The notes beneath the pieces are model-generated. The model was not told where the DNA came from. It was given only the letters and a program-made list of their open reading frames with translations, and did no database searches. A program made the position numbers and the translations under genes. From NCBI RefSeq assembly GCF_015354505.1, contig NZ_JACAFP010000003.1, positions 48,200 to 112,199 of the forward strand: 64,000 nucleotides of DNA, given 5' to 3'. The number at the start of each line of letters is the position of its first letter. The first letter of the stretch is position 1. Of the stretch, positions 1-64,000 are shown piece by piece. This DNA comes from Microbacterium sp. UFMG61 (GTDB lineage Bacteria; Actinomycetota; Actinomycetes; Actinomycetales; Microbacteriaceae).

Positions 1-33
1 GGCTCAGGGGCCCAGGTGGGCGGGCTCGGGGTC

Positions 34-177
34 TCAGCCGAAGAGGAGCGTCAGGACCGTCGCGCCGCCGCCACCGAGGATCAGTGCCACGATGACCGTC
101 CAGGCGACGATGCGGATGCGCCGGTTGCGTCGCTCGCCGAGGTCGCCGTAGTCCTCGCTCAGGCCGTCGCCGCTCAT
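34..177 (-). CDS. small single-pass membrane protein coupled to purL
   Basis: This 47-residue frame begins with an ATG that overlaps the purL stop codon (ATGA), so it is probably translated by coupling from purL. The first ~22 residues are hydrophilic with an Arg-rich stretch (GERRNRRIR). Residues ~23-46 form one hydrophobic segment with a run of four glycines ([15 protein letters not shown]). That gives one predicted transmembrane helix, with the basic N-terminus probably inside. I do not recognise a family. The overlap, the clean topology and the actinobacterial codon use argue that it is real. Confidence 0.6.
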
Positions 178-2513
178 GCGCCGACCGGCTCCGAGACGGT
201 CGGGCCGAAGGCGGCGGGAAGCGTGGCCTGCGAGCGCTCGCGGATCTCGGCGATCGGAACGGTGAAGACGTCCTGCACCTCGAGCTTGTCGCCCTCGCTG
301 TCGGTCACACCGATGCGCATCACCGGGTAGTTCCGGCCTTCGCAGAGCCCGCGGAACTTCACGTCGTCCTCACGGGGAACCGTCACGATGACGCGACCGG
401 TCGACTCCGAGAACAGCGCGGATGCCGCATCCACGCCGTCGCGCTCGATGATCTCGTTCAGCCAGACGCGCGCGCCGACGCCGAAGCGCGAGACTCCCTC
501 GGCGAGAGCCTGCGCGAGGCCACCCTCCGACACGTCGTGCGCCGACGAGATCAGCCACTCGTCACGGGCGGCGCCGAGCAGACCCGCGAGGCGCTTCTCG
601 CCGGCGAGGTCGACCTTCGGGGGCAGTCCGCCGAGGTGCTGGTGCACGGTCTCGGCCCACGCCGAACCCGACAGCTCGGTCGAGGTCGTGCCGAGAAGGT
701 AGATGTTCTGGCCCTCGTCCTGCCACCCCGAGGGGATGCGGCGCGAGACGTCGTCGATGATGCCGAGCACGCCGACGAGCGGGGTCGGGTGGATCGGCAC
801 GTCGCCGGTCTGGTTGTAGAACGAGACGTTTCCGCCGGTGACCGGCGTGCCGAGCTCGTAGCATCCGTCTGCCAGGCCGTCGACGGTCTGCCCGAACTGC
901 CACATGACCTCGGGGTTCTCGGGGGAGCCGAAGTTCAGGCAGTCGGTGATCGCGGTCGGCACGGCGCCGGTGACGGCGACGTTGCGGTACGCCTCGGCGA
1001 GTGCCAGCTGTGCGCCCGCGTACGGGTCGAGCTGGCAGTAGCGGCCGTTGGCGTCGGTCGAGATCGCGAAGCCGAGGCCCGACTCCTCGTCGACGCGGAT
1101 CATGCCGGCGTCATCGGGGAACGAGAGGGCCGTGTTGCCGAGCACGTAGTAGTCGTACTGGTTGGTGATCCAGCGGGTGTCGGCGAGGTTCGGCGAGGCG
1201 ACCAGGTTCAGGAACTGCTCGCGCAGCACCTCGGGGTCGTTCGATCGGGGCAGCTTCTCGGCGGCATCCGCCTGCAGCGCGTCGATCCACGTCGGGTACG
1301 CGACCGGGCGGTCGTAGACCGGGCCGTCGACCGCGACGGTCGAGGGGTCGACGTCGACGATGCGCTCGCCCTGCCAGTCGATGACGAGGCGGCCGTCGCC
1401 GGTGACCTCACCGAGCACCGACGTCTCGACGTCCCACTTCTTCACGACCGCGAGGAACGCGTCGAGCTTCTCGGGGGCGACGATCGCCATCATGCGCTCC
1501 TGCGACTCCGACATGAGGATCTCCTCAGCCGTGAGCGACGGGTCGCGCAGCAGCACGTTGTCGAGCGAGACCTTCATGCCGCTGTTGCCGTTGGCCGCGA
1601 GTTCGCTGGTCGCGCACGAGATGCCGGCGGCCCCCAGGTCTTGAATGGCCTCGACGAGCTCGTCGCGGTACAGCTCGAGGCAGCACTCGATCAGCACCTT
1701 CTCGGCGAACGGGTCGCCGACCTGCACCGCAGGGCGCTTGGTCGGGCCGGTGGAGTCGAACGAGTCGGATGCCAGGATGCTGGCGCCGCCGATGCCGTCG
1801 CCACCCGTGCGGGCACCGAACAGCACGACCTTGTTGCCGACGCCGGTGGCGTTGGCGAGCTTGAGGTCTTCGTGGCGGAGCACGCCGACCGCGAGCGCGT
1901 TGACGAGCGGGTTGGCCTGGTAGACGGAGTCGAAGACCGTCTCGCCGCCGATGTTCGGCAGGCCCAGGCAGTTGCCGTAGAAGCTGATGCCGCTGGTCAC
2001 ACCGTGCACGACGCGGGCGGTGTCGGGGTGGTCGATCGCGCCGAAGCGCAGGGCGTCCATGACCGCGACCGGGCGCGCGCCCATCGAGATGATGTCGCGG
2101 ACGATGCCGCCGACGCCGGTCGCGGCACCCTGGAACGGCTCGATGAACGACGGGTGGTTGTGCGACTCGGCCTTGAAGGTGACGGCCCAGCCCTCGCCGA
2201 CGTCGATGACGCCCGCGTTCTGGCCCATGCCCACCATCAGGCGTTCCTTCATCTCGTCGGACACCTTCTGGCCGAAGCGGCGCAGGTAGTTCTTCGACGA
2301 CTTGTACGAGCAGTGCTCCGACCACATGACGGAGTACATGGCCAGCTCACCGGAGGTCGGGCGGCGGCCCAGGATCTCCTTGATGCGGGCGTACTCGTCA
2401 TCCTTGAGGCCCAGCGCTGCGTACGGCTGCTCCTTCTCGGGAGTCGCGGTGGCGTTCTCGACGGAGTCGGGGACGTGCTTGTGGGCAGGTGCAGGGGCGG
2501 TGGTCACGCGCAC
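174..2513 (-). CDS. purL: phosphoribosylformylglycinamidine synthase subunit PurL
   Basis: Glutamine-dependent FGAM synthase large subunit: it converts FGAR to FGAM with ATP in step 4 of cytosolic purine biosynthesis, together with PurQ and PurS (not in this window). The protein is 779 residues, the length of the stand-alone PurL of actinobacteria and bacilli rather than the ~1300-residue fused form. The conserved [20 protein letters not shown] block lies near residues 115-135, followed by the typical [14 protein letters not shown] segment, and the C-terminal AIRS-like half has [11 protein letters not shown]. The N-terminal ~25 residues ([20 protein letters not shown]) are an extension, and the true start could be a little downstream. 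The next gene overlaps the stop codon. Confidence 0.97.
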
Positions 2514-2576
2514 TCCTAGATGAGGGGCCGGCGGGGCATGGCCAGTCTACCGGGGGATGCCGGGGGCGATGGCCGC

Positions 2577-3530
2577 TCAGGATGCAGCGCCGAGCCGGGC
2601 TGCGAGGGTGCGGGCGGCGTCCGCCAGAGCGGGCGGACCGACCACGCGGAACGGGGCGTCGAAGCGGGCGATCGACGCGAGGATGCCGATCCACGACCAC
2701 GAACCTACTGTGACGCGGCAGGAGGTGTCGTCGATCGGCTCGACGGCGCCGTCGCGTCCGATCCATCGCGCGGCTTCGCGGGCGGGCACCTCGAGCACGA
2801 GCTCGCCGATGCAGGGCCAGCGATCGCCGGCATCCGACCCCTTCGCGCGAGCCGCGAGGTAGGTCTGTGCGTCGGCGGCGGGCAGTTCGCGGGGCGGGAA
2901 GGCGGGGCCAGTCGGGATGCGCGGCGCCATGCGATCGAGCCGGAAGGTGCGCCAGTCGTCGGCCTCGAGATCCCAGGCGAGCAGGTACCAGCGGCCTTCG
3001 CGGGCAACGACGGCGTGCGGCTCGGTGCGCCGGGCCGGGAGGTCGTGGGTTTCGCCGTAGTCGAAGCGCAGCACGTGCCGGTCGCGCACTGCGGCGCTGA
3101 CCGCTTCGAGCACCGCGGGATCCACCCGGGTCTCGTTCTCGACGCCGGTGAAGCGGATGCCGTCGACCCGGTGCCGCAGGCGCGACGGCATGACCTGCCG
3201 CACGGTGGCGAGCGCACGAGCCGCGCCCTCGTCGATGTCGATCCCGGTGGCGGGCACGCTCTGCAGGGCGACGGCGATCGCGACGGCCTGCTCGTCGTCG
3301 AACAGAAGAGGAGGAAGCTCGGAGCCCGCGGCCAGGCGGTATCCGCCATCCGGGCCTTTGATCGCGCTGATCCGGTAGCCCAGTTCGCGCAGGCGGTCGA
3401 TGTCTCGTCGCACCGTGCGGGGCGTGACGTCGAGGCGGTCGGCGAGCACCTGCCCCGGCCAGTCGCGCTGCGTCTGCAGCAGCGAGAGCAGGGCGAGCAT
3501 GCGCGAAGAGCTGCCTGTCATGGCATCCAT
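2577..3530 (-). CDS. HTH/WYL-domain transcriptional regulator
   Basis: A helix-turn-helix regulator of the DeoR-like/WYL family, 317 residues (or 314 if the second Met at 3521 is used). The N-terminal winged helix reads LLSLLQTQRDWPGQVLADRL then VTPRTVRRDIDRLRELGYRI. The WYL-type sensor follows in the middle (GRWYLLAWDLEADDWRTFRL, with the W-Y-L triad near residue 170), and a WCX-like C-terminal section comes after it. It is divergent from the VOC gene at 3622, whose start is only ~90 bp away. This is the usual arrangement of a YafY-like regulator with a small glyoxalase-fold target, so it probably controls that neighbour. Ligand unknown. Confidence 0.9.
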   Translation of the reverse strand: MDAMTGSSSRMLALLSLLQTQRDWPGQVLADRLDVTPRTVRRDIDRLRELGYRISAIKGPDGGYRLAAGSELPPLLFDDEQAVAIAVALQSVPATGIDIDEGAARALATVRQVMPSRLRHRVDGIRFTGVENETRVDPAVLEAVSAAVRDRHVLRFDYGETHDLPARRTEPHAVVAREGRWYLLAWDLEADDWRTFRLDRMAPRIPTGPAFPPRELPAADAQTYLAARAKGSDAGDRWPCIGELVLEVPAREAARWIGRDGAVEPIDDTSCRVTVGSWSWIGILASIARFDAPFRVVGPPALADAARTLAARLGAAS

Positions 3531-3621
3531 TCTGCGTCAGGTAGAGGACCGAAACTGTCCGCTTCTGCTGTGAGTGTGGTCATCGGCGGCGAATCCGCCG
3601 CACGACGATCGAGGAGAGATC

Positions 3622-4086
3622 ATGACCATCGCAACCACCACCCACCTCAACTTTCGTGGCACCGCTCGCCAGGCGCTCGAGTTCTACGGAGCCGTCTTCG
3701 GCGGCGAGGTGACCGTCGCGACCTACGGCGACTTCGGGATGCCGGCCGGGGTGCCCGGCGCCGATAAGGTCGTGTTCGGGCAGGTCGAGAACGCCGAGGG
3801 CTTCCGGCTCATGGCCTACGACATCCCGGGCTCATCCGAAGACCACGCCGCGACCGCGGGGACGACCTCGCGCGAGAACGGTGCGACCGTGACCGACCGC
3901 ACGTTCTTCCAGTCACTGCGCGCCGATTCGCTCGATGAGCTGACCGGATACTGGGATGCTCTCGCCGACGGCGGGTCGATCGTCGAGCCGCTCGCGGCAT
4001 CGGCGTGGTCGCCCGGATTCGGGATGCTGACCGACCGGTTCGGCGTGACCTGGGTGCTCGACGTGCGGGCTGCGCACGCGGGCTGA
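3622..4086 (+). CDS. VOC (glyoxalase-fold) family protein, PhnB-like
   Basis: A 154-residue PhnB/3-demethylubiquinone-type vicinal-oxygen-chelate protein. It opens with HLNFRGTARQALEFYGAVFG, the classic first beta-alpha unit of this family, and ends with FGMLTDRFGVTWVLDV. The start was chosen at 3622 because GAGGAG lies 6 bases upstream; a longer frame to 3574 has no ribosome site. Such proteins are divalent-metal-binding homodimers of mostly unknown substrate, often paired with WYL regulators as here. It converges on the kinase gene at 4197. A specific reaction cannot be read from the sequence. Confidence 0.9.
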   Translation: MTIATTTHLNFRGTARQALEFYGAVFGGEVTVATYGDFGMPAGVPGADKVVFGQVENAEGFRLMAYDIPGSSEDHAATAGTTSRENGATVTDRTFFQSLRADSLDELTGYWDALADGGSIVEPLAASAWSPGFGMLTDRFGVTWVLDVRAAHAG

Positions 4087-4096
4087 GCCGGTCGCG

Positions 4097-4182
4097 GTTC
4101 ACGATTCAGCATGAATGTCGTCGGATCGGGCCGAAACGGCTGAACGGGGGCGATTCTCGACGTCTGGTGCTGAATCGTGAAC
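4097..4182. repeat. intergenic inverted-repeat element (15-bp perfect arms)
   Basis: GTTCACGATTCAGCA at 4097-4111 is matched exactly by TGCTGAATCGTGAAC at 4168-4182, with a 56-bp interior containing CGGATCGGGCC. It fills the gap between two convergent genes and could act as a long-stem terminator or be a mobile palindromic element. A similar element lies at 16864-16961, and the CGGATCGGGCC core recurs at about 14731-14741. Confidence 0.6.
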
Positions 4183-4196
4183 GGGGGCGGTGCGGC

Positions 4197-5651
4197 TCAG
4201 TTCTTGCCGGAGTTGCCGTTGCCGCCCTTGCCGTTGTTTCCGGAGTTCCCGTTGTTTCCGGAGTTCCCGTTGTTTCCGGAGTTCCCGTTGTTCCCCTTGT
4301 TCCCGTTGTTCCCGTTGTTCCCGGAGTTGCCCGGGTCGCTGACCACCTCGACGGGAGCCGCAGGGGCCTCCGCAGGCGCGGTGTCGGCAGGTACCGACGC
4401 GGTGCGCACGAGCGCGCCCGAGGCGACGCGACCGATGTCGGATGCCGGTGCGGTGAAGGCGGCGAGTCCGACGACGAGCGCTCCGGTCGCGGCCAGCCCG
4501 GCGGCACCGGCGATCACGCGGGTGCGGGTGCGGGAACCGGCGCTCGACCGAGGCGAGGTGGCATCGGCCTCGGGGGTGTCGTCGGCGGTGGGGAGAACCG
4601 CTGTCGCGCCGGTGGATGCGGATCCAGTGCGGGGCGACGGCATCGCCGCGGCATCCGACTGCGGCATCACGGCCGTCTCCTGCGCCGTCGTTCCCGTCTC
4701 CTGCGCCGCCGCCGCGGCAGTGGAGGCCTCCGCCAGCGCAGGAGTCGTCCCGGCGGAAGCGACGATCGCCGCCGCCGCCGCAGCGACCGCCGTCCCCTGG
4801 CTGTTCGCGGAGTATCCGCGCAGCAGGCTCCGCGCAGCCCGCGCGACCTCATCTGCCGCCGGACGCTCACTCGGCTCGAGTCGGGTCATGCGTGCGAGCA
4901 GGTCGCGCCACTCCTCGGGAACCGTCTCCGAGATCACCGGAGGTTCTGCGAGCCGGGCGATCGCCGCCGCGCGGCCGGACATGAGCGACGGGTATCCGGG
5001 CTCTCCGGTCAGGGCCTCGAGAACGACGAGTCCGAGGGCGAAGACATCGACCGGCGTGCCGGGATCGAGATCGCGCAGCTGCTCGGGCGCCATGTAGGTC
5101 AGGGTGCCGAGCACGATGCCCGGCGTCGTCAGGCGGGGGTTCTCGACGGAGCAGGCGATGCCGAAGTCGGCGAGCTTCGCCGCGATCGGTCGTCCGGTGC
5201 GTCCCTTGGCGAGCAAGACGTTCGACGGCTTGACGTCACGGTGCACGATCCCGGCCGCGTGCACGGCGGCCAGCCCCTCGGCGAGGTCACGGGTGATGCG
5301 GGCGACGTCGCGGGGCGGCAGCGGTCCCGCGGCCATACGTTCGGCGAGCGTCGGACCGTCGACGAACTCCATCACCAGATACTGAGGTCGTCCGGGCGCG
5401 AGCTGCGCGTCGTGCAGGGTCACGAGCGACGGGTGGCTCAGCGAGGCCAGCAGCGCCTTCTCGGTGTGGGCGCGCTCGATCGATGCGATCGGCCCCTCGC
5501 CCTCGTGGATCATCTTGATAGCTACCGTGCGGCCGAGGTGCGAGTCCTCGGCGCGATAGACGGTCGCCATTCCGCCTCTGCCGACGCGATCGTGCAGCAC
5601 GTATCGCCCATCGAGCAGTGCCGCGGTCGGCGACATCACTTCCAGCGTCAT
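4197..5651 (-). CDS. membrane-anchored Ser/Thr protein kinase with Asn/Gly-repeat tail
   Basis: Hanks-type (PknB-like) kinase, 484 residues. The glycine loop is VGRGGMATVY, the ATP lysine is K46 (VAIKMIHEG), the catalytic loop is HRDVKPSN with D139, the metal-binding DFG is at 162-164, and the APE motif is present as MAPEQL. An Ala-rich juxtamembrane linker (~280-385) leads to one TM helix at ~388-410. The extracellular part has no PASTA domains. It is a short linker and a ~45-residue tail made almost only of Asn, Gly, Ser and Lys (NSGNNG units), encoded by an 18-bp tandem repeat. Autophosphorylation is expected; the ligand is unknown. The gene is alone and divergent from the membrane protein at 5876. 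Confidence 0.92.
   Translation of the reverse strand: MTLEVMSPTAALLDGRYVLHDRVGRGGMATVYRAEDSHLGRTVAIKMIHEGEGPIASIERAHTEKALLASLSHPSLVTLHDAQLAPGRPQYLVMEFVDGPTLAERMAAGPLPPRDVARITRDLAEGLAAVHAAGIVHRDVKPSNVLLAKGRTGRPIAAKLADFGIACSVENPRLTTPGIVLGTLTYMAPEQLRDLDPGTPVDVFALGLVVLEALTGEPGYPSLMSGRAAAIARLAEPPVISETVPEEWRDLLARMTRLEPSERPAADEVARAARSLLRGYSANSQGTAVAAAAAAIVASAGTTPALAEASTAAAAAQETGTTAQETAVMPQSDAAAMPSPRTGSASTGATAVLPTADDTPEADATSPRSSAGSRTRTRVIAGAAGLAATGALVVGLAAFTAPASDIGRVASGALVRTASVPADTAPAEAPAAPVEVVSDPGNSGNNGNNGNKGNNGNSGNNGNSGNNGNSGNNGKGGNGNSGKN
4231..4320. repeat. 18-bp coding tandem repeat in the kinase tail
   Basis: The unit CCGTTGTTTCCGGAGTTC is present three times identically (4231-4248, 4249-4266, 4267-4284), followed by two diverged units (4285-4320). 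On the minus strand it encodes Asn/Gly/Ser hexapeptides of the kinase's extracellular tail. Identical units suggest recent slippage, so the copy number is likely to vary between strains. Confidence 0.85.
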
Positions 5652-5875
5652 CGAGCGCTCCTCATGGCTGCATCCGGGTGATGCATCAGATCAATCTACG
5701 TCTCAGTGTCGGGGTCGTCATCGGGGTTGACGCGAGCGTGAAACGGTGAAAGTCGTCGGGAGGCGTCGGGCGTCTTTCATTCCGGTAGGCGTTGACGACG
5801 ACCCTGCAGGGGTGGAGACCACGACCTCTCCTGGCTACGCTCGGTGTCGAACGCCGAGAACCGAACGGAGTCTCC

Positions 5876-6298
5876 ATGCGGATATCCGCCCCCTCGACTC
5901 AGACTGGCATCGTGGTCGTCGCGGTGGTCCTGATGCCGATGATCGGCGTGGCGCTGACGGTGGTGACCCCCTGGTGGGGGGCCGCTTGGATGATCCTCGC
6001 GATGACTGCGCTCGTGATCTTCTCGGCCCGGACATTCCGTGGTGCACAGGAGTCGACTGCTCCGCGGCCGTGGTGGCGGATGACGGCCACCCCTCTCGCC
6101 AGTGCGCTCCTCTTCGCGGCATTCCTGGCTCAGGCGGCCTTCTCGTTCTTCAGCACGTGGTCGCCGCCCCTGGAGGTGCCGGGCAACGTCGCTGTGTTCG
6201 TCCTGCTGGTGATCGGTGCGGCGTACGCGAACTCGGCGATCCGGCTCTCGCGCACTGGCATCGCGCGCCGTGCATCTCAGGCGTCCGCACCTCGATGA
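5876..6298 (+). CDS. four-helix integral membrane protein, unknown function
   Basis: A 140-residue hydrophobic protein. Predicted TM segments lie at about 13-33 (IVVVAVVLMPMIGVALTVV), 35-52 (WGAAWMILAMTALVIFS), 75-95 (ASALLFAAFLAQAAFSFF) and 103-122 (NVAVFVLLVIGAAYANSA). The ATG at 5876 is preferred over an upstream in-frame ATG at 5792 because the upstream part is hydrophilic and would run through the promoter region. The C-terminus is basic (RRASQASAPR), so it is probably cytoplasmic. No family recognised. It is transcribed divergently from the kinase gene. Confidence 0.7.
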   Translation: MRISAPSTQTGIVVVAVVLMPMIGVALTVVTPWWGAAWMILAMTALVIFSARTFRGAQESTAPRPWWRMTATPLASALLFAAFLAQAAFSFFSTWSPPLEVPGNVAVFVLLVIGAAYANSAIRLSRTGIARRASQASAPR

Positions 6299-6388
6299 GG
6301 CGCGCGGGCGCCGGCAGCGAACGCTGTCAAGGCCCTCCTGAGTGTCCGATGCCTCACGTAGAAAAGAGGGAGATCGAAAGGACGTGGC

Positions 6389-6616
6389 ATGGCCGCAGGT
6401 GACATCGAGACGTTCCAGCGAGACGGGATCTGGTTCAACCGCATCGAAGGCGAATCCCGCACGCTGGGTTCCAGCTTCGAGACCGAAGATGAGGCGGTCC
6501 GGGTCGGACGGGGAGCAGCTGCCGCACGTCAGGTCGTGCACACGGTGCGCACGGAAGAGGGGCCGTCGGATACCGGGAACCTGCACGACTGGCATCCGCG
6601 CGACCTCATGAACTGA
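6389..6616 (+). CDS. DUF2188 family small protein
   Basis: 75 residues. The layout GDIETFQRDGIWFNRIEG...ETEDEAVRVGRGAAAARQVVHTVRTEEG is that of DUF2188, small soluble beta-alpha proteins common in actinobacteria and usually ending, as here, in an RNxxGxDPRD-like tail (DWHPRDLMN). GAGG and GGAC purine runs stand upstream of the ATG. Molecular role unknown; the family is often reported near stress-related genes. The 90-bp gap from the preceding gene suggests its own transcript. Confidence 0.8.
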   Translation: MAAGDIETFQRDGIWFNRIEGESRTLGSSFETEDEAVRVGRGAAAARQVVHTVRTEEGPSDTGNLHDWHPRDLMN

Positions 6617-6748
6617 GGCCCGCTGCCCGGCGAGAACGGGCCGAACGGGGCCACTGCCTCGGCATCCGCCCGTCATGCATCGACACGAGAATCGCCGCGG
6701 AAGCGTCGCCGTCTCTAGGGTGGAAGCTCGCGATGTGAAGGAGTTGCC

Positions 6749-6832
6749 GTGTCTGAGATCTCGACCGTGACGAGTGGCTCCACGAGCATGCGCAGCGTGG
6801 GTGCCGCCGCTCGATGTCGGTTCGCGGACTGA
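6749..6832 (+). CDS. possible 27-residue leader ORF upstream of the C-S lyase
   Basis: A GTG at 6749 follows an excellent ribosome site (GAAGGAG, 6737-6743). It opens a short frame rich in Ser and Thr (MSEISTVTSGSTSMRSVG) that ends at 6832, 12 bases before the ATG of the C-S lyase gene. That downstream ATG has a much weaker ribosome site. It may be a leader peptide coupled to the lyase, or the remnant of a longer gene. It contains one Cys codon, too few to argue for attenuation by cysteine. Confidence 0.3.
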   Translation: MSEISTVTSGSTSMRSVGAAARCRFAD

Positions 6833-6844
6833 GAGCCGCTCGAC

Positions 6845-8041
6845 ATGGCCTTCGACTTCGCCGCCGCACGGCATCCGTTCGATTCCCGCACGAGGTTCGA
6901 CCTCGACCGGCCCGAGAGCCGCAAGTGGAGTCTGCATCCCGGGCACATCGGTGCCTGGGTCGCCGAGATGGACTTCGGGGTCGCGCCCGTGATCGCCGAG
7001 GCGATGCACCGCGCGATCGGCGAGGAGAACCTGGGTTATCTGTCGCCGCCCCTGGCGGCGCGGCTCGGTGAGGCCACGGCAGGCTGGATGCAGAACGAGT
7101 ACGACTGGTCCATCGATCCCGAGCGCGTGCACCCGGTGTCCGACGTGATGGCCGCACTGCGTGTCGCCGTCGAGGAGTATGCGCCTGCGGGGTCGCCCGT
7201 GATCGTGCCGACTCCGGCATATATGCCGTTTCTGACATATCTTCCAGCCATCGGGCATCCGGTCATCGAGGTGCCCGGGGTCGAGGTCCAGGATCCGAGC
7301 GGTCGAGTGCGCTGGCATCATGACGTGCAGCGCATCGACGAGGCATTCGCCGCCGGTGCTCGCACCCTCGTGCTCTGCAACCCGCACAATCCGACCGGAA
7401 CCGTCGTCGAGCGATCCGAACTCGAGGCGCTCGCCGAGATCGTCGAGCGGCACGGCGGGCGCGTGTTCGCCGACGAGATCCACGCGCCGCTGCGCTTCGA
7501 CGGCCGCCCCTTCATCCCGTACGCCTCGCTGTCGCAGGCGACAGCCGCGCACACCGTCACCGGCACGAGCGCCTCGAAGGCGTGGAACATCCCGGGGCTC
7601 AAGACCGCCCAGCTGATCACCTCGAACGACGCCGATCAGCAGCTCTACCGTCGCTTCGGGTTCTCGGTGCAGCACGGCGCCGCGACGCTCGGCGTGGTCG
7701 CCTCGACGGCCGCGTATCGCGAGGGCAAGCCGTGGCTCGACGGTGTGCTCGACTACCTGTCGGAGTCGCGACGCACGCTCGGTGCGCTGGTCGCCGAGCA
7801 TCTGCCCGGCGCGGTGTACCGGGAGCCGGAGGCCACCTACATCGGCTGGATCGACACGAGTGCGCTCGAGATCGACGGACCGCCAGCCGCGTTCTTCCGC
7901 GAGCACGCGGGTGTCGTGCTCACCGAGGGGGCGCTGCTCGGGCGTGGGTACGAGGACTTCGTGCGAGTCGTGTTCGCGACGCCGCGGCCGATCTTGCGCG
8001 AAGCATTCGCCGCGATGGGGGATGCGCTCGCGTCGCGCTGA
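6845..8041 (+). CDS. MalY/PatB-type PLP-dependent C-S lyase
   Basis: 398 residues, aminotransferase fold type I. The opening KWSLHPGHIGAWVAEMDFGVAP is the hallmark of the MalY/PatB cystathionine beta-lyase subgroup. The CNPHNPTGTV loop is present, and the PLP lysine is in TGTSASKAWNIPGLKTAQL, near residue 241. The expected reaction is alpha,beta-elimination of cystathionine or cysteine S-conjugates to a thiol, pyruvate and ammonia, in the cytosol. E. coli MalY also acts as a regulatory partner of MalT, and no such partner is seen here. A paralogue lies at 13468-14655. The start follows a short possible leader ORF. Confidence 0.9.
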   Translation: MAFDFAAARHPFDSRTRFDLDRPESRKWSLHPGHIGAWVAEMDFGVAPVIAEAMHRAIGEENLGYLSPPLAARLGEATAGWMQNEYDWSIDPERVHPVSDVMAALRVAVEEYAPAGSPVIVPTPAYMPFLTYLPAIGHPVIEVPGVEVQDPSGRVRWHHDVQRIDEAFAAGARTLVLCNPHNPTGTVVERSELEALAEIVERHGGRVFADEIHAPLRFDGRPFIPYASLSQATAAHTVTGTSASKAWNIPGLKTAQLITSNDADQQLYRRFGFSVQHGAATLGVVASTAAYREGKPWLDGVLDYLSESRRTLGALVAEHLPGAVYREPEATYIGWIDTSALEIDGPPAAFFREHAGVVLTEGALLGRGYEDFVRVVFATPRPILREAFAAMGDALASR

Positions 8042-8064
8042 GGTCGCTCAGGCCGACGGAGTCG

Positions 8065-8451
8065 CTACGCCGGAACGCGAGACGATGCCGGGATGCCGAG
8101 TCGAGTCGCTGCCGCGGCGAACTCGACATCGAACGTGAGGATGCTCGAGAGCGCGTCTCCGATCTCGATCGCTGTCGCGAGATGCAGCGCATCGAGGGTG
8201 CGCAGACCGCTGTGCATGTCCACCGCGCGTGTGAGGGTGTCGTCGGCGAGCGAGACAAGAGCGACCCTGTCGAGGAGTTCCTGCGCCGCTTCGGCACTGA
8301 CCGAGCGGCGGTCGGCGACGGCGTGCAGCTCTACGGCCAGGAGTCGTGATGAGACGAAGGGGACGCCGTCGGCAAAGGCTTGGCGCACCGCATCGCTTCC
8401 GTCCTCCTCGATGAGTGCTTTGGCTGCTGCGGACGTGTCGAGATAGATCAA
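8065..8451 (-). CDS. PIN-domain toxin (VapC-like)
   Basis: A 128-residue PIN nuclease. It begins (TTG codon) as LIYLDTSAAAKALIEEDGS with the first catalytic Asp at position 5, and has the conserved acidic region RTLDALHLATAI and the final FDVEF. The TTG start overlaps the antitoxin stop (TTTGA), so translation is coupled; no ATG exists in a sensible place. PIN toxins cut RNA with Mg2+, often tRNA or rRNA, when their antitoxin is lost. The length matches actinobacterial VapC proteins (~125-140). Confidence 0.88.
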   Translation of the reverse strand: MIYLDTSAAAKALIEEDGSDAVRQAFADGVPFVSSRLLAVELHAVADRRSVSAEAAQELLDRVALVSLADDTLTRAVDMHSGLRTLDALHLATAIEIGDALSSILTFDVEFAAAATRLGIPASSRVPA

Positions 8452-8711
8452 AGGCGATCGCTCCGGAGATCGTGCAGGATCTCTCGGGTGGTGCGGTCGG
8501 CGGTCGTCGGGGGCGTCAGGGGCGCGCCGGTCTTCGTCGGCAGAGAGACGCGACCGGATGACACGAGCCGCTCCCACGGGTTCTGCGACGGGGGGCTCAA
8601 CTCGGCGATCGGGCGGCCCCGATCGGTGATGGTCAGGCGTTCGCCCGCGGCCACGCGAGCGAGGACCTTCGCGGTCTGCTGGTTCAGCTCAGTCTTCGAC
8701 ACCGTGGCCAT
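8448..8711 (-). CDS. Phd/YefM-type antitoxin
   Basis: 87 residues. The N-terminal DNA-binding fold of the Phd/YefM family is clear: MATVSKTELNQQTAKVLARV, then AGERLTITDRGRPIAEL. The C-terminal tail (RTTREILHDLRSDRL) should bind and cover the PIN toxin encoded next. The two genes overlap by 4 bases. Upstream, positions 8735-8752 contain repeated CTACT/AGTAG words that may be the autoregulatory site. Antitoxins of this class usually repress their own operon together with the toxin. Confidence 0.9.
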   Translation of the reverse strand: MATVSKTELNQQTAKVLARVAAGERLTITDRGRPIAELSPPSQNPWERLVSSGRVSLPTKTGAPLTPPTTADRTTREILHDLRSDRL

Positions 8712-8907
8712 TCTCCGATTCTACGCTCGAACTAGTAGAAGTAGTAGATCAACCACCGGCTTCGCGTCATTCGCTGACCACGACCGATGTCAACGGTGAA
8801 TGGAGTGGGTTTCGGCTGATGCCGGAACCCACTCGGCATCCGGAATCGCCCTCACCCCGGGGTGATGATTCGTGCGAGGTCGATGAAGTACCGCATCCGG
8901 CCGTTGG

Positions 8908-8988
8908 CGGTGCGTTATCGACCCCGCACGCCCGCGAGGGTGCGCTTGTGGCCACGCATGGTGTCGGCGGTGCATCTTTGGCCTACGC
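8908..8988 (+). repeat. 30-bp-period intergenic repeat, three units
   Basis: The 360-bp gap 8712-9071 has no gene. Inside it, three ~20-bp cores start at 8908, 8938 and 8968, exactly 30 bp apart: CGGTGCGTTATCGACCCCGC, GGGTGCGCTTGTGGCCACGC and CGGTGCATCTTTGGCCTACGC-like. A weaker trace (ATCCCCGTGC) follows near 9000. The same core occurs at 10253-10302, 13365-13448 and 15634-15653. I see nothing else in the gap beyond the upstream region of the antitoxin. Confidence 0.6.
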
Positions 8989-9071
8989 GTGACGACCTGA
9001 TCCCCGTGCCCCGTACTGCACCGCATCACTCTGCCCGCACCGCACCGCAGGGTGCGTCTCGGTATCCGCCG

Positions 9072-10091
9072 TCACTTGTCGCAGGCGATGCCGTCTCCGT
9101 CGCGGTCGAGGTCGTAGATGTCTGACCCGACGATCCGCACCGGTCCCTGCACGTACGCGGGACCGTCACCGCTGCCGCCCGCGCAGTCCACGTCGCTCGC
9201 GACGGGCACGCAGGCGTCCGCGTAATTCGGGTCGCATCCACCGGGCTGGGGCACCGCCGGGACCGGGGCGGCCGGAACCGGGGCCGCAGGAACGGTCTCG
9301 GGTGCCGGTGCCGGTGCCGACGCGACGGGCGCAGGAGCGGGCGCCTTGCTGCCGATCGCCGTGACCTCGTTCACCGGTGCGGTCTGCATGACCTCGCTGA
9401 CGATCTCGCGCGCGGTCTCGACGCCGTCCACGACGGTCACACGGTAGGTGATGACCTTTAGCCCGTCGACGCCGGCGGCGACCAGTGCCGTCGCGCCCTG
9501 GTCGAGGTTCGGATCGTCGGTGGTGGTCGCCTCGAACGGCACGAGCACCTCTTCGGTCGCCGTCTGGAAGGTCGTCGGAATGGGAGTCGGCGTCGGGGAG
9601 GTCGAGGGCGTCGCGGTGGCGGTGGCCGTCGGCAGCGTCGCGAACGTCTGAGCCTCGGATGCCGTGGGCGTCGCCGTGCCCGTGCTGGCGCTCGCGATGC
9701 CGCCGCTGGTCACGAGCAGCGCGGCGACGGCGAGAGCGACGAATCCCGACGAGCGCGACCGCAGTCCGAGGGCGGGAGCCGGCCTGACCAGCAGCACGAA
9801 CAGCGCCACGATGATCGCCGCGACGATTGCGAAGATCATCACGACGGGAGCGAATCGCCCGAGAATGCTGCCGACCACGAGCGATCCCGCGATGACCCCG
9901 GCGATGCGCCATCCGGTGCGGCGCTTCACGGGAGTCAGTTCAGCGGCGGGCGCAGGATGCTGATGCAGCTGCGACGTCGCCGCCGCCGCAGGTGACGGCG
10001 CGGTGGCTGCGCTCCACTGATGTCCGTCCCACCAGCGCAGCTGGTTCGGGTTCTCGGGATCGGGATGCCACGCGGCAGGCGGCTGAGACAT
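9072..10091 (-). CDS. DUF2510 - TM - G5 - excalibur envelope protein
   Basis: 339 residues, starting MSQPPAAWHPDPENPNQLRW (ATG at 10091, with GAGGGGAA just upstream). Domains in order: DUF2510 at ~5-30 (the WHPDP...LRWWDG motif), cytoplasmic; a cluster of two or three TM helices at ~65-140; a Thr/Pro linker; a G5-like domain at ~175-250 (EEVLVPFEATTTDDPNLDQG, then TYRVTVVDGVETAREIVSEV); a Pro/Ala-rich spacer; and a C-terminal excalibur domain (DLDRDGDGIACDK), a DxDxDGxxC calcium-binding motif. The two Cys of the last 50 residues probably form a disulfide outside the cell. Likely an envelope or cell-wall-associated protein; the exact role is unknown. Confidence 0.85.
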   Translation of the reverse strand: MSQPPAAWHPDPENPNQLRWWDGHQWSAATAPSPAAAATSQLHQHPAPAAELTPVKRRTGWRIAGVIAGSLVVGSILGRFAPVVMIFAIVAAIIVALFVLLVRPAPALGLRSRSSGFVALAVAALLVTSGGIASASTGTATPTASEAQTFATLPTATATATPSTSPTPTPIPTTFQTATEEVLVPFEATTTDDPNLDQGATALVAAGVDGLKVITYRVTVVDGVETAREIVSEVMQTAPVNEVTAIGSKAPAPAPVASAPAPAPETVPAAPVPAAPVPAVPQPGGCDPNYADACVPVASDVDCAGGSGDGPAYVQGPVRIVGSDIYDLDRDGDGIACDK

Positions 10092-10252
10092 GAAGGTTCC
10101 CCTCGACGATGAGGCGACGAATCGCCGGCGCCCCCAGAGCGCCTCGACCTGTATATCGGTTACGAGACGCACCGGACAAGTAACGATTCAATCGCGCTGG
10201 GCGTGACTGGTCATGCGTGCGGGGGCGATGAACCACCGGAATGGGCCTGTAG

Positions 10253-10302
10253 CGGTGCGCTAGTGACCCCGCACAGATGGGCCGGTGCGTTTGTGGCCCC
10301 GG
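10253..10302 (+). repeat. 30-bp-period intergenic repeat, two units
   Basis: The 320-bp gap 10092-10411 carries two core units, CGGTGCGCTAGTGACCCCGC at 10253 and CGGTGCGTTTGTGGCCCCGG at 10283, again exactly 30 bp apart and of the same family as 8908-8988. Apart from the upstream regions of the two flanking divergent genes, I see no further feature in this gap. Confidence 0.6.
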
Positions 10303-10411
10303 CTTACCGCGCCTCGCGCCGGGAGAGGGGCCTCGATCCGGCTCCCGGCCCGCGACACGACCCGCTCGCGGTTCACCGCCGCATCCGGCATCCTGTGCCA
10401 GCCTGACTGTC

Positions 10412-11377
10412 ATGACTGCCGACACCGCCGCCCACGCGGCGACGCCGCCCTCACGCTTGCTGCCGTTCCTCATCGGGGTCGGCGGCGGCGTCTTGGGACT
10501 CCTGCCGTGGATCCTCGGCGGGGCCCGACTGCCGCTGCAGAACCTCTGGGTGCTCTCGACCATGCCCGACGACATGCCGCTGGTGCTGCTGCCGGTGAGT
10601 CAGTACTACGTGATCGTGCTGTTCTCCATCGTGCTGCTCGGGGGCGTCTTCGCGGGCCTCACGCTGCGCATCGCCGCGCGCAGTCGCACGATCGCCGCAT
10701 GGCCCGCAGCCCTCGGGGTGCTGGCGGTGCACGTGCTCGCGATCGTCGAGAGCTTCGGCATGACGGCATCCGGACTCGCCCTCGGCTCCGACCCCCAGGC
10801 CGTCATCTACCTCGCCGGACTGCTCGGCGGCACAGTCGTCGTCGCGGCCCTCGCCCAGCTCGCGTTCTGGATGACCTCACACCGGTCTGCGGGCGTCGCC
10901 GCCTTCGGCGTCGCGCTCGCCGCAGTGCCCTTCGGCGAATGGATCGGACGGTGGTTCCTCGCGTTCACGGGCGAAGTCTTCCCGCCGGTGTTCCTTCCTG
11001 CCGTGGTGCAGTGGGTTCCCGCGATCGTGGTCGGCCTCGCGCTCGTCTGGTGCGGAGTGCGTCCGCTCCCGCGACTCCTCGTCTGGGCGGCGTCGCTGCT
11101 GGTTCTGTGGCTGCTGCCGGCGGTGCTGATGTCGATCCTGTCGGCGCTCGGGTTCCGGCTGATCCTGGGCGACTTCCCCGAGATGGTCGCCCAGGGCGTC
11201 GGGATCTTCCCGGCACTGCTCGCAGAAGACGGCGTGCTGACGGTCGTCGTTGCGCTGGCGATCGCGATCGCCGGCACGATCGTGCGGATGCTGGTCGGGC
11301 GGAACGGCCGACGCGAGGTCGAGCGAGGGCATCCGGCCTCCGTTCCGCAGCGCGCGACCGGCCGCGAATCCGCATGA
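10412..11377 (+). CDS. polytopic membrane protein, unknown function
   Basis: 321 residues, mostly hydrophobic, with about eight predicted TM helices: for example ~15-35 (LLPFLIGVGGGVLGLLPWIL), ~62-82 (VIVLFSIVLLGGVFAGLTL), ~97-117, ~133-155, ~165-185, ~210-230, ~233-255 and ~280-300 (TVVVALAIAIAGTIVRML). The ATG at 10412 gives a short polar N-terminus (MTADTAAHAATPPSR) before TM1. No transporter or enzyme motif stands out. A lipoprotein gene follows 47 bp downstream on the same strand, so the two may be co-transcribed. Confidence 0.75.
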   Translation: MTADTAAHAATPPSRLLPFLIGVGGGVLGLLPWILGGARLPLQNLWVLSTMPDDMPLVLLPVSQYYVIVLFSIVLLGGVFAGLTLRIAARSRTIAAWPAALGVLAVHVLAIVESFGMTASGLALGSDPQAVIYLAGLLGGTVVVAALAQLAFWMTSHRSAGVAAFGVALAAVPFGEWIGRWFLAFTGEVFPPVFLPAVVQWVPAIVVGLALVWCGVRPLPRLLVWAASLLVLWLLPAVLMSILSALGFRLILGDFPEMVAQGVGIFPALLAEDGVLTVVVALAIAIAGTIVRMLVGRNGRREVERGHPASVPQRATGRESA

Positions 11378-11424
11378 GCGCGCCCATCGCAGCGCGCGGA
11401 AGTACCTCCTGCCAGGATCAGACC

Positions 11425-11970
11425 ATGCAAAGTTCTTCGCGTGGTTGGGTCGCCGTTCTCGGCGCCGCCCTGATCGTGTCCGTCTCGGCGGCCTGCACGC
11501 CGACCGGCGAGGCTGGTCCGCCGCAACCGCCGTCGCCGAGTCCGGCTCAGGTCACTTCCACTCCGTCCGCTCCCTCGAATGACGGGTCGACGTCGAACGC
11601 CTATCGCGATTCGCGGTGGCCCGGCGCGATCACGGATTTTCCCTACGAGATGCCGGCGGGGTACGGGTTCCCCGCGGAGGCTCCGGAAACGGGATTCGCG
11701 ATGAGCACCTCATGGGGAGACGATGTCGCTTACGCATGGTGGGGATGCGCCGTGCTGCTGTCCGCGTGGTCGGCGGTCGACGCCGGCGATGTCGCCCAGG
11801 CGGATCACCTGCTCGCGCGCGTGAACGAGGCCGTGGCCGAGCGACCCGAGATGTTCCCCGGCTGGAGCTCTCCCCTCTCTCTCGACTGGGAGGATCCGGT
11901 CTTCCGAGAGGCCGGAGAGTCCGGTCTCTGTGCGGCGTGGTTCGAGCGCGAGGAGTCCGCTGAGGACTGA
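11425..11970 (+). CDS. putative secreted lipoprotein
   Basis: 181 residues. The N-terminus is a lipoprotein signal: a basic residue, a hydrophobic core (WVAVLGAALIVSVSAAC) and a lipobox Cys at ~24. It is followed by a Pro/Ser/Thr-rich linker (PPQPPSPSPAQVTSTPSAPS) typical of surface lipoproteins. The mature part has many Trp residues (DFPYEMPAGYGFPAEAPETG, then AYAWWGCAVLLSAWSAV). No known domain recognised. A longer frame upstream is an artefact of GC-rich sequence. It lies just downstream of a polytopic membrane protein gene. Confidence 0.75.
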   Translation: MQSSSRGWVAVLGAALIVSVSAACTPTGEAGPPQPPSPSPAQVTSTPSAPSNDGSTSNAYRDSRWPGAITDFPYEMPAGYGFPAEAPETGFAMSTSWGDDVAYAWWGCAVLLSAWSAVDAGDVAQADHLLARVNEAVAERPEMFPGWSSPLSLDWEDPVFREAGESGLCAAWFEREESAED

Positions 11971-11997
11971 AACCCGCTCTTCATACTTGCATCGTCC

Positions 11998-12019
11998 TAT
12001 ATATGTGTGGTCATATATA
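11998..12019. promoter_or_regulatory. PadR operator-like palindrome
   Basis: Two perfect 8-bp arms, TATATATG and CATATATA, are separated by 6 bp (TGTGGT). The element is AT-rich against a GC-rich background and ends 3 bases before the PadR ATG at 12023. Such a site would overlap the -10 region and the ribosome site, so binding of the PadR dimer would shut off its own operon. Confidence 0.65.
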
Positions 12020-12022
12020 ACC

Positions 12023-12550
12023 ATGCAGCTCCGTCACGCCGTGCTCGGCCTTCTCGACATCGCTCCGCAGAGCGGATACGACCTCGGTCGGGCGTTCGAC
12101 GGGTCTGTCGCTCACTTCTGGAATGCCGACCAGTCGCAGATCTATCGCACGCTCGACCGGCTCGAGGCCGACGGTGCGATCGAGACCGAGACCATCCCGC
12201 AGCAGGGCAAGCCCGATCGGCGCGTGCACTCGCTGACCGACGGCGGGCGGGCGGAGCTGGCCGAGTGGCTGGGCACGCCGCTCGAGGTGCTGAAGCCCAA
12301 GGAGCCGTTCCTCGCTCGGCTGTTCTTCGCCGCTCCGCTCGGCGTCGAGGGCGTTCTGCAGCTGCTCGACGAGCGAGAGGCGGCGGTGCGCGCCGCCCTC
12401 GACCAGCTCCGCGCACTGCCGGCGGCGAGCGGAGACCTGGGGGCGGTGCTGCGCGCGGCGACGCTGGATGCCGGCATCCGGCAGGGCGAGGCGGAGTTGG
12501 CCTGGCTCCGCGCGACGCGCGCATCGGTCTCGGACCTCGAGGGCTCGTGA
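12023..12550 (+). CDS. PadR family transcriptional regulator
   Basis: 175 residues. The winged helix is typical of PadR (MQLRHAVLGLLDIAPQSGYD, then WNADQSQIYRTLDRLEADGA), and the C-terminal part is the Vir_act_alpha_C-type helical dimerisation domain. PadR proteins are repressors released by small aromatic or xenobiotic ligands. The gene sits directly behind a TATATATG/CATATATA palindrome and its stop overlaps the start of the hydrolase gene (TGATG). The pair is therefore one operon, presumably repressed by PadR itself. Confidence 0.92.
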   Translation: MQLRHAVLGLLDIAPQSGYDLGRAFDGSVAHFWNADQSQIYRTLDRLEADGAIETETIPQQGKPDRRVHSLTDGGRAELAEWLGTPLEVLKPKEPFLARLFFAAPLGVEGVLQLLDEREAAVRAALDQLRALPAASGDLGAVLRAATLDAGIRQGEAELAWLRATRASVSDLEGS

Positions 12551-13308
12551 TGAACCTCGACTACCCGATCGAGCACGGCGAGCGTGCGGGGGAATCGATC
12601 ATCCTGCTACACGGCGGCAACGTCGGCAGCTGGATGTGGGAGCCGCAGGTCGCACGCCTCGCGGGTCGCCACGTGATCACGCCGAACATCATCGGCTTCG
12701 ACGCGCGATCCGATGAGGCCTGGCCGGGCCTGGCGGGAGCCGCCGACGACATCGCGTCGATCATCCGCGAGCGGGCCGTCGACGGTCGGGCCCACGTCGT
12801 CGGTCTGTCGATGGGTGCGGTCATCGCGGTGCATCTGGTTGCGCGGCATCCCGATCTCGTGCGCTCATGCATGGTCACCGGAGCGATGATGGTGGGCGTC
12901 GACGGCATGCAGCGCCGTGTGGCCGAGCTGCAGTTGCGTGCCTGGGACCGGCGATGGTTCTGGCGGATGCAGGCGGCGATGTTCCGGATCCCCGCCGACG
13001 CGCGCGAGCAGTTCATCGCCGCCGGCATGGGCGTGAGCGCGCAGACGGCGCACGCGATGTACGGGGAGATCTTCGACGGGTCGATGCCTCCGGGCCGGTT
13101 CGACTACGCCGGGCCGATGCTCGCGATCGCGGGCGAGCGGGAGCCCCGGGATGTCGCACGGGCGTTCCCGGCGCTCACCCTGGCGATGCCGCAGACCCGC
13201 ACCTGGATCGCTCCGCGGATGCGGCACGTGTGGAGCATCCAGGATGCCGATCTGTTCACGCGGACGATCGTCGACTTCGTCGACCGGGATGCGGTGCCGT
13301 CGGTCTGA
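12550..13308 (+). CDS. alpha/beta hydrolase
   Basis: 252 residues with the alpha/beta-hydrolase fold. The oxyanion-hole strand is SIILLHGGNVGSWMW. The nucleophile elbow is GLSMGAV, with Ser near residue 86, and the predicted catalytic His is near the C-terminus (MRHVWSIQDADLF). The ATG overlaps the PadR stop by one base. Esterase, lactonase or C-C hydrolase activity is possible, and the substrate cannot be told. Translational coupling to a PadR regulator suggests a detoxification or aromatic-compound role. Confidence 0.88.
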   Translation: MNLDYPIEHGERAGESIILLHGGNVGSWMWEPQVARLAGRHVITPNIIGFDARSDEAWPGLAGAADDIASIIRERAVDGRAHVVGLSMGAVIAVHLVARHPDLVRSCMVTGAMMVGVDGMQRRVAELQLRAWDRRWFWRMQAAMFRIPADAREQFIAAGMGVSAQTAHAMYGEIFDGSMPPGRFDYAGPMLAIAGEREPRDVARAFPALTLAMPQTRTWIAPRMRHVWSIQDADLFTRTIVDFVDRDAVPSV

Positions 13309-13364
13309 CGCCGGCTCGTGGGGTGAGCCGGGCGGGGTCGCTTTCGCACCGCACACGGCTGATT

Positions 13365-13448
13365 CGGGTGCGGAACTGGCCCCGCTCGGGGCCGCGGGTG
13401 CGGAACTGGCCCCGCTCGGCGGGCACGCGGGTAGAGAATCGACCCCGC
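13365..13448 (+). repeat. 30-bp-period intergenic repeat, three units
   Basis: Core units begin at 13365 and 13395 (both CGGGTGCGGAACTGGCCCCG, exactly 30 bp apart), and a diverged third (CGGGTAGAGAATCGACCCCGC) begins at 13428. This is the same family as the repeats at 8908 and 10253. It sits between two convergent genes. Confidence 0.6.
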
Positions 13449-13467
13449 AGGGGCCGTGGCGCGGGAG

Positions 13468-14655
13468 CTACGCCACGGGTGACGCGGCGACAGCCCGTTC
13501 GCCCAGCGCTCGGGCGATGCGCTCGACCGCCTCGATCATGACCGGCCGCGGCAGCGCGAACACGAAGCGCGTGTATCCGATCGCGGCCTCGCCGCACGCG
13601 GCGCCGTCCGTCATCGCGACGCCCGCGTGCTCACGGAACCACTCACCGAGGTCACCCGTGAGTCCCGTCTCGCGGAAGTCGAGCAGCGCGATGTAGCTGC
13701 CCTCCGGCACGATCATCCGCACGCCCGGCAGATTCTCGTCGACCAGCTGCGCCAGCATCCGCCGGTTGCCGTCGAGGTAGTCGACGACCCCGTCGAGCCA
13801 GTCGCGTCCGCCCGTGTAGGCCGCGATGTTGGCGATCACGCCGAGCGTCGAGGTGCCGTGTCCTGCCCAGAACCCGAGGCTCTCCCAGAGCTCGGCATCC
13901 GCGTCGTTCGACAGGATGACCTGCGCGCACTTGAGGCCGGCGAGGTTCCAGGCCTTCGAGGCCGAAGTCGCGGTGAGGGTGTGCGAGGCAGCATCCGCAG
14001 ACACCGACGCGTAGGGGATGTGCTGAGCCGGCGCGTAGACGATGGGCGCGTGGATCTCGTCGGAGAACACCCGGCCGCCGGCGTCCGTCACGACCGCCGC
14101 GATTGCGAGCAGCTCGTCGCGGGTGGCCACGGTACCGAGCGGGTTGTGCGGGTTGCAGAGCACCAGCATCTCGCCGCCGTCGCGGAGCGCCTGCGCCACG
14201 GCATCCAGGTCCATGACCCAGCGGCCGTCGACCTCGATGCTCGGCACCTCGATGACCCGGCGGTCGTGCATGGGCGGCACGATCAGGAATGGCATGTAGG
14301 CGGGAGTCGGCACGATCACGGCGGACCCCGGAGTCGTGAAGTTCTCGATCGCCAGCTCGAACGCGGCGATCACATCGGGAACGTGGTGGATGCGGTCGGC
14401 GGGCACTTCCCATCCGTACGAGTCGGAGTACCAGCGCGATGCCGCTGCGGAGAGGTCCTTCGCGAGCTTCTCGGGCAGGTAGCCGGTGACGCCCAGGTCG
14501 AGAGCATCCTTCAGTGCCCCGCTGATCGCGGGCGCGAGGCCGAAGTCCATCTCGGCGACGAAAGCCCCGATCATGTCGGGGAAGGTGGTCCATTTGAGGC
14601 TGCCGGCGTTTCGCAGGTCCTGTTCGGTCAGCTGGTCGAAGGCGCCGGATGTCAT
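13468..14655 (-). CDS. MalY/PatB-type PLP-dependent C-S lyase (second copy)
   Basis: 395 residues and clearly paralogous to the protein at 6845-8041. It has the KWTTFPDMIGAFVAEMDFGL opening, VPTPAYMPFLIVPP, CNPHNPLGT, and the PLP lysine in TATSASKAWNLAGLKCAQV. The expected activity is cystathionine or cysteine-conjugate beta-elimination in the cytosol. It begins with ATGACATCC at 14655 and is a single gene, convergent with the hydrolase gene. The two copies have diverged a good deal, so this is not a recent duplication; different substrates are likely. Confidence 0.9.
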   Translation of the reverse strand: MTSGAFDQLTEQDLRNAGSLKWTTFPDMIGAFVAEMDFGLAPAISGALKDALDLGVTGYLPEKLAKDLSAAASRWYSDSYGWEVPADRIHHVPDVIAAFELAIENFTTPGSAVIVPTPAYMPFLIVPPMHDRRVIEVPSIEVDGRWVMDLDAVAQALRDGGEMLVLCNPHNPLGTVATRDELLAIAAVVTDAGGRVFSDEIHAPIVYAPAQHIPYASVSADAASHTLTATSASKAWNLAGLKCAQVILSNDADAELWESLGFWAGHGTSTLGVIANIAAYTGGRDWLDGVVDYLDGNRRMLAQLVDENLPGVRMIVPEGSYIALLDFRETGLTGDLGEWFREHAGVAMTDGAACGEAAIGYTRFVFALPRPVMIEAVERIARALGERAVAASPVA

Positions 14656-14817
14656 GACTCAATCCTTTCACCCGGTGGGGTGTCGAGGCCCGCACCTGCA
14701 TGCCCCGATCACACACGCATGCCGAGAACGGCGGATCGGGCCTGCATCCGTGATCTGAGCCTGCACCTGTCGCGCCCCGCCGAGAAACCGGCGGGATCGC
14801 GTCGATACGATGGGGCG

Positions 14818-15546
14818 ATGGCGGATGCGTATACCGGCGACGAGCTCTCGGCCCGACTTCCCGCGGCACTCGCACGGCTGAGCGAGGTTGCCGAATACGA
14901 CATCGAGCGGATGCGGGCGATCGCCCTCGAAGAGGGGCTGGAGCACTCTCCCCGCCCGCGGGCCGACGACCTGAGATCGCTGCGACTTCAGCACTCCGAG
15001 GACTCCGCCCGATTGGGCCGGCAGCTGCGCACAGTGATCTCGAGGACGCTCGGAAAGCCCACGGGCACCGACAAGGCCTACAGCTCGGGTCCGTTCATCT
15101 GCGAGCTGCGTGTCGACGACATCGTCACGGTGACGGCTCGCCCGCAGCGGTCCCTCGAATCCGTCGGCGCAGCAGTCGTCGCCTGGATGTCGGGTGTGCC
15201 GTTCGCGGATTGGGCCGCAGGGGACGGAGCAGGCATCATGCATCCGACCGAGCGGCTGATCCGGACGCCGCTCGTGCACGAGCGTCCGGGTCGCATCTCA
15301 TTCGCCGTCGACCTGGGCGCGGGACTTCATCCTGCCGGTGTCGTCGTGAACGATCTGCCGCAGCGGCGCGCAGTGCTCGCCGAGTACTTCTCAGGACTGC
15401 TCGGCGAGGCCGAGGTTCCGCCGTACATCACCGAACGCAAGGCGTGGATGCGCGGCGCGCGCCAGCTGATGCTGGCCGGCTATCGCAGCGGGGGCAACCA
15501 CTCGCTGACATTCATCCACGACGACAGCGGCACTGTCGCCTGGTAG
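14818..15546 (+). CDS. hypothetical soluble protein
   Basis: 242 residues, no signal peptide or TM segment. The N-terminal third is helical and charged (SARLPAALARLSEVAEYDIE). The remainder alternates strands and loops, with notable motifs ICELRVDDIVTVTARPQRS, GAGLHPAGVVVNDLPQRRAV and YITERKAWMRGARQLM. I do not recognise a family. The ATG at 14818 fits the GATACGATGGGGCG context. It is upstream of, and co-directional with, the 6-phosphogluconate dehydrogenase gene, but a 218-bp gap with a repeat unit separates them. Confidence 0.7.
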   Translation: MADAYTGDELSARLPAALARLSEVAEYDIERMRAIALEEGLEHSPRPRADDLRSLRLQHSEDSARLGRQLRTVISRTLGKPTGTDKAYSSGPFICELRVDDIVTVTARPQRSLESVGAAVVAWMSGVPFADWAAGDGAGIMHPTERLIRTPLVHERPGRISFAVDLGAGLHPAGVVVNDLPQRRAVLAEYFSGLLGEAEVPPYITERKAWMRGARQLMLAGYRSGGNHSLTFIHDDSGTVAW

Positions 15547-15633
15547 TCGGATGCCGGGCTTCGGATGCCCGGCGCGCCCACATCGGGCGCGGGATGCGTG
15601 CGGGGCCGTTTCGGCATCCGGGGCCGGCTGTGG

Positions 15634-15653
15634 GGGTGCGCAATTGACCCCGC
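15634..15653 (+). repeat. single unit of the 30-bp-period intergenic repeat
   Basis: GGGTGCGCAATTGACCCCGC in the gap before the dehydrogenase gene matches the core seen at 8908, 10253 and 13365. Only one clear unit is present here. Confidence 0.5.
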
Positions 15654-15764
15654 ATCGGGGGGGCGGCATGGGGGCACACCCGCGCCACACCATTGAGCCG
15701 TCTCCGCACGCGTGCCAGGATTGCCCCGACTCGGCTCACCGGGGGCGGGGACGAAGGGAATCTC

Positions 15765-16820
15765 ATGCAGCTGGCGATGATCGGACTCGGCCGGATGGGC
15801 GCCAACATCGTGCGCCGCCTCATGCGCGACGGACACGAATGCGTCGTCTACGACGTGAATGCGGATGCCGTGCAGGCGCTGGTCGCCGAGGGAGCCACCG
15901 GCGCGAGCACCATGGCCGACCTCGCGTCGAAGCTCGAGGCGCCTCGGGCCGTCTGGATGATGGTGCCCGCCTCGCTCACCGGAACCGTCGCCGACCAGGT
16001 CGCGGAGGTGCTCGACGAGGGCGACATCCTCATCGACGGCGGCAACTCGAACTACCGCGACGATGTGCGGCGGGCGAAGGCGTTCCGGGAGCGCGGCATC
16101 CACTACGTCGACGTCGGCACGAGCGGCGGGGTCTTCGGACTCGACCGCGGATACTGCCTGATGGTCGGCGGACCGGATGAAGCCGTGCAGCGCATCGAGC
16201 CGGTGCTGAAGACGATCGCTCCGGGTGTCGGCGAGATCGAGCGCACGCCCGGTCGCACAGGGGACCTCACGCCGGAGGAGCAGGGCTACCTGCACTGCGG
16301 TCCGTCGGGCGCGGGGCACTTCGTGAAGATGGTGCACAACGGCATCGAGTACGGCATCATGGCGTCGATCGCCGAGGGCCTCAATCTGCTGCACAACGCG
16401 GATGCCGGGGTGCGCGAGGCCGAGCATTCCGCCGAGATCGCCCCGCTCGAAGAGCCGGAGTTCTACCAGTTCCCCATCGACACGTCGAAGGTCGCCGAGC
16501 TGTGGCGCCGGGGTTCGGTGATCTCGTCGTGGCTGCTCGACCTGACCGCCGCCGCGCTGGCCGAGAACCCGCAGCTCGACGGTCTCGCCGGTCGGGTGTC
16601 CGACTCGGGCGAGGGTCGCTGGACGGTCAAGGCCGCGGTCGACGTGGGCGTGCCGGTTCCGGTGCTCGCGGCGTCGCTGTTCGAGCGCTTCGCCTCGCGC
16701 GACGAAGATCACTTCGCGAACCAGGTGCTGTCGGCGATGCGCCTGCAGTTCGGCGGACACCAGGAGCTGCCCGCCGGAGACGTGCTGGAAGCGGGTGCGC
16801 GCAAGGCGGAGTCCGACTGA
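15765..16820 (+). CDS. gnd: 6-phosphogluconate dehydrogenase (decarboxylating), short form
   Basis: 351 residues. The N-terminal Rossmann motif is MIGLGRMGANIVRRLM, followed by LIDGGNSNYRDDVRRA, VDVGTSGGVFGLDRGYCLMV and GPSGAGHFVKMVHNGIEYG with the catalytic Lys. The short length (about 300-350 rather than ~470) marks the GndA/YqeC-type enzyme, which in many actinobacteria prefers NAD+. It oxidises 6-phosphogluconate to ribulose-5-phosphate and CO2 in the cytosol. The start at 15765 has GAAGGGAA just upstream. No other pentose-phosphate gene is adjacent. Confidence 0.92.
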   Translation: MQLAMIGLGRMGANIVRRLMRDGHECVVYDVNADAVQALVAEGATGASTMADLASKLEAPRAVWMMVPASLTGTVADQVAEVLDEGDILIDGGNSNYRDDVRRAKAFRERGIHYVDVGTSGGVFGLDRGYCLMVGGPDEAVQRIEPVLKTIAPGVGEIERTPGRTGDLTPEEQGYLHCGPSGAGHFVKMVHNGIEYGIMASIAEGLNLLHNADAGVREAEHSAEIAPLEEPEFYQFPIDTSKVAELWRRGSVISSWLLDLTAAALAENPQLDGLAGRVSDSGEGRWTVKAAVDVGVPVPVLAASLFERFASRDEDHFANQVLSAMRLQFGGHQELPAGDVLEAGARKAESD

Positions 16821-16863
16821 CCGAGTTGTCCCGGTCCGCCGAGCGAGGTCCGCGGAGATCCGC

Positions 16864-16961
16864 GTTCACAACTCAGCAAGAATCGGATGAGGCCGTGGGC
16901 TCGGCCCCGGAATCCCGCGGGACCGATGCGTCGGCCGACCCGTTCGTCCTGAGTTGTGAAC
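16864..16961. repeat. intergenic inverted-repeat element (13-bp perfect arms)
   Basis: GTTCACAACTCAG at 16864-16876 pairs exactly with CTGAGTTGTGAAC at 16949-16961, with ~72 bp between. The arms resemble those of the 4097-4182 element (GTTCAC...CTCAG / GTTCAC...TTCAGCA). It lies between the dehydrogenase and GNAT genes. Confidence 0.55.
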
Positions 16962-17018
16962 CGGTCGACCCGCCGCCGCCGGCCCCAGACGAAGCCCCGG
17001 CCCGAGAAAGGCATCAAT

Positions 17019-17477
17019 ATGACCACCGTCACCCGTCGAGCCACCCCGCACGACGCCGCCTCTCTCGCCGAGATGCTGCACGCCTTCAACACCGAGTTCG
17101 ACACCGAGACGCCGGGGGTCGAGACTCTCGAACCGCGGCTGCGGACCCTGCTGGCCGGACCAGCGACCTTCGCCGTGCTCGCCGACGACCCCGCCGCCGG
17201 TCTCGCGCTCGTGACCCTGCGCCCGAACGTCTGGTCCGACGGACCGGTGGCGCTGCTCGACGAGATGTACGTCGCTCCGGCGCAGCGCGGCAGCGGCGTC
17301 GGCAGCGCGATCCTGCAGCACATGGTCGAGATCTGCCGGGAGCTCGGCGTCGCGGCGATCGAGATCAACGTCGACGAGTCGGATGCCGGAGCGATGCGCT
17401 TCTACGAACGGCACGGCTTCAGCAACGGTGACCCGGACACTGGTGAGAAGGCGTTCTACTTCTACAGGTCGCTCTGA
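17019..17477 (+). CDS. GNAT family N-acetyltransferase
   Basis: 152 residues, GNAT fold. The N-terminus is TRRATPHDAASLAEMLHAFN, motif A for acetyl-CoA binding is LLDEMYVAPAQRGSGVGSAI (the Q/RxxGxG/A loop), and motif B is DESDAGAMRFYERHGF. The start at 17019 is chosen because GAGAAAGG precedes it and the family begins at this point. The acceptor is unknown; small-molecule or ribosomal-protein acetylation are both possible. Confidence 0.9.
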   Translation: MTTVTRRATPHDAASLAEMLHAFNTEFDTETPGVETLEPRLRTLLAGPATFAVLADDPAAGLALVTLRPNVWSDGPVALLDEMYVAPAQRGSGVGSAILQHMVEICRELGVAAIEINVDESDAGAMRFYERHGFSNGDPDTGEKAFYFYRSL

Positions 17478-17504
17478 GACGAATTCGTCCGGCGGAGCCG
17501 AGCG

Positions 17505-17553
17505 AGACGAAACGTGGTGACGTGCCGAAGTCGGCTCGCCACGTTTCGTCTCA
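17505..17553. repeat. GAGACGAAACGTGG inverted-repeat element
   Basis: GAGACGAAACGTGG (17505-17518) and CCACGTTTCGTCTC (17540-17553) are perfect 14-bp arms with a 21-bp loop. The element stands between the convergent GNAT gene and the ABC operon. It belongs to the same word family (GAGCGAGACGAAACG) as the elements at 22958 and 58269, and could act as a bidirectional terminator. Confidence 0.6.
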
Positions 17554-17646
17554 GTCGCCTGCGTCGTCTTCGGTCAACGGACGTCGGTCACTCATGACCG
17601 GCAGTCGCTGGACGAGCGGCAGGCACTCAACGACCGGGCACCGAAC

Positions 17647-18453
17647 TCAGACGAGCGCAGCATCCACCCTGCGATCGTTGCCGACGTGCACGAGGGCGTC
17701 GATCCGGCGCTCGATCGCGTTGAACTCCGGTGAGTTCACGTCGCGCTCGCCGGGGAGGTCGACCGTCACGATCTCCCGCACGTGCCCCGAGTTGCCGTGG
17801 GCCGTGCCGCCCGCCATGACGAGCACGCGGTCACCGAGGTACACGGCCTCCTCGATGCTGTGCGTCACGAACAGCACGGTGATGCCGGCATCCCGCTGGA
17901 TGCGCTGCAGCTCGTGCTGCATCTCGGTGCGCGTGAGCGCGTCGAGAGCGCCGAACGGTTCGTCCATGAGCATCACCGACGGAGTGTTCGCGAGCAGTCG
18001 CGCGATCGCGACGCGCTGCTGCATGCCGCCCGAGAGCTGGTGCGGGAAGGATGCCGCGACGCGGCTGAGTCCGACGGAGTCCAGCGCCGCGGTCGCCCGC
18101 TCCTTCACGACTGCGCGGGGGAGGCGGGCCTGCCGCGGGCCGTACTCGATGTTCTCGCGCACCGTCAGCCAGGGGAACAGCCCGTAGTCCTGGAAGACGA
18201 CGCCCCGGTCGGGCCCGGGGCCGGTCACCTCCTTCCCGGCAACCGTCAACGACCCCTCGGTGATCGTCTCGAAGCCTGCGACCATGCGCAGCAGCGTCGA
18301 CTTGCCGCATCCTGAGGCGCCGACGATGCAGACCACCTCGCCGGCCGCGACGGTGATGTCGACACCGTCGACGGCGGCGATCGGCGATCCGGGGTACCGC
18401 TTGCCCACACCGGTCATGACGATGTCGGCGGCGTGCTGGGGAGGAATGCTCAT
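17647..18453 (-). CDS. ABC transporter ATP-binding protein (SsuB/TauB type)
   Basis: 268 residues. Walker A is GASGCGKS (~45-52), the Q-loop FQDYGLFPWLTV is typical of the nitrate/sulfonate/taurine subfamily, the signature is LSGGMQQR, Walker B is VMLMDEPFGALDA and the switch His is in VTHSIEEAV. The ATG at 18453 is 8 bp after the permease stop. It is the last gene of the operon regulator - allophanate hydrolase - binding protein - permease - ATPase and powers uptake of that operon's substrate. Confidence 0.93.
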   Translation of the reverse strand: MSIPPQHAADIVMTGVGKRYPGSPIAAVDGVDITVAAGEVVCIVGASGCGKSTLLRMVAGFETITEGSLTVAGKEVTGPGPDRGVVFQDYGLFPWLTVRENIEYGPRQARLPRAVVKERATAALDSVGLSRVAASFPHQLSGGMQQRVAIARLLANTPSVMLMDEPFGALDALTRTEMQHELQRIQRDAGITVLFVTHSIEEAVYLGDRVLVMAGGTAHGNSGHVREIVTVDLPGERDVNSPEFNAIERRIDALVHVGNDRRVDAALV

Positions 18454-18461
18454 GCGATCTC

Positions 18462-19355
18462 TCACTTCTGGATCGGTCGGCGCCCGAAGGCGATGGCGAA
18501 GATGAGCGTGAGCAGGCGGTCGGCGATGAAGCCGGCCAGGCCGATGACGACCATGCCCACGATGATGAGGTCGGTGCGCGACTGCTCCCGGGCCTGGGTG
18601 ATGAGCGCGCCGAGCCCGGTGCTGATGCCCACCGTCTCGCCGACGACGAGGATCACCCACGAGAGTCCCATCGCGATGCGCATGCCGCTGATGATCTGCG
18701 GCGCGGCAGCCGGGATGACGACCTTGTAGAGCGACTGCAGGCGGGGCGTGCCCAGCATCGCGGCGGCTTCGAGAAGGCGCCCCGGCACCTGGTGGACTCC
18801 GCTGATGGTGTTCAGCAGGATGGGGAACACCGCGGCGATGAACACGAGGAACACCGTGGAGCGGTCGCCGAAGCCGATGATCAGCAGGGTCAGCGGCGCC
18901 CAGGCTGTGACGGGGATCGGGCGGACGAGGTTGACGGTCGGCTCCAGCATGCGGAACAGGAGCTTCGACCGGCCCATCAGCACGCCGAGCGGCACGGCGA
19001 TGACGACCGCGAGGCCGAAGCCCTGCAGCACGCGCAGCGCCGAGGCCCCGAGGTGGCCCCAGAGCGTGCCGCTGAACGAGTCGTCGTAGATGCCGCCGAA
19101 GGCGAAGTCCACACCCCTCACCGCGACCTCTCCGGGGGTGGGCAGGAACGTCATCTTGATGTCGAACGGCAGCGTCCAGGCGTTCTGCACGCCCAGGTGC
19201 CAGCCGATCAGCAGGAGGATCGGAACGGGAAGCGCGATGGCCCATCCGAGCGACACACGGCGGCGCGGCCGAGAGGTGCGGATGCCGTCGGGCTGCGTCT
19301 CGGTGGTCGCGACGCCCTGGGGCGGATCGGCGAGTGCGGTGGTCGTCACGATCAC
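18462..19355 (-). CDS. ABC transporter permease (SsuC/TauC type)
   Basis: 297 residues with about six TM helices: ~38-55, ~100-120, ~130-150, ~155-175, ~215-240 and ~255-280. The cytoplasmic EAA loop EAAAMLGTPRLQSLYKVVIP contacts the ATPase. The N-terminal ~35 residues are polar and basic. The ATG overlaps the stop of the binding-protein gene by 4 bases, which suggests coupling. It forms the channel for the operon's nitrogen-containing substrate, presumably as a homodimer. Confidence 0.92.
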   Translation of the reverse strand: MIVTTTALADPPQGVATTETQPDGIRTSRPRRRVSLGWAIALPVPILLLIGWHLGVQNAWTLPFDIKMTFLPTPGEVAVRGVDFAFGGIYDDSFSGTLWGHLGASALRVLQGFGLAVVIAVPLGVLMGRSKLLFRMLEPTVNLVRPIPVTAWAPLTLLIIGFGDRSTVFLVFIAAVFPILLNTISGVHQVPGRLLEAAAMLGTPRLQSLYKVVIPAAAPQIISGMRIAMGLSWVILVVGETVGISTGLGALITQAREQSRTDLIIVGMVVIGLAGFIADRLLTLIFAIAFGRRPIQK

Positions 19356-20356
19356 TCCGTCCGTGCGGTCTCGACGAAGCTGACGTCGGTGAGGAGGTCC
19401 TGGTCGGCCTCGGCCGAGACCTGGTCGAAGGCGAGCATCTCCTCGCTCATCGCGGCCAGCGTCGAGAGGTAGTCGGCGTCGAGGTCCCAGCGGGGCCAGA
19501 TGTTCTCGATCGCCAGGTCGACGATCGCGGGGTTCAGGGCGAACTCCTCGACGAGGCCGTCGGCCCAGGCGGCGGTGTCGTCCGCCATGTGCTCGACCGC
19601 CGCGATGTGGGTGTCGACGACGGATTGCACGAGCTCGGGGTCGGACTCGATCAGGCTGTTGCTCGTGGCGAGCACGATGTTCGTCTGGCCGATCGGGGTG
19701 TCGTAGGCCGACATCAGCTCGTGAGCACCGCCCTCGATCGCGATCGACGGGCCGACCTCGGCCGAGATGAACGCGTCGATCTGTCCGGAGGCGAACGCGG
19801 TGGCCATGTCGGCGAAGGGCAGGTTGACGAGCTCGACGTCGCTCGCGGGGTCGATGCCCTGTGCCTCGAGCGTGCGCTTGAGGAGGATCTCCTGGGTGGC
19901 GCCCATCGGGAAGCCGACCTTCGCACCCTTGAGGTCATCCGGCGTCTCGATGTCTTTTGTGGCGACGATGCGGGTGCCGCCGTCGGCAGCGGAGGCGACG
20001 ATGCGCACATCCTGCTTCTCGGCGACGCCGGCGATGACCGATGCCGCACCAGTCACGCCGAAGTCGACGGAGCCCGAGACGATCGCGTTCTTGATGTCGC
20101 TGGAGGTGTCGAAGAGCACGATCTCGACGTCGATGCCCTCCTCGGCGACCTCTTCGTAGAAGAAGGGGCTGAAGAGGTGGGGCTGCGCACGCAGCGTGCC
20201 GATGGTGACGGACTGTCCGCCGCCGTCGCCGCTCTCGGAGTCGGCGGACGAGGGCGACGCGGAGCAGCCGGCGAGCACGAGCGTCGCGGCGGCGAGCGAG
20301 GCGACGGCGAGCGACGGCGTGCGGAAGGACGAGCGGGAGGGGGTGCGGAAGGTCAT
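19352..20356 (-). CDS. ABC transporter substrate-binding lipoprotein (SsuA/TauA/NMT1-like)
   Basis: 334 residues. The signal peptide has a basic start, a hydrophobic core and a lipobox ending TLVLAGC, with the lipidated Cys at 31. The fold is NMT1/SsuA-like: VTIGTLRAQPHLFSPFFYEE, GSVDFGVTGAASVIAGVAEK, then DLKGAKVGFPMGATQEILLK. These proteins capture sulfonates, taurine, nitrate or pyrimidine-like compounds. Being in one operon with allophanate hydrolase, its ligand is more likely a urea-, biuret- or carbamoyl-containing compound. It is 63 bp downstream of the hydrolase gene. Confidence 0.92.
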   Translation of the reverse strand: MTFRTPSRSSFRTPSLAVASLAAATLVLAGCSASPSSADSESGDGGGQSVTIGTLRAQPHLFSPFFYEEVAEEGIDVEIVLFDTSSDIKNAIVSGSVDFGVTGAASVIAGVAEKQDVRIVASAADGGTRIVATKDIETPDDLKGAKVGFPMGATQEILLKRTLEAQGIDPASDVELVNLPFADMATAFASGQIDAFISAEVGPSIAIEGGAHELMSAYDTPIGQTNIVLATSNSLIESDPELVQSVVDTHIAAVEHMADDTAAWADGLVEEFALNPAIVDLAIENIWPRWDLDADYLSTLAAMSEEMLAFDQVSAEADQDLLTDVSFVETARTE

Positions 20357-20419
20357 GTGTTCTCCTGGTGGGGGCGAGGCCAGGACGGCTGGTGCAGGGA
20401 CAGGGGCAGCGGGTCGGGG

Positions 20420-22141
20420 TCAGGCGTTGGCGGGGACGACGGATGCTGCGCGGTAGGCGCGCCAGCCGCCGAAGTCGGTGATGTCTCGTTCGGTGAGGTC
20501 GACGGATGCGGTGAAGCCGAGCACCGACGAGCCGTCGGAGAGCTCGATCTCGCCGAGTGCGAGAGGAGCGGCGATGCTGCGCAGCAGCGTCGACAGCGCG
20601 AGGGGCGACAGGCGCCACAGCTCTCCGGGGAGCTTGGCGCCCTCGGTGGAGCGGATGACCGCCGGGCGGTCGACCGCGCCTTCGACCAGCAGCATCCGGA
20701 ACCTGTCCGAGGTGCGAACCTCGCCGACGAGCCGGGCGCCGAGCGCCTGCAGCTGCGGGTTGAGCGGTTCGCCGCTGAGGTGCGCGCCGAAGACGGCGAC
20801 GTCGACGCCCGGGGCGTCGAGCGTGGCATCCGGCTCCGATTCGCCGAGCAGGCGGGCCGCGAGATCGAGCGCGACCTGGTCGTGGAACGTCGGCGTCACG
20901 ATCGAGACGCCGAAGTGGCCCTCGCCTGCGACCTCACCCGTCGGCACGGCGACGGCGGCCATGTCCATGAGGTTCACGAAGTTCGTGAAGGTGCCGACGG
21001 TGCTGTTCACGCCGAGCGGGTCGGTCGCGACCTCGGCGACGGTCGGGTGGATCGGCGCGGTCGGGATGATCAGGGCATCCGTGCCGTCGAGCACGTCCCG
21101 AGCGAGCAGTGTCGCGGCGGCGACGGCCTGCTGGGCATCGATCACCGTCGTGCCGTCGATCTCTGAGGCGCGGGCGGCGATCGCGGCGACCGAGGGATCG
21201 GCATCCTCCGGGTGTGCCGCGAGGAAGGCGCCGTACGACCAGGCCCGCTCGCTGACCAGTCCGCCGCCGTAGAGCAGGCGGGCGGTGGCGAGGAACGGCG
21301 AGATGTCGATCGTGCGGGTCTCGGCGCCCAGCGCTTCGAAGCGGGCGATCGTCTCGTCGAACGCGGCCAGGACCGCCGGCGAGAGCGACGCGAGGTCGGC
21401 GCGTCGGGGCACGGCGATCACCGGTCGCGGCGGGGCCGCCTGCGGGGCGTCGAGCGCCCACGGTCGGCTCTTCGGGTCGGTCGTCGACGGGCCGGCGACG
21501 ACCGACATCACCCGAGCGGCGAGGCCGGTGGTGCGGGTGAAGACCGAGACGGTGTCGTACGAGGGAGAGGCGGGGAGCACCCCGTCGAGCGGCAGCAGTC
21601 CGAGGGTGGGCTTCACACCGAGGATGCCGTTGAAGGCGGCCGGAACCCGCCCGGAGCCCGCGGTGTCGGTGCCGAGCGAGAAGTCGACGAGGTCGTGCCC
21701 GACGGCGGCGCCGGATCCCGAGCTCGATCCGCCCGAGACGCGCTGGGGGTCGAGCGCGCTCGTGACGACGCCGTAGGGGCTGCGTGTGCCGACGAGTCCG
21801 GTGGCGAACTGATCCATGTTGGTCTTGCCCACGAGGACGGCGCCCGCGTCGAGCAGCCGCGTGACGACGGTCGCGCTCTTCGCGGGGACCCGGGCGAAGG
21901 CGGGGTGTGCGGCGGTGGTCGGAAGGCCGGCCACGTCGATGTTGTCCTTGACGGCGAACGTCAGCCCGGCGAGGGGGAGGGATGCTCCCGCGGCGACGCG
22001 GGCGCGCACGCTCTCGGCATCCGCCTGGATCTGCTCGGCGCTGCGACGGGTGATCCAGATGCTGGCGGGCGCGGCGTCCAGCGCGGTCTCGAGCGCCGCG
22101 ACGCTGGCTGCGACGGACTCGGAAGAGGAGAGGGAGATCAT
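20420..22141 (-). CDS. atzF: allophanate hydrolase
   Basis: 573 residues, an amidase-signature enzyme with a C-terminal extension as in AtzF. The catalytic triad is visible: Lys in LTFAVKDNIDVAGLPT (~66), cis-Ser in GGSSSGSG (~137) and nucleophile Ser in GTDTAGSGRVPAA (~159). The C-terminal part (VAVFGAHLSGEPLNPQLQAL...) is the AtzF-specific domain. It hydrolyses allophanate to two NH3 and two CO2. No urea carboxylase, biuret hydrolase or guanidine carboxylase gene is in this window, so the upstream step is missing here. The ATG overlaps the end of the GntR gene by 4 bases. Confidence 0.92.
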   Translation of the reverse strand: MISLSSSESVAASVAALETALDAAPASIWITRRSAEQIQADAESVRARVAAGASLPLAGLTFAVKDNIDVAGLPTTAAHPAFARVPAKSATVVTRLLDAGAVLVGKTNMDQFATGLVGTRSPYGVVTSALDPQRVSGGSSSGSGAAVGHDLVDFSLGTDTAGSGRVPAAFNGILGVKPTLGLLPLDGVLPASPSYDTVSVFTRTTGLAARVMSVVAGPSTTDPKSRPWALDAPQAAPPRPVIAVPRRADLASLSPAVLAAFDETIARFEALGAETRTIDISPFLATARLLYGGGLVSERAWSYGAFLAAHPEDADPSVAAIAARASEIDGTTVIDAQQAVAAATLLARDVLDGTDALIIPTAPIHPTVAEVATDPLGVNSTVGTFTNFVNLMDMAAVAVPTGEVAGEGHFGVSIVTPTFHDQVALDLAARLLGESEPDATLDAPGVDVAVFGAHLSGEPLNPQLQALGARLVGEVRTSDRFRMLLVEGAVDRPAVIRSTEGAKLPGELWRLSPLALSTLLRSIAAPLALGEIELSDGSSVLGFTASVDLTERDITDFGGWRAYRAASVVPANA

Positions 22142-22893
22142 CGGTGCGGGTCCAATCCGTGGTTCATGTGGGAGATCTGCATGGCGCGAGCTGCGCGGGC
22201 CTCGACGATCGACTGCGACTGGCCGACGTGCGTGCGCAGGAAGTCGCGGGCTTCGCGGAGGCGCCCGGTGAGCACGAGCTCGAGGATCTCGAGGTGCTCG
22301 CTGATGGTCGCGTCGACCCGGTCCTGGGTGAGGTAGTCGTGCATGCGGATCGGGCGGATGCGGCGGTTCACGCGCTCGAGCGCTCCGACCAGCTCGCGGT
22401 TGCCCGCCGCTCCCAGGAGCGCGAGGTGGAAGTGCTCGTCGGCGTCGACGAAACCGGGATCGGGGGTGATGCCGGCCTCAAGTCGAGAGATCCAGAGGTC
22501 CTGCTCGGCGGTGAGCTGGGCACGCTCATGCGTGATCGTCGGGTCGGCGATGGCGCGATCGATGCCCTGCGACTCCAGCAGGATGCGCAGCTCATAGAGG
22601 TCGGTGAACTCTTCGAGCGTGGGCATGTAGCGGAACAGCGCACCGTCGCGCTTGACGAGGAGGCCGTCTGCTTCGAGCCGCGCCAGCGCGTCACGCACCG
22701 GTGTGCGGGAGAGCTCGAAACGCTCGGCGACGTTCTCCTCGGTGAAGCGGTGGAAGGGCGAGTACGCCGCGGTCAGCAGCTCGGCCCGTAGCTGCTCATA
22801 GACGCGGATGCGGGCGGGACGCCGGCGCTCGGAGCCCGGATCCTGCGATGTGGCCAATGATGTATCCATTGCTGGACATCGTTCGGTATCCAT
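22138..22893 (-). CDS. GntR/FadR-type (FCD) transcriptional regulator
   Basis: 251 residues. The winged helix at ~25-90 reads IRVYEQLRAELLTAAYSPFH, then SRTPVRDALARLEADGLLV. A helical FCD ligand-binding domain follows, with the metal-ligand-like residues of HFHLALLGAAGNRELV and ISEHLEILELVLTGR. It is the first gene of the allophanate hydrolase/ABC operon and probably controls it. The word ATGGATAC occurs twice around the start (22893 and 22869 backward), so an alternative Met start exists at 22869. Confidence 0.92.
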   Translation of the reverse strand: MDTERCPAMDTSLATSQDPGSERRRPARIRVYEQLRAELLTAAYSPFHRFTEENVAERFELSRTPVRDALARLEADGLLVKRDGALFRYMPTLEEFTDLYELRILLESQGIDRAIADPTITHERAQLTAEQDLWISRLEAGITPDPGFVDADEHFHLALLGAAGNRELVGALERVNRRIRPIRMHDYLTQDRVDATISEHLEILELVLTGRLREARDFLRTHVGQSQSIVEARAARAMQISHMNHGLDPHR

Positions 22894-22957
22894 GTTTCGG
22901 CGGTGTATCTGCGTCGTACTCCCCGCGTTACGTTCTTCTCACATCCGGGGGCGTCCC

Positions 22958-23105
22958 CGGTCGTTGAGCGAGGCCCGCGGAGCAGTCTCCGTCCTGGGTC
23001 GTTGAGCGAGGCCCGCGGAGCGGCCCGAGTCGAAACGTGGTGAGTTTCCGAGATCGACTCCCGACGTTCGTCTCAGTCGACTGCGTCGTCTTCGCTCAAC
23101 GACCG
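22958..23105. repeat. GTTGAGCGAG intergenic element with internal 25-bp direct repeat
   Basis: Bounded by CGGTCGTTGAG (22958-22968) and its inverse CTCAACGACCG (23095-23105). Inside, an identical 25-bp segment beginning GGTCGTTGAGCGAGGCCCG occurs at 22959 and 22997. The right end of the element enters the MerR gene and supplies that protein's last ~10 codons. Related shorter elements are at 17505-17553 and 58269-58310. Confidence 0.65.
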
Positions 23106-23885
23106 TGCGCTACCCGTGTCGAGCGCCCGGCGCAGCGCCTCCGCCGCGAACCGTGCCGCTGCGGCCGTCCCGAAGGTGACGTGGAACGCGGGGTCGCTCT
23201 CGTAGATGTCGGCCATGCCGAGAACCATCGCCCGAGAGTTCTCGGCATCCCCGGCGTGCGTGGGCGTTCCGGGGATCTCGGCGAACCAGCGCAGGTGCAC
23301 TGCCGCATGCTCGCGAGCAGCCGGAGCATCCGGTTCGTGTCCTGCCTCGTGCAGCTCTCGCCACCGCGCGACGAGCGCCTCGGTGCGCTGTTTCCATTCG
23401 CGCTGCGCACGCAGCGACTTCTCGTGCCACCACTGGTTCGACGCGTCGAAGGCATCGCGCCCCCACCGCTCGACGACCTCCGATTCGTAGTCGTCGTTGA
23501 ATCCCTGCAGCATCACGTCCATGCGCGGCTCGAGCCCCTGTTCGCGCATCGTCAGAGTGTGCTCGACCGCGGCGATGCGGCGGTCGACCGCATCCCGTTC
23601 CGCCGTCAGCTGGGCCAGGTGCGAGCGCAGTGCGGCGACTTCGCTCGTCGGCTGCGCCGGTGCGTCGAGCACCGCGGCGATCTCGGCAAGGCCCATGCCG
23701 GTGTCTCGCAGCAGCAGGATGCGCTGCAGCCGCGCGACCGCAGCAGGACCGTAGTAGCGGTAGCCGTTCGATCCGATGCGGTCGGGAGGCAGAAGCCCGA
23801 TGCGGTGATAGTGCCGCAGGGTACGGTCGGTGATGCCCGCCCGTTCGGCGAGTTCGTTGACGGTCCACTCCATCGAGCGCTCCAA
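23073..23885 (-). CDS. MerR family regulator with TipAS domain
   Basis: 270 residues, or 266 from the second Met (MEWTVNELAERAGI, 23873). The MerR winged helix is TVNELAERAGITDRTLRHYH, then YRYYGPAAVARLQRILLLRD. A coiled-coil dimerisation helix spans ~85-115 and a TipAS-like C-terminal domain ~145-255 (WWHEKSLRAQREWKQRTEAL). TipA-type regulators bind thiopeptide-like or hydrophobic drugs and activate transcription. The gene lies 14 bp downstream of the DUF2268 protease-like gene, so they form one unit. The last codons come from an intergenic repeat element. Confidence 0.9.
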   Translation of the reverse strand: MERSMEWTVNELAERAGITDRTLRHYHRIGLLPPDRIGSNGYRYYGPAAVARLQRILLLRDTGMGLAEIAAVLDAPAQPTSEVAALRSHLAQLTAERDAVDRRIAAVEHTLTMREQGLEPRMDVMLQGFNDDYESEVVERWGRDAFDASNQWWHEKSLRAQREWKQRTEALVARWRELHEAGHEPDAPAAREHAAVHLRWFAEIPGTPTHAGDAENSRAMVLGMADIYESDPAFHVTFGTAAAARFAAEALRRALDTGSARSLSEDDAVD

Positions 23886-23899
23886 GGATCGGAAGGTGG

Positions 23900-24820
23900 T
23901 CAGGTGGTGCTCGGGTTCACCAACCCGAGCCGAGGCAGAGCGGTGGCCAGGATCTCGGATGCCGAAACGCGCACCGCCTCGGCCGCGCTGCGTCCCGTCG
24001 CGTCGCGGTACGCCTCGACGATCCGTGCGCCCGCCGCATACCCCGCACCGGTCGGCAGCCCGACGGGGGTGGAACCGAACAAGCGGGCGGTGGCGTCACC
24101 CAGCACCCACGCGGCGAAGTCCTGCATGCCGGTGATGTCGAGTCCGCTCGCGACCTTCGCCAGCACGGCATCGTCGGTGCGGGTCTTCTCGGCGACGAAG
24201 TGGGTATAGCCGGCATCGCCGTAGAGCTCGGTCGCGAACACGTCGGCAAGCCCCTCGGACACGACGTGCTCGCCGACCGTCACGGTCGCCGGATTCCACA
24301 CGACCCCGCCGGGCGAGTAGCGCACGTTGTGGTGCAGCTCGTGCACCGCGATCGCTTCGAGTCGGTCGAGGACCTGAGGGGTGGGCCACAGGGTCAGGCT
24401 GATGTATCCGCTGATGCCGCCGAAGCCCGAGAGACCCTGCACCTCATCGATGAAGTGCCGGTTCGTCGGGTCGCCCAGCACCAACAGCACGGTCAAGTCG
24501 GGGACGGTCAGGTCGGGGACGGATGCCTCGAGCACGGCGACGCTGTCGTGCAACGCTGTCTCGACCCGACGCCAGGCCTCGGCCGCGATGAGAGCATTCA
24601 GCCCGTCGCGCAGCTGATCGATTCCGTCGTCGTCGTCGGCATCAGCATCGAACCCGAAGCTCTGGCGGTGCACGGCCGCCAGGTCGGGCCCGCCGGGGAT
24701 GAAGTGGTACATGCCGGCCATCGGCTGCCACATCTCGCGGACGAGGTCGTCGCGTGACTCCGGGGGTGCGTCGAGAATGCGGGCGGTCGCTGTCGCGCTG
24801 TCGATCAGGGTGAGGGTCAT
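23900..24820 (-). CDS. DUF2268 putative zinc-dependent protease
   Basis: 306 residues from the ATG at 24820 (MTLTLIDSATATARI). The metalloprotease signature HELHHNVRY (an HExxH-type motif: His, Glu, His) sits near residue 157. A downstream Glu in VSEGLADVFATELYG is the probable third zinc ligand, as in the DUF2268 family. Length is normal for the family. A small in-frame duplication gives PDLTVPDLTV. It is upstream of, and co-transcribed with, a MerR-TipAS regulator, a pairing that suggests a stress- or drug-induced role. Substrate unknown. Confidence 0.88.
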   Translation of the reverse strand: MTLTLIDSATATARILDAPPESRDDLVREMWQPMAGMYHFIPGGPDLAAVHRQSFGFDADADDDDGIDQLRDGLNALIAAEAWRRVETALHDSVAVLEASVPDLTVPDLTVLLVLGDPTNRHFIDEVQGLSGFGGISGYISLTLWPTPQVLDRLEAIAVHELHHNVRYSPGGVVWNPATVTVGEHVVSEGLADVFATELYGDAGYTHFVAEKTRTDDAVLAKVASGLDITGMQDFAAWVLGDATARLFGSTPVGLPTGAGYAAGARIVEAYRDATGRSAAEAVRVSASEILATALPRLGLVNPSTT

Positions 24821-24869
24821 GTCGATCGAGCGTAAACACTGACGCAGGGGCAGGGTCAACCCGTGGGGA

Positions 24870-25436
24870 GTGACGGACAATGAATCCATGCTGATCGCGA
24901 TGGCCGGGCTGCCCGGCGCGGGTAAGAGTGCGGTGGCCGGCGAGGTCGCCCGTGCCCTCGGCTGCGCGCTGCTGTCGGTCGACCCGATCGAGGCGGCGAT
25001 GTGGCGCGCGGGCATCGCCAGAGACCAGCCCACGGGACTCGCGGCATACGTCGTGGCCGAGGATCTTGCGCGCGAGCAGTTGTCGATCGGCAACGACGTC
25101 GTCGTTGACGCGGTCAACGACGTCGAAGCGGCGCGCGGTCAGTGGGTGTCACTGGCCGCAGAGCTCGGCCAGCCTCTGGTGTTCATCGAGGTCTTCTGCA
25201 GCGACGTTGATGAGCACCGTCGACGGCTTGAGGGCCGTCACCGCGGAATCGTCGGGTTCGCGGAGCCGACGTGGGAGTCGGTCGTCGAACGCCGGGTGGG
25301 CTTCGAGACCTGGACCGATGCTCGTCTGCGCGTCGATTCGATGAGGCCGTTGGAGGCGGGCGTCGCGGAAGTGCTCAAGTATGTCGCGAGGGTCGGTCGC
25401 GGTGAGCCGATCGCGGCGACCGGGAACGACCGGTAG
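24870..25436 (+). CDS. P-loop AAA/kinase-like ATP-binding protein
   Basis: 188 residues (182 if the second Met at 24888 is used). Walker A is MAGLPGAGKSAVAGEVARAL near residues 10-25, then VDPIEAAMWRAGI. The hhhD strand is NDVVVDAVNDVEAARGQWVS, and LIKE-type lid residues follow in CSDVDEHRRRLEGR. This is the pattern of the zeta-toxin/chloramphenicol phosphotransferase-like small-molecule kinase group. No antitoxin is adjacent, so a metabolic or detoxifying kinase is more likely. Divergent from the DUF2268 gene. Confidence 0.85.
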   Translation: MTDNESMLIAMAGLPGAGKSAVAGEVARALGCALLSVDPIEAAMWRAGIARDQPTGLAAYVVAEDLAREQLSIGNDVVVDAVNDVEAARGQWVSLAAELGQPLVFIEVFCSDVDEHRRRLEGRHRGIVGFAEPTWESVVERRVGFETWTDARLRVDSMRPLEAGVAEVLKYVARVGRGEPIAATGNDR

Positions 25437-25451
25437 ACGGGCCGCGCGCGG

Positions 25452-25880
25452 TCAGCCCGCCAGGAGGTCTGCGTACAGCTGGGCAGCCCCCGCAGCATCC
25501 AGGGTGAGGATCTTCTCTTCCGCAACGCCCAGCCGGCTCAGTTCGCGCACGAGGTGGAGCGGCACCGTTTTGCGCGGCGCGACGATCTCGGGTGCTCCTC
25601 GGTCGGGAACGACGCTGTCGCGGGCGCAGCTCCAGAACTCGTTCGGGGTGACTTCGAGCTGCTGGCGCAGGATGTGCGCCCACATGCGTGCGGAGTAGTC
25701 CGTCCTGTCGATCGGGCGCGAGATGCGAGTGCGGAGGATGCGCCCATCCCACAGCCCGAGCTCGTATGTCCGGTGATGGGTGACCGGCTTGCCGGTGGAC
25801 CCGCGAACGAGGTCCCACTTCTCGGTCGTGCAGAAGTCGTCGTGGTCTTCCCTCGTCGGGGTCGGATGCTTCTCACTCAC
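25452..25880 (-). CDS. toxin of a Phd-linked TA pair (cytotoxic translational repressor type)
   Basis: 142 residues from a GTG at 25880 that lies inside the end of the antitoxin gene (8-base overlap). The sequence EDHDDFCTTEKWDLVRGSTG, the segment HHRTYELGLWDGRILRTRIS, the motif EFWSCARDSVVPDRG and the tail LDAAGAAQLYADLLAG match an actinobacterial family usually annotated as cytotoxic translational repressor of a toxin-antitoxin system. I recognise the family from memory but cannot state its biochemical target. The coupling and the palindrome upstream of the antitoxin support a TA operon. Confidence 0.7.
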   Translation of the reverse strand: MSEKHPTPTREDHDDFCTTEKWDLVRGSTGKPVTHHRTYELGLWDGRILRTRISRPIDRTDYSARMWAHILRQQLEVTPNEFWSCARDSVVPDRGAPEIVAPRKTVPLHLVRELSRLGVAEEKILTLDAAGAAQLYADLLAG

Positions 25881-26298
25881 CGCCGCGCTCGAACCACTCG
25901 AGGAGCTCGTCGTCGGAGGAGAGTTTGACGAGCTGCACCAGCGCCCAGTTGTCACGATGGTTGGGCGCGTGCTGCAGGCGGACCTCCCAATCCTCCGCGT
26001 ACTCACGCAGCGAGTCCGCGAGGTCTGCGAGTGCATCGTCGACCGATGCACCCTCGGAGACGAACGGGCGACCCGACATCAGTGCGATGACGCGTCCGTC
26101 CTCCTCGGCGATCTCCACTCGCGGAGTCACCGAGCGGAAGAAGAACTCTCGAAGCCGGTCGGCCTGCATGACCACCGACACGGTGCCGTCGCGCGAGACG
26201 GTGACCGATCGACCGCGCTCTGCGGCGTCGAGCACGTCTTTGAAGTGCGTGCGGGCGCTCGAATAGCTGGGGTAGTCGACGACTGCGGGCTGACTCAT
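25873..26298 (-). CDS. Phd/YefM-like antitoxin
   Basis: 141 residues from the ATG at 26298 (MSQPAVVDYPSYSSARTHFK). The first ~80 residues are Phd/YefM-like: AERGRSVTVSRDGTVSVVM, then QADRLREFFFRSV. The longer-than-usual C-terminus (DALADLADSLREYAEDWEVR, then NWALVQLVKLSSDDELLEWF) is presumably the toxin-binding part. The gene starts 31 bp downstream of a perfect 26-bp palindrome (26329-26354), the likely autoregulatory operator. Confidence 0.85.
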   Translation of the reverse strand: MSQPAVVDYPSYSSARTHFKDVLDAAERGRSVTVSRDGTVSVVMQADRLREFFFRSVTPRVEIAEEDGRVIALMSGRPFVSEGASVDDALADLADSLREYAEDWEVRLQHAPNHRDNWALVQLVKLSSDDELLEWFERGGE

Positions 26299-26328
26299 GA
26301 GTTCTTTTCCGGTCACGGTCTGAGGTGA

Positions 26329-26354
26329 GCGTACGTCACGTACGTGACGTACGC
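26329..26354. promoter_or_regulatory. 26-bp perfect palindrome upstream of the TA operon
   Basis: The half-site GCGTACGTCACGT is followed directly by its exact inverse ACGTGACGTACGC, with no spacer, giving 13-bp perfect arms. It contains overlapping ACGT/GTAC words. It is 31 bp upstream of the antitoxin ATG, where the promoter should be, and ~100 bp from the divergent reductase gene, which it might also control. Confidence 0.75.
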
Positions 26355-26455
26355 AGTACGATACCCGACGCGGAACACGGAGATCCGGAGGAGGATGCAA
26401 CTGTGCACAACTCGGCGGGATCCACCCACCGCCCGCATCGAAGGAGATCGGCGAG

Positions 26456-27022
26456 ATGAGACCACTGCGCTATGCGATCAACGTCACGCTCGACGGCTGC
26501 GTCCACCACGAGGCAGGCGTTGCCCCCGACGAAGAGCTGATGCAGTTCTGGACGGCCGAGATGCAGCGGGCGGATGCCGTGGTCTACGGCAGAACCACCT
26601 ACGAGATGATGCAGTCGGCCTGGCGCCGCCCGGCATCCGGGGTGTGGCCCGACTGGATGGAGTCGTGGGAGCATCCGTTCGCGGATGCCCTCGACCGCAT
26701 CCCGAAGCACGTCGTGTCGAGCACGCTGGATTCCGTCGACTGGAACGCCGAGCTGGTACGCGGCGACCTCGGTGAGGCGGTGCGCGCCCTCAAGGCGCAG
26801 CCGGGTGAGGGGCTGTCGGTGGGCGGCGTGACGCTTCCTCTCGCGCTCGCCGAGTGGGGATTGATCGACGAGTACACGTTCGTCGTGCATCCGGTCATCG
26901 CGGGGCATGGGCCGCGGTTGCTCGATGGGCTGAGTGAACGGATGCGGTTGGAGTTGGTCGAGCGGCGAGAGTTCGGGTCAGGGGCCGTCGCGAACACCTA
27001 CCGGACGGACCGGTCGGCCTGA
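26456..27022 (+). CDS. dihydrofolate reductase family protein (RibD C-terminal type)
   Basis: 188 residues. It opens with MRPLRYAINVTLDGCVHHEA (the RibD_C/YyaP opening with the SLDG-like turn), then ADAVVYGRTTYEMM, then SVGGVTLPLALAEWGLIDEY for NADPH binding, and VHPVIAGHGPRLL. Such stand-alone proteins are NADPH-dependent reductases of unknown substrate, not true folate enzymes. A good ribosome site (AAGGAGA) is 9 bases upstream. The 3' end overlaps the end of the convergent FAD pseudogene by 25 bases. Confidence 0.9.
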   Translation: MRPLRYAINVTLDGCVHHEAGVAPDEELMQFWTAEMQRADAVVYGRTTYEMMQSAWRRPASGVWPDWMESWEHPFADALDRIPKHVVSSTLDSVDWNAELVRGDLGEAVRALKAQPGEGLSVGGVTLPLALAEWGLIDEYTFVVHPVIAGHGPRLLDGLSERMRLELVERREFGSGAVANTYRTDRSA

Positions 27023-28080
27023 CTGCGGCGATACCGTCCGGCTCCGATCCACCCCGCGATGCTCAGCAGCGGGCCTGCGGCGAGCTGAGCCACCGGGTTG
27101 CCGAGCGCCTGGATTGCCCGCACCGGACCGAGCGACTCCTCGATCGCCGGCACAGCCCACTCATCGACTCGGGCTTGGTATCGCGCCACGGCCGAGTCGA
27201 TGTCGGGCTCGGCGATCAGGGCGTCGGCGAGGGCTCCGGCTGAGCGGATGGCGGTCGACCCGGCGCGGCCGCCTGTGGGCGGCATCGCATGAACGGCGTC
27301 GCCGATCGCTGTGATGCGGCAGGGCCTCCACGGAAACCGCGGTGCCTCCGGATCGGCGGCGCGGAACGAGACCGCGGCCGTGCGGTCAGGGTCGGTGTCA
27401 CGGATGACATCCGCCATCCACGGTGTCCACCGGTCGACGAGCGGCAAGGCCATGGCAGCGAGTTCGCCGGACGTGCCGGTCGATGGCGAGTGCGGGTCCG
27501 TGCAGCAGGTAGCGCGGGAACCCGGTGCGCCTCGTCAGTGGTGTCGACGCGGCGATGCCGACGAGGCCGGTGTCCGAGCTGGTGTCAGGGGCGAAGGATT
27601 GCAGGGTCGCCGAGCGCGCGCCGTCGGCCGCGACGACCAGGTCCGCGTCGACGCGCGATCCGTCCGCGAGAGTCACGGTCGCTCCGCCGCCATGGGTCTG
27701 CGCCGACACCACGGTCGACGAGAACCGTACGCGCTCGCCGAGGCCCTCGCTGGGGATCTGACGCAGGGCGCGGCGCTGGCACAGCATTCGGTCCTGTCCG
27801 GGTGGTTCGGGCGCCACGACGATCGGCCGCAGGTGCGAATCGGCGATGGTGAACTGCGAGAACGTCTCGGCGCCGTCGGAGACCGAACGGATGCGGTCGA
27901 CCAGCGGCGCGGGAACGTGCCGCTCGATCACGGCGACCGCCTCGGGCGTGAAGACGATGCGGTAGCCGCCCGTGTCGGCCGAGTTCGCGTCGCGGTCGAG
28001 CACGATGACGTCGGCGTGGTCGCGCAGGGCCTGGGCGAGCACGAGTCCGCCGAGGCCGGCCCGCTCACGACGATGCGCAT
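26998..28080 (-). pseudogene. FAD-dependent monooxygenase, frameshifted and internally deleted
   Basis: The ATG at 28080 begins MRIVVSG, but the frame then breaks. One base later the family sequence continues in another frame as AGLGGLVLAQALRDHADVIV (a one-G loss in a GGG run, ~28055-28065). That frame carries the monooxygenase body to about 27475 (SRVDADLVVAADGARSATLQ). A third frame, 27453-26998, carries the C-terminal part, including the FAD-binding ITAIGDAVHAMPPTGGRAGS. Roughly 50-100 central residues seem missing at the second junction. So it is a decayed flavin hydroxylase. The sequence cannot exclude sequencing error at the first site, but the second lesion is larger. Confidence 0.8.
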
Positions 28081-28147
28081 GAGTCCAGCTCGGCAAAGGA
28101 TCCGCCGTGGAGCGACGCTCCGCCTCCGGCTGTTCGAATGCCAGCAT

Positions 28148-28480
28148 CTAATTGAGAACTCGACCTCTCTCGCCCGGCTGCCTTTTCGCGTTGACGCCCT
28201 GCTCAGCGTCGAGGTGGTCGGTCCTGGTTCCGTTGGTCCTGGGCATCGTCGGCTCAGTCGCCCGCAAGCTCGTGCCGAGCCGACCGACGGGTGCTGAACA
28301 GCAATCAGTGCCACCAAAGGACGGATAGTGCGGGCCGACATGTGAGCACGCCACTCTTCGAGGCTAGGTGATCAATGCGCTAGTCGGCTGTAGCCGTCGT
28401 CCGAAGTGCCGTTTCGCCGTTGCGTGGCCCTCAGGCGCGACTCGCTGTCGTGACGACATATCTAACGATCAGTCGCACGC
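28148..28480. other. intergenic region at the left edge of the accessory block
   Basis: 333 bp between the decayed monooxygenase and the SLATT-nucleotidyltransferase gene. One forward frame ending at 28328 reads like a hydrophobic C-terminus (VLVPLVLGIVGSVARKLVPS) and might be the tail of a lost membrane-protein gene, but it has no start and I could not match it. Otherwise I see nothing. Confidence 0.3.
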
Positions 28481-29671
28481 TTATCGCTGTCGTGTTCTCA
28501 ATCGCCCGAGGATTTTGTGTGCGAATGTTCTCTCTTGAGGTAGATGGATCTTGAGGCCAGGCCAACGGCCATTGCGCTCTACCTTGGTGACTCTGCGCAT
28601 GAAGACCTTTGGATCGCCGCGCGGGTTTAACCGTAGGCGCATCTCCATCAAGTCGGTCAGGCCCATGGGGGCGAGGACGCGTAGAGTTCCGCGATCCAGC
28701 TGCACGGCGACGGTGCTGGCCGTCTCGGGTGCTCGAGATATCGCCTCCGCAATATCGGCATATGGCGCGTGACCGTTCGGTATGTGCATGCGCGCCTGGT
28801 TCTTGATCGACCAGTCCAGATTATTGGCGACCCGAGCCAAGCGCTCGCGGGTCATCTGTTCGGAAGACCCACGAAGGTCATGAGGGTCGAAATAGATGAC
28901 ATCGATCTCACGGAGAGGGCTGAAAGTCTTGAACCCCTGCTTTGAGTCCCACACTGCCTCTCGAACGAAGCTTCCGACAATCCAATATTCTGGCCCAAGG
29001 ATTGCGCTCACGGTCTGGAGTGCCGCAAGCCGTGTGGTGTCATATTGGAGTATCATGGCAAGCTCGGAAGCGTGTAGAGGAGACGAATCCGAGCTGCTCC
29101 CGAAGGAGAGTTCACCGCGCAGTCGCAATGGTAGGCGCCGATCACGCCCCGCCTCATGCTCTTTCTTCTTCTTGGCGTCGTCTTTCGCCTTGCGGTACTC
29201 GCGGTCCGTGTTAGGCGGGAGTGCGCCAAGAATTCCTTTGTAACGCTCGCCTGCCAATGCGAGATCATGGTGATCAAGTGTTGCGACTCCTGCATCGTGC
29301 AGGGCAACCGCGTCTTCCCAGTCGCGGATGAACTCGGTCAATACCTCGACGGACCTGAAGTGGCGATTTGCACGTTCGCCGTAGCGATAGATCAGGCCGA
29401 GGAGCGTCAGAACGAGAATCAGGAGCACGGCCAGGTTGAAAAGCATTTCAAGGATGGTCGTGTTTTCCATGCCTGGGATTAATTCCTTGCGCAGAAAAGG
29501 GGCGAGTTTTGATGGCCCCGCAAACCCGAGCACGGTTACGACCGTCGCCACCACCACGGTGACGATCAGGTATGCAATCTCCGCTCGTTGAGTTCGTGAT
29601 GCCTTGTTCCCGTGAATCTGGCGCAGCACCTGAGATCTTCGCACATACTCAGCCACGCGCTGGCGGGGCAC
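28481..29671 (-). CDS. SLATT membrane domain fused to NTP_transf_6 nucleotidyltransferase
   Basis: 396 residues if the GTG at 29671 is used (a TTG at 29710 is the alternative; the frame runs further up but reads as non-coding). N-terminal SLATT-type module: the amphipathic segment YVRRSQVLRQIHGNKASRTQ, TM1 ~31-52 (IAYLIVTVVVATVVTVLGF), TM2 ~77-100 (LFNLAVLLILVLTLLGLIY), then a helical part with DREYRKAKDDAKKKKEHE. C-terminal nucleotidyltransferase from ~215: GPEYWIVGSFVREAVWDS, then the acidic pair in REIDVIYFDPHD, and the NTP_transf_6 tail (APMGLTDLMEMRLRLNPRGD). SLATT proteins are pore-like effectors of nucleotide-sensing conflict systems; here effector and transferase are in one chain. Single gene, no cognate partner beside it. 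Confidence 0.8.
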   Translation of the reverse strand: MPRQRVAEYVRRSQVLRQIHGNKASRTQRAEIAYLIVTVVVATVVTVLGFAGPSKLAPFLRKELIPGMENTTILEMLFNLAVLLILVLTLLGLIYRYGERANRHFRSVEVLTEFIRDWEDAVALHDAGVATLDHHDLALAGERYKGILGALPPNTDREYRKAKDDAKKKKEHEAGRDRRLPLRLRGELSFGSSSDSSPLHASELAMILQYDTTRLAALQTVSAILGPEYWIVGSFVREAVWDSKQGFKTFSPLREIDVIYFDPHDLRGSSEQMTRERLARVANNLDWSIKNQARMHIPNGHAPYADIAEAISRAPETASTVAVQLDRGTLRVLAPMGLTDLMEMRLRLNPRGDPKVFMRRVTKVERNGRWPGLKIHLPQERTFAHKILGRLRTRQR

Positions 29672-30119
29672 ATCTTGACCATCAGCGACGCCGCGCCCGT
29701 CAACAACCAATGTCGGAGACCCATCCCTTGTGCATGCTCCGACTCTAGCGGCGCAGCACACGGGGGCTACGGGCTTCTCCGGCGGAGCTGCAGTCGAAAG
29801 TAGCATTGAGTGATACTGTCGAGCCCGCGGCAAAGGGTGGGCAGCGACGGCGCACGCGACCTTCAGTGACGGAGGCCGGCAGCCCATCCGTTCATACCTC
29901 GAGCCATTGAGCCATTGAGTTTGCTGTCCGCCAACGCACCAGCAGGCATCGAGCGCGGAGTCTTCAACGCCGACGGGCCCAGCGACTGATCTCGCCAGCC
30001 TCTTCGCGCAATCGCCCGTCGAGGCAGAGAGGAAAGTTGAGTCCGCGATTGGCGCGGGGCGGCAGGCGAGAACGCCGTCGCATACGACAGGGGATGCAAG
30101 GGTCGATACCCTTATCCTC
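29672..30119. other. 448-bp gap upstream of the SLATT-nucleotidyltransferase gene
   Basis: No convincing gene. It must hold the promoters of the minus-strand SLATT-transferase gene and the plus-strand TetR gene. A 9-bp tandem duplication (GAGCCATTG twice) occurs at 29901-29918. Long minus-strand reading frames here look like chance frames rich in Arg, Ala and Pro. Confidence 0.4.
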
Positions 30120-30689
30120 ATGCCCCGTCCCCGAAGTGAAGCCGCGCGCCAGTCCGTGCTCGAGGCGATGCGCGCCGCCGTCGTGGGTGGCTCGTACGAG
30201 GCTGTGACGATCGAGGGGCTCGCGGAGTCGGCCGGAGTCTCGAAGCAGACGATCTACCGGTGGTGGCCGTCGAAGGCGGCGATCCTCGGTGAGGCGCTGC
30301 TCGAAGGTGAGGTGCCTCTCGCGGATGCATCCGTTGCGACGAGCGACGACATCCGAGCCGACCTGCACTCCTGGTTCTCGGCCATGTCTGCCGGACTCGC
30401 GCGGCCCGAGGGGGTGGCGCTCGCCCGGGCGCTGATCGCGGTGACCGCGACCGACCATGAACTCGGGCTCGCGCTCAACGAGCGGCTCGCGGCGCCTATT
30501 CGCACGTGGGTCGCCGAACGTATCGCGCGCGGACAGGCCGACGGGCAGGTGCGGGCAGACGTGGATGCCGACGCGATCGCCGACCAGCTCATCGCCATGG
30601 CCTCGTATGCGGCGCTGATCGGTCAGCCGTTGAGTGCAGAGCGGGTCGAGGAGACGGTGACGCGGTTGCTGCGGGGGATTGCGCGGTAG
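30120..30689 (+). CDS. TetR family transcriptional regulator
   Basis: 189 residues. The TetR helix-turn-helix is at ~10-55 (YEAVTIEGLAESAGVSKQTI, then YRWWPSKAAILGEAL). The C-terminal domain resembles the TetR_C_16/AcrR-like group (ARGQADGQVRADVDADAIAD). The start at 30120 gives the usual MPRPRSEAARQSVLEAMRAA opening. Spacing to the DUF1428 gene is 73 bp on the same strand, so it may control itself and that gene. Ligand unknown. Confidence 0.92.
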   Translation: MPRPRSEAARQSVLEAMRAAVVGGSYEAVTIEGLAESAGVSKQTIYRWWPSKAAILGEALLEGEVPLADASVATSDDIRADLHSWFSAMSAGLARPEGVALARALIAVTATDHELGLALNERLAAPIRTWVAERIARGQADGQVRADVDADAIADQLIAMASYAALIGQPLSAERVEETVTRLLRGIAR

Positions 30690-30762
30690 GGAACGTCTGG
30701 TCGGGCGGGGTCGGCGATGGATGCCCTTGCCGTGTACTCGACGCCGAGGACGGGAGCTGAAG

Positions 30763-31173
30763 ATGACATTCGCTGATATCACCGTCGTTCCGGTGGCGAC
30801 CGAACGCAAGGCCGCGTACCTGGACTTCTCGAAGCGCATGGCCGAGGTGTATCGCGATCATGGGGCGATCAGCGTCGTCGACTACTGGCAGTCGAGCGAG
30901 TCAGCCGACCAGTCCGACTTTCACGCGGAGGGGGCGTCGTACGAATCGGGCGAGCTCAGGAGCATCGCCGAGCTGGCGGGCGCGAGCGCTGCGGAGTCGG
31001 TCGTGGTCACGGTGACGACCTGGCCGTCGCGCGAGACGCGTGAACGAGGGACCGCTGCCGTCACGCGGGATCCACGCGTGACCGAGACGCTCGATGAGGA
31101 CCCCGTGTTCGACGGCGGGCGCGTGATCGCTGACAGCTTCGAGATCGCGATGAGCGTTCAACAGAGCGAGTGA
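30763..31173 (+). CDS. DUF1428 family protein (YbaA-like)
   Basis: 136 residues with the DUF1428 ferredoxin-like fold. Typical parts are VPVATERKAAYLDFSKRMAE, HGAISVVDYWQSS, VVTVTTWPSRETRERGTAAV and MSVQQSE at the end. Small soluble monooxygenase-like or stress-associated proteins of unknown reaction. The ATG at 30763 has GGGAGCTGAAG upstream. It probably belongs to the TetR unit. Confidence 0.82.
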   Translation: MTFADITVVPVATERKAAYLDFSKRMAEVYRDHGAISVVDYWQSSESADQSDFHAEGASYESGELRSIAELAGASAAESVVVTVTTWPSRETRERGTAAVTRDPRVTETLDEDPVFDGGRVIADSFEIAMSVQQSE

Positions 31174-31179
31174 CGGGCG

Positions 31180-31554
31180 TCAGTTAGGGGTGCAGTGGGC
31201 GACCATCGCGTCGGTCGCCGTGCGCAACTGGGCGGAGGCCGCATCCATGCCGCTGACGTCGCCCGCGACGGCCTTCTCGCCTGCGGCGGCGAACGCGTCG
31301 ATGCTGGTCGCCCAGTCGTCGCGAAGCGTGACGAACTCTGCGGGACCGTCGATGCCGCGGATCTTCTCGGCCACGGCTCTGACCTCGCCGAGCGCCGCCT
31401 GCGCGGCTTCGGGCGTCGGCGAGCTGAAGCTCTCGAGCACACCCGCCACCTGCACCGCCTGACCGGCGACCTGGCCACAGGCCGCGAGGGTCGACGCCTG
31501 CGAGCATCCGGAGAGCAGCAGGATGCCGACGGCGAGCGCGGGGAGCTTCTTCAT
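31180..31554 (-). CDS. putative lipoprotein
   Basis: 124 residues. The signal is MKKLPALAVGILLLSGC, with lipobox LLSGC and lipidated Cys at 17. The mature part is helical and Ala-rich (TPEAAQAALGEVRAVAEKIR, then WATSIDAFAAAGEKAVAGDV). Two further Cys (26 and 121) may pair outside the membrane. No known domain. It lies tail to tail with the DUF1428 gene and upstream of no obvious partner. Confidence 0.8.
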   Translation of the reverse strand: MKKLPALAVGILLLSGCSQASTLAACGQVAGQAVQVAGVLESFSSPTPEAAQAALGEVRAVAEKIRGIDGPAEFVTLRDDWATSIDAFAAAGEKAVAGDVSGMDAASAQLRTATDAMVAHCTPN

Positions 31555-31586
31555 GGGAGTCAGGGTAGCGAGGGGAGATGTGAGGT

Positions 31587-31898
31587 CTACTGCGAGCCGT
31601 GGACCACCCCGACGAAGGTGATGGGCTTGCCCGCGGCCTCTGCGTAGACGATCTCGCGGAGGGTGGATTCGCCGAAGTGCTCGCCGCGGTTCACGACTTC
31701 GACGCGGTCGGCCCGGTCGATCCGGCGCAGGTGCAGCTCGCTGAGCGCGGCCTTCTGCTCGTCGGTGATCGGGGTGTCGATTTCGGTCGGCATGAGGACG
31801 ATGAAGCCGGCGCGTGTCAGTAACTGACTCAGCGCGCGCATGTCGTCGGCGTATTGCATGGAGCCGCAGATGCAGACGATCTCGGGGCGGGTGGGCAT
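31587..31898 (-). CDS. nucleoside 2-deoxyribosyltransferase-like/SLOG-fold protein
   Basis: 103 residues. Key segments are EIVCICGSMQYADDMRALSQ, LTRAGFIVLMPTEID, then RIDRADRVEVVNRGEHFGES and REIVYAEAAGKPITFVG. The Rossmann-like layout with GES-T-REI and a late GKPI strand is that of the nucleoside deoxyribosyltransferase/SLOG superfamily. Catalytic competence is unsure. It may process nucleotides or merely bind them. The 32-bp gap to the lipoprotein gene suggests one transcript. Confidence 0.65.
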   Translation of the reverse strand: MPTRPEIVCICGSMQYADDMRALSQLLTRAGFIVLMPTEIDTPITDEQKAALSELHLRRIDRADRVEVVNRGEHFGESTLREIVYAEAAGKPITFVGVVHGSQ

Positions 31899-31957
31899 GG
31901 GGTCAGTCTGTCATCCGCTTCGTGGGTGCCGGGGGACCCGCGGTCTAGGCTCGGCTC

Positions 31958-32233
31958 ATGAGCGAGCCCAGTGCGGAGTCGTCCCTGATCCAGCAGCGCA
32001 TGGCATTACAGCGCCGCAAGAACTTCGCGCTCTACACGATCGTGTTCTCAACGGTCATGCTCGCAGGATGGGGCGTCGCGATCGCACTCGATCCGAGCGC
32101 GCTCTACCGATGGATAAGCCTGGTCATCTTCGGAGCAGGAGTGGGAGTCGGGATCTTCGAGCTGCGCAAGGCGCGTAGAGGGATAGAGGAGTTCGAAGGC
32201 CGGCATGGTCGCCATGCCGGCCTCCAAGACTGA
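31958..32233 (+). CDS. small two-TM membrane protein
   Basis: 91 residues with two predicted TM helices, ~23-43 (FALYTIVFSTVMLAGWGVAI) and ~50-68 (WISLVIFGAGVGVGIFELR). Both ends are charged (QQRMALQRRKN; KARRGIEEFEGRHGRHAGLQ). Unknown function. Its stop is 5 bases before the SDR-derived fragment that marks the left edge of the STAND insert. Confidence 0.7.
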   Translation: MSEPSAESSLIQQRMALQRRKNFALYTIVFSTVMLAGWGVAIALDPSALYRWISLVIFGAGVGVGIFELRKARRGIEEFEGRHGRHAGLQD

Positions 32234-32238
32234 GGTGC

Positions 32239-32325
32239 TTACTGCACCGACCATCCTCCGTCGGATGCGAGCACCGCACCGTTGATGTTCACGGCGTCGT
32301 CCGACAGTAGGAAAGCGAACGATGC
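32239..32325 (-). pseudogene. 3'-terminal fragment of an SDR gene (left flank of the STAND insert)
   Basis: 87 bp aligning with the last 29 codons of the intact SDR gene at 35759-36760, offset by exactly 3520 bp, with about ten differences. It still encodes FLLSDDAVNINGAVLASDGG and WSVQ before a TAA stop. Nearly all differences are silent; only two residues differ near the fragment's left end. It therefore came from an orthologous working SDR gene rather than by duplication and decay here. Homology stops near 32325. Together with the intact copy it brackets the ATPase gene like a pair of junctions. Confidence 0.8.
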
Positions 32326-32440
32326 GGCAGCCTCTCTTCGTGCAATTCACTTGGACTGGCTCCGCCTGACCCCTTAGGAACTGAGCTAGCCCGCCGACTC
32401 AATGGAGGTGTGGGATATCTAAAGACCACCTGGGCGACAT

Positions 32441-35236
32441 CTAGAAGTACTCAGGAAATCGCGGATCTGCAATCGCCACATCCTCAGCTGTGTACCCGAG
32501 GAGGCCTGCGAGCACAGAGTTCGCGACCCCGCCGCCTGTTCGAGTGACAGCTGAGGCATTCTCGATGCCCGCCGCAGCGAGTTCCTCGGCGGTCGCAAAC
32601 ATCGGCGGTGGCTCCTGGTTTTCCGGGAGCACACGCACACAAACCTGAGCTCGCCCATCGCGGATCCAAAAGGTCGACGCGCCCCATGGGTACCAGCGAT
32701 CGCTGGACGGTTTCCCCGAATTCAAGAGCACGAGCAATGAGTCGTCCCGATCTCCGAGGCTTTGCTCGAGCAGCCCACCGCGGACTAGCTCGTCCTCAAG
32801 ATTACGAGCCGTTGTCATTTCGTTCTGAATTCGTTCGGCTAACTCTTTCTCGTCCAGAGGTATCGGAACGCGTGGGAGATCCTTATTGAACTGGCGTCCC
32901 TGCTTGATCAGGTCATCGATCGTCTCGACAACGGCCTCGTCGAGTTGAGTTACATCTAGGTGGGCTGTCCACCCAGCTAGTCGCTCCTCGGCCGAGATCA
33001 GACCCTGCGCACGCAAGCGCAACTCGATGAGCGGGTCCTCGAACAGCGGGACTTCCGATGCGACCGTGGCAACTACCGTGCGTGCGACGTGAGAGGTGGA
33101 TATCTCGAAGACGACCGCTTCCATTCGCTCTCCACGAATGTCGACAATGAAACGTCGTCGTCGTTCGATTCCGAGTGCCGCCGCTTCATAGTCGCTCATG
33201 GATGACGCCAACCGGTCGGCGGAGACAGCACGTTCGTACAAGAGATCCGCGAACTCGGCCTGGCTCCGGATCATGACGGTTCGACGCTGGCGTTGACGAT
33301 CCATGATGAGATTCTCAAGGCGAGCGTAGGGGACTCGCGACGCGGGCAGATCTTCGATCCGTTCTACCTGGATGTGATTTCGTGCAGAGGAGGACCGAAT
33401 CCCCTCCAGGAGCGACGAACGGGCGGCGGTTCGCTCCGTAGCGTCATCAAAGTGCGCGACGACGGAGACAGGCTGATCATCGATTACGAGTACGATTCCT
33501 AGCCCGACCTTAGATTGGCTCCGCTGCGAATCCTCGTTCTTGGCGACAGAGTCTCGGAAAGTCGAAGCCAGCTCGGACAGCGTCGATCTCTGCAGAAATA
33601 CCACTGCGCTGTCGAACCGCCCGAGGATTGGCTTGATGAAAGCCTCGAACGATCTCAAAGCGCGCCCCGGGACAAGCTCCAATCCGAATCGATGCTGGAT
33701 CTCACCGATCAGCGTGGCGTAAGCGAAACCGCGCGGGATGACCGGTGCGGCAACCGAGACGTATGCATTCGAAGCAAGCTCGATCATGCCGCTGGCCCTC
33801 AACGCCTCAAGGTCGGCGATCGGGTCTCCGGTGTAAGAAAACCTGATTGCGGCGTGTGCCGCAATCTCGCGAGTGTGCGCAGCCGGATTTTGATCGGGTT
33901 CAATGAGTTCAATCATCGACGCGAGGAGGGCCAATTCATTGGTTTCCGTATTCAGAACACGGGAAACATCTGGATCTAGGTCTTCAGTACCGGCTGCGGC
34001 GAGGACCGCGGGTGTGCTCAGGGCGAGCCAAGACTCGACGCCCGACTGTTCGCGCAGACGTTCTTGGAGTGAGTCGAGCACCGTGATCGCAACGGCCTGC
34101 CGTTGTTTCGCGGTGAGGCGACTATTCCACAGATAGGCCCGGCGTCGGTCATGAAACCAGGCGACGCCGTCGGGGCGTCGGATGAAGACGCCCTCGTCGA
34201 CAAGCTTCTGCTCGAAGACCGTTAGCTCCAGACTTGAGAGGCCAAGGAGCCCGGCGAGGTAGTCGTCAGGAGGCGGATCGCTGAATGCTGCGATCTGAAT
34301 GATTCGCGACTGGAGGCCTGCGCCTACCCGGCGAAACGATTGTTCAAAGACAGACTGGAAGCTCCTCGGCGTTTCGATTGACGAGAGCGAGATGCCTGCC
34401 TTCACCAACCGGATCGCATCCTGAACGAACAGCGGGTATCCGTCCGAAATGCGGATCACCTGCGACCATTGGTTTCTCATGACGTTTTCGGCGATGAGCC
34501 ACGCTTCAACATCTTCACGAGGCAGCGGGCCGAGCTCGTGAGGTTCCGCGTTTCGTCCTTCGAGTAGTCGCTGAAGCTCCTGCCCTTCGGGGTGTTGATC
34601 ATTCGCAGTGACCACCATGCGGACGTTGCCACCGAGCTCGGTGGCCAACTCCACGAGCAGGTCACGGTCGTCCCGCCCCAGGCGCTCTGCGGCATCCATC
34701 CGAAGAACCAGCGTTCTCTCAGTAGCTACTGCGACATCTTGGACTAGGCGCCCGATTTCCTCAGCTGCATCAGCAATCGCGAACGCGGAGAGTTGGTCCT
34801 CGAGCAACGCGCGCGGAGAGAGCAGTAATTCGTCGACCACGCTACGAATCAGCGACGTAGCGTCTTTGCCAATCTTGGCCTCAATAATTTCGGTGGCCCT
34901 CGAGACGAGCAAACGACCGAGCTCTTTCTTCGCCCCGGTAGCGGCGCGAAGAACAGAGCCCTTCACGCTCTCCCAAACAAGGCGTTGGCGGGTCTCGTCT
35001 TCTGAGCTTTGCAGCAGACAGTCCCCTAGAGCACTTGCGATCGCATTCTGCAAAGAGCCAGCGGTGCTTCGAAGAACTTGCACGTCAGAAACCAGCTCAG
35101 CTTGTGAGGGAACCGCGCTCAAGCTCTCAAGGAAGGTGGACTTTCCGATTCCAGAGTCGCCGCGGACGAGGACAACACCGGTGCAAGACGACACAGCATC
35201 TCGATCCAACTGTCGACCATGTAGCTGCGCGGTCAT
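32441..35236 (-). CDS. large STAND-like P-loop ATPase
   Basis: 931 residues. Walker A is VVLVRGDSGIGKSTFL at ~22-36. A hhhhDA-type Walker B (TLVLRMDAAERLGRDDR) lies near 195, followed by MVVTANDQ (sensor-like) near 225. A helical winged-helix region (IIQIAAFSDPPPDDYLAGLL, then FHDRRRAYLWNSRLTAKQRQ) closes the NTPase part, as in STAND/AAA proteins. The ~480-residue C-terminal half has no domain I recognise; no TPR or WD repeats are obvious. It probably senses a ligand through that part. The gene is alone in a ~3.5 kb insert and overlaps a small upstream frame by 4 bases. Its codon use looks less GC-biased than the neighbours. Antiphage function is inferred only. Confidence 0.8.
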   Translation of the reverse strand: MTAQLHGRQLDRDAVSSCTGVVLVRGDSGIGKSTFLESLSAVPSQAELVSDVQVLRSTAGSLQNAIASALGDCLLQSSEDETRQRLVWESVKGSVLRAATGAKKELGRLLVSRATEIIEAKIGKDATSLIRSVVDELLLSPRALLEDQLSAFAIADAAEEIGRLVQDVAVATERTLVLRMDAAERLGRDDRDLLVELATELGGNVRMVVTANDQHPEGQELQRLLEGRNAEPHELGPLPREDVEAWLIAENVMRNQWSQVIRISDGYPLFVQDAIRLVKAGISLSSIETPRSFQSVFEQSFRRVGAGLQSRIIQIAAFSDPPPDDYLAGLLGLSSLELTVFEQKLVDEGVFIRRPDGVAWFHDRRRAYLWNSRLTAKQRQAVAITVLDSLQERLREQSGVESWLALSTPAVLAAAGTEDLDPDVSRVLNTETNELALLASMIELIEPDQNPAAHTREIAAHAAIRFSYTGDPIADLEALRASGMIELASNAYVSVAAPVIPRGFAYATLIGEIQHRFGLELVPGRALRSFEAFIKPILGRFDSAVVFLQRSTLSELASTFRDSVAKNEDSQRSQSKVGLGIVLVIDDQPVSVVAHFDDATERTAARSSLLEGIRSSSARNHIQVERIEDLPASRVPYARLENLIMDRQRQRRTVMIRSQAEFADLLYERAVSADRLASSMSDYEAAALGIERRRRFIVDIRGERMEAVVFEISTSHVARTVVATVASEVPLFEDPLIELRLRAQGLISAEERLAGWTAHLDVTQLDEAVVETIDDLIKQGRQFNKDLPRVPIPLDEKELAERIQNEMTTARNLEDELVRGGLLEQSLGDRDDSLLVLLNSGKPSSDRWYPWGASTFWIRDGRAQVCVRVLPENQEPPPMFATAEELAAAGIENASAVTRTGGGVANSVLAGLLGYTAEDVAIADPRFPEYF

Positions 35237-35457
35237 ATGCGAATCCGCCCAGGCGCACCGCCGGTGAGGCCGGGAGTCAATGTCGCTGGTGTGTCTCGGC
35301 CACTCGCGAGCGAGCGAGTCCGGGACTGTCCCCCGCTGCCCGAACTGGGCTGGCTCCTGACAGCCTTCTGTGCGCCGCGCACGAGTGCGACACAGGTACG
35401 CTTCCTGAGCCCTTCGATGCGGAAGTCGCCGAAACCGGCAACCAAATCTCTGACCAT
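35233..35457 (-). CDS. possible small protein coupled to the STAND ATPase
   Basis: 74 residues from the ATG at 35457, ending in an ATGA overlap with the ATPase start. The frame remains open further upstream (TPLLPSSDDVAPHIGAVGFV before the ATG) without another good start. The N-terminal half (MVRDLVAGFGDFRIEGLRKR) looks like a real amphipathic protein, while the C-terminal half is Ser/Arg/Gly-rich. It could be an adaptor or an effector-associated module. The remaining 300 bp up to the SDR gene (35458-35758) show only the hairpin at 35718-35743. Confidence 0.4.
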   Translation of the reverse strand: MVRDLVAGFGDFRIEGLRKRTCVALVRGAQKAVRSQPSSGSGGQSRTRSLASGRDTPATLTPGLTGGAPGRIRI

Positions 35458-35717
35458 GTCTTCAACCGTAGAGGCGAGAGCAACGAAACCGACAGCACCT
35501 ATATGAGGAGCTACATCATCGCTCGAAGGAAGGAGCGGGGTGTCCGAGCGTGAGCGGATTATCGAGGACCGCGGTGGTCCCTCGGAGTGTAGTCCGCAAC
35601 ACGAGGTTCGGACTCAAGGGTGTCGTTGTTCAGTTGCAGAAACCCCGAGCCAGGGGAATGCGGCGGATACTGAGGCGGTAATGCGCACGTGATCGCGGTC
35701 GGCCTGACTGGAAGATC

Positions 35718-35743
35718 GCCCCCGCCGTTCGGGCGGCAGGGGC
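35718..35743 (-). terminator. hairpin downstream of the SDR gene
   Basis: GCCCCCGCCG (35718-35727) pairs with CGGCAGGGGC (35734-35743) with one mismatch and a 6-base loop. It lies 15 bp past the SDR stop on the minus strand. There is no clear U-tract, as is common in actinobacterial terminators. Confidence 0.55.
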
Positions 35744-35758
35744 GTAGTCATCGGGCAC

Positions 35759-36760
35759 TCACTGCACCGACCATCCACCATCCGATGCCAGCACCGCACC
35801 GTTGATGTTCACCGCGTCGTCCGACAGCAGGAACGTGATCGATGCGGCGAGGTGCTCGGCGGTCGCGACCGTCGGGATCGCCTGCTGGAACGGGGCCAGT
35901 CGACCCGAGCCGTACTCCGACATGTTCGGGGGCATCGGGATGCCGGTGGCGACGCCGCCCGGTGCGACGGAGTTCACGCGGATGCCCTTCGGGCCGTACA
36001 TGAACGCCGCGGACTTCGTGACACCGATGATGCCGTGCTTGCTGGCCGTGTAGGCGTTGCCCGACGCGTTGCCGCGCAGGCCCGCTTCGCTGGCGACGTT
36101 GAGGATCGAGCCGCGGCCGGCCTTCTCCATGATCGGAAGCACCGCGCGCATGAGCTTGAACGGGGCGGTTAGGTTGATGGCGATGACGCGGTCCCAGACG
36201 GCATCCGTCGTCTCGCCCGCGGGGGAGAAGTCGTCGTTGATGCCAGCGACGTTCGCGAGTGCGTCGATGCGGTCGCCCGCGGCGGTGATGACGGCGTCGA
36301 TGGCGTCTTGCTTGGTCAGGTCGCCGGCGACGGTGGTGATGTCGGCATCCGGTAGCTCGGCCTTCAGTGAATCGAGCTTGTCGGCGGCGATGTCAGAGGC
36401 GATGACACGTCCGCCTTCACGGGCGATGCGGGATGCGGTGGCCTTGCCGATTCCGGATGCTGCGCCAGTGACGATCACGGTCTTGCCGGCGAAGCGTCCG
36501 GTGGTGGGCTTCTCGGTCCAGCCCTCGGACTCGTCGGCCTCGGGGATCTCGCCGCCGTTGGCTGCGCGGACGAGGTCGTCGACGACCGACTGCGGGAGTG
36601 CGCCCTGGCTCATCGCGACGAGCTGCTGCAGCGGTAGTCCGAGCACGGGGGTGAGGAGCTCGGGGTCGGCACCCGTCTGCTCGAAGAGTGCGCGGATGAG
36701 TGGCCCGCCGGTCGGGTCGTTCAGCCAGTCGCCGATGGTGGAGTGTGCGGTGAGGGCCAT
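35759..36760 (-). CDS. short-chain dehydrogenase/reductase with N-terminal extension
   Basis: 333 residues from the ATG at 36760 (MALTAHSTIGDWLNDPTGGP). An ~85-residue helical extension precedes a classical SDR. The cofactor site is VIVTGAASGIGKATASRIAR, the structural motif is LANVAGIND, the catalytic Ser is in ILNVASEAGL, and the Tyr and Lys are in NAYTASKHGIIG. The end is ASDGGWSVQ. The N-terminal domain is seen in actinobacterial SDRs next to a helical cap; its role is unknown. Its 3' end is the site where the STAND insert joined. Confidence 0.92.
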   Translation of the reverse strand: MALTAHSTIGDWLNDPTGGPLIRALFEQTGADPELLTPVLGLPLQQLVAMSQGALPQSVVDDLVRAANGGEIPEADESEGWTEKPTTGRFAGKTVIVTGAASGIGKATASRIAREGGRVIASDIAADKLDSLKAELPDADITTVAGDLTKQDAIDAVITAAGDRIDALANVAGINDDFSPAGETTDAVWDRVIAINLTAPFKLMRAVLPIMEKAGRGSILNVASEAGLRGNASGNAYTASKHGIIGVTKSAAFMYGPKGIRVNSVAPGGVATGIPMPPNMSEYGSGRLAPFQQAIPTVATAEHLAASITFLLSDDAVNINGAVLASDGGWSVQ

Positions 36761-36839
36761 GAGGTGCTCCTTGAGGCTTGGTTTCGCAACGGTGCGTCTA
36801 CTTACGGGTAAGCATACGCCTGAGTACGCTCGGAGGGTG

Positions 36840-37195
36840 CCTCGTCCGCACAGTGAGAAAGCCCGCAGGGCCGTCCTCGACGCGCCGCATACCGCACCCG
36901 CCTCCCGCGGATTCGAGTAGCGCAACTGCCTGGAAATCACGAGCCTGATTCCGCAGCAGCTTCGGCTCCCGATACGAAGGTTTGCGAACAAGTATCGTCG
37001 CGAACAGTAGACATTCATGCCAGAAGCAGCCATCGATGAGCACAGCCAGCCGCACCTTGGTGAAGGCGATGTCGGCGCGTTTTCGCGCGACGAGCACGCG
37101 GGCTCGAAGACGACGCGATATCGATAGCCATCCGGATAAAGCCGTCGACATATCCGGAGATCGGGCTTTGTGCTGGCGCGTTTGTTCGACCTCAT
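36840..37195 (-). pseudogene. Vsr-type DNA mismatch endonuclease, decayed
   Basis: The frame starting at 37195 reads MRSNKRASTKPDLRICRRLY, then GYRYRVVFEP, which is the Vsr N-terminus (the SNK/RxxDTKPE pattern with Asp replaced by Ser). The frame then shifts at ~37085, and the next frame carries KRADIAFTKVRLAVLIDGCF, WHEC, then KLLRNQARDFQAVALLESAG, the Vsr core with the catalytic Asp and the FWH motif. A further shift near 36870 loses the C-terminus. Vsr enzymes nick at T:G mismatches from 5-methylcytosine deamination and accompany C5 methyltransferases. It lies directly behind the Z1 gene on the same strand. Confidence 0.8.
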
Positions 37196-37247
37196 TGGAG
37201 GTGAGACACCGTCCTAGGAAGCCCTGAAATCGGCTCGCCGTGCGGAG

Positions 37248-40220
37248 TCAGCTGGCGTCGATGATCGCCTCATTCTCCCGGCCATGATCGAGGACGCGAA
37301 AACCGATCCTTCCACGCGGTGCTGATGCGTACGGCATCGCAAGGGAAAAGAGCGTCGCCACGTCGCCCGGATCGAGAGGCGGAGCAGTCTTCGCGGTGTC
37401 CATAGCGAAGGTAAGAAGCATCGCCCCACGAGTCGGTGTGCTCATGCGTGCGGCCTCGGAGCCGCCCGGGGCCTTCTTGTTCCCCGCAATCCGTTCGATT
37501 GCTGCACGCTGACGGAAGGAGCTGCCCGAGAACCCTCCACGTTCGCGGCGGCTGCGCTTGATGAGCTGAAGCTCATGTCCGTCGATCATCGTCGTTCCGA
37601 CACCCTTGAGCTCGGGAATAAGGACCATCCAGTCGTGAAGCTTGTCGGTGAGGATGGATTGCCGCATAAATTCCAATGTCGGCTCGAACGAGTAGTTTGG
37701 CGTCCATTCGAACTCGCTCAGAGCAGCAATCATCTCCGCGGCGCTGATGAGCGCGGTGCGCCCTTGGAATGTCCTCGTCTTAGGCTCGTCGCCAGCACGG
37801 CTTTCGACATACTCAAACTCGATCAGCTCGCTGAGGTTGGCGAGCCACGGCCGTACTGCTTCGAAATGCTTGGCATTGCGCGTAGAAGTACGCTCTGCCT
37901 GACGCGGGAAATCCTTCAGCTGGCCGCCATCCCCCTCGAAGTCCAGAACAGCGTTGTACATCTTGTTGGCACCGGTGGGTTTGAGCCAGGGAAGCTGCTG
38001 GAACACCAGAGGGGGAACGTCGATCGGCCTGACGAGCGGCCGACCATCCGCATCGGTCCCGGAGAATCGACGCAGTTGATCGCGGAATGCCTCCTCGTCC
38101 TGCACGATCGCAGTGAAAGCCTCGTACAGGTCATAATTCTTGCCGCGGGCGTCGGTGATGTTCCGTGCGATGTACAGTCGGACGAGATCCCGGTAACCCT
38201 TGCGGTAACCGAACCAGCGGCCCATCTGCATGAGCGTGTCGGCGGCCATCGCGCGGCGCCGATAATACGAGATGGTGAGCCCCTCAACTGTGAAGCCGCG
38301 GCTCAGTTTCGCGCCGCCGACCATGACTCGCCAGTAGCGCCCGGAGTTGAAGTCAGCGGCCTTGTACTCGCTGTCCTTGGCGCCGTTGACGATGACGACT
38401 GGGCTGCCCTTCGCGGTGATGAGATTGATCGCATCACCGATGTGCCTGGACTTCAGATCGTCGAACGACGACGGAAGCCCAGCGTCCCACTCACTGCGAC
38501 TCGCATGTACCCGCGCGAAATCGTCTGTGTAGAGTCGACGCAAGCGCGCGAGGCCAGCTGGGCTGCTGTACTCCGCGGATTGCCATACGTCTTCGATCAG
38601 TCCGGCGAGCTCGGTGTGGTCGGCCTGCGCGACCGACGAATGGACGAGCATGGTGTGGTGGCGAAATTCAGTGCCAGGGACAGTCTCGCCTCGCCAAAGC
38701 TTGATCGCACCACTCAGCACAAATGCGTCGAGCGCGTCTCGGATTTCGCTGCGTTCCTCCTCTTCCGTCGTAGCCTTGAGGTTGCGTACGAAGGCCACTT
38801 CATTCGAGTTGGCCGCGGAGGCGATTTCGTCCTCTGGCAGCGGATCCAGATCGTGGAACGCCTTACCGCCCATGTAGGCAGGCGGAGGCTCCAGAGCGAT
38901 GATGAAATCACTCGGGAAGATATCTTGGCTGTCCTCCGGGGAGACGAATACGTTGGCGAACGGTGTTGCGGTGTACCCGATGTACTGGGCGCGAGGCATC
39001 TCTGAGATGATCCGCGAGATCAGTCCGTTGATCGCAGTGCGGTCCTTCTCTTCCTTCGATTTAGATCTCTTTGGATTGGTGGTGTTCACCGAGGCCTGAT
39101 CCGCCTCATCATCAATGATGAGAACCGGAATCTCCTTGAGGGAGGTGTGGACATCGTGAATATCGCGGAGGAGCTTCTCAAGGACCGACTTGTTCTTCTT
39201 CACCACGGCGAGACGAATATCCGTGCTGAAGAGGTTTACCGGGTCGAACAACGGCTTCGTGGGATCCTTCAACTCATTCGAGCTGCGGAAGTCGAGGGTA
39301 TCGAGACCGGCTTTCAGCAGCTTGTAGTCGCCGGACGCTGAAGTCAGGCGCTTGATCGCGGGAATGTCCGGCCGACGGCTGATGTCGACGCCGTGACGGA
39401 GGAACTTGCCGTCCCGCCAATCATCATCGCCGGTTCCGATGTAGTCGACATCGCGGATGGCGTTCGCATCGTGTCGATCGCGCCCTCCGAGGATGTTTTC
39501 TTCCCCGACGAGCTCCTTGTCGATGCGGCGCTGGGTCTGTCCACGGAGCAGCTCGAGGGTCCCCGTCAGGACGATCACAAGACGATAGCCCGCATCCATT
39601 GCCTTTGCGACGATCCCTGTGAAGTTTGCAGTCTTCCCGCTCTGCACGTATCCGACGACGAGGCCCTTCGACTGGTATGACTGCGCGCCAGCGGGGTCAG
39701 CGAGCCTTCCCACGATGTCGTTGGTCGATTCGTCCAGATTCGCGATCGACTCCGGAGCCCAATTGTTCGAGGCGAGGACGCCCCGGTATGCATCCCAGTA
39801 GAAGCGGTGGGCGTCCCGGCGCTCCTGCGTGTACCAGGGTTCCCATGGTCCCGGGTTCTCGATCACGATGTCCTTTTGCGCGATGGTCGGGAACTGCTCG
39901 TTTAGGCTCTTTCCGGCATCTGCGCCGATACCGAGCCGTGTATATACGAGGATCCTGCGCGCTTCGCTCTTTGAGGGGGTGTCGTCGGTCCAATGCGCCT
40001 CGCCGACTGCATCCCATTGCGCGAGGCATGTGTGGGCCGACTTGCGAGCAGGAGCGTTTCCGTCCGCACCGACGATCGCGTCTATGATGGCTGCTTCGTC
40101 GGCGCTTTCATCAACGTCATCGAGCCAGGCGTTCACCTTTGAGAGCAGTTTCGACGGCCCCACGTCCCGCATGCCGTCGAAAACGGCGCGGACCGCCTGT
40201 TGCAGATTCTGATCGGTCAC
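37248..40220 (-). CDS. Z1-domain P-loop ATPase (helicase-like)
   Basis: 990 residues. The P-loop is VVGYVQSGKTANFTGIVAKA near 187-200, the Walker B is VLIIDDEADQAS near 370, a helicase-like motif III is YIGYTATPFANVF near 410, and the Z1 hallmark is GGAKLSRGFTVEGLTISYYR followed by QMGRWFGYRKGYRDLVRLYI near 640-680. Z1 proteins occur with MutL/MORC-like ATPases, C5 methyltransferases and PD-(D/E)XK proteins in restriction-type systems, presumably as DNA translocases. The ATG overlaps the end of the nuclease-like gene by 4 bases; together they form the minus-strand operon of the island. Confidence 0.93.
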   Translation of the reverse strand: MTDQNLQQAVRAVFDGMRDVGPSKLLSKVNAWLDDVDESADEAAIIDAIVGADGNAPARKSAHTCLAQWDAVGEAHWTDDTPSKSEARRILVYTRLGIGADAGKSLNEQFPTIAQKDIVIENPGPWEPWYTQERRDAHRFYWDAYRGVLASNNWAPESIANLDESTNDIVGRLADPAGAQSYQSKGLVVGYVQSGKTANFTGIVAKAMDAGYRLVIVLTGTLELLRGQTQRRIDKELVGEENILGGRDRHDANAIRDVDYIGTGDDDWRDGKFLRHGVDISRRPDIPAIKRLTSASGDYKLLKAGLDTLDFRSSNELKDPTKPLFDPVNLFSTDIRLAVVKKNKSVLEKLLRDIHDVHTSLKEIPVLIIDDEADQASVNTTNPKRSKSKEEKDRTAINGLISRIISEMPRAQYIGYTATPFANVFVSPEDSQDIFPSDFIIALEPPPAYMGGKAFHDLDPLPEDEIASAANSNEVAFVRNLKATTEEEERSEIRDALDAFVLSGAIKLWRGETVPGTEFRHHTMLVHSSVAQADHTELAGLIEDVWQSAEYSSPAGLARLRRLYTDDFARVHASRSEWDAGLPSSFDDLKSRHIGDAINLITAKGSPVVIVNGAKDSEYKAADFNSGRYWRVMVGGAKLSRGFTVEGLTISYYRRRAMAADTLMQMGRWFGYRKGYRDLVRLYIARNITDARGKNYDLYEAFTAIVQDEEAFRDQLRRFSGTDADGRPLVRPIDVPPLVFQQLPWLKPTGANKMYNAVLDFEGDGGQLKDFPRQAERTSTRNAKHFEAVRPWLANLSELIEFEYVESRAGDEPKTRTFQGRTALISAAEMIAALSEFEWTPNYSFEPTLEFMRQSILTDKLHDWMVLIPELKGVGTTMIDGHELQLIKRSRRERGGFSGSSFRQRAAIERIAGNKKAPGGSEAARMSTPTRGAMLLTFAMDTAKTAPPLDPGDVATLFSLAMPYASAPRGRIGFRVLDHGRENEAIIDAS

Positions 40221-41197
40221 TTCGTTTCGTTCCTCTCACAGAGATCGCCCAGAGGGGCGGGGGCCGTTGACCATTTGAGATGGCTCACGTCGATACGGTA
40301 CGACACGCCGCCGACCAGGCTTCTCTGTGGGACGACGGCGTCGAGCATCGTGGATGTGATCGCGGGGAAGTCGTTTTCGACGGCATAGGCCCGAGGAGTA
40401 CTGCGCAGCTCGAATCTGTCCGTGTAGAGGTCGGCGGCGTCATCCGTCCAACCTGCGCTGAGCAGAGCCCGATCGAACGCCCGACGTCCGAGGTCGAGTC
40501 GCGTGCGGATCCGTCCGATCGCGTCGGGGAGCGTGAACGCTGCCGAAGAATCACCAGCGAGCGTGATCTGGATCGAAATGAGGAAGAGTGGACGCTCGAG
40601 ACTTGGCTGCAGCTGAGTCTCGCTCCCAATAACGTGTACTCGTGCTTCTGATCGCGTCGTCTTCACCTCGGCCTCAAAATGTTCGAGGCCGAAATCGTGT
40701 TCCTCGGCCAACGGACCCAACCACGACGTGATCGCGGTGTCCTCGTCGGCGTTGAGCAGGAGATGTTCGAGCACGAGAAGCTCGCCGATGAGCCCGGCTT
40801 CTTTTTCGGCGGTGAGACGACGGCGTCCGCTGAGCAGTTCCCTTAGCCCTTCGAGTGATTCGTTCACAGCCATCTGGAACGAGACCCCGCCATCGAGCTG
40901 ATCGACGATCGACACTATGAGCCCGTAGGCCTCGTAGTGCATATCCCGTGCGTCGATCGTCAGCCGGTACCAGTCGCCGCCGTGCCCGATGATGTTGATG
41001 CGCTCGACACCGATCCGTTCGTACCGAGTCACATCCGGTTCCGCCCCGGTCGCCGGACAGATGAGCCGGAGCTGCTGCCGGTTCGGATCGATTTCCAGGG
41101 TCGCCCCACGCGAAGTCCCGATGGGAAAGGCTACCTCGGCGCCAGCCGCGAAGTAGTCCTCGATCGTGTCTCGAGTCAGCTCGGGATCAGACATCAT
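40217..41197 (-). CDS. PD-(D/E)XK motif protein (DUF4420-like)
   Basis: 326 residues (325 from the second Met). An acidic Glu stands in GLIGELLVLEHLLLNA, then HDFGLEHFEAEVKTTRSEAR near 165-180 gives the E-x-K half of a PD-(D/E)XK nuclease centre, followed by QLQPSLERPLFLISIQITL. This fits the PD-(D/E)XK family coded with Z1 proteins. It is the probable nuclease partner of the Z1 ATPase, with which it shares a 4-base overlap. Its start overlaps the end of the decayed DUF1156 gene by 11 bases, so these once were one operon. Confidence 0.88.
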   Translation of the reverse strand: MMSDPELTRDTIEDYFAAGAEVAFPIGTSRGATLEIDPNRQQLRLICPATGAEPDVTRYERIGVERINIIGHGGDWYRLTIDARDMHYEAYGLIVSIVDQLDGGVSFQMAVNESLEGLRELLSGRRRLTAEKEAGLIGELLVLEHLLLNADEDTAITSWLGPLAEEHDFGLEHFEAEVKTTRSEARVHVIGSETQLQPSLERPLFLISIQITLAGDSSAAFTLPDAIGRIRTRLDLGRRAFDRALLSAGWTDDAADLYTDRFELRSTPRAYAVENDFPAITSTMLDAVVPQRSLVGGVSYRIDVSHLKWSTAPAPLGDLCERNETK

Positions 41198-41502
41198 CGT
41201 CCCTCAGTTCCTTTTCTTGTCGTGCCGTCTCATCGCGCATTGCGGTGGTCAGTAGCTGGTTCCAGGTGTCGATCTCGGCCTTCTCGCGCGCGCCGAACTA
41301 CGAACCCTCGAAGTAAGTCGAGTAGTGCATCAGCAGCAAAAAGCTGCGCGAAGCGCACGGCGGGGGCCGTCGCCAGCAGTCGGCGAGCCCACTAAAGATG
41401 CAGGGCCGACGGATGTACATGCCGAATCGACTTCTCGCGCGCGGACGGCGCATTGATGGCGTCGAGGGGCGGAGCGACCTCGATGAGCTTCTTCTTCGAC
41501 AC
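41187..41502 (-). pseudogene. DUF1156 DNA methylase remnant (N- and C-terminal ends only)
   Basis: The GTG at 41502 begins [20 protein letters not shown] and [16 protein letters not shown], the unmistakable N-terminus of DUF1156-type adenine-specific methylases. It then meets TAG exactly where the family has Trp (TGG to TAG), and continues WARRLLATAPAVRFAQLFAA. About 70 codons in, the frame shifts and a short tail (AREKAEIDTWNQLLTTAMRD) runs to a TGA at 41187, inside the start of the PD-(D/E)XK gene. Family members are ~900 residues, so nearly all of the gene is deleted. The operon once had a second methylase. Confidence 0.75.
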
Positions 41503-41649
41503 GACGCCCCCCTGTAGTGCGGAGGTCGCGGCGCGCGTTCGTTCGCGCACTTCCCCCTGTTGATGTTCCCTTTCTAGCCTATGGCTGAGTCCTTGACTAA
41601 CGGTCGCAGCCTGAACCGAATGTCGTGCCCGTTCAGTACGATCAGCGGC
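41503..41649. promoter_or_regulatory. divergent promoter region of the island
   Basis: About 150 bp separate the minus-strand (methylase remnant, nuclease, Z1) and plus-strand (ATPase-sigma, methyltransferase) operons. TACGAT at 41637-41642, seven bases before the ATG at 41650, could be a -10 box for a leaderless transcript. No clear -35 stands 16-18 bp upstream; TTGACT occurs at 41593 but too far away. This is where the system's own sigma domain could act. Confidence 0.4.
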
Positions 41650-44600
41650 ATGGACGACTTCACCACGGCGGACGGATCAGCACCGGAACGAGTCGTGCTG
41701 CAACCGGACGCGTCCGTGCTCGATGCGGTGGGCCGTGGACACACTCTTACATCCGCACTCGCGGATCTGATCGACAACAGCATCGACGCGGGTGCTGGCT
41801 CGATCTCCATTATGTTCGTCGTGAAGGACTCGAAGATCCGGTCCATCCGCATCGCCGACGACGGCTGCGGGATGACGGCCGGCCAGCTCGCCGATGCCAT
41901 GACCATCGGGCGGCGCAGGGAATACGGGACGACGTCGCTCGGTCATTTCGGAGTCGGTCTGAAGGGTGCGTCGTTCAGCCAGGCAAAAGTCCTTTCCGTG
42001 TATTCAGCGTCTGGCCACACGCCGCCAGCGGGGATGCGGCTGGCGAAGGGGCAGAGCGGGAACGGCATCGTCGCGGACATCATCGATGCTGAGTCTGCGG
42101 CCGGGATACTCCGACGCCGTGGCGTCGGTGCGCCAGGCACACTCGTCGAATGGACGCACCTCGAATCTGTATCCATAGCGACGAACATCCAGGAACGGAG
42201 GCGTTGGATCGAAAGGACTATTCTGCAGGTTCGCGATGAACTCGGACTGACCTTCCATCGCCTGCTGGAGGATGGCCGGGTACGGATCGAACTCGTAGAG
42301 ATGGACGAAGACAGCGGTGAAACTGGTGCCCCTCGCCGAGTCAGGCCGATAGATCCATTTGACTTCGACCGCTGGGGCAGCAACGGTTATCCGCGTCGGC
42401 TGAGTGTGCAGTTGCAGGGCGGAGTCGTGATCCACGCGGATCTTTTCGTCCTGGCCCCAGGAGTCGAGAGCGGTCTTATCGGCAGATCGCGCCGCGAAGC
42501 ACAAGGCTTGTACATCTACCGCCATGGGCGCTTGTTGCAGTCGGGCGGTTGGGGTGGCTTCCGCTTAGACCTCCCTCCGGACCTGCAGTTGGCGAGGATC
42601 GCGATCGACCTGGCGGAGGATGCGCTCGACGCGTTCGTCATAAACCCGGAGAAGCGTGGCGTCATCCTCCGCCCGAGCATCGTGCAGGGGCTGGAGCGAG
42701 CGGTCACCGACGGGGTGACCTTGCGGGCGTTCTGGGATGCGTGCCGTGATGCATGGACGCAGTCGAAGCGCCGAGAGATCAGGGCCAGACCCTTCGCCCA
42801 GCTTGGAGAAGGGGTCCCTTCGGCGCTCAGCGGGATCGTCGAGCAGACCGTAGGAGTGCGCGAGGACGACGACGCTGCCGTGTCGTTCGATTGGAAGCTG
42901 CTGGACCATGAACAGCTGTTCGTCTTCGACCCGCCCACCGGGATCATCTGGTTGAACGAGCGGCATCGAACTCGCCTGGAACAGGACGAGGGGAATCTCT
43001 CACTAATTAAGACGAGTCTGTTCTTCCTGCTGGAACCGCACGCCGGCAAGGAACGGCTTGCGGCGGCTACTGCGGAGCGGCTCGATGCGATGCAGGCCGG
43101 AATGGCTGCGAACGTGATCCCGCAGCGCGAAGCTCAGGAGGGTACGCGCGTGGATCTGCCGATAATCGGCGGCGATCCGGGATTACCGCGAGCGGTGGTC
43201 GAGCGCGCTGATCCGGACGAACCCTTGGCAGACCCGCGGGTAGCTCACGTGTACGTGTCGGGCGAAGCCTTGGACGACTTCATGAGAGGTGTTCGCAAGA
43301 ACGCACTGCTCGAGGCTGAGGAAGAGGTCGCACTTGGTACCGCGATCGAAGCAGGACTCTTCGCACGTGAGCGGCTGCTGCAGCAGCATGGTGGTCGAGT
43401 GTTCGACCAGGCGACCCTCGACCTGGCCTTCGTCGAGCGTGAAGGGAAGCGAGCCCAGGACCGGATGGTGCTATCGAACGTCCGTCTCGTCATATCGATT
43501 GCGCGGAAGTATCAGTACAACGGGCTCGAGCTCGGCGATCTGATCCAAGAGGGGATCCTCGGACTGATCCATGCCGTGAAGAAGTTCGACTATGCGCAAG
43601 GGACGAAGTTCTCCACATACGGCACATGGTGGATCCGTCAAGCGATCACCAGGGCGCTTGCGGATAGAGGACGGATGATCCGGTTTCCGGTTCATATCGT
43701 GGAGAAGTTGCCCGAGATCAAGCAACAGTGGAACGAATCAGAGGGCAGTGCAACCGAGCGTCTGCACGCGGTCGCGGAGCAGCGCGCTGAGTCGGTCGGC
43801 GCGATTCGGGGGATCGTCAACAACCTCTACGAGCCGTTGTCGCTTGACTCGACTATCGCGGTCAAGGTGGACAGCGGTTCGTGGATGCCCATTCCCGTTG
43901 TCGACGTACTCACGGAGAGCGACGCGTTCGGTCCCGAAGAGTGGGCGGAGCGCTTTGACAAGGTACGCCGAGTCAATGATCTGCTGAGCGCATTGAGTGA
44001 CCGCGAACAAGCAGTGATGCGGAAGCGATTCGGAATGGAAGACGGGGTCCCGCAGACACTGGATCAGATCGGTGATGCATTCGGCGTCACCCGGGAGCGG
44101 ATCCGACAGATCGAGAAGAAGGCGATCGAGTCGATGCGTCGTTCTGCGGGGATCCTTCCACAGCAGAGCGAGGCGAGGGGCGCACGAAAGTCCAGAGACA
44201 AGGAGGTCGCTCCTGGGCGCGCTGCCGCGCCGAGAGTAATCAAGGGAGAAGCGGGAGAGGAAGCGCCAGTTCGTTTCGATGCCGCAGCGGAGGCCGCTCC
44301 GGCGGCGGAGCACACCGCGGTCCCTTGGCCGACGATGGTCAGAGTGTTCGGTCTCTATAGCGACGGATGGTCGATTGCGAGCATTGCCGATGCCGTCGAC
44401 ACCGCGGCCGACGACATCGCAGCGGCGCTTGCACGATGCGTGTTTGATCTCGACGAGGGCGACGTGCGGCCGCTGGCGAGTGAACACGCGCGCACGGCAC
44501 TCGGCGAGCCTGAACGAGACCGCATTCATCAACTGCTCACGCAGGGGCTGACGCTGCGTGCAGTCGGCGATGTGACCGACATCCCTCTTCTGCTGATGGC

Positions 44601-44712
44601 ATGGTCGATCCTCGACAGCGACGAGCGACCCCGACTGACGCGCCGCATGCTGAGTGCGATGCGGCCCCAGGAGGATGCGGCACACCTTGCTCGCGCCTCC
44701 GAGCTCAGCTGA
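41650..44712 (+). CDS. MORC/MutL-like GHKL ATPase fused to a complete sigma-70 factor
   Basis: 1020 residues from the ATG at 41650 (1043 from 41581). GHKL ATPase at ~25-190: N-box [21 protein letters not shown]1 [10 protein letters not shown]2 [15 protein letters not shown], as in MORC/MutL. An S5-like and linker region runs to ~520. Sigma-70 at ~534-835: region 1.2 ([20 protein letters not shown]), region 2 with [20 protein letters not shown] and [17 protein letters not shown], region 3.2 (EPLSLDSTI), region 4.2 ([20 protein letters not shown]). The promoter-contact residues of housekeeping sigma (Q and T of region 2.4; R, E, R, Q of 4.2) are kept. A ~180-residue tail with HTH-like helices ends it. 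One uninterrupted frame, so a real fusion. First gene of the plus-strand operon; the methyltransferase follows 24 bp later. Confidence 0.93.
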
Positions 44713-44736
44713 CCCGCACGGATACAATTCGAAACC

Positions 44737-45816
44737 GTGAGTACTATCCGCGTCATCGACCTCTTCGCAGGAGCCGGCGGGCTCACCGCAGGTTTCAAGC
44801 AGGCGTCGGCGCGCTTTACGACCGTGCGTGCAGTCGAGTGGGATCAGGCAGCCGCCGCCTCCTATGCTGCGACATTCGGCGAGGGGATCGTCTTCCCGGG
44901 GAGCATCCAGGACTGGTTGGAGAAGGAGGAGGTGCCGTCTGCGGATCTGATCGTGGGCGGACCGCCGTGCCAGGGATTCTCGACGCTCGGCAAACGGGAC
45001 GCGGAGGACGAGCGCAACTCGCTGTGGCGCGAGTACATGGCGACGATCTTGAAGGCGCGACCGAAGTACTTCGTGGTCGAGAACGTCGCGGCATTCGCGA
45101 AGTCTCCGCAATACCGATTGTTCCTGGCGGAGACTCAACCCGGTGGTGAGCTCGAGGACTACACGTTCCAGCACCGGGTTCTGAACGCCGCCGACTACGG
45201 CGCACCACAGGCGCGCAAGCGGACAGTGATCATCGGGCACCTCCGCACTCTGGAGTTCCCAGGCTGGCCGGATCTCACGCACGAAGGAGCGCACAAGAGC
45301 GTCGAAGCGGCCTTTATTGAGGCGCAGATCCCGACGGACGTCGCGGGCATCGACTTCGTCGACGACCGCATGACCGAGTTCGAAGGCAAGCGCTTCGCGG
45401 GGCCGTTCGTGCGTGATGAGCTCCACCTGGGCCGGCGCTACACGCAACTGTCACTCGACCGATTCGCCACCATCGGGCCCGGTGGCAATCGCTTCGACAT
45501 CGCGGAGAAGCGCCCGGATCTGCTTCCGAGATGTTGGGTGCACCACACTTCGGGTTCTGCGGACGTGATGGGACGGTTGCGGTGGAAGGACCCGGCGGTA
45601 ACGATCCGCACCGAGTTCTTCAAGCCGGAGAAGGGGCGCTATCTCCACCCTGCCGCGGACCGTGCGATCACCCACTTCGAGGCGGCCGTTCTCCAGGGGT
45701 TCCCGCCCGAGCATAAGTTCGTGGGGTCGAAGACTGCGATCGCGAAGCAAATCGGCAATGCGGTGCCTATCCCTCTCGGCGAGGCGATCGCTCGAAAGCT
45801 GCTGGAGAGCTTCTGA
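44737..45816 (+). CDS. dcm: DNA (cytosine-5)-methyltransferase
   Basis: 359 residues, GTG start. Motif I is VIDLFAGAGGLTAGF, motif IV is GGPPCQGFSTLGKRD with catalytic Cys78, motif VI is VVENVAAF, motif VIII is QARKRTVIIG, and motif X is AIAKQIGNAVPIPLGEAI. It transfers methyl from AdoMet to C5 of cytosine; the site cannot be read from sequence. The target-recognition region (~190-300) is short, as in phage-like or restriction-type enzymes. It follows the ATPase-sigma gene by 24 bp and is clearly in that operon. The decayed vsr gene 8 kb away would once have repaired its deamination products. Confidence 0.95.
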   Translation: MSTIRVIDLFAGAGGLTAGFKQASARFTTVRAVEWDQAAAASYAATFGEGIVFPGSIQDWLEKEEVPSADLIVGGPPCQGFSTLGKRDAEDERNSLWREYMATILKARPKYFVVENVAAFAKSPQYRLFLAETQPGGELEDYTFQHRVLNAADYGAPQARKRTVIIGHLRTLEFPGWPDLTHEGAHKSVEAAFIEAQIPTDVAGIDFVDDRMTEFEGKRFAGPFVRDELHLGRRYTQLSLDRFATIGPGGNRFDIAEKRPDLLPRCWVHHTSGSADVMGRLRWKDPAVTIRTEFFKPEKGRYLHPAADRAITHFEAAVLQGFPPEHKFVGSKTAIAKQIGNAVPIPLGEAIARKLLESF

Positions 45817-45838
45817 GACCTACCGCTATGTTGTGACC

Positions 45839-46150
45839 ATGGCGGAACGTAACGATCTCAAGGTCTGGGTTGTCGAGGCTCTTCGTCAACTCGGCGGAGC
45901 GGGAACAATTGTTCAGGTGTGCCAGCGCGTCTGGCAGATGCATGAGTCAGAATTGCGAGCCTCAGGAGATCTGTTCTTCACGTGGCAGTACGACATCCGG
46001 TGGGCGGCGCAGTACCTGCGCAACGTGGGCGTGCTCGTTGCCGTCGACAACAGCAGGACGAAGGACTGGTCGCTCAGCAGTGTCGGGAGGGCGATCGAGC
46101 TCGACGAAATATTCGCACCTTCTTCCCGAGCTGGCTCGAAGCGGCGATGA
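45839..46150 (+). CDS. winged-helix (Mrr_N-like) small protein
   Basis: 103 residues. MAERNDLKVWVVEALRQLGG, then GTIVQVCQRVWQMHESEL, FTWQYDIRWAAQYLRNVGVL and DWSLSSVGRAIELD follow the Mrr_N winged-helix pattern: a helix pair, a W-x-Y/R-WA-YLR recognition helix, a wing and a final helix. It probably binds DNA or modified DNA but carries no nuclease domain. It starts 22 bp after the methyltransferase stop and precedes a second protein of the same length, so the two may work as a pair. Confidence 0.75.
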   Translation: MAERNDLKVWVVEALRQLGGAGTIVQVCQRVWQMHESELRASGDLFFTWQYDIRWAAQYLRNVGVLVAVDNSRTKDWSLSSVGRAIELDEIFAPSSRAGSKRR

Positions 46151-46154
46151 CTCT

Positions 46155-46466
46155 ATGGCGATTCCGCATGACAAGGAGATACAGGAAGCGCTTCTCCATC
46201 ACCTCGCGAGATCGAACGATCACAGGTCGCACGCCCAGGAATGTTATGAGGCTTTGGCTCTCCTATTCCCAGAACTGACGATTGAGGAGAAGAAGGATCG
46301 ATACAGATCGAGCATCAGCAAGTGGGCGAACAGAGTGCAGTTTGCTCGCCTCCATCTCGTCAATGGAGGCTACTTGTTCCGTGCTGGCGACGGGCCGTCA
46401 CCAACTCGGGGGGTATGGATCCTGACGAGTGCTGGAGCGGAACGAGCAGGGCTCACTGCAGATTGA
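46155..46466 (+). CDS. second winged-helix (Mrr_N-like) small protein
   Basis: 103 residues. PHDKEIQEALLHHLARSNDH, then ECYEALALLFPELTIEEKKD, then SSISKWANRVQFARLHLVNG, GYLFRA and RGVWILTSAGAERAGL. The W-x-NRV-x-FAR-x-HL helix and the RGVW-LT-G wing are typical of the Mrr N-terminal domain. No nuclease part. The start is 4 bp after the previous stop, so translation is probably coupled. Same fold and length as the preceding protein, but little identity. Confidence 0.75.
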   Translation: MAIPHDKEIQEALLHHLARSNDHRSHAQECYEALALLFPELTIEEKKDRYRSSISKWANRVQFARLHLVNGGYLFRAGDGPSPTRGVWILTSAGAERAGLTAD

Positions 46467-46529
46467 CCGCACCTATGCTTACGCCAGTGCACCGGTCACG
46501 ATCGAAGACATGCGAACAAAGGAGATCGA

Positions 46530-46667
46530 GTGTTCCTTCTCGATGACATTCTCGTGGCGAGCGCCAGCGATCTGACCCTCCCTTCGAACTGTGTCTTCGT
46601 GTCCCTGCGGAAGCCCGATGTGCTGCGGCGCCGGGCGGAGAAGATCGAGGCGGAGCACGATGCGTGA
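46530..46667 (+). CDS. 45-residue small protein of the island
   Basis: A GTG at 46530 stands behind a very strong ribosome site (AAAGGAG, 5-base spacing). The peptide starts MFLLDDILVASASDLTLPSN and ends RRRAEKIEAEHDA. Its stop overlaps the start of the 411-residue gene by 8 bases, so the two are coupled. No family recognised. It could be an adaptor or an inhibitor for its partner. Confidence 0.6.
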   Translation: MFLLDDILVASASDLTLPSNCVFVSLRKPDVLRRRAEKIEAEHDA

Positions 46668-47895
46668 AATCGGAGCCTTGAGCCACGAGTCGCAGCGTTT
46701 GGCCTGGGAGCTTGCAGCGGCTCAGGTCAGGATGCGTCCATGGCTGACAATCAGCTGGATCGCACGACCGAAAGAAGGCTGGCATCTTGTGGTGCACGAC
46801 GGTGCGACCGGCCCGGCCCTGCATTTTGACGACGAGGCAGGCCCGACCTTTGCCGGAAAGGCGGGCGTGCTCTCACTCGACTGGGACGATTTCGCCCAGA
46901 CGGGTGACGCCTTCGGCTGGGCGGATGAGTGGGGCCCTGGTGCCCTACATTCAGAGACGACGCCGAAGATCGCCGTTTATGAGTTGCTGAGTGCATTCGT
47001 CACACGTGGCCCGGCGTGGTCGGTCCGGCCAGCGCGTTTTATCAAAAGTGACGAATCGCTCTCGGTATATACCCTTCTAGAAGCGTTTCCAACGGTCGAT
47101 TCCGCGGTGGATTCGTACCTTGGCATGCTCGAAGTCCAGTTCCGCGAGGGGGAGCTGGCGGATCATATCGAGCACTGGCACGAACCACTGTGGCTTGTCG
47201 AAAAGGCAGGTGTTCCAGTCGCGCTGCTTGATGAATCCGGCCAACTGCACGTCTCGTCCACGGCGAACACCGAGCCGTCAGTGGTCGAGGTCCTACATGC
47301 CCTTTCCGAGCACGAACGAGAGGTCGCTCGACTTGCGGATGTGATCGCTGCAGCCCTCGGGAACGGCGATGCTTCCACGGGAGGGTCTGCCTCCGATTCC
47401 GCAGAATCTCCACACCGGACGGGCTGGCGGAAACTGCGTGTCTACATCGACTTCGGCTCGATCATGGCGCAGTCCGACTGGGGTGCGATTCGGCGCGCAC
47501 GCGAGAGCGGCTTGCGGATCGAGGACACCAAGGTTCTGCGGGAGGTAGGTCGAGCGTTCGCCGACGCCTTCGGGCAGGAGTGGTGGTCTATAGGGCTTCC
47601 GGGTGCCATCGCTGGCGGTGTCGAGTGGACCTTATGCCTGGGCGACATTGACATTGGTGGGTCACGTGCGGATCTCCTTTACCTAGCGGGGTCTGATTCC
47701 TTCACGGGATACTTCTTCACTGGCGGTCGGTTGCTGATAGATCGACTGGGTGCTATGGACTGCGACATCTTCGTCACTCGTGGCATGGCCGCGCGTGACG
47801 AGGACGGCACTTCCGAGGTGATACAAGTCGGTTCGCGAGCTTTCGAGGACTGGCATGCCGTTGCGAGCCATATCCGGGAGTGCGTTCGTCGGTGA
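46660..47895 (+). CDS. unknown 411-residue protein at the end of the island operon
   Basis: The ATG at 46660 is inside the end of the 45-residue gene. The protein is soluble, Trp-rich and acidic. Visible segments are WLTISWIARPKEGWHLVVHD, LSLDWDDFAQTGDAFGWADE, a Ser/Gly-rich hinge near 250 (GNGDASTGGSASDSAESPHR), and a C-terminal domain with YIDFGSIMAQSDWGAIRRAR and FADAFGQEWWSIGLPGAIAG. I cannot assign a domain. Being last in the operon that begins with the ATPase-sigma protein, it is probably part of the same system. Confidence 0.7.
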   Translation: MREIGALSHESQRLAWELAAAQVRMRPWLTISWIARPKEGWHLVVHDGATGPALHFDDEAGPTFAGKAGVLSLDWDDFAQTGDAFGWADEWGPGALHSETTPKIAVYELLSAFVTRGPAWSVRPARFIKSDESLSVYTLLEAFPTVDSAVDSYLGMLEVQFREGELADHIEHWHEPLWLVEKAGVPVALLDESGQLHVSSTANTEPSVVEVLHALSEHEREVARLADVIAAALGNGDASTGGSASDSAESPHRTGWRKLRVYIDFGSIMAQSDWGAIRRARESGLRIEDTKVLREVGRAFADAFGQEWWSIGLPGAIAGGVEWTLCLGDIDIGGSRADLLYLAGSDSFTGYFFTGGRLLIDRLGAMDCDIFVTRGMAARDEDGTSEVIQVGSRAFEDWHAVASHIRECVRR

Positions 47896-48116
47896 TCTCG
47901 CGTACGCGAGAACGATGACGTCAGTGCTGGGGATGCGCGAAAGTGTCGAGGCCATTGAGGGTGCTTTCCGGGTTTTGGAGGAGCCGATGTCGGAGCCAGC
48001 CTTTGCGATCGCGGAGCCGCCACCTATGCGCTGCAGAGCCGCGGCAGACCGCAGCAAGAACGTGCTGGCGCTCCGGATACTTCGTCAGCGACGCCCTGAC
48101 CTCACTCGGCACCGCG

Positions 48117-48623
48117 CTAGGTGGGCTTCGCCGCACGGTTTCTCGGTGCGGCACTCCGAGGCGGTTCCGACCGAAGATGTCCGCTCACCTGCGTCATCAC
48201 CCGCGCAAGCATCTCCACATCCTCCGCGTTGAGCGACTCGAACAGATGCGTCTTCACGGCCTCAATGTGCCCGGGGAACACCTTCGCCAGCACGTCCCGC
48301 CCTTCATCCGTGATCGCGACGATGGTGCTGCGCTCATCCTCCGGTGACGGCCCGCGCGTTACGAGCCCACGCTCCTCCAACGACTGCGCCTGATACGTCA
48401 GCCCACTCCGGCTGTACACGACCCCATCCGCAAGGTCCGTCATCCGTTGTGACCCACCCGGAGCGTCGCCGAGCCGCGCGAGCAGCTGGAACTGCACATA
48501 GCTGAGCTTGCCGACGTCGCGCAGCTGCTTCTCGACCGCATGCCGCAGCAGGCTGCTCACCTCGGTGAAGGCGAAGTAGGCCGCGAGCTCCGTTGGGGAG
48601 AGCTGAGGGGGTGGTGTGCTCAT
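48117..48623 (-). CDS. MarR family transcriptional regulator
   Basis: 168 residues. The MarR core is LSYVQFQLLARLGDAPGGSQ, then MTDLADGVVYSRSGLTYQAQ, then LEERGLVTRGPSPEDERSTI and VAITDEGRDVLAKVFP. The C-terminus is basic. It is divergent from the oxidoreductase gene, and two copies of a perfect palindrome lie between them. It should repress both and respond to a small reactive or phenolic ligand. The 220-bp gap 47896-48116 after the defence island shows nothing I can support. Confidence 0.92.
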   Translation of the reverse strand: MSTPPPQLSPTELAAYFAFTEVSSLLRHAVEKQLRDVGKLSYVQFQLLARLGDAPGGSQRMTDLADGVVYSRSGLTYQAQSLEERGLVTRGPSPEDERSTIVAITDEGRDVLAKVFPGHIEAVKTHLFESLNAEDVEMLARVMTQVSGHLRSEPPRSAAPRNRAAKPT

Positions 48624-48640
48624 GGATCCAGTATACGTGT

Positions 48641-48694
48641 TGCTTCGAATTCGAAGCAGTGCCACCTTCAACCTATTGCTTCGAATTCGAAGCC
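48641..48694. promoter_or_regulatory. twin MarR operators
   Basis: The 16-bp perfect palindrome GCTTCGAATTCGAAGC occurs at 48642-48657 and again at 48678-48693, 36 bp centre to centre. The first is extended to 18 bp by flanking T/A. One copy sits close to the MarR start and the other just before the oxidoreductase, so both promoters can be closed by the same protein. Confidence 0.8.
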
Positions 48695-48713
48695 ACTGAC
48701 GAGAGGAAAGATC

Positions 48714-49643
48714 ATAAAGGCAGTACGGTTCCACGAAGTGGGCGGCCCCGAGGTTCTGCAGTACGAGGAGATTGACCAGCCCATCCCGGGTGCCGGTCAG
48801 GTGCGGCTGCGGGTCGCCGCATCCGCGTTCAGCGCCGCCGACAACGGCATGCGAGCGGGATTCCTGCCCATCCCGGTCGTGCTCCCGCACATCCCCGGAT
48901 ACGACGTGTCAGGAACGATCGACGCCCTGGGCGACGGAGTCGATGGCTTCGCGGCGGGCGACGCCGTGATCGCGTTCCTGCCGATGGCGACCGACGGCGG
49001 AGCGGCGGAGTACGTCATCGCCCCGGCGGATGCGCTCGTCGCCGCACCGACAAGCGTGCCGCTCGCGGATGCTGCAGCCCTGCCGTCCGTCGCGCTGACC
49101 GCGCGTCAGGCGCTCTTCGACGACGGCGGCTTGGAGGCAGGGCGGCGAGTGCTCATCGTGGGTGCAGGCGGAGTCGTGGGCAAGTACGCGATCGCCCTGG
49201 CGAAGCGTGCGGGCGCCTACGTCATCGCGACGGCCAGCCCGCGGAGTGCGGATGCCGTGCACGCGGCGGGTGCCAACGAGATCATCGACCACACCAAGAC
49301 CGATGTCCTGGATGTCGTCACCGACCAGGTCGACCTCCTGCTCAACCTTGCTCCGATCGAGCCGGACGAGTTCACCGCATTGGTGCGACTCGTGCGTGAC
49401 GGGGGAGTCGTGGTGAGCACCACCGCCTGGATGGCGGCACCGGATGATGCTGAGCGTGGGGTGACGTCTGTGGTTGTGTTTGTTCGGAGTGATGCGGAGA
49501 AGCTCGCGGAGCTTGTGTCGCTGGTCGATAACGGAGCGCTCACTTTGGAGGTCACCCGTCGCATCCCGCTGACCGAGCTGCCAGCGCTGCACGCGGAAGC
49601 GACTGAGGGGCCGATCTCGGGCAAGGTGATCGTGATTCCGTGA
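48714..49643 (+). CDS. zinc-less quinone/NADP-dependent oxidoreductase (MDR family) with ATA start
   Basis: About 309 residues. KAVRFHEVGGPEVLQYEEID is the standard QOR N-terminus, then GYDVSGTIDALGDGVDGFAA, LIVGAGGVVGKYAIALAKRA (NADPH site) and SGKVIVIP at the end. No zinc-ligand Cys. The codon where the family has its Met is ATA (48714), not ATG; AGGAAAG precedes it at normal distance. Either ATA or the preceding ATC initiates poorly, CTG at 48696 is used, or the gene has lost its start by a single G-to-A change. It reduces quinones or enones with NADPH; probably controlled by the divergent MarR. Confidence 0.85.
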   Translation: MKAVRFHEVGGPEVLQYEEIDQPIPGAGQVRLRVAASAFSAADNGMRAGFLPIPVVLPHIPGYDVSGTIDALGDGVDGFAAGDAVIAFLPMATDGGAAEYVIAPADALVAAPTSVPLADAAALPSVALTARQALFDDGGLEAGRRVLIVGAGGVVGKYAIALAKRAGAYVIATASPRSADAVHAAGANEIIDHTKTDVLDVVTDQVDLLLNLAPIEPDEFTALVRLVRDGGVVVSTTAWMAAPDDAERGVTSVVVFVRSDAEKLAELVSLVDNGALTLEVTRRIPLTELPALHAEATEGPISGKVIVIP

Positions 49644-49763
49644 TGCCCGAGTCGCTGGCGCGATTAATCCTTACCCCTGGGAGCGTGGGGCCGTGTCGCG
49701 TTGAGTCGTGACCTCACCCTCATGGTGACCGATGGCCGCGCCGCTACCTCTGTGCTATCCTAG

Positions 49764-49780
49764 CTATAGGTTGACTATAG
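49764..49780. promoter_or_regulatory. repeated CTATAG site before the two-gene unit
   Basis: CTATAG occurs at 49764-49769 and 49775-49780, one helical turn apart, within an AT-rich stretch just upstream of the GTG at 49793. Another CTAT word precedes them at 49755. It may be an operator or an unusual promoter for the 49793-50716 genes. Confidence 0.35.
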
Positions 49781-49792
49781 ATTGGAAATAGC

Positions 49793-50236
49793 GTGGATAG
49801 CATCGAGGTTCGAGTAAACGTTCCGGTTCATCGCGAGGCAGAGTTCTATCGCTGGTTTGCGGATTGGAAGGAGAACGAGAAGCCCGATGCCGGGCGCTCC
49901 GATAGCACTGCGTCCCTTGATCCCGCTCTTGCCTGGTGGAGGTCGCTCACGCCGAAGGAAGCTGCGATCTGGAGTATCTGGGTTGACGCGGCACCGGTCA
50001 TGGTGACGGCAGACGCGATCGTCCAGGAGCTCGGGCTCAAGGGTTCTCGCGAGATCCCGGGCGCGATCGCGTGGTCGAGCCGAAAGGGCAAGAAGGTCGG
50101 CTTCAAGGTTGACTGGCGATACAGAACTGACCCGGCGACTGGCTTGTCGATCTATGGTCTTGAGGATGTCGACTACGCTGCAGTCATTCGACAGGCGCGT
50201 GACGAGTCGGCGCTTTCCGCGCCCCGGGGGGTGTGA
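49793..50236 (+). CDS. unknown protein, possibly DUF6416-like
   Basis: 147 residues, GTG start. The N-terminus is MDSIEVRVNVPVHREAEFYR. The middle WWRSLTPKEAAIWSIWVDAA, then VTADAIVQELGLKGSREIPG, then AIAWSSRKGKKVGFKVDWRY resembles DUF6416 proteins of actinobacteria, which place a helix-turn-helix-like core before a small strand region. I am not certain of this match. The next gene starts 3 bp after its stop, so they form one operon, and both lie between the MarR/QOR pair and McrBC. Confidence 0.6.
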   Translation: MDSIEVRVNVPVHREAEFYRWFADWKENEKPDAGRSDSTASLDPALAWWRSLTPKEAAIWSIWVDAAPVMVTADAIVQELGLKGSREIPGAIAWSSRKGKKVGFKVDWRYRTDPATGLSIYGLEDVDYAAVIRQARDESALSAPRGV

Positions 50237-50239
50237 ACC

Positions 50240-50716
50240 GTGGGGCAGTCGGAAGACGCCGGGGCGGAACTCGAAGCTCTCCCGCTTGATGCTGGAGTGG
50301 ACGCCGAAGCCGAGGAACCCACCCGTTGCCTCTCGTTGGACCAGGCCCTTCTGCTCAGGCGCATCCCGTTGGAAAACCATGCGCTCATCCGACGAGCGGT
50401 CGCTCACCTCGGGATCGTCGAGTTCTACGGCACGTCGGGCTACATCCGCGGCGTGCGGCCGTCCGGCGGCCCCGATATTCGCATCGCTTCTGGCTGGAGC
50501 AACGGCTTTGTCTCGCAGGACGAGGTGGTGAATGCCCTTGGTGACGTGGAACGTTGGCCAAGTGGGCGTGCGCCAGGCAACCTCTGGGGCATCACGCATC
50601 CGAAACACGGCGTTGGTGGCTCCGGCGGTCCTCAATTCGGATCGAAGCGGGACTATGGCACCTGCCCTGAATGCACGATGGCTTTCCACGCCAATGGGAC
50701 ATGCGGATGTGAGTAG
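50240..50716 (+). CDS. unknown protein with C-terminal zinc-ribbon-like motif
   Basis: 158 residues, GTG start. The first ~30 residues are acidic and probably disordered. The core has IVEFYGTSGYIRGVRPSGGP, then IRIASGWSNGFVSQDEVVNA. The end CPECTMAFHANGTCGC has two CxxC/CxC pairs, suggesting a zinc knuckle. No family recognised. Coupled to the preceding gene by a 3-bp gap. The motif suggests nucleic-acid binding, but that is inference. Confidence 0.6.
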   Translation: MGQSEDAGAELEALPLDAGVDAEAEEPTRCLSLDQALLLRRIPLENHALIRRAVAHLGIVEFYGTSGYIRGVRPSGGPDIRIASGWSNGFVSQDEVVNALGDVERWPSGRAPGNLWGITHPKHGVGGSGGPQFGSKRDYGTCPECTMAFHANGTCGCE

Positions 50717-50784
50717 CCGCATTAGCCAGCCTGCTTGAGAGTCTGCGTAGACCCAGCCAGCAACTCGGCATCGTGGATTTCTCG

Positions 50785-52017
50785 TCAGGCCGTCGAAATG
50801 GAAGTGGTGTCAAGGAGATTCGCGACAACCAACCGCCGCCCGAGCTCCCCGATCCGCTGCACGAGTTCGTCCGGCGACCCACTCACGTCCACCGAGTGGG
50901 CGACGACCGTCGTCCCGGTCGCCGAGATGCGATACCGCCGCGGCTCGACATCACCAGACACATACAACAGATGCACTTCCGGAACGCCCGCTGTCACTGC
51001 GTACGCCAGCGCCTGGTAGACATCCGCGTTGGGCGGGGAGCCATCACTCTCACCCCAGACCTTGTACTTCGTGTCGGCGACGGTCACCACATCCCCGTTG
51101 CGGGAGATCACGATGTCGGGCCTCATCCCCACCTGGCCATCGGCATCCAACCGCCAGTCCGACACCTGCAGATCGACATCGAAGCCCTTAGGTTTCAGCG
51201 CCGACCGAAGCACGGAACCCACGAAGTCCTCGTACACCTTCGCGACATTCAGCAGGAACGTCGATCCACCGCGTGCGCCTTCTGCATGAGCCCACGATGA
51301 CGCATCGATGATCCACTTCGATAGGCGCAGAGCCGGCTGGTAGTGGGCATTCAGTCGTGTCTGCCGCGGCAAGACGATCGGCCCGTCGGCGCGCAGGTCA
51401 GACACCTCGGAGAACAACGACAGAAGCGGCCCGAGTTCACGGACGATTCCTCGGGGAAGCTGCTCGAGTCTCGTGAGCGCACGCACCGCGGCTTTCACGA
51501 TCCGGTTCTCGAGCACGTCTTCGGTGTAGTCGTCGTATGTGAGCTCCACCGGACTGGGGATGCCGGGGCGAGCCTTGAGCTGCCGAGCGATGTCCCACCG
51601 ACCACGGATCACGGTTCCGGTCTCCTCGACCGGCACGTACCCCTTGAGGAGTCCCCGACTCGTGGCGTTCTTGACGGCCCCGAGCAAAGCAGCCGCAAGA
51701 GCGGCCGGTAGATCGTCCTCGCTCTCGAACTCGAAGGAGCCTTCGCGCACGGCGGCCTGCACGCCCGCATGAGAGGCCATGAAGATCAGGCTCCGCAGCG
51801 GCGTCTTGGGACGCACCATGAGCCGGACGTCGTCGATTCCCACCACTCCGACGCGTGTGACGTCGGTGACCCGCCAGACACCGGAGGTTGAGGTCGGCGA
51901 GACCCGGCAGAACTTCAGGCTCTGGAGTTCTGCCGCCTGAGCAGACGTCAACGCGACGAAGGTCTCGCCCTTCTCTGCGATCTCCTCGACCCGTACGGCA
52001 TCCATCGAGGGGCTCAT
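50785..52017 (-). CDS. mcrC: McrC, nuclease subunit of the McrBC restriction system
   Basis: 410 residues. The N-terminal part resembles McrC (LQSLKFCRVSPTSTSGVWRV, LMVRPKTPLRSLIFM). The catalytic PD-(D/E)XK core is near 290-320: MRPDIVISRNGDVVTVADTK, then YKVW, i.e. D...DTKYK. McrC cuts DNA when McrB translocates between two modified-cytosine sites. Its start overlaps the McrB stop by 4 bases. Length is slightly above E. coli McrC (~350). Confidence 0.9.
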   Translation of the reverse strand: MSPSMDAVRVEEIAEKGETFVALTSAQAAELQSLKFCRVSPTSTSGVWRVTDVTRVGVVGIDDVRLMVRPKTPLRSLIFMASHAGVQAAVREGSFEFESEDDLPAALAAALLGAVKNATSRGLLKGYVPVEETGTVIRGRWDIARQLKARPGIPSPVELTYDDYTEDVLENRIVKAAVRALTRLEQLPRGIVRELGPLLSLFSEVSDLRADGPIVLPRQTRLNAHYQPALRLSKWIIDASSWAHAEGARGGSTFLLNVAKVYEDFVGSVLRSALKPKGFDVDLQVSDWRLDADGQVGMRPDIVISRNGDVVTVADTKYKVWGESDGSPPNADVYQALAYAVTAGVPEVHLLYVSGDVEPRRYRISATGTTVVAHSVDVSGSPDELVQRIGELGRRLVVANLLDTTSISTA

Positions 52018-54143
52018 GCCTCCGTTGTCACGGACTCAGACCTCAGTGCGACGAGCAGCGCATCCAGACCGTACTTCACGTGTACATCGACGCCGGTACC
52101 GATGTGGCGCTCTTCGAGTAGCGGCAGGATGCTCTCGTCCCACACAGCACGCAGATCGTCCTCGCTGAGGTCAGCCGGGCTGAGAAGGTGGCTGGGCCCG
52201 ATGCGATCCTCTCGATCGCGGATGCTCACGTTCAGCAGCTCGAACAGCGCCGCCACCGGCATGCTCTGCGGATGACGCTTCTGCCAGCGGTCGAGAATTC
52301 CCTTGACCGGCGACACGTCAGGATGCAGCTCGAAGAACGAGAACCGGCGACGCATCGCCGAGTCGAGAAGCGCGATGGATCGATCGGCCGTGTTCATCGT
52401 GCCGATGATCAGAACGTTGGCAGGCAGCGTGAACGACTTGCCGCCGTCGTCGCCCGACCCCGCGTAGAGAACGTCGATCGCATCATCGCGATACTCGAGC
52501 AGATAGTAGAGCTCGCCGAACACCTTGCTGATGTTGGCCCGGTTGATCTCGTCGATCATCAGCACGTGCGGCACGTCCGGGTTCTTGCGGGCTTCGTCCG
52601 CGATCTCACGAAGCGGTCCCCGCGTGAGCGAGAACGACAGCTGGCCAGCGATGTCGGTGACGGGTCGGTACCCCGCGAAGAAGTCCTCGTAGGTGTACGA
52701 CGGGTGGAACTGGATGCGTTTGACGACGCTGCCCGGCTTGCCGAGCTTCTCTGCGAGCGCTCGGGCGACATAGGTCTTGCCGGTTCCGGGAGGGCCGTAG
52801 AGGATCACCTGCCCGCGGCGGTAAAGAGCGCTTGTCACTTTCGTCAGCCAGGCGGCGTCGAGGTGTGTTGATTCTGCGAGTCCGGCGACGTCGATGTCGG
52901 CGACGACGAAGCCTCGAGGGTCGGCATCGTCGGAGTCGTTCTCAGGCCTCATGTCCTCAGATGGAGAGGGGGTCGTGACAGCATCCGGGTGCCACCGGCT
53001 TCGAAGCGGCTCGTCGTACATACTGACCGCTTTGCCCGCCTTGGTCTGGAGCGCGATCTGGATGCCCAACAGATCGGCGTCAGGATCGTCGCTGAACTCG
53101 CCGCCGATCTCTCCGATGAACGCCTCCCTGATGCGTTGCCGATGATCGGTCGAGACAATCGGGCCGAAGTAGCCCGGATGCACGAGGTAGAGGAGCGCGT
53201 AGCGCTGCGTCGGGAAGCCCTTCTCGGGGGCCACCAGGTCGCGCCAGCGGTGAGGGTCTTCGAGGGCGGCGGCCTGATCGTCCTGGCTGAGCTCGGACCA
53301 CGCCAGCAGCACGTCGAGAATCACCGTGATCGCGCGGTTGATGTGCGTCTGCATCCCTTGCCCGGGATTGAACGCTCCACCGCCGAAGGCCTCGTCGAAA
53401 ATCTGCGGAATCTCCACGGGATGCCGCATGGTTTGCAGCATCGACTCAACGCGTTCACGTTTCTTCGCATGCCCGATGATCCATCCCACCGGAAGCGTCT
53501 GGAGGGCGATGACCTCCGCCATCAGAAGGCACTGGTCATCCGTGGCGTCAGCGAACTGTCGCGTGAGGTTGCCGGAGAATCCCTCGCCGGCCGTCGCCTC
53601 TGCTTCGTCCCAGATCTTGTGGACGGCGCGGATGTTGTCGCCGCTCCAGACCTCTCGCCCGGGCGCGAAGGCCGACATGCCGTTGCGCAGGCCCTCTTGC
53701 ACGATCACTTCCGCAGCGGCGAGCAGCTTCCGCTGCGCGCTGTCGGTGCTGACCCAGCGTTCCGGCAAAGACCGTTCGATCTCGTTGCGCAGGCGGGCGC
53801 GGCCGAGTGCATAGTTACGCTGCGCCTCCAGGAGCAGCGCCGTGCCGGGGTAAGTTGCCAGCGCGGCGATGCCCTCCGCCGTGATCGCCCATTCGCCGAC
53901 CCCCGAGGGATTCTTGCGAAGCCATCCAGACGCCACCAGGTCGGCACTCGACCAACGCCAGTCGTTCTCGCCGCGCGGACGGTTGTGAGCCTTCAGTTCC
54001 GACTCGTACTCGGTCAGCGGAACGCGTTCGAGAGTCTCAGCCCACAACTTCGAGATCGGGACGTAGTTCCCGTCCGGTGCCTGCGCGGCCAGTATCTCCA
54101 AGGTGGTTCTGGCGCGTTCGGCACGCCTCACGTCGTTACTCAT
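52014..54143 (-). CDS. mcrB: McrB, GTPase/AAA+ subunit of the McrBC restriction system
   Basis: 709 residues. The N-terminal half (~1-430) is specificity and linker. It begins with an Mrr_N/winged-helix-like part (YVPISKLWAETLERVPLTEY, then WRWSSADLVASGWLRKNPSG), not the E. coli McrB-type reader. The AAA+ motor has Walker A ILYGPPGTGKTYVARALAEK near 445, the McrB-specific HPSYTYEDFFAGYRPV, Walker B VLMIDEINRANISKVFGELY near 531, and the GTP-linked MNTADRSIALLDSAMRRRF near 583. It binds modified DNA through its N-terminal domain and translocates. Coded directly before mcrC. Confidence 0.92.
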   Translation of the reverse strand: MSNDVRRAERARTTLEILAAQAPDGNYVPISKLWAETLERVPLTEYESELKAHNRPRGENDWRWSSADLVASGWLRKNPSGVGEWAITAEGIAALATYPGTALLLEAQRNYALGRARLRNEIERSLPERWVSTDSAQRKLLAAAEVIVQEGLRNGMSAFAPGREVWSGDNIRAVHKIWDEAEATAGEGFSGNLTRQFADATDDQCLLMAEVIALQTLPVGWIIGHAKKRERVESMLQTMRHPVEIPQIFDEAFGGGAFNPGQGMQTHINRAITVILDVLLAWSELSQDDQAAALEDPHRWRDLVAPEKGFPTQRYALLYLVHPGYFGPIVSTDHRQRIREAFIGEIGGEFSDDPDADLLGIQIALQTKAGKAVSMYDEPLRSRWHPDAVTTPSPSEDMRPENDSDDADPRGFVVADIDVAGLAESTHLDAAWLTKVTSALYRRGQVILYGPPGTGKTYVARALAEKLGKPGSVVKRIQFHPSYTYEDFFAGYRPVTDIAGQLSFSLTRGPLREIADEARKNPDVPHVLMIDEINRANISKVFGELYYLLEYRDDAIDVLYAGSGDDGGKSFTLPANVLIIGTMNTADRSIALLDSAMRRRFSFFELHPDVSPVKGILDRWQKRHPQSMPVAALFELLNVSIRDREDRIGPSHLLSPADLSEDDLRAVWDESILPLLEERHIGTGVDVHVKYGLDALLVALRSESVTTEA

Positions 54144-54221
54144 CGTCGTCGTCCTAACGGCTCTACGGCGGCCAAGCGGTTCGGCGAGGACTCGACCGGA
54201 GGGCGTGTGGTCACGTCGACC

Positions 54222-54407
54222 TCAGTTCGTGGCCTCGGGATCATCCTGGCATGACGGGCAGAAGCGGGTGTCGCGGAGAGGCGCTGGGGACCGTCGGCAG
54301 CTGGGGTGTGCAAGGCGCAGCCGGCCGTCTTCGGGGATCAGCCTGCGCGTGACCGTGGAGATGACGTCCCCCATCTCGTCACCCAAACGTGACGTCAGAG
54401 ACACCAT
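54222..54407 (-). CDS. small Cys-containing protein, uncertain
   Basis: 61 residues from the ATG at 54407 (50 from 54374). TSRLGDEMGDVISTVTRRL, then DGRLRLAHPSCRRSP, then DTRFCPSCQDDPEATN gives a Cys and a CxxC that could form a small zinc site. It is divergent from the DUF2510 gene at 54476. Real-looking codon use, but no family match; the region between mcrB and the DUF2510 gene holds nothing else. Confidence 0.4.
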   Translation of the reverse strand: MVSLTSRLGDEMGDVISTVTRRLIPEDGRLRLAHPSCRRSPAPLRDTRFCPSCQDDPEATN

Positions 54408-54475
54408 GCGATCGCATGGAGTCGCTAGTGTCAGATCGAGCCCAACTGGGGGCGTCTCAGCAACATGGAGTCGAT

Positions 54476-55279
54476 GTGAGCAACGTCCCCGCCGGGTGGT
54501 ACCCGAGTCCCGAAGACCCGACGCAGGTTCGCTGGTGGGATGGCGTCCAGTGGACTGAGCATCGGGCTCCGGCGGCTGCTTCCGCTCCGACTCCCAGCGC
54601 ACCCGCAGCGTCGCCGGCGCCGAGTACTCCTGCCTACCCTGCGCCGGCACAGTTTGGGTCGCCCGTGCCTCTTGCTCCGGTCGCCGCATCTGCGCCCGGA
54701 GCACCCGCGAGCTCGAAGAAGAAGTGGCTGATCGGTGGAGCGATCGCGGCCGGAGTGATCGTCGTCGGTTCTGTCGGCGCCGCCATCGGGTCAAGCGGCT
54801 CCAACCGTGTCGATGCCCCGCAGGCGAGCGCCGCCCCGGTGGTCGTCGAGACCGAAGAAGCCGAAGAGCCGACGCCGACCCCGACTCCTACCGCAACGCC
54901 CACGCCTACGCCCACCGTCACCCCGACGCCGGAAGTTCCGGTCGTCGACGCGGTGGCCTTCCGAGCGCAGGCCGGATCGCATCTCGACGACATGAATAAA
55001 GACCTCGACGACATGATCGTCACTGTGCAGGAGGACGGATTCTGGCGCCTGCTCAGCAACACCGGCGAACTGGCGTTCAATCTTGGCCAGCTTCAGGCTC
55101 TCGAGGTCCCGGCGAACGTCGCTGTCACCTGGCCCGAGTCACTGGTCGCTCTCGACGCGACCCTCGATGTGCTGACCGACGCGGTCTCCACTCAAGACGG
55201 CGCGACGATCCTCGCCGCCGTCGACACCGTGCGCGCGCAGGTCGAAGCGACGCGTGGAGTGGCAAACTCCGCGCAATAG
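54476..55279 (+). CDS. DUF2510 membrane protein
   Basis: 267 residues, GTG start with GGAG 5 bases upstream. DUF2510 at ~3-28 (VPAGWYPSPEDPTQVRWWDG), an Ala/Pro-rich linker, one TM helix at ~86-108 (WLIGGAIAAGVIVVGSVGAA), then an extracellular Glu/Thr/Pro linker (TEEAEEPTPTPTPTATPTPT) and a helical C-terminal domain of ~105 residues (FRAQAGSHLDDMNKDLDDMI). The outer domain is not recognised. It is followed by a second DUF2510 protein; the two probably arose by domain shuffling. Confidence 0.8.
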   Translation: MSNVPAGWYPSPEDPTQVRWWDGVQWTEHRAPAAASAPTPSAPAASPAPSTPAYPAPAQFGSPVPLAPVAASAPGAPASSKKKWLIGGAIAAGVIVVGSVGAAIGSSGSNRVDAPQASAAPVVVETEEAEEPTPTPTPTATPTPTPTVTPTPEVPVVDAVAFRAQAGSHLDDMNKDLDDMIVTVQEDGFWRLLSNTGELAFNLGQLQALEVPANVAVTWPESLVALDATLDVLTDAVSTQDGATILAAVDTVRAQVEATRGVANSAQ

Positions 55280-55424
55280 GCTTCACGTCCGCGCAAGACG
55301 ACGAGGCGCATGGACGCGACCGCCGACTTCGGCGGATGTACGAATCACCACCGCAGTACCGAAGGCCGTCGTCCCTTCGGCCTTGATCACGATGAGCCGG
55401 CGACGGCGCCGAAAGGGAATCAGA

Positions 55425-56426
55425 ATGTCAGACCAGAACCCCGCGCCGGGGTGGTACCCCGCGCCTCACGCGAACAACGAGCTGCGCTACTGGGACGGTG
55501 TCCAGTGGCTCGAACCGCAGGCGCCGCCCGCACCGGTTGCGGCCGCGGAAGCTGAGACGATCGCCTTCCCGACCGCTCCGCTTCCCGCTGACGCTCCCAC
55601 TGTGGCGCTTCCGTCCGCGGGGCACGTCACTGGCGCATACGGGGCGACCGGCGGTCCGGGGGTCCCGACCCCCGGCGGTGGCTCCAGCGCGCCGACCGAG
55701 TTCCCTGTGCCGACGCGCGTCTCGGAGCCGACGCCCGAGAAGAAGCCCAAGTCGAAGAAGGGCTGGATCATCGGAGGGTCGGTCGCCGCAGCCGTCATCT
55801 TGATCAGCAGCGTCGCCAGCGCGATGGGCGGCGGAGGTAACAAGACCGACGTCGCCGATGAGAAGCCCGCCGCGTCGACGGCGACGACGGTCGATGAAGA
55901 GCCGGCCGAAGAGCCGGAGCCCGAACCCGATCCCGTCGTGATGGTCGCCGTCCCCGACGTCACTGGACAGACGGCGACCGAGGCGCTGGCGACTCTGATG
56001 GCCGCAGGTCTCAACCCGCCCGTGCTGACAGCGCTCGCCGACCCGCTGGCGAAGGTGCTCTCGACGAGCCCCGCAGCGAATACCGAGGTCGAGGAGGGCA
56101 CGGAGATCGCGCTCACGCTCGAGGAGAAGCCGGCGTACACGCTGGCTCAGCAGAACGCCATCAGCTCGGCGCAGGACTACCTCGAATACAGCGGATTCTC
56201 GCGCACCGGGCTGATCGGTCAGCTCGAGTACGAGGGTTTCAGCACCGAAGAGGCCACCTTCGGCGTCGACAACGCAGGCGCTGATTGGAACGCAGAAGCC
56301 GCGGAGACTGCTCAGCAGTACCTCGACTACTCGTCGTTCTCTCGGCAGGGGCTCTACGACCAGATGGCCTACGAGGGATTCCTTCCCGCTGAGATCGAGT
56401 TCGGTCTCGCCGCCGTCGGATACTGA
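55425..56426 (+). CDS. DUF2510 - TM - PASTA - Ltp-repeat surface protein
   Basis: 333 residues, ATG at 55425 with AAAGGGA upstream. DUF2510 (PGWYPAPHANNELRYWDGVQ), a long Ala/Pro linker, one TM helix at ~112-132 (GWIIGGSVAAAVILISSVAS), an acidic linker (EEPAEEPEPEPDP), a PASTA-like domain (~175-240, VPDVTGQTATEALATLMAAG), then two Ltp-type repeats at the end (AQDYLEYSGFSRTGLIGQLE and AQQYLDYSSFSRQGLYDQMA). Ltp-type repeats are known from phage lipoproteins that block superinfecting DNA and from host surface proteins. Extracellular binding to cell wall is likely. Confidence 0.85.
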   Translation: MSDQNPAPGWYPAPHANNELRYWDGVQWLEPQAPPAPVAAAEAETIAFPTAPLPADAPTVALPSAGHVTGAYGATGGPGVPTPGGGSSAPTEFPVPTRVSEPTPEKKPKSKKGWIIGGSVAAAVILISSVASAMGGGGNKTDVADEKPAASTATTVDEEPAEEPEPEPDPVVMVAVPDVTGQTATEALATLMAAGLNPPVLTALADPLAKVLSTSPAANTEVEEGTEIALTLEEKPAYTLAQQNAISSAQDYLEYSGFSRTGLIGQLEYEGFSTEEATFGVDNAGADWNAEAAETAQQYLDYSSFSRQGLYDQMAYEGFLPAEIEFGLAAVGY

Positions 56427-56442
56427 CTTACAACAAATCACG

Positions 56443-56478
56443 AACGGGCCCCGCTCTCTTCGCAGAGCGGGGCCCGTT
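56443..56478. terminator. bidirectional hairpin terminator
   Basis: AACGGGCCCCGCTCT (56443-56457) and AGAGCGGGGCCCGTT (56464-56478) form a perfect 15-bp stem with a 6-base loop. It lies 17 bp after the Ltp-protein stop and 9 bp before the convergent PH-protein stop, so it serves both genes. Confidence 0.85.
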
Positions 56479-56486
56479 ATGAGTTG

Positions 56487-56858
56487 TCAGTGGGACTGCA
56501 GCACTGCCCAGGCGAGAAGACTGTCGATCCTGCGCACATCCGCGCCCTTCGACAGCTTCACCTTGATGTGTCCGGCGCGGGTCCAGAGCTCGATCTCAGA
56601 GTTCCAGTCGAGCTTGCCCGCGTTCTCTGACGACCACATATTGATCGAGCTGTACGGCAGCGAATAGATCTCCACCTTCTTACCCGTGATGCCCTGCGCA
56701 TCGCGAACGATCAGTCGCTTCGAGGTGAACGTGGCGGAGTCTCGGAACGTCTTGAACGAGGTGATGGCCTGCTCGCCTTCAAGCAGCAGCTCGTAGACGT
56801 CAGGCGGGACGGGGATCTCCTGCTGAAGGGTCCAGGTCAGAATCGGTGCGGCTTCCAT
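56487..56858 (-). CDS. bacterial PH-domain-like protein
   Basis: 123 residues from the ATG at 56858 (MEAAPILTWTLQQEIPVPPD). The pattern YELLLEGEQAITSFKTFRDS, then ATFTSKRLIVRDAQGITGKK, EIYSLPYSSINMWSSENAGK and ELWTRAGHIKVKLSKGADVR is that of the YvbH-like/bPH_1 bacterial PH domain, ending with a C-terminal amphipathic helix. These are common, soluble and of unclear ligand. The start overlaps the preceding toxin-like frame by 22 bases. Confidence 0.8.
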   Translation of the reverse strand: MEAAPILTWTLQQEIPVPPDVYELLLEGEQAITSFKTFRDSATFTSKRLIVRDAQGITGKKVEIYSLPYSSINMWSSENAGKLDWNSEIELWTRAGHIKVKLSKGADVRRIDSLLAWAVLQSH

Positions 56859-57136
56859 GCTCTGATCATGGCGGAAGCCTCGGATGAGTGTCGACGACCC
56901 GCCCTCAGTCGCCAACCGATGATCTCCTCGTTGTTGGCCTTAGAGGCCGAGGTGTAGAAGCTGATTGCTTGACCGCCCGTAGTCGCGCGGAGTTCTGCAA
57001 GGTCCGCATCCCCGAACGGTGCGATGAGAGGGTAGCGACGGTTTCGCTGCCGCGCGTCCCAGCCCGCGCCACGTAGACGAGCGATCAATATCTTGCTTCC
57101 CAGGGAGCGGTCCAGGAGGAAGCTCGCCGCGATCAT
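56837..57136 (-). CDS. PIN-like toxin relative, probably degraded
   Basis: 99 residues from the ATG at 57136, one base after the DUF433 stop. The N-terminus IAASFLLDRSLGSKILIARL, then RGAGWD matches PIN-like DUF5615-type toxins, with the first Asp in LLDRSLG. After ~30 residues the family pattern (a TKDxRI-like catalytic segment) is missing; instead the frame reads RQRNRRYPLIAPFGDADLAE and a tail without acidic motifs. This suggests a frameshift or recombined C-terminus. It is placed as the toxin of the DUF433 antitoxin but is perhaps inactive. Confidence 0.5.
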   Translation of the reverse strand: MIAASFLLDRSLGSKILIARLRGAGWDARQRNRRYPLIAPFGDADLAELRATTGGQAISFYTSASKANNEEIIGWRLRAGRRHSSEASAMIRAWKPHRF

Positions 57137-57137
57137 G

Positions 57138-57812
57138 TCACGCAGCCTGAACAAGGAGAGATCGCAGCTCGGCCTTCTTCAGCCCGAAATCATCAGCCAC
57201 GTCGGTCATCGCCTCTCCTGCGCGTACGCGACTCACGACATCTTCCACCCTGACGCCGAGCCGCGCGATCGTCGGCTGCCCGGAGTTGCGCAGAGGATCG
57301 ACGATCACCTCCGCTCGTTCATAGGTCGGTAGCTGAACGAACTCGACGAATCCGTCGCGATAGCGGATGCTCTGCAGATACTCGGCGACGACGTCGCGGA
57401 AGACCCCCTGGTGATTGCGTACGACGACGAGTTCATGATCGCCGTTCTCGATGAGGATCTCGGCGCCGTCTGTCTTGAGCCGTTCGCTGAGGAGTGCGTT
57501 CTCCACTCCGAGTTCGTTTCTCAGAACATCGATGGCGGGACGGATGCGCGCCATGGGCAATCCCGCACGACGGAACGACTCGACGATGAAGCCTTCGGCC
57601 AACGCGTTGAAAGGCACCGTATATCCGCGCCCTTCACGTACTCCGGTGAGGATCGGGTTGCTGAACCCCCATTCGCCTTCGCGCCGTTGCTTGAAGCGAT
57701 GTCCGTGGGCCCACCGAGCGAATGACGTCGCCGGCGCGTGAATGATTTGCGCTGCCTCCGTCACGGAGTAGATCGGCGTCGTGTGAGCCGAATCCGTCAT
57801 CCGTGTTTGCAT
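57138..57812 (-). CDS. DUF433-domain antitoxin-like DNA-binding protein
   Basis: 224 residues. A MerR-like helix-turn-helix starts it (YSVTEAAQIIHAPATSFARW), a middle part has VPFNALAEGFIVESFRRAGL, and the C-terminal DUF433 is VIVDPLRNSGQPTIARLGVR, then VEDVVSRVRAGEAMTDVADD, FGLKKAELRSLL. This long form is the antitoxin of DUF433/PIN-like pairs in actinobacteria. The next frame starts one base after its stop. It should repress its own promoter. Confidence 0.82.
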   Translation of the reverse strand: MQTRMTDSAHTTPIYSVTEAAQIIHAPATSFARWAHGHRFKQRREGEWGFSNPILTGVREGRGYTVPFNALAEGFIVESFRRAGLPMARIRPAIDVLRNELGVENALLSERLKTDGAEILIENGDHELVVVRNHQGVFRDVVAEYLQSIRYRDGFVEFVQLPTYERAEVIVDPLRNSGQPTIARLGVRVEDVVSRVRAGEAMTDVADDFGLKKAELRSLLVQAA

Positions 57813-57971
57813 GCAAACAAGCTAGTTCACTCACCGGAGGTATCGCGCAGTACTTCGGCATCCGTTGCATCGGGGACAGCCTTCTTGCTGTCCCCAGCGT
57901 GCGGGACCGCGGGCCATCATCAACGCGTGGCCGGACAGGCTACCCTGGGGCGCAGAAGGGGCGGTGATGAG

Positions 57972-58163
57972 ATGAAGAAATCGACGATACGGGTCTGGGG
58001 GTTCGTCGCGATCGGCTTGGCCGCAATCGGCTCAGTGGCGTCGTTCTCTGTCGTGCGCGCAGGTGGTGTAGACGGAGCCGTTTACCTCATCGTGAACATC
58101 GCGTTGGTCATCACCGGCCTGGTCCTTTTGGTGATGGCCGCCCGGAGTGCGGGACGAAACTAA
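57972..58163 (+). CDS. small two-TM membrane protein
   Basis: 63 residues from the ATG at 57972 (MKKSTIRVWGFVAIGLAAIG). Two TM helices, ~9-29 and ~37-57 (VYLIVNIALVITGLVLLVMA), with a short loop (RAGGVDGA) and a basic tail. Unknown function. It marks the return to ordinary genome after the accessory block. Confidence 0.65.
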   Translation: MKKSTIRVWGFVAIGLAAIGSVASFSVVRAGGVDGAVYLIVNIALVITGLVLLVMAARSAGRN

Positions 58164-58268
58164 CAGTGCAGCGCCCGGCCAGTTTTTCTCGATCCTCGCG
58201 CTCGGGATGCCGACGCATCATTTCATGGGGGTCGCGGCGTGAAGTGAGCGGCGTGAACTGACTGCGCG

Positions 58269-58310
58269 CGTTTCGTCTCGCTCGGCTGCGCCGGGCTCGC
58301 TCAACGAACG
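58269..58310. repeat. GAGCGAGACGAAACG / GTTGAGCGAG intergenic element (single arm)
   Basis: On the minus strand it reads GTTGAGCGAGCCCGG, then CGCAGCCGAGCGAG, then ACGAAACG, the same words as at 17505 and 22958. It is just past the stop of the metallophosphoesterase gene. Confidence 0.6.
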
Positions 58311-58317
58311 GGTGGAA

Positions 58318-59202
58318 CTAGACCCGCTCTCGCCAAGCAATTCCGCGCCCAGCAATCCGTCTCCCGGCCTCCTCCGCCGCGACCGGCTCCCCCACGTCCG
58401 CGCCGACCTCGAGCCCGACGACCGAGTGCACGATCGTCCCGTCATACACGTGCACGAGGTTGTAGCCCTGCGACGCATCATGCCCACGCGTGGCTCCGAC
58501 CGGCTGAGCGAGATCCTGCCCGTACGCACTCGACGATGCAGCCGCCACCGGAATCCCGGCGAAGGTTCCGAACGACGGGTGATGCACGTGCCCCGACAGG
58601 ATCCCCCGCACGTCCGACCCCGCCAGCACCGCAGCCAGCGCCGCCTGCTCGCGCAGCTCGACCGTGACCGCAAGGTCCAGCACCGTCGGCAGCGGCGGGT
58701 GATGGATCAGCAGCAGCGATCCCTCCGGCGCGGGCGTCGCCAGCTCCTCCGCGAGCCACTCCAGCTGTGCCTCATCCACCCGCCCCCAGTGCTCCCCGGG
58801 AACCGTTGAATCCAACACGATCACCCGCATCCCACCGAACCAGCGCACCTCGACAACGGCATCAGAAGATCCGCCGGCAAGCCCCAGCTCCGCCCGCATC
58901 GCCCCGCGCTCATCGTGGTTGCCCATGGCCCACACGACTTCACACCCCAGCGCATCCACCGCCGGCGACACCAGCTCCCGCAGCCGCCGGTACGACGACG
59001 CGTCTCCTCGATCCGCGAGATCCCCCGTGAACAACAACGCATCAGGACGAAGCCCCGAAGACACCAACCGGTCCAGCACCGAAGACAGGTTCGCATCGGC
59101 ATCCGCCCCACTGCCGTACAGCGGCGCGCGTTCACCGGGAAGGTGCGTATCGGAGATGTGCACAAAGGTGTGCGATGGGCGAGAGTGTTCGGTGAGGATC
59201 AT
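58318..59202 (-). CDS. metallophosphoesterase (cyclic-nucleotide phosphodiesterase-like)
   Basis: 294 residues, class III/CpdA-GpdQ group. All five metal-ligand blocks are present: HISDTHLP (~15-22), LLFTGDLADRG (~57), WAMGNHDERG (~91), LLLIHHPPLP (~164) and ILSGHVHHPSFG (~197). It hydrolyses phosphodiesters such as cAMP or glycerophosphodiesters with two metal ions. It is the last gene of the LacI/ABC operon (37 bp after the LacI stop), so it more likely handles the imported compound than cAMP. No signal peptide, so it acts in the cytosol. Confidence 0.9.
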   Translation of the reverse strand: MILTEHSRPSHTFVHISDTHLPGERAPLYGSGADADANLSSVLDRLVSSGLRPDALLFTGDLADRGDASSYRRLRELVSPAVDALGCEVVWAMGNHDERGAMRAELGLAGGSSDAVVEVRWFGGMRVIVLDSTVPGEHWGRVDEAQLEWLAEELATPAPEGSLLLIHHPPLPTVLDLAVTVELREQAALAAVLAGSDVRGILSGHVHHPSFGTFAGIPVAAASSSAYGQDLAQPVGATRGHDASQGYNLVHVYDGTIVHSVVGLEVGADVGEPVAAEEAGRRIAGRGIAWRERV

Positions 59203-59239
59203 TTCTCTTCCAGTGAGACGACGAACAGTTACAGAAAAG

Positions 59240-60262
59240 TCAGACGGGAGCGGCGGTCGACCCGGGCACGAGAGTCCCGACGAACGGCTGCCGCACGGTC
59301 GGCGTGGAGTCGGCGTCAGAACTCAGAAGAAGCTGCATCGTCTCCACAGCCGCGGCAGCAACAGCCTCGACCGGAATCCGCAGCGTCGTCAGCCCCAGCA
59401 GGTCTGCACCGGGCAGGATGCCATCACACCCCGTCACGCTCACGTCGCCGGGCACAGACAACCCCGCAGCACGCAGAGCGCGCATGACCGCGAGCTGCCG
59501 GTAGTCCGATGCGCACATCACTGCCGTGGCCCCGTCGCGCACGGCATCCAGAGCCTCATCCACTCCATCGGTCGGCGCAGCCCCCGCAGACACCAGAGTC
59601 ACCGACGCCCCGCCGTCGACCAGAGTCGCCGACATCGCCGATGCCCGCAGATGCTCGGCGAACGAGACATCCTCCGCGCCAGAGAGCACGACCACACGCC
59701 GGTGCCCGAGTGACAAGACATGCGAGGCCAAGAGACGCCCATGCTCCGGATCGTCATAGTGCGCGGTATGAATCCGCTCCGCCGTCTCGACCCGCCCCGC
59801 GCGTACGATCGGCACCTGGTCGGCGAACGGCTCGAGCTGCGCGGCCGTGATGCCACCGGTCGCGACGATCAACCCCGCCACCCGCATCCCGAGCAACCGG
59901 TGCAGCGCGTTCACCTGCTCGGCGCCCTGCACATCCGCGCCGATCGTCACAGTCACGAGGTCTAGGCCACGCCGGTGCGCCTCGTCCTGCAGCCGCGAGA
60001 ACAGCAGACCGTAGGCCGGGTTGCTTGCGTCGCGCAGCATGAGCCCGACGGTTCCGGTGCGGCCGGCGGCGAGCTCGGCGGCCATCGTGTTGCGCACGTA
60101 TCCAAGGCGTTCGGCGGCAGCGACGATGCGCTCCTGTGTCTCGGGAGCGAAACGCCCCTCGCCCTTCAGCGCCCGGGTCGCGGTCGCCCGGGAGACCCCG
60201 GCCGCCGCGGCCACATCGCTGATCGTCACCCGCAGTGCGGGCCGGTCACCCGTCGAACTCAC
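59240..60262 (-). CDS. LacI family transcriptional regulator
   Basis: 340 residues from a GTG at 60262 that overlaps the permease stop (GTGA). The helix-turn-helix is VTISDVAAAAGVSRATATRA at ~12-31, the hinge is LGYVRNTMAAELA, then the periplasmic-binding-like sensor GTVGLMLRDASNPAYGLLFS through MCASDYRQLAVMRALRAAGL and SVTGCDGILPGADLL. It probably represses its own operon and senses the imported substrate or its breakdown product. LacI genes inside, rather than before, a transporter operon are common in this family of bacteria. Confidence 0.92.
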   Translation of the reverse strand: MSSTGDRPALRVTISDVAAAAGVSRATATRALKGEGRFAPETQERIVAAAERLGYVRNTMAAELAAGRTGTVGLMLRDASNPAYGLLFSRLQDEAHRRGLDLVTVTIGADVQGAEQVNALHRLLGMRVAGLIVATGGITAAQLEPFADQVPIVRAGRVETAERIHTAHYDDPEHGRLLASHVLSLGHRRVVVLSGAEDVSFAEHLRASAMSATLVDGGASVTLVSAGAAPTDGVDEALDAVRDGATAVMCASDYRQLAVMRALRAAGLSVPGDVSVTGCDGILPGADLLGLTTLRIPVEAVAAAAVETMQLLLSSDADSTPTVRQPFVGTLVPGSTAAPV

Positions 60263-62142
60263 GCGCGCGCCTTCTTGGCCTTGCGGGGCGCTCCGGCGCG
60301 CGAACCTCGTCCATACACGAGATACATGGTGACACCCATGATGATCATGAGCAGCACTGTATAGACGAACGTGATCGGCATCGCGTCGAGGTTGTTCTCG
60401 CCGCGCGTGCTTTCTTGGATCGCGACACCGAGCGGCTTGAACAGCGGGTGGTAGAGGAAGATCGCCGCGTCGTAGTCGTCGAGCAGGCTGTTGAAGTTCA
60501 GTGCCGTGATCGCCGCAGCGGTCGGCAGCACCAGCGGCACCAGCACCTTGCGGAACGTCGTCAGCGACTTCGCCCCAAGGATGCGCGAGGCGTCTTCGAG
60601 CGAGTCGGGCACCGACGCGAACCCGGCCTTGAGCAGGCGCAGCGTGAACGGGATCTTCACGCAGATGTAGGCGATGAGCAGCAGGATCGGCGTGCCGGTC
60701 AGCACCAGCCCGCCCACGATCGCCCGCGGCTCGTCGAAGGCGGTCACCAGAGCGAGCGCGATCAGCACGATCGGGAGGATCCACGGGATGTGCAGCACGT
60801 ACTCGATCGCGGTGGTCAGCAGGTTGCGGTGCTTCTGCAGCATCCGCGCCACGAACAGCAGCCCTCCGACGACGACGATCGAGGCCACGGCGCTGTAGAC
60901 GACGCTGACGATGAACGGACGGATCGCCTCGGCGCTCGAGAACACGGTGACGTAGTTGTCGAGCGTGAAGCTGTCGAGGGTGATCGACCCGGCGAGGATG
61001 CTGCGCGCATCGACGAACGAGAAGATCACGATCAGCACCACGGGGATCAGGTAGATCACCCACAGCAGGTACGCGATGACGTGCACGATGACGTTTGCGA
61101 ACGGGTTGCGGATCCTCTGCTTCTGGATCGGCGTCGCCACCTTGGCAACCGAGAAGTACACGCCCGACTTCTCGAAGCGGTTCATGATCGCGAGCAGGAT
61201 GATTGTCGCGATGCCGAGCACGATCGCCAGCAGCGCTGCGATGTCACGCGTGATGGGGCTGCGCGAGAGGTCGATGATCAGCGGCGCGACTGTCTGGAAG
61301 TCCGGTCCGCCGAGCACGAGCGGAGCCGTCAGCGCCCCGAGCCCGATGAGGAACGTCAGCACCGTGACGGCGAACAGCATCGGCTTCATCACCGGCAGCA
61401 CGATGCGGCGCAGGATGGTCCACGTCGAGGCGCCCATGAGCTTCGCCGCCTCGATCGACGCGTAGTCGACCTTGCCGAGGGACGACGAGAGGAACAGCAT
61501 GTGGTTCGTCGTGGTCGCGAACGTCATCACGAAGACCACGGCGAAGTACCCCGAGAACCAGTCGCGGTCCATGTCGGGCCACACGTTGACCATCATGTTC
61601 GTGAAGAACCCGAACCGGCCGTAGATGAAGTTGTAACCGGCGGCGAGCACGATGCCGCCGTAGATCAGGGTCGTGGCATAGCCGAGCCAGAGGATCTTCG
61701 CGCCGCGCACCTGGAAGTACTTCGTCACCAGCACGATGAACACACCGACCACGTTGACCGTGATCGACAGGGTGATCGCCAGCAAGAAGCTGTTGCCGAG
61801 CGTCTTCAGCGCCCGCTCGCTGCCGAACAGCTTCTCGACGGCGCGGATGCTGAACTGCCCGTCGGGGAAGAACGTGACCCCGAGCAGGGCCGCGTTCGGC
61901 AGCACGAGGAACGCGGCTGCGAACCAGATCACGATGATGCCTGTGATCCACGCGAGCGGCGAGCGCAGCATCGCCTTCACGCTGCCGGGCTTTCCTCTCT
62001 TGCGGGTCCGCGGTCCCGGCGTCTGACCCTCGACGACCGCGTGGGTCGTCAAGGAGCCGGCTTCTCCGGTCACGGCCGCTGACGGCGGGACCGCGGGGTC
62101 TGTGTGGTTCTGGGGTGTCTGCGGGTTCTGGGGCGTCGACAT
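60259..62142 (-). CDS. ABC transporter double permease (FbpB/PhnU-V fused type)
   Basis: 627 residues with two BPD_transp_1 halves, each of about six TM helices. EAA loops are EAAKLMGASTWTILRRIVLP (first half) and DASRILGAKSLTTFRKVLVP (second half). The first ~65 residues are polar and Pro/Thr-rich. Such fused permeases carry iron(III), thiosulfate/sulfate-like, or 2-aminoethylphosphonate substrates. The ATG at 62142 is one base past the ATPase stop, so translation is coupled. Confidence 0.92.
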   Translation of the reverse strand: MSTPQNPQTPQNHTDPAVPPSAAVTGEAGSLTTHAVVEGQTPGPRTRKRGKPGSVKAMLRSPLAWITGIIVIWFAAAFLVLPNAALLGVTFFPDGQFSIRAVEKLFGSERALKTLGNSFLLAITLSITVNVVGVFIVLVTKYFQVRGAKILWLGYATTLIYGGIVLAAGYNFIYGRFGFFTNMMVNVWPDMDRDWFSGYFAVVFVMTFATTTNHMLFLSSSLGKVDYASIEAAKLMGASTWTILRRIVLPVMKPMLFAVTVLTFLIGLGALTAPLVLGGPDFQTVAPLIIDLSRSPITRDIAALLAIVLGIATIILLAIMNRFEKSGVYFSVAKVATPIQKQRIRNPFANVIVHVIAYLLWVIYLIPVVLIVIFSFVDARSILAGSITLDSFTLDNYVTVFSSAEAIRPFIVSVVYSAVASIVVVGGLLFVARMLQKHRNLLTTAIEYVLHIPWILPIVLIALALVTAFDEPRAIVGGLVLTGTPILLLIAYICVKIPFTLRLLKAGFASVPDSLEDASRILGAKSLTTFRKVLVPLVLPTAAAITALNFNSLLDDYDAAIFLYHPLFKPLGVAIQESTRGENNLDAMPITFVYTVLLMIIMGVTMYLVYGRGSRAGAPRKAKKARA

Positions 62143-62143
62143 G

Positions 62144-63160
62144 TCACGCCGCCGGATACTGCAGAATCCAGCGGGGGTCGACGTCGACGCGCACCGCGTC
62201 GCCCGGGTTCCACTGTCGGGCGCTCGCCGCAGCCGGGACGCTGACGCGCAGCGCAGCATCCGCAGCCTTCACCGTGTAGACGCTGTGGCTGCCGTGGTAC
62301 GTGCGATCGACGATGATGCCATCGAGCGAAGCGGATGCCGTCGAGCTGTCTCTCGCTTCGGCGAGGTGCAGCTTCTCGGGCCGCACATAGCTCTCGGCCG
62401 TGGCATCGAGCGCTGCACCGAGGCTCGTGATCTGCGACGGGCTGAGGCGGTTGTTCTCGCCGATGAAGCGGCAGACGAAGGGCGTCGCGCTGCGGTCGTA
62501 GATCTCCTCGGGAGTGCCGACCTGCTGCAGAGTTCCGGCATCCAGCACGGCGATGCGGTCACTCAGGGTGAGTGCCTCTTCCTGATCGTGCGTGACGTAG
62601 ACCGTGGTGACACCGACCTCGTGCTGCAGGTCTTTCAACTGTTCGCGCAGCTGCACGCGCAGCTTGGCGTCGAGGTTCGACAGCGGCTCGTCGAGCAGCA
62701 GGATGCTGGGGGTCAGCGCGAGGGCGCGGGCGATCGCCACGCGCTGCTGCTGCCCACCCGAGAGCTCCGACACGTTCTTCTCGAGCTGGCTCGGCGCGAG
62801 ACCGGTGCGGTCGGCGATCTCGTCGACGCGGCGGCGCTGCTCGGCCTTCGACGTCTTCTGGATCGACAGGCCGAACGCGATGTTCTCGCGCACGTTCATG
62901 CTCGGGAAGAGTGCGTAGTTCTGGAACACCATTCCCACGCCGCGCTTCTCACTCGGCACGCGCGTGACGTCGCGGCCGTTGATGTGGATGCGTCCGCCGG
63001 TCGGCTCGACGAATCCGGCGAGGGTGCGGAGAGCGGTGGTCTTGCCGCATCCGGACGGACCCAGGAGGGTGAAGAACTCACCCTCCCGGATCTCCAGATC
63101 GAGGTGCGAGACCGCGCGGTGATCGCCGAACGCGACCTCGACATCTTCGAAACGGATCAT
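62144..63160 (-). CDS. ABC transporter ATP-binding protein (PotA/FbpC/PhnT-like)
   Basis: 338 residues. Walker A is LLGPSGCGKTTALRTLAGFV (~33-50), the Q-loop VFQNYALFPSMNV, the signature LSGGQQQR, Walker B ILLLDEPLSNLDAKLR and the His switch VTHDQEEALTLSD. The C-terminal ~100 residues form a TOBE domain (YVRPEKLHLAEARDSSTASA). It drives the double permease coded next. The ATG at 63160 has GGAAAGAC upstream. Confidence 0.93.
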   Translation of the reverse strand: MIRFEDVEVAFGDHRAVSHLDLEIREGEFFTLLGPSGCGKTTALRTLAGFVEPTGGRIHINGRDVTRVPSEKRGVGMVFQNYALFPSMNVRENIAFGLSIQKTSKAEQRRRVDEIADRTGLAPSQLEKNVSELSGGQQQRVAIARALALTPSILLLDEPLSNLDAKLRVQLREQLKDLQHEVGVTTVYVTHDQEEALTLSDRIAVLDAGTLQQVGTPEEIYDRSATPFVCRFIGENNRLSPSQITSLGAALDATAESYVRPEKLHLAEARDSSTASASLDGIIVDRTYHGSHSVYTVKAADAALRVSVPAAASARQWNPGDAVRVDVDPRWILQYPAA

Positions 63161-63201
63161 GCTGTCTTTCCGGCTAGGTGGTGAAGAGGGGTTGAGTGCG
63201 A

Positions 63202-64000
63202 TCAGCCGATGTACTCGAGCGTGACCTTCTCGACCCAGGCCCCGAGGTTCTCGCTCACGAAGCCGAAGTCGATGTCCTGACGGTCGAGGGTGCCCATGAG
63301 CTCGACGACCTCGGGGTTGGCCTGCTCGACCGCGCCCTCGTTGACGGGCATCGCGTTGAACTCGGCCGCGAACTCGCCCTGCACCTCGGCGCTGCCGAAC
63401 CAGTCGATGAACTCCTGCGCCTTGGCCTCGTTGCCGGTGCCGGTGATCTGCGCGATCTGCTCGGTGACATACGGCACGCCGTAGTCGGGAACGATCATGC
63501 CGGTCTTCGTGCCGTACTCCTCGTCACGCGCGGCGATGCCGCTCGAGGGCAGCACGCCGTAGTCGACCTCGTCACGCGTGATGCGGGCGTAGAGGTCGGT
63601 GCCCTGAACCGCCGGCGAGCCGTTCGCGTAGTACGACTCCACGAGCTCCCAGCCCTCGTCGCTGACGCCGAGGTCGCCGTCCTCGTCGAGGTGACGCGAC
63701 AGCATGCTGGCGAGCATGAGCTGCGGGGTGGCCTCGCCGAGCGCCGGGTTGACCTCGTAGCGGCCGGCGTACTTCTCGTCGGTCCAGAGCTCCTCCTCGT
63801 CGGAGGGGGCGTCGGTGATGGTGTTCTCGTCATAGACGGTGACGATGGCCTGCTCGACGAGCGGCCAGAACGCGCCGTCGGCGGGGTCGCCCGCGTCGGC
63901 GGGAACCTCACCGCTCCACTCGGGCTCGTAGGCGGTGATCGCCTCTTCGGCCTTGAGCTGCTCGAAGAACATGTTGTTCAGACCGAACACGACATCGCCG
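63202..64000 (-). CDS. ABC substrate-binding protein (5' end outside the window)
   Basis: Only the C-terminal ~265 residues are inside; the frame is open to position 64000 (GDVVFGLNNMFFEQLKAEEA near the edge), so signal peptide and start are missing. The sequence PEWSGEVPADAGDPADGAFW, then EFIDWFGSAEVQGEFAAEFN is typical of Fe(III)/2-aminoethylphosphonate-type binding proteins (SBP_bac_6/8). It is the first gene of the operon seen here: 41 bp before the ATPase start. The family alone does not settle the ligand. Confidence 0.88.
   Translation of the reverse strand, partial: GDVVFGLNNMFFEQLKAEEAITAYEPEWSGEVPADAGDPADGAFWPLVEQAIVTVYDENTITDAPSDEEELWTDEKYAGRYEVNPALGEATPQLMLASMLSRHLDEDGDLGVSDEGWELVESYYANGSPAVQGTDLYARITRDEVDYGVLPSSGIAARDEEYGTKTGMIVPDYGVPYVTEQIAQITGTGNEAKAQEFIDWFGSAEVQGEFAAEFNAMPVNEGAVEQANPEVVELMGTLDRQDIDFGFVSENLGAWVEKVTLEYIG

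Follow-up and report, generated by a model that had tools for sequence, protein, structure and literature searches.

What is a sigma-70 factor doing inside the ATPase of a methylation and restriction island? The question is raised by a single gene in a 64,000-nt stretch of Microbacterium DNA (the window), which a sequence-only reading had described as a GHKL ATPase joined in one unbroken 3-kb frame to a full sigma-70 factor. The frame is open over 41581..44712 (+); we took 41650 as the start and counted residues from there. The gene and the parts of its product are as follows.

41650..44712, + strand: fused gene (1020 aa), MORC-type GHKL + S5 ATPase, middle domain, sigma-70, HTH-like tail
41695..42774, + strand: GHKL + S5 ATPase module, aa 16-375 (motifs, Pfam, structure alignment)
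43270..43365, + strand: sigma-70 region 1.2, aa 541-572 (Pfam Sigma70_r1_2, E 8.8e-5)
43468..43674, + strand: sigma-70 region 2, aa 607-675 (Pfam Sigma70_r2, E 2.9e-19)
43981..44139, + strand: sigma-70 region 4, aa 778-830 (Pfam Sigma70_r4, E 3.3e-15)
44326..44706, + strand: C-terminal tail, aa 893-1019, common to sigma-less relatives

Pfam, sequence motifs and a structure model bear out the joining of the two parts in one frame. HATPase_c_3 was matched at residues 32-121 (E 6.5e-21), and the ATPase motifs are DNS (N box), DDGCGM (G1), GHFGVGLK (G2) and NPEK, which holds the S5 lysine. The residues of the GHKL motifs and the S5 basic residue (N43, D70, G72, G74, G98, G101, G103, K105, G163, T164 and K335) are invariant in all nine aligned sequences. 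At the acidic position of the N box stands Asp39; its counterpart in MutL is Glu. The MORC signature GhXhhpXXRhl was recognized by eye in the S5 domain. In the AlphaFold2 model (mean pLDDT 71.5, pTM 0.43; sigma region 2 about 60-70), residues 16-375 align with the ATPase modules of SMCHD1 and MORC proteins (Z 17.8-22.5). The sigma part resembles mycobacterial SigA (Foldseek E 3.1e-16), but the rmsd is about 21, so the model does not reproduce the region arrangement of SigA; residues 538-837 resemble SigB (Z 16.7, rmsd 18). The tail is modelled as two three-helix groups and one long helix, which in our reading may be two helix-turn-helix units (a double HTH); the tail alone gave nothing by Foldseek at E <= 0.001.

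Could the fusion be an assembly or frame artefact? The same GHKL-sigma order was found in a single open frame in seven further genomes of the family (G793, G187, G091, G592, G780, G707, and G1458), eight with the window's own, and nothing spoke for an artefact, which can therefore be ruled out for practical purposes. The check named with the sequence-only reading, for homologues lacking the sigma part or for a break in the frame, thus came out in favour of that reading. The stretch search, which included Planctomonas deserti and Microbacterium dauci records, kept the best 80 of at least 551 confirmed stretches. Among the best 25 of 516 plasmid records none covers 80% of the fused protein, the best 10 of 230 phage records match the sigma part only, and in 28 viral loci no frame had both sigma and GHKL matches (two weak sigma matches lay in short frames). 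Five relatives carry the ATPase and the tail without any sigma part, and the tail itself is absent from two of the eight fused copies (G780 and G707). The fused ATPases form one clade in the GHKL tree (SH-aLRT 93) with L133_17158 left out; this row represents the truncated end of the fused gene in G592, and its inclusion gives two changes of sigma state. G1458 is absent from this tree and from the RpoD column counts given below.

The genes around the fusion make up an island of the type that had been predicted (Z1, Vsr, C5-methyltransferase and MORC-type ATPase), except that the vsr gene of the window is broken.

36903..37222, - strand: Vsr endonuclease remnant (two frames, in-frame stop)
37248..40220, - strand: MzaC-like Z1-domain protein, helicase type (DDEAD and DTLMQMGRWFG motifs)
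40217..41197, - strand: MzaD-like DUF4420 PD-(D/E)XK nuclease, divergent from the fused gene (Pfam and NCBIfam)
41193..41339, - strand: end remnant (49 aa) of a second MzaB-like GHKL gene, 67% identical to the M. dauci counterpart; stop inside
41341..41502, - strand: remnant of a DUF1156 gene start (54 aa, 81% identical to the M. dauci counterpart; stop inside)
44737..45816, + strand: C5-cytosine DNA methyltransferase, directly following the fused gene in the same direction (24 nt between them)

The C5-methyltransferase directly follows the fused gene on the same strand in all eight fused loci, and Z1 and DUF4420 genes are present in all eight (the G780 Z1 gene is seen in part, at the end of its stretch). 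The fused gene is divergent to its neighbour in every locus, the neighbour being a further GHKL gene in G091 and G592. DUF1156-DUF499 genes lie beside the fusion in M. dauci, G707, G592, and G1458. In three of the five sigma-less relatives (G267, G803, and Glaciibacter flavus) the ATPase gene likewise has this methyltransferase and divergent DUF4420-Z1 genes as neighbours. A tRNA search of the 64-kb window found none. At four other loci the ATPase gene is directly preceded by a gene for a large protein whose relative in Kribbella has matches to alpha-CTD and sigma region 4. In this six-member family of upstream proteins, alpha-CTD is above the cut-off in one; region 4 is above it in one, weak in three, and missing in two.

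Next, we examined how much of the sigma factor is preserved. Regions 1.2, 2, and 4 of a primary (group 1) sigma-70 are all present by Pfam, and to that extent the claim of a full sigma factor stood. It did not extend to region 3.1, and region 3 as a whole gave a mixed picture. Sigma70_r3 had no Pfam match in the window protein up to E 1 (it is above the cut-off in the G187 fusion and below it in G091), and of the 14 region 3.1 positions invariant in 25 RpoD rows none is kept in all six distinct fused copies (mean 0.21). Region 3.1 is eroded, as judged from these columns. By the same count, region 2.3-2.4 is the best-kept part (20/28 columns in all six copies, mean 0.90), and the core-binding regions 2.1-2.2 (15/28) fall below this -10 reader. 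The claim that the -10 contact residues are kept needs correction near the -10 loop, where some positions differ from RpoD (position 650 in five of six copies). The RpoD-invariant Asn at aa 636 is altered in five of six copies as well, and the region 2.2 motif DLxQEG is found in all six distinct aligned copies. Compared with G793, the closest relative examined, all 12 differences in regions 2 and 4 are synonymous (146 codons, one genome pair), the absence of nonsynonymous change applying to aa 600-680 and aa 771-835, and dN/dS over the entire sigma part is 0.08 in this one genome pair. Region 1.2 has four nonsynonymous and three synonymous differences and the tail six and five. By this sequence comparison, regions 2 and 4 are under selection.

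These numbers bear on the reading that the sigma part is no more than an extra DNA-binding module, or is simply tolerated, without a link to polymerase. Relatives that manage with the HTH-like tail only, and the two fused copies that lack the tail, would fit such a role, but the purely synonymous divergence of regions 2 and 4, the retention of DLxQEG in every distinct copy and the single clade of fused ATPases all argue against it, and we regard it as very unlikely.

To trace the origin of the sigma part, we compared it with RpoD proteins and with MzaA, the sigma-70 factor of the MZA anti-phage system. Rows named RpoD are best sigma matches without further classification; the window's own genome has 18 region-2 matches, including the fused gene, and L001 was read as its RpoD. 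The fused sigma clusters with RpoD of the host family (100/99) and MzaA with a Rhizobium RpoD (97/92). A joint clade of fused sigma and MzaA was rejected by the AU test (p-AU 0.0011) on a tree with long branches, whose rows were cut to regions 2-4 and whose groupings were tested after the first tree had been seen. The first tree contained an additional long row; in it the fused copies do not come together as one clade, although one clade is not rejected (p-AU 0.466). The Speluncibacter row, joined to G091 in the first tree, was left out of the AU-test tree; L148, L151, and a partial Thalassospira MzaA were left out of the sigma alignment, the Thalassospira row being restored by hand in the first tree. 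Both trees contain long branches, and the fused copies sit on such branches. The best explanation of the fused architecture would be a single insertion of a primary sigma of the host lineage between the ATPase and the HTH-like tail. Because the fused sigma groups with the primary sigma of its family and MzaA with an alphaproteobacterial one, and a joint origin was rejected, one ATPase-helicase-nuclease core seems to have captured a housekeeping sigma twice. The primary sigma acquired by each lineage was seemingly its own, in keeping with a requirement for compatibility with the host polymerase or promoters.

Repeated capture from the host's own lineage would also suit a sigma part that serves as bait: it would mimic the housekeeping sigma, and phage anti-sigma or polymerase-takeover proteins, of which the primary sigma is a usual target, would set off the ATPase and nuclease by binding to it. 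The long branches of the fused copies and the related protein with region 4 and alpha-CTD matches point the same way. Against bait, the best-kept part is the DNA-reading region 2.3-2.4, beyond what a bait for region-4 binders needs, and no phage trigger is known; we consider it improbable.

A transcription output of the fused protein is possible, and we searched the divergent regions for promoters and shared elements. If the ATPase responds to infection or to the state of the DNA by releasing the sigma part or orienting it toward island promoters (those of the nuclease-helicase operon and of its own operon), an ATP-gated transcription switch would result. Much of the promoter-opening machinery of sigma is kept and selected, the neighbour is divergent in all eight loci, and some divergent regions have a short element, CCTTTCTATC, in common; its variant in the window is a lead only.

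41569..41578, + strand: CCTTTCTAGC, variant of the short element upstream of some fused genes

The first search for sigma-70-type promoters in the divergent regions found none, and the second gave two and one of eight loci against simulated means of 1.5 and 1.3, that is, chance level. An exact 14-mer is common to the G187 and M. dauci upstream regions, a result that 4 of 300 Markov simulations also attained. With one mismatch the element occurs in four of six groups, as it did in 18 of 150 simulations, and its best match in the sigma-less loci has three to four mismatches (5/5). As a regulatory signal the element is a weak candidate. Chance-level promoters and an element so easily reached in simulations both count against a switch; in addition, a primary-type sigma would presumably add little promoter specificity by itself, and the sigma-less relatives do without the sigma part. 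We think a switch rather unlikely.

The best explanation we can offer, still tentatively, is that the sigma part docks a clamp on the host polymerase or its promoters and so couples surveillance to transcription start. The fused protein would serve a methylation-linked defence system as its MzaB-like, MORC-type ATPase subunit, and its sigma part would bind core RNA polymerase, -10/-35 promoter DNA, or both, thereby delivering an ATP-driven clamp to DNA at transcription starts. On DNA without the C5-methyl mark of the island, such as phage or plasmid DNA read by the host polymerase, the clamp would close, and the closed clamp may recruit the Z1 helicase and DUF4420 nuclease. The architecture and its spread, the grouping with RpoD, the selection on regions 2 and 4, and the co-location of methyltransferase, helicase, and nuclease genes are read directly from the sequences. 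From knowledge of the families we infer ATP-driven clamp closing, the roles of helicase and nuclease, and self-marking by the methyltransferase. Binding to core polymerase, and docking rather than gene expression as the output, are the most conjectural steps.

For docking we counted the selection on regions 2 and 4, the retention of RpoD columns, the capture of sigma from the own lineage, the methyltransferase next to the fusion in 8/8 loci, and the upstream Kribbella-related protein at four other loci; a cis fusion with the clamp, together with ATPase-tail relatives lacking sigma, fits an added targeting part. The weaker regions 2.1-2.2, the change at aa 636, the substitutions in region 1.2 and the tail, the patchy alpha-CTD and region 4 matches of the upstream family, the long branches, and the unstable first tree were counted against it. 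Since sigma-less relatives exist, docking would not be essential to the system. In its broader form, the proposal is that the same core captured a host housekeeping sigma at least twice to work through RNA polymerase, either by docking the clamp at incoming promoters or as a decoy sigma that senses takeover; this we find plausible, though short of an even chance. The data suggest a defence that acts by way of the host's RNA polymerase or promoters. Having sigma and ATPase in one natural chain makes polymerase binding, promoter binding and ATPase control testable on one protein, and relatives that naturally lack sigma could serve as controls. Should the sigma part act via polymerase, transcription start would join the things that restriction-type defence can read.

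Among known systems MZA (Gao et al. 2020) is the nearest. NCBIfam lists the sigma-70 factor MzaA as part of this system together with MzaB, an ATPase of the same type, MzaC (Z1), and MzaD (PD-(D/E)XK); MzaE (AIPR) also appears in a sequence record. We compared the island with two plasmid loci that have separate sigma and ATPase genes, assigned to MZA by gene content and the mzaE label of one record; both are below the MzaA cut-off and one also below that of MzaB (Neorhizobium plasmid MzaB, 717.5 vs 850 bits). The island resembles MZA in gene content: an MzaB-like ATPase, a primary-type sigma, a Z1 protein, and a DUF4420 nuclease are common to both, a C5-methyltransferase is near in both plasmid loci and vsr in one. 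It differs in that the sigma part is C-terminal to the ATPase, whereas MZA has a separate ankyrin-sigma gene upstream, that AIPR is absent, and that the sigma of the fusion is placed elsewhere in the tree. In the window the NCBIfam models gave 109.7 bits for MzaB (aa 28-335 of the fused protein; cut-off 850), 287.3 for MzaC (cut-off 1500), 91.9 for MzaD (cut-off 420), and 251.6 for MzaA (sigma part only, N-terminal part unmatched; cut-off 800), all below cut-off. For MzaE, the own genome has no PF10592 match, and one of 14 control genomes has one. The MzaA match is nonspecific because the best match in the own genome (1.8e-103, most likely RpoD) lies above the fused protein and seven of 14 control genomes match as well; it was rejected as proof of MZA membership, 255 of 396 genomes matching at E <= 1e-100 and none above the cut-off.

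The island, with its Z1 helicase, DUF4420 nuclease, C5-methyltransferase, and broken Vsr, also fits the third type of prokaryotic MORC operon (Iyer, Abhiman, and Aravind, 2008; PMC2292703). The two share the MORC signature GhXhhpXXRhl, the helicase motif DThhQXuRhFG (by eye, DTLMQMGRWFG in the window Z1 protein), a restriction-fold nuclease gene (here DUF4420), a C5-methyltransferase, and Vsr; the word "sigma" is absent from the main text of PMC2292703, whereas the MORC-type protein of the window contains a sigma factor. VcSduA, a Shedu protein with a GHKL N-terminal domain, is described in PMC12137116 as joining a GHKL ATPase to an output domain under its proposed control, as here, but its output is a nuclease instead of a sigma factor. 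BREX-related DUF1156/DUF499 systems (PMC12839542) recall the DUF1156-DUF499 genes beside some fusions and the DUF1156 remnant of the window, and BrxL is reported with a sigma-like HTH (SIGMA-HTH); the fusion has a nearly full sigma-70, and the window is without DUF1156 or DUF499 genes. In the literature searched, we found no description of an ATPase-sigma fusion and no account of the role of the sigma factor in MZA-type defence. The idea that the pairing has no precedent therefore survives for the fusion but not for the partnership, given MzaA/MzaB in NCBIfam and the two loci with separate genes, and the sequence-only interpretation as a whole is partly supported. A sigma partner of this ATPase type is already known from MZA; what seems to be new, judging from the trees, is that the fused sigma and MzaA trace to different primary sigmas.

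The fused gene is a single frame, open from 41581, that stands in the following island.

41650-44712, + strand: fused gene of 1020 codons (MORC-type GHKL+S5 ATPase, sigma-70 part, HTH-like tail)
44737-45816: C5-methyltransferase, 24 nt downstream of the fused gene
40217-41197: DUF4420 PD-(D/E)XK gene, divergent from the fused gene
37248-40220: Z1 gene, divergent from the fused gene
36903-37222: Vsr endonuclease gene, broken (two frames and a stop)

Pfam places HATPase_c_3, Sigma70_r1_2, Sigma70_r2 and Sigma70_r4 along the protein in that order, with no Pfam match to sigma region 3. In the AlphaFold2 model (15-row alignment; mean pLDDT 71.5, pTM 0.43) the GHKL+S5 module spans 16-375 and leads into a middle part of alpha/beta type; a linker of low confidence (493-537) then precedes the sigma part, and the chain ends in a helical tail. 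The closest solved structures to the ATPase part are the ATPase modules of SMCHD1 and MORC2/3/4 (Z 17.8-22.5). The sigma part resembles mycobacterial SigA and SigB, but with rmsd values as large as 18-22 the model says little about how the sigma regions lie relative to one another. Modelled alone (mean pLDDT 76.7), the tail folds into two three-helix groups with a long helix at the end, which we read as two putative HTH units. Inspection by eye finds the MORC signature in the ATPase and the motif DThhQXuRhFG in the Z1 protein; Iyer, Abhiman and Aravind (PMC2292703) describe both for the third prokaryotic MORC operon type.

Two samples of the family yielded fused genes in 3 of 299 and 5 of 398 genomes; the order gave 2 of 396 and the genus 4 of 345. 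The samples overlap and every count takes in the window's genome. Eight distinct genomes carry the fusion (window, G793, G187, G091, G592, G780, G707 and G1458), all from one family, which would be Microbacteriaceae, with Microbacterium the probable genus common to the window and G780. In 8/8 loci the next same-strand gene is the C5-methyltransferase, and Z1 and DUF4420 genes are present. The Vsr frames, broken in the window, are full-length in G793, G187, G091, G592 and G803. The tail is absent from two of the eight copies (G780 and G707). Five relatives (G267, G133, G803, Glaciibacter flavus and Kocuria coralli) have the ATPase and tail without sigma.

Other genes lie near these islands. A 931-aa protein with NACHT/AAA-like P-loop matches under cut-off (32441-35236) adjoins the window island. 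Two short overlapping frames directly 3' of the methyltransferase (45827-46463) have Mrr_N matches, one above and one under cut-off; 46591-47895 encodes a TY-Chap2 domain, and 50785-52017 a McrC-like protein (NCBIfam PRK09736, under cut-off), possibly another defence gene. A further GHKL protein recurs beside the islands (L030:11821-13464, L142:3896-5536, L133:16714-19326), the L030 copy ending in a Hypoth_Ymh C-terminal domain.

A quick-method ATPase tree of 52 rows unites the fused rows in a single clade (SH-aLRT 93, not starred), nested among tail-bearing ATPases that are themselves a clade (99, starred); rows that are neither fused nor tail-bearing are plain ATPases, most of them about 500 aa long. 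This nesting suggests that the tail was gained first, that sigma was inserted once between ATPase and tail, and that one pair later lost the tail. In G780, G707, G592 and G1458 a DUF1156-DUF499-second-ATPase-DUF4420-Z1 set adjoins the fused gene, with a further GHKL gene in between in G592. Between the window's divergent genes lies, to judge from its remnants, the scar of a lost DUF1156-DUF499-second-ATPase block (41193-41502): 54 aa of the DUF1156 start (81% identical to M. dauci) adjoin 49 aa of the second ATPase end (67%), and both remnants contain a stop. In G793 the breakpoint is another one: pieces of the second ATPase persist (71% identity across 52 aa and 40% across 70 aa), and the DUF1156 match is down to 15 aa (E 0.39). 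Between the window and G793, protein identity is 94.7% for the fused gene and 97.5% for the methyltransferase but just 53% for Z1 and DUF4420; the two halves of the island therefore seem to have been exchanged separately, by cassette exchange at the divergent region.

Selection was estimated from one genome pair (window and G793), with small counts: the sigma part had a dN/dS of 0.08 and the ATPase one of 0.16, and regions 2 and 4 (146 codons) had 12 synonymous and no nonsynonymous differences. The linker 836-892, with 7 nonsynonymous differences and 1 synonymous, was looser, as were region 1.2 (0.42) and the tail (0.41). Among columns with at least 95% invariance across 25 RpoD (primary sigma) rows, we counted as kept those conserved in each of the six distinct fused copies under comparison. 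The part that reads the -10 element was the best-kept stretch (2.3-2.4, 20/28); the other counts were 2.1-2.2 (15/28), 4.2 (12/23), 1.2 (8/17), the 1.2-2.1 linker (1/2), 3.0 (5/12), 4.1 (5/13), 3.2 (2/12) and 3.1 (0/14). Each of the six copies has the Trp pair, DLxQEG and RERxRQIE. Positions 636 and 650 differ from RpoD in 5/6, and position 652, next to 650 and outside the listed invariant columns, is T or N in 5/6 and F in the host's own RpoD.

For the sigma tree, rows were trimmed to regions 2-4, Rhizobium and Paenibacillus RpoD and three MzaA rows (the sigma-70 protein of the MZA anti-phage system) were added, and one long row was dropped. The eight fused rows form one clade (98/92). It adjoins the RpoD of the family (100/99), and the MzaA rows adjoin Rhizobium RpoD (97/92). 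A joint clade of fused and MzaA rows was rejected (p-AU 0.0011, on a tree with long branches). In an earlier tree with the extra long row the fused rows were split, and a single clade was not rejected (p-AU 0.466).

That a primary sigma was apparently captured twice, each time from the host's own lineage, suggests that what counts is a fit to the polymerase of the host or to RpoD-type promoters. We tentatively place first the possibility that the sigma part docks the ATPase clamp at polymerase or promoters, on the grounds of the apparent double capture, the best-kept -10-reading part, the cis fusion and the sigma-less relatives; the sigma part would then be an added targeting part. A transcription switch is ranked second, close behind. 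The fusion in cis to the clamp and the sigma-less relatives with the same neighbours (3/5) favour an added part over a separate regulator. No promoters beyond chance were found in the divergent regions of fused loci; a short element, CCTTTCTATC, shared by some of these regions, is only a lead. Ranked third, and improbable, is that the sigma part is a bait for phage takeover.

The sequence-only reading had held that a sigma domain in a defence protein would be a new kind of output. The association of sigma with this ATPase type is not new, since public models name MzaA as its partner. The main text of Iyer et al. (2008; PMC2292703) lacks the word 'sigma', and among the top matches listed in full-text searches, chiefly of non-subscription papers, neither a GHKL-sigma fusion nor a role of MzaA is described.

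A protein family of about 660-710 aa is encoded beside MzaB/Z1-type genes at these loci.

L083:13444-15576 (Kribbella)
L056:5885-7954 (Rhodococcus or Rhodococcoides)
L062 and L068:5915-7960 (Rhodococcus or Rhodococcoides)
L071:6026-7999 (Gordonia)

In L056, L062, L068 and L071 the gene for the protein (658-690 aa) lies immediately upstream of the ATPase gene and overlaps it. In the Kribbella relative, encoded downstream of Z1, alpha-CTD and sigma region 4 both match over cut-off; three members match region 4 under cut-off, and neither L071 nor the cut relative in L122 shows a region-4 match. Two operons (G242, G074) open with a protein bearing region-4 and HNH-repeat matches above cut-off. Compared with the MZA system, the window parts match MzaB (ATPase), MzaC (Z1) and MzaD (PD-(D/E)XK) in NCBIfam and PADLOC, all well under NCBIfam cut-offs, and no AIPR gene (MzaE) was found across the window's own genome. 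The MzaA proteins of Neorhizobium and Thalassospira combine ankyrin and sigma parts, and their genes lie directly upstream of the ATPase gene.
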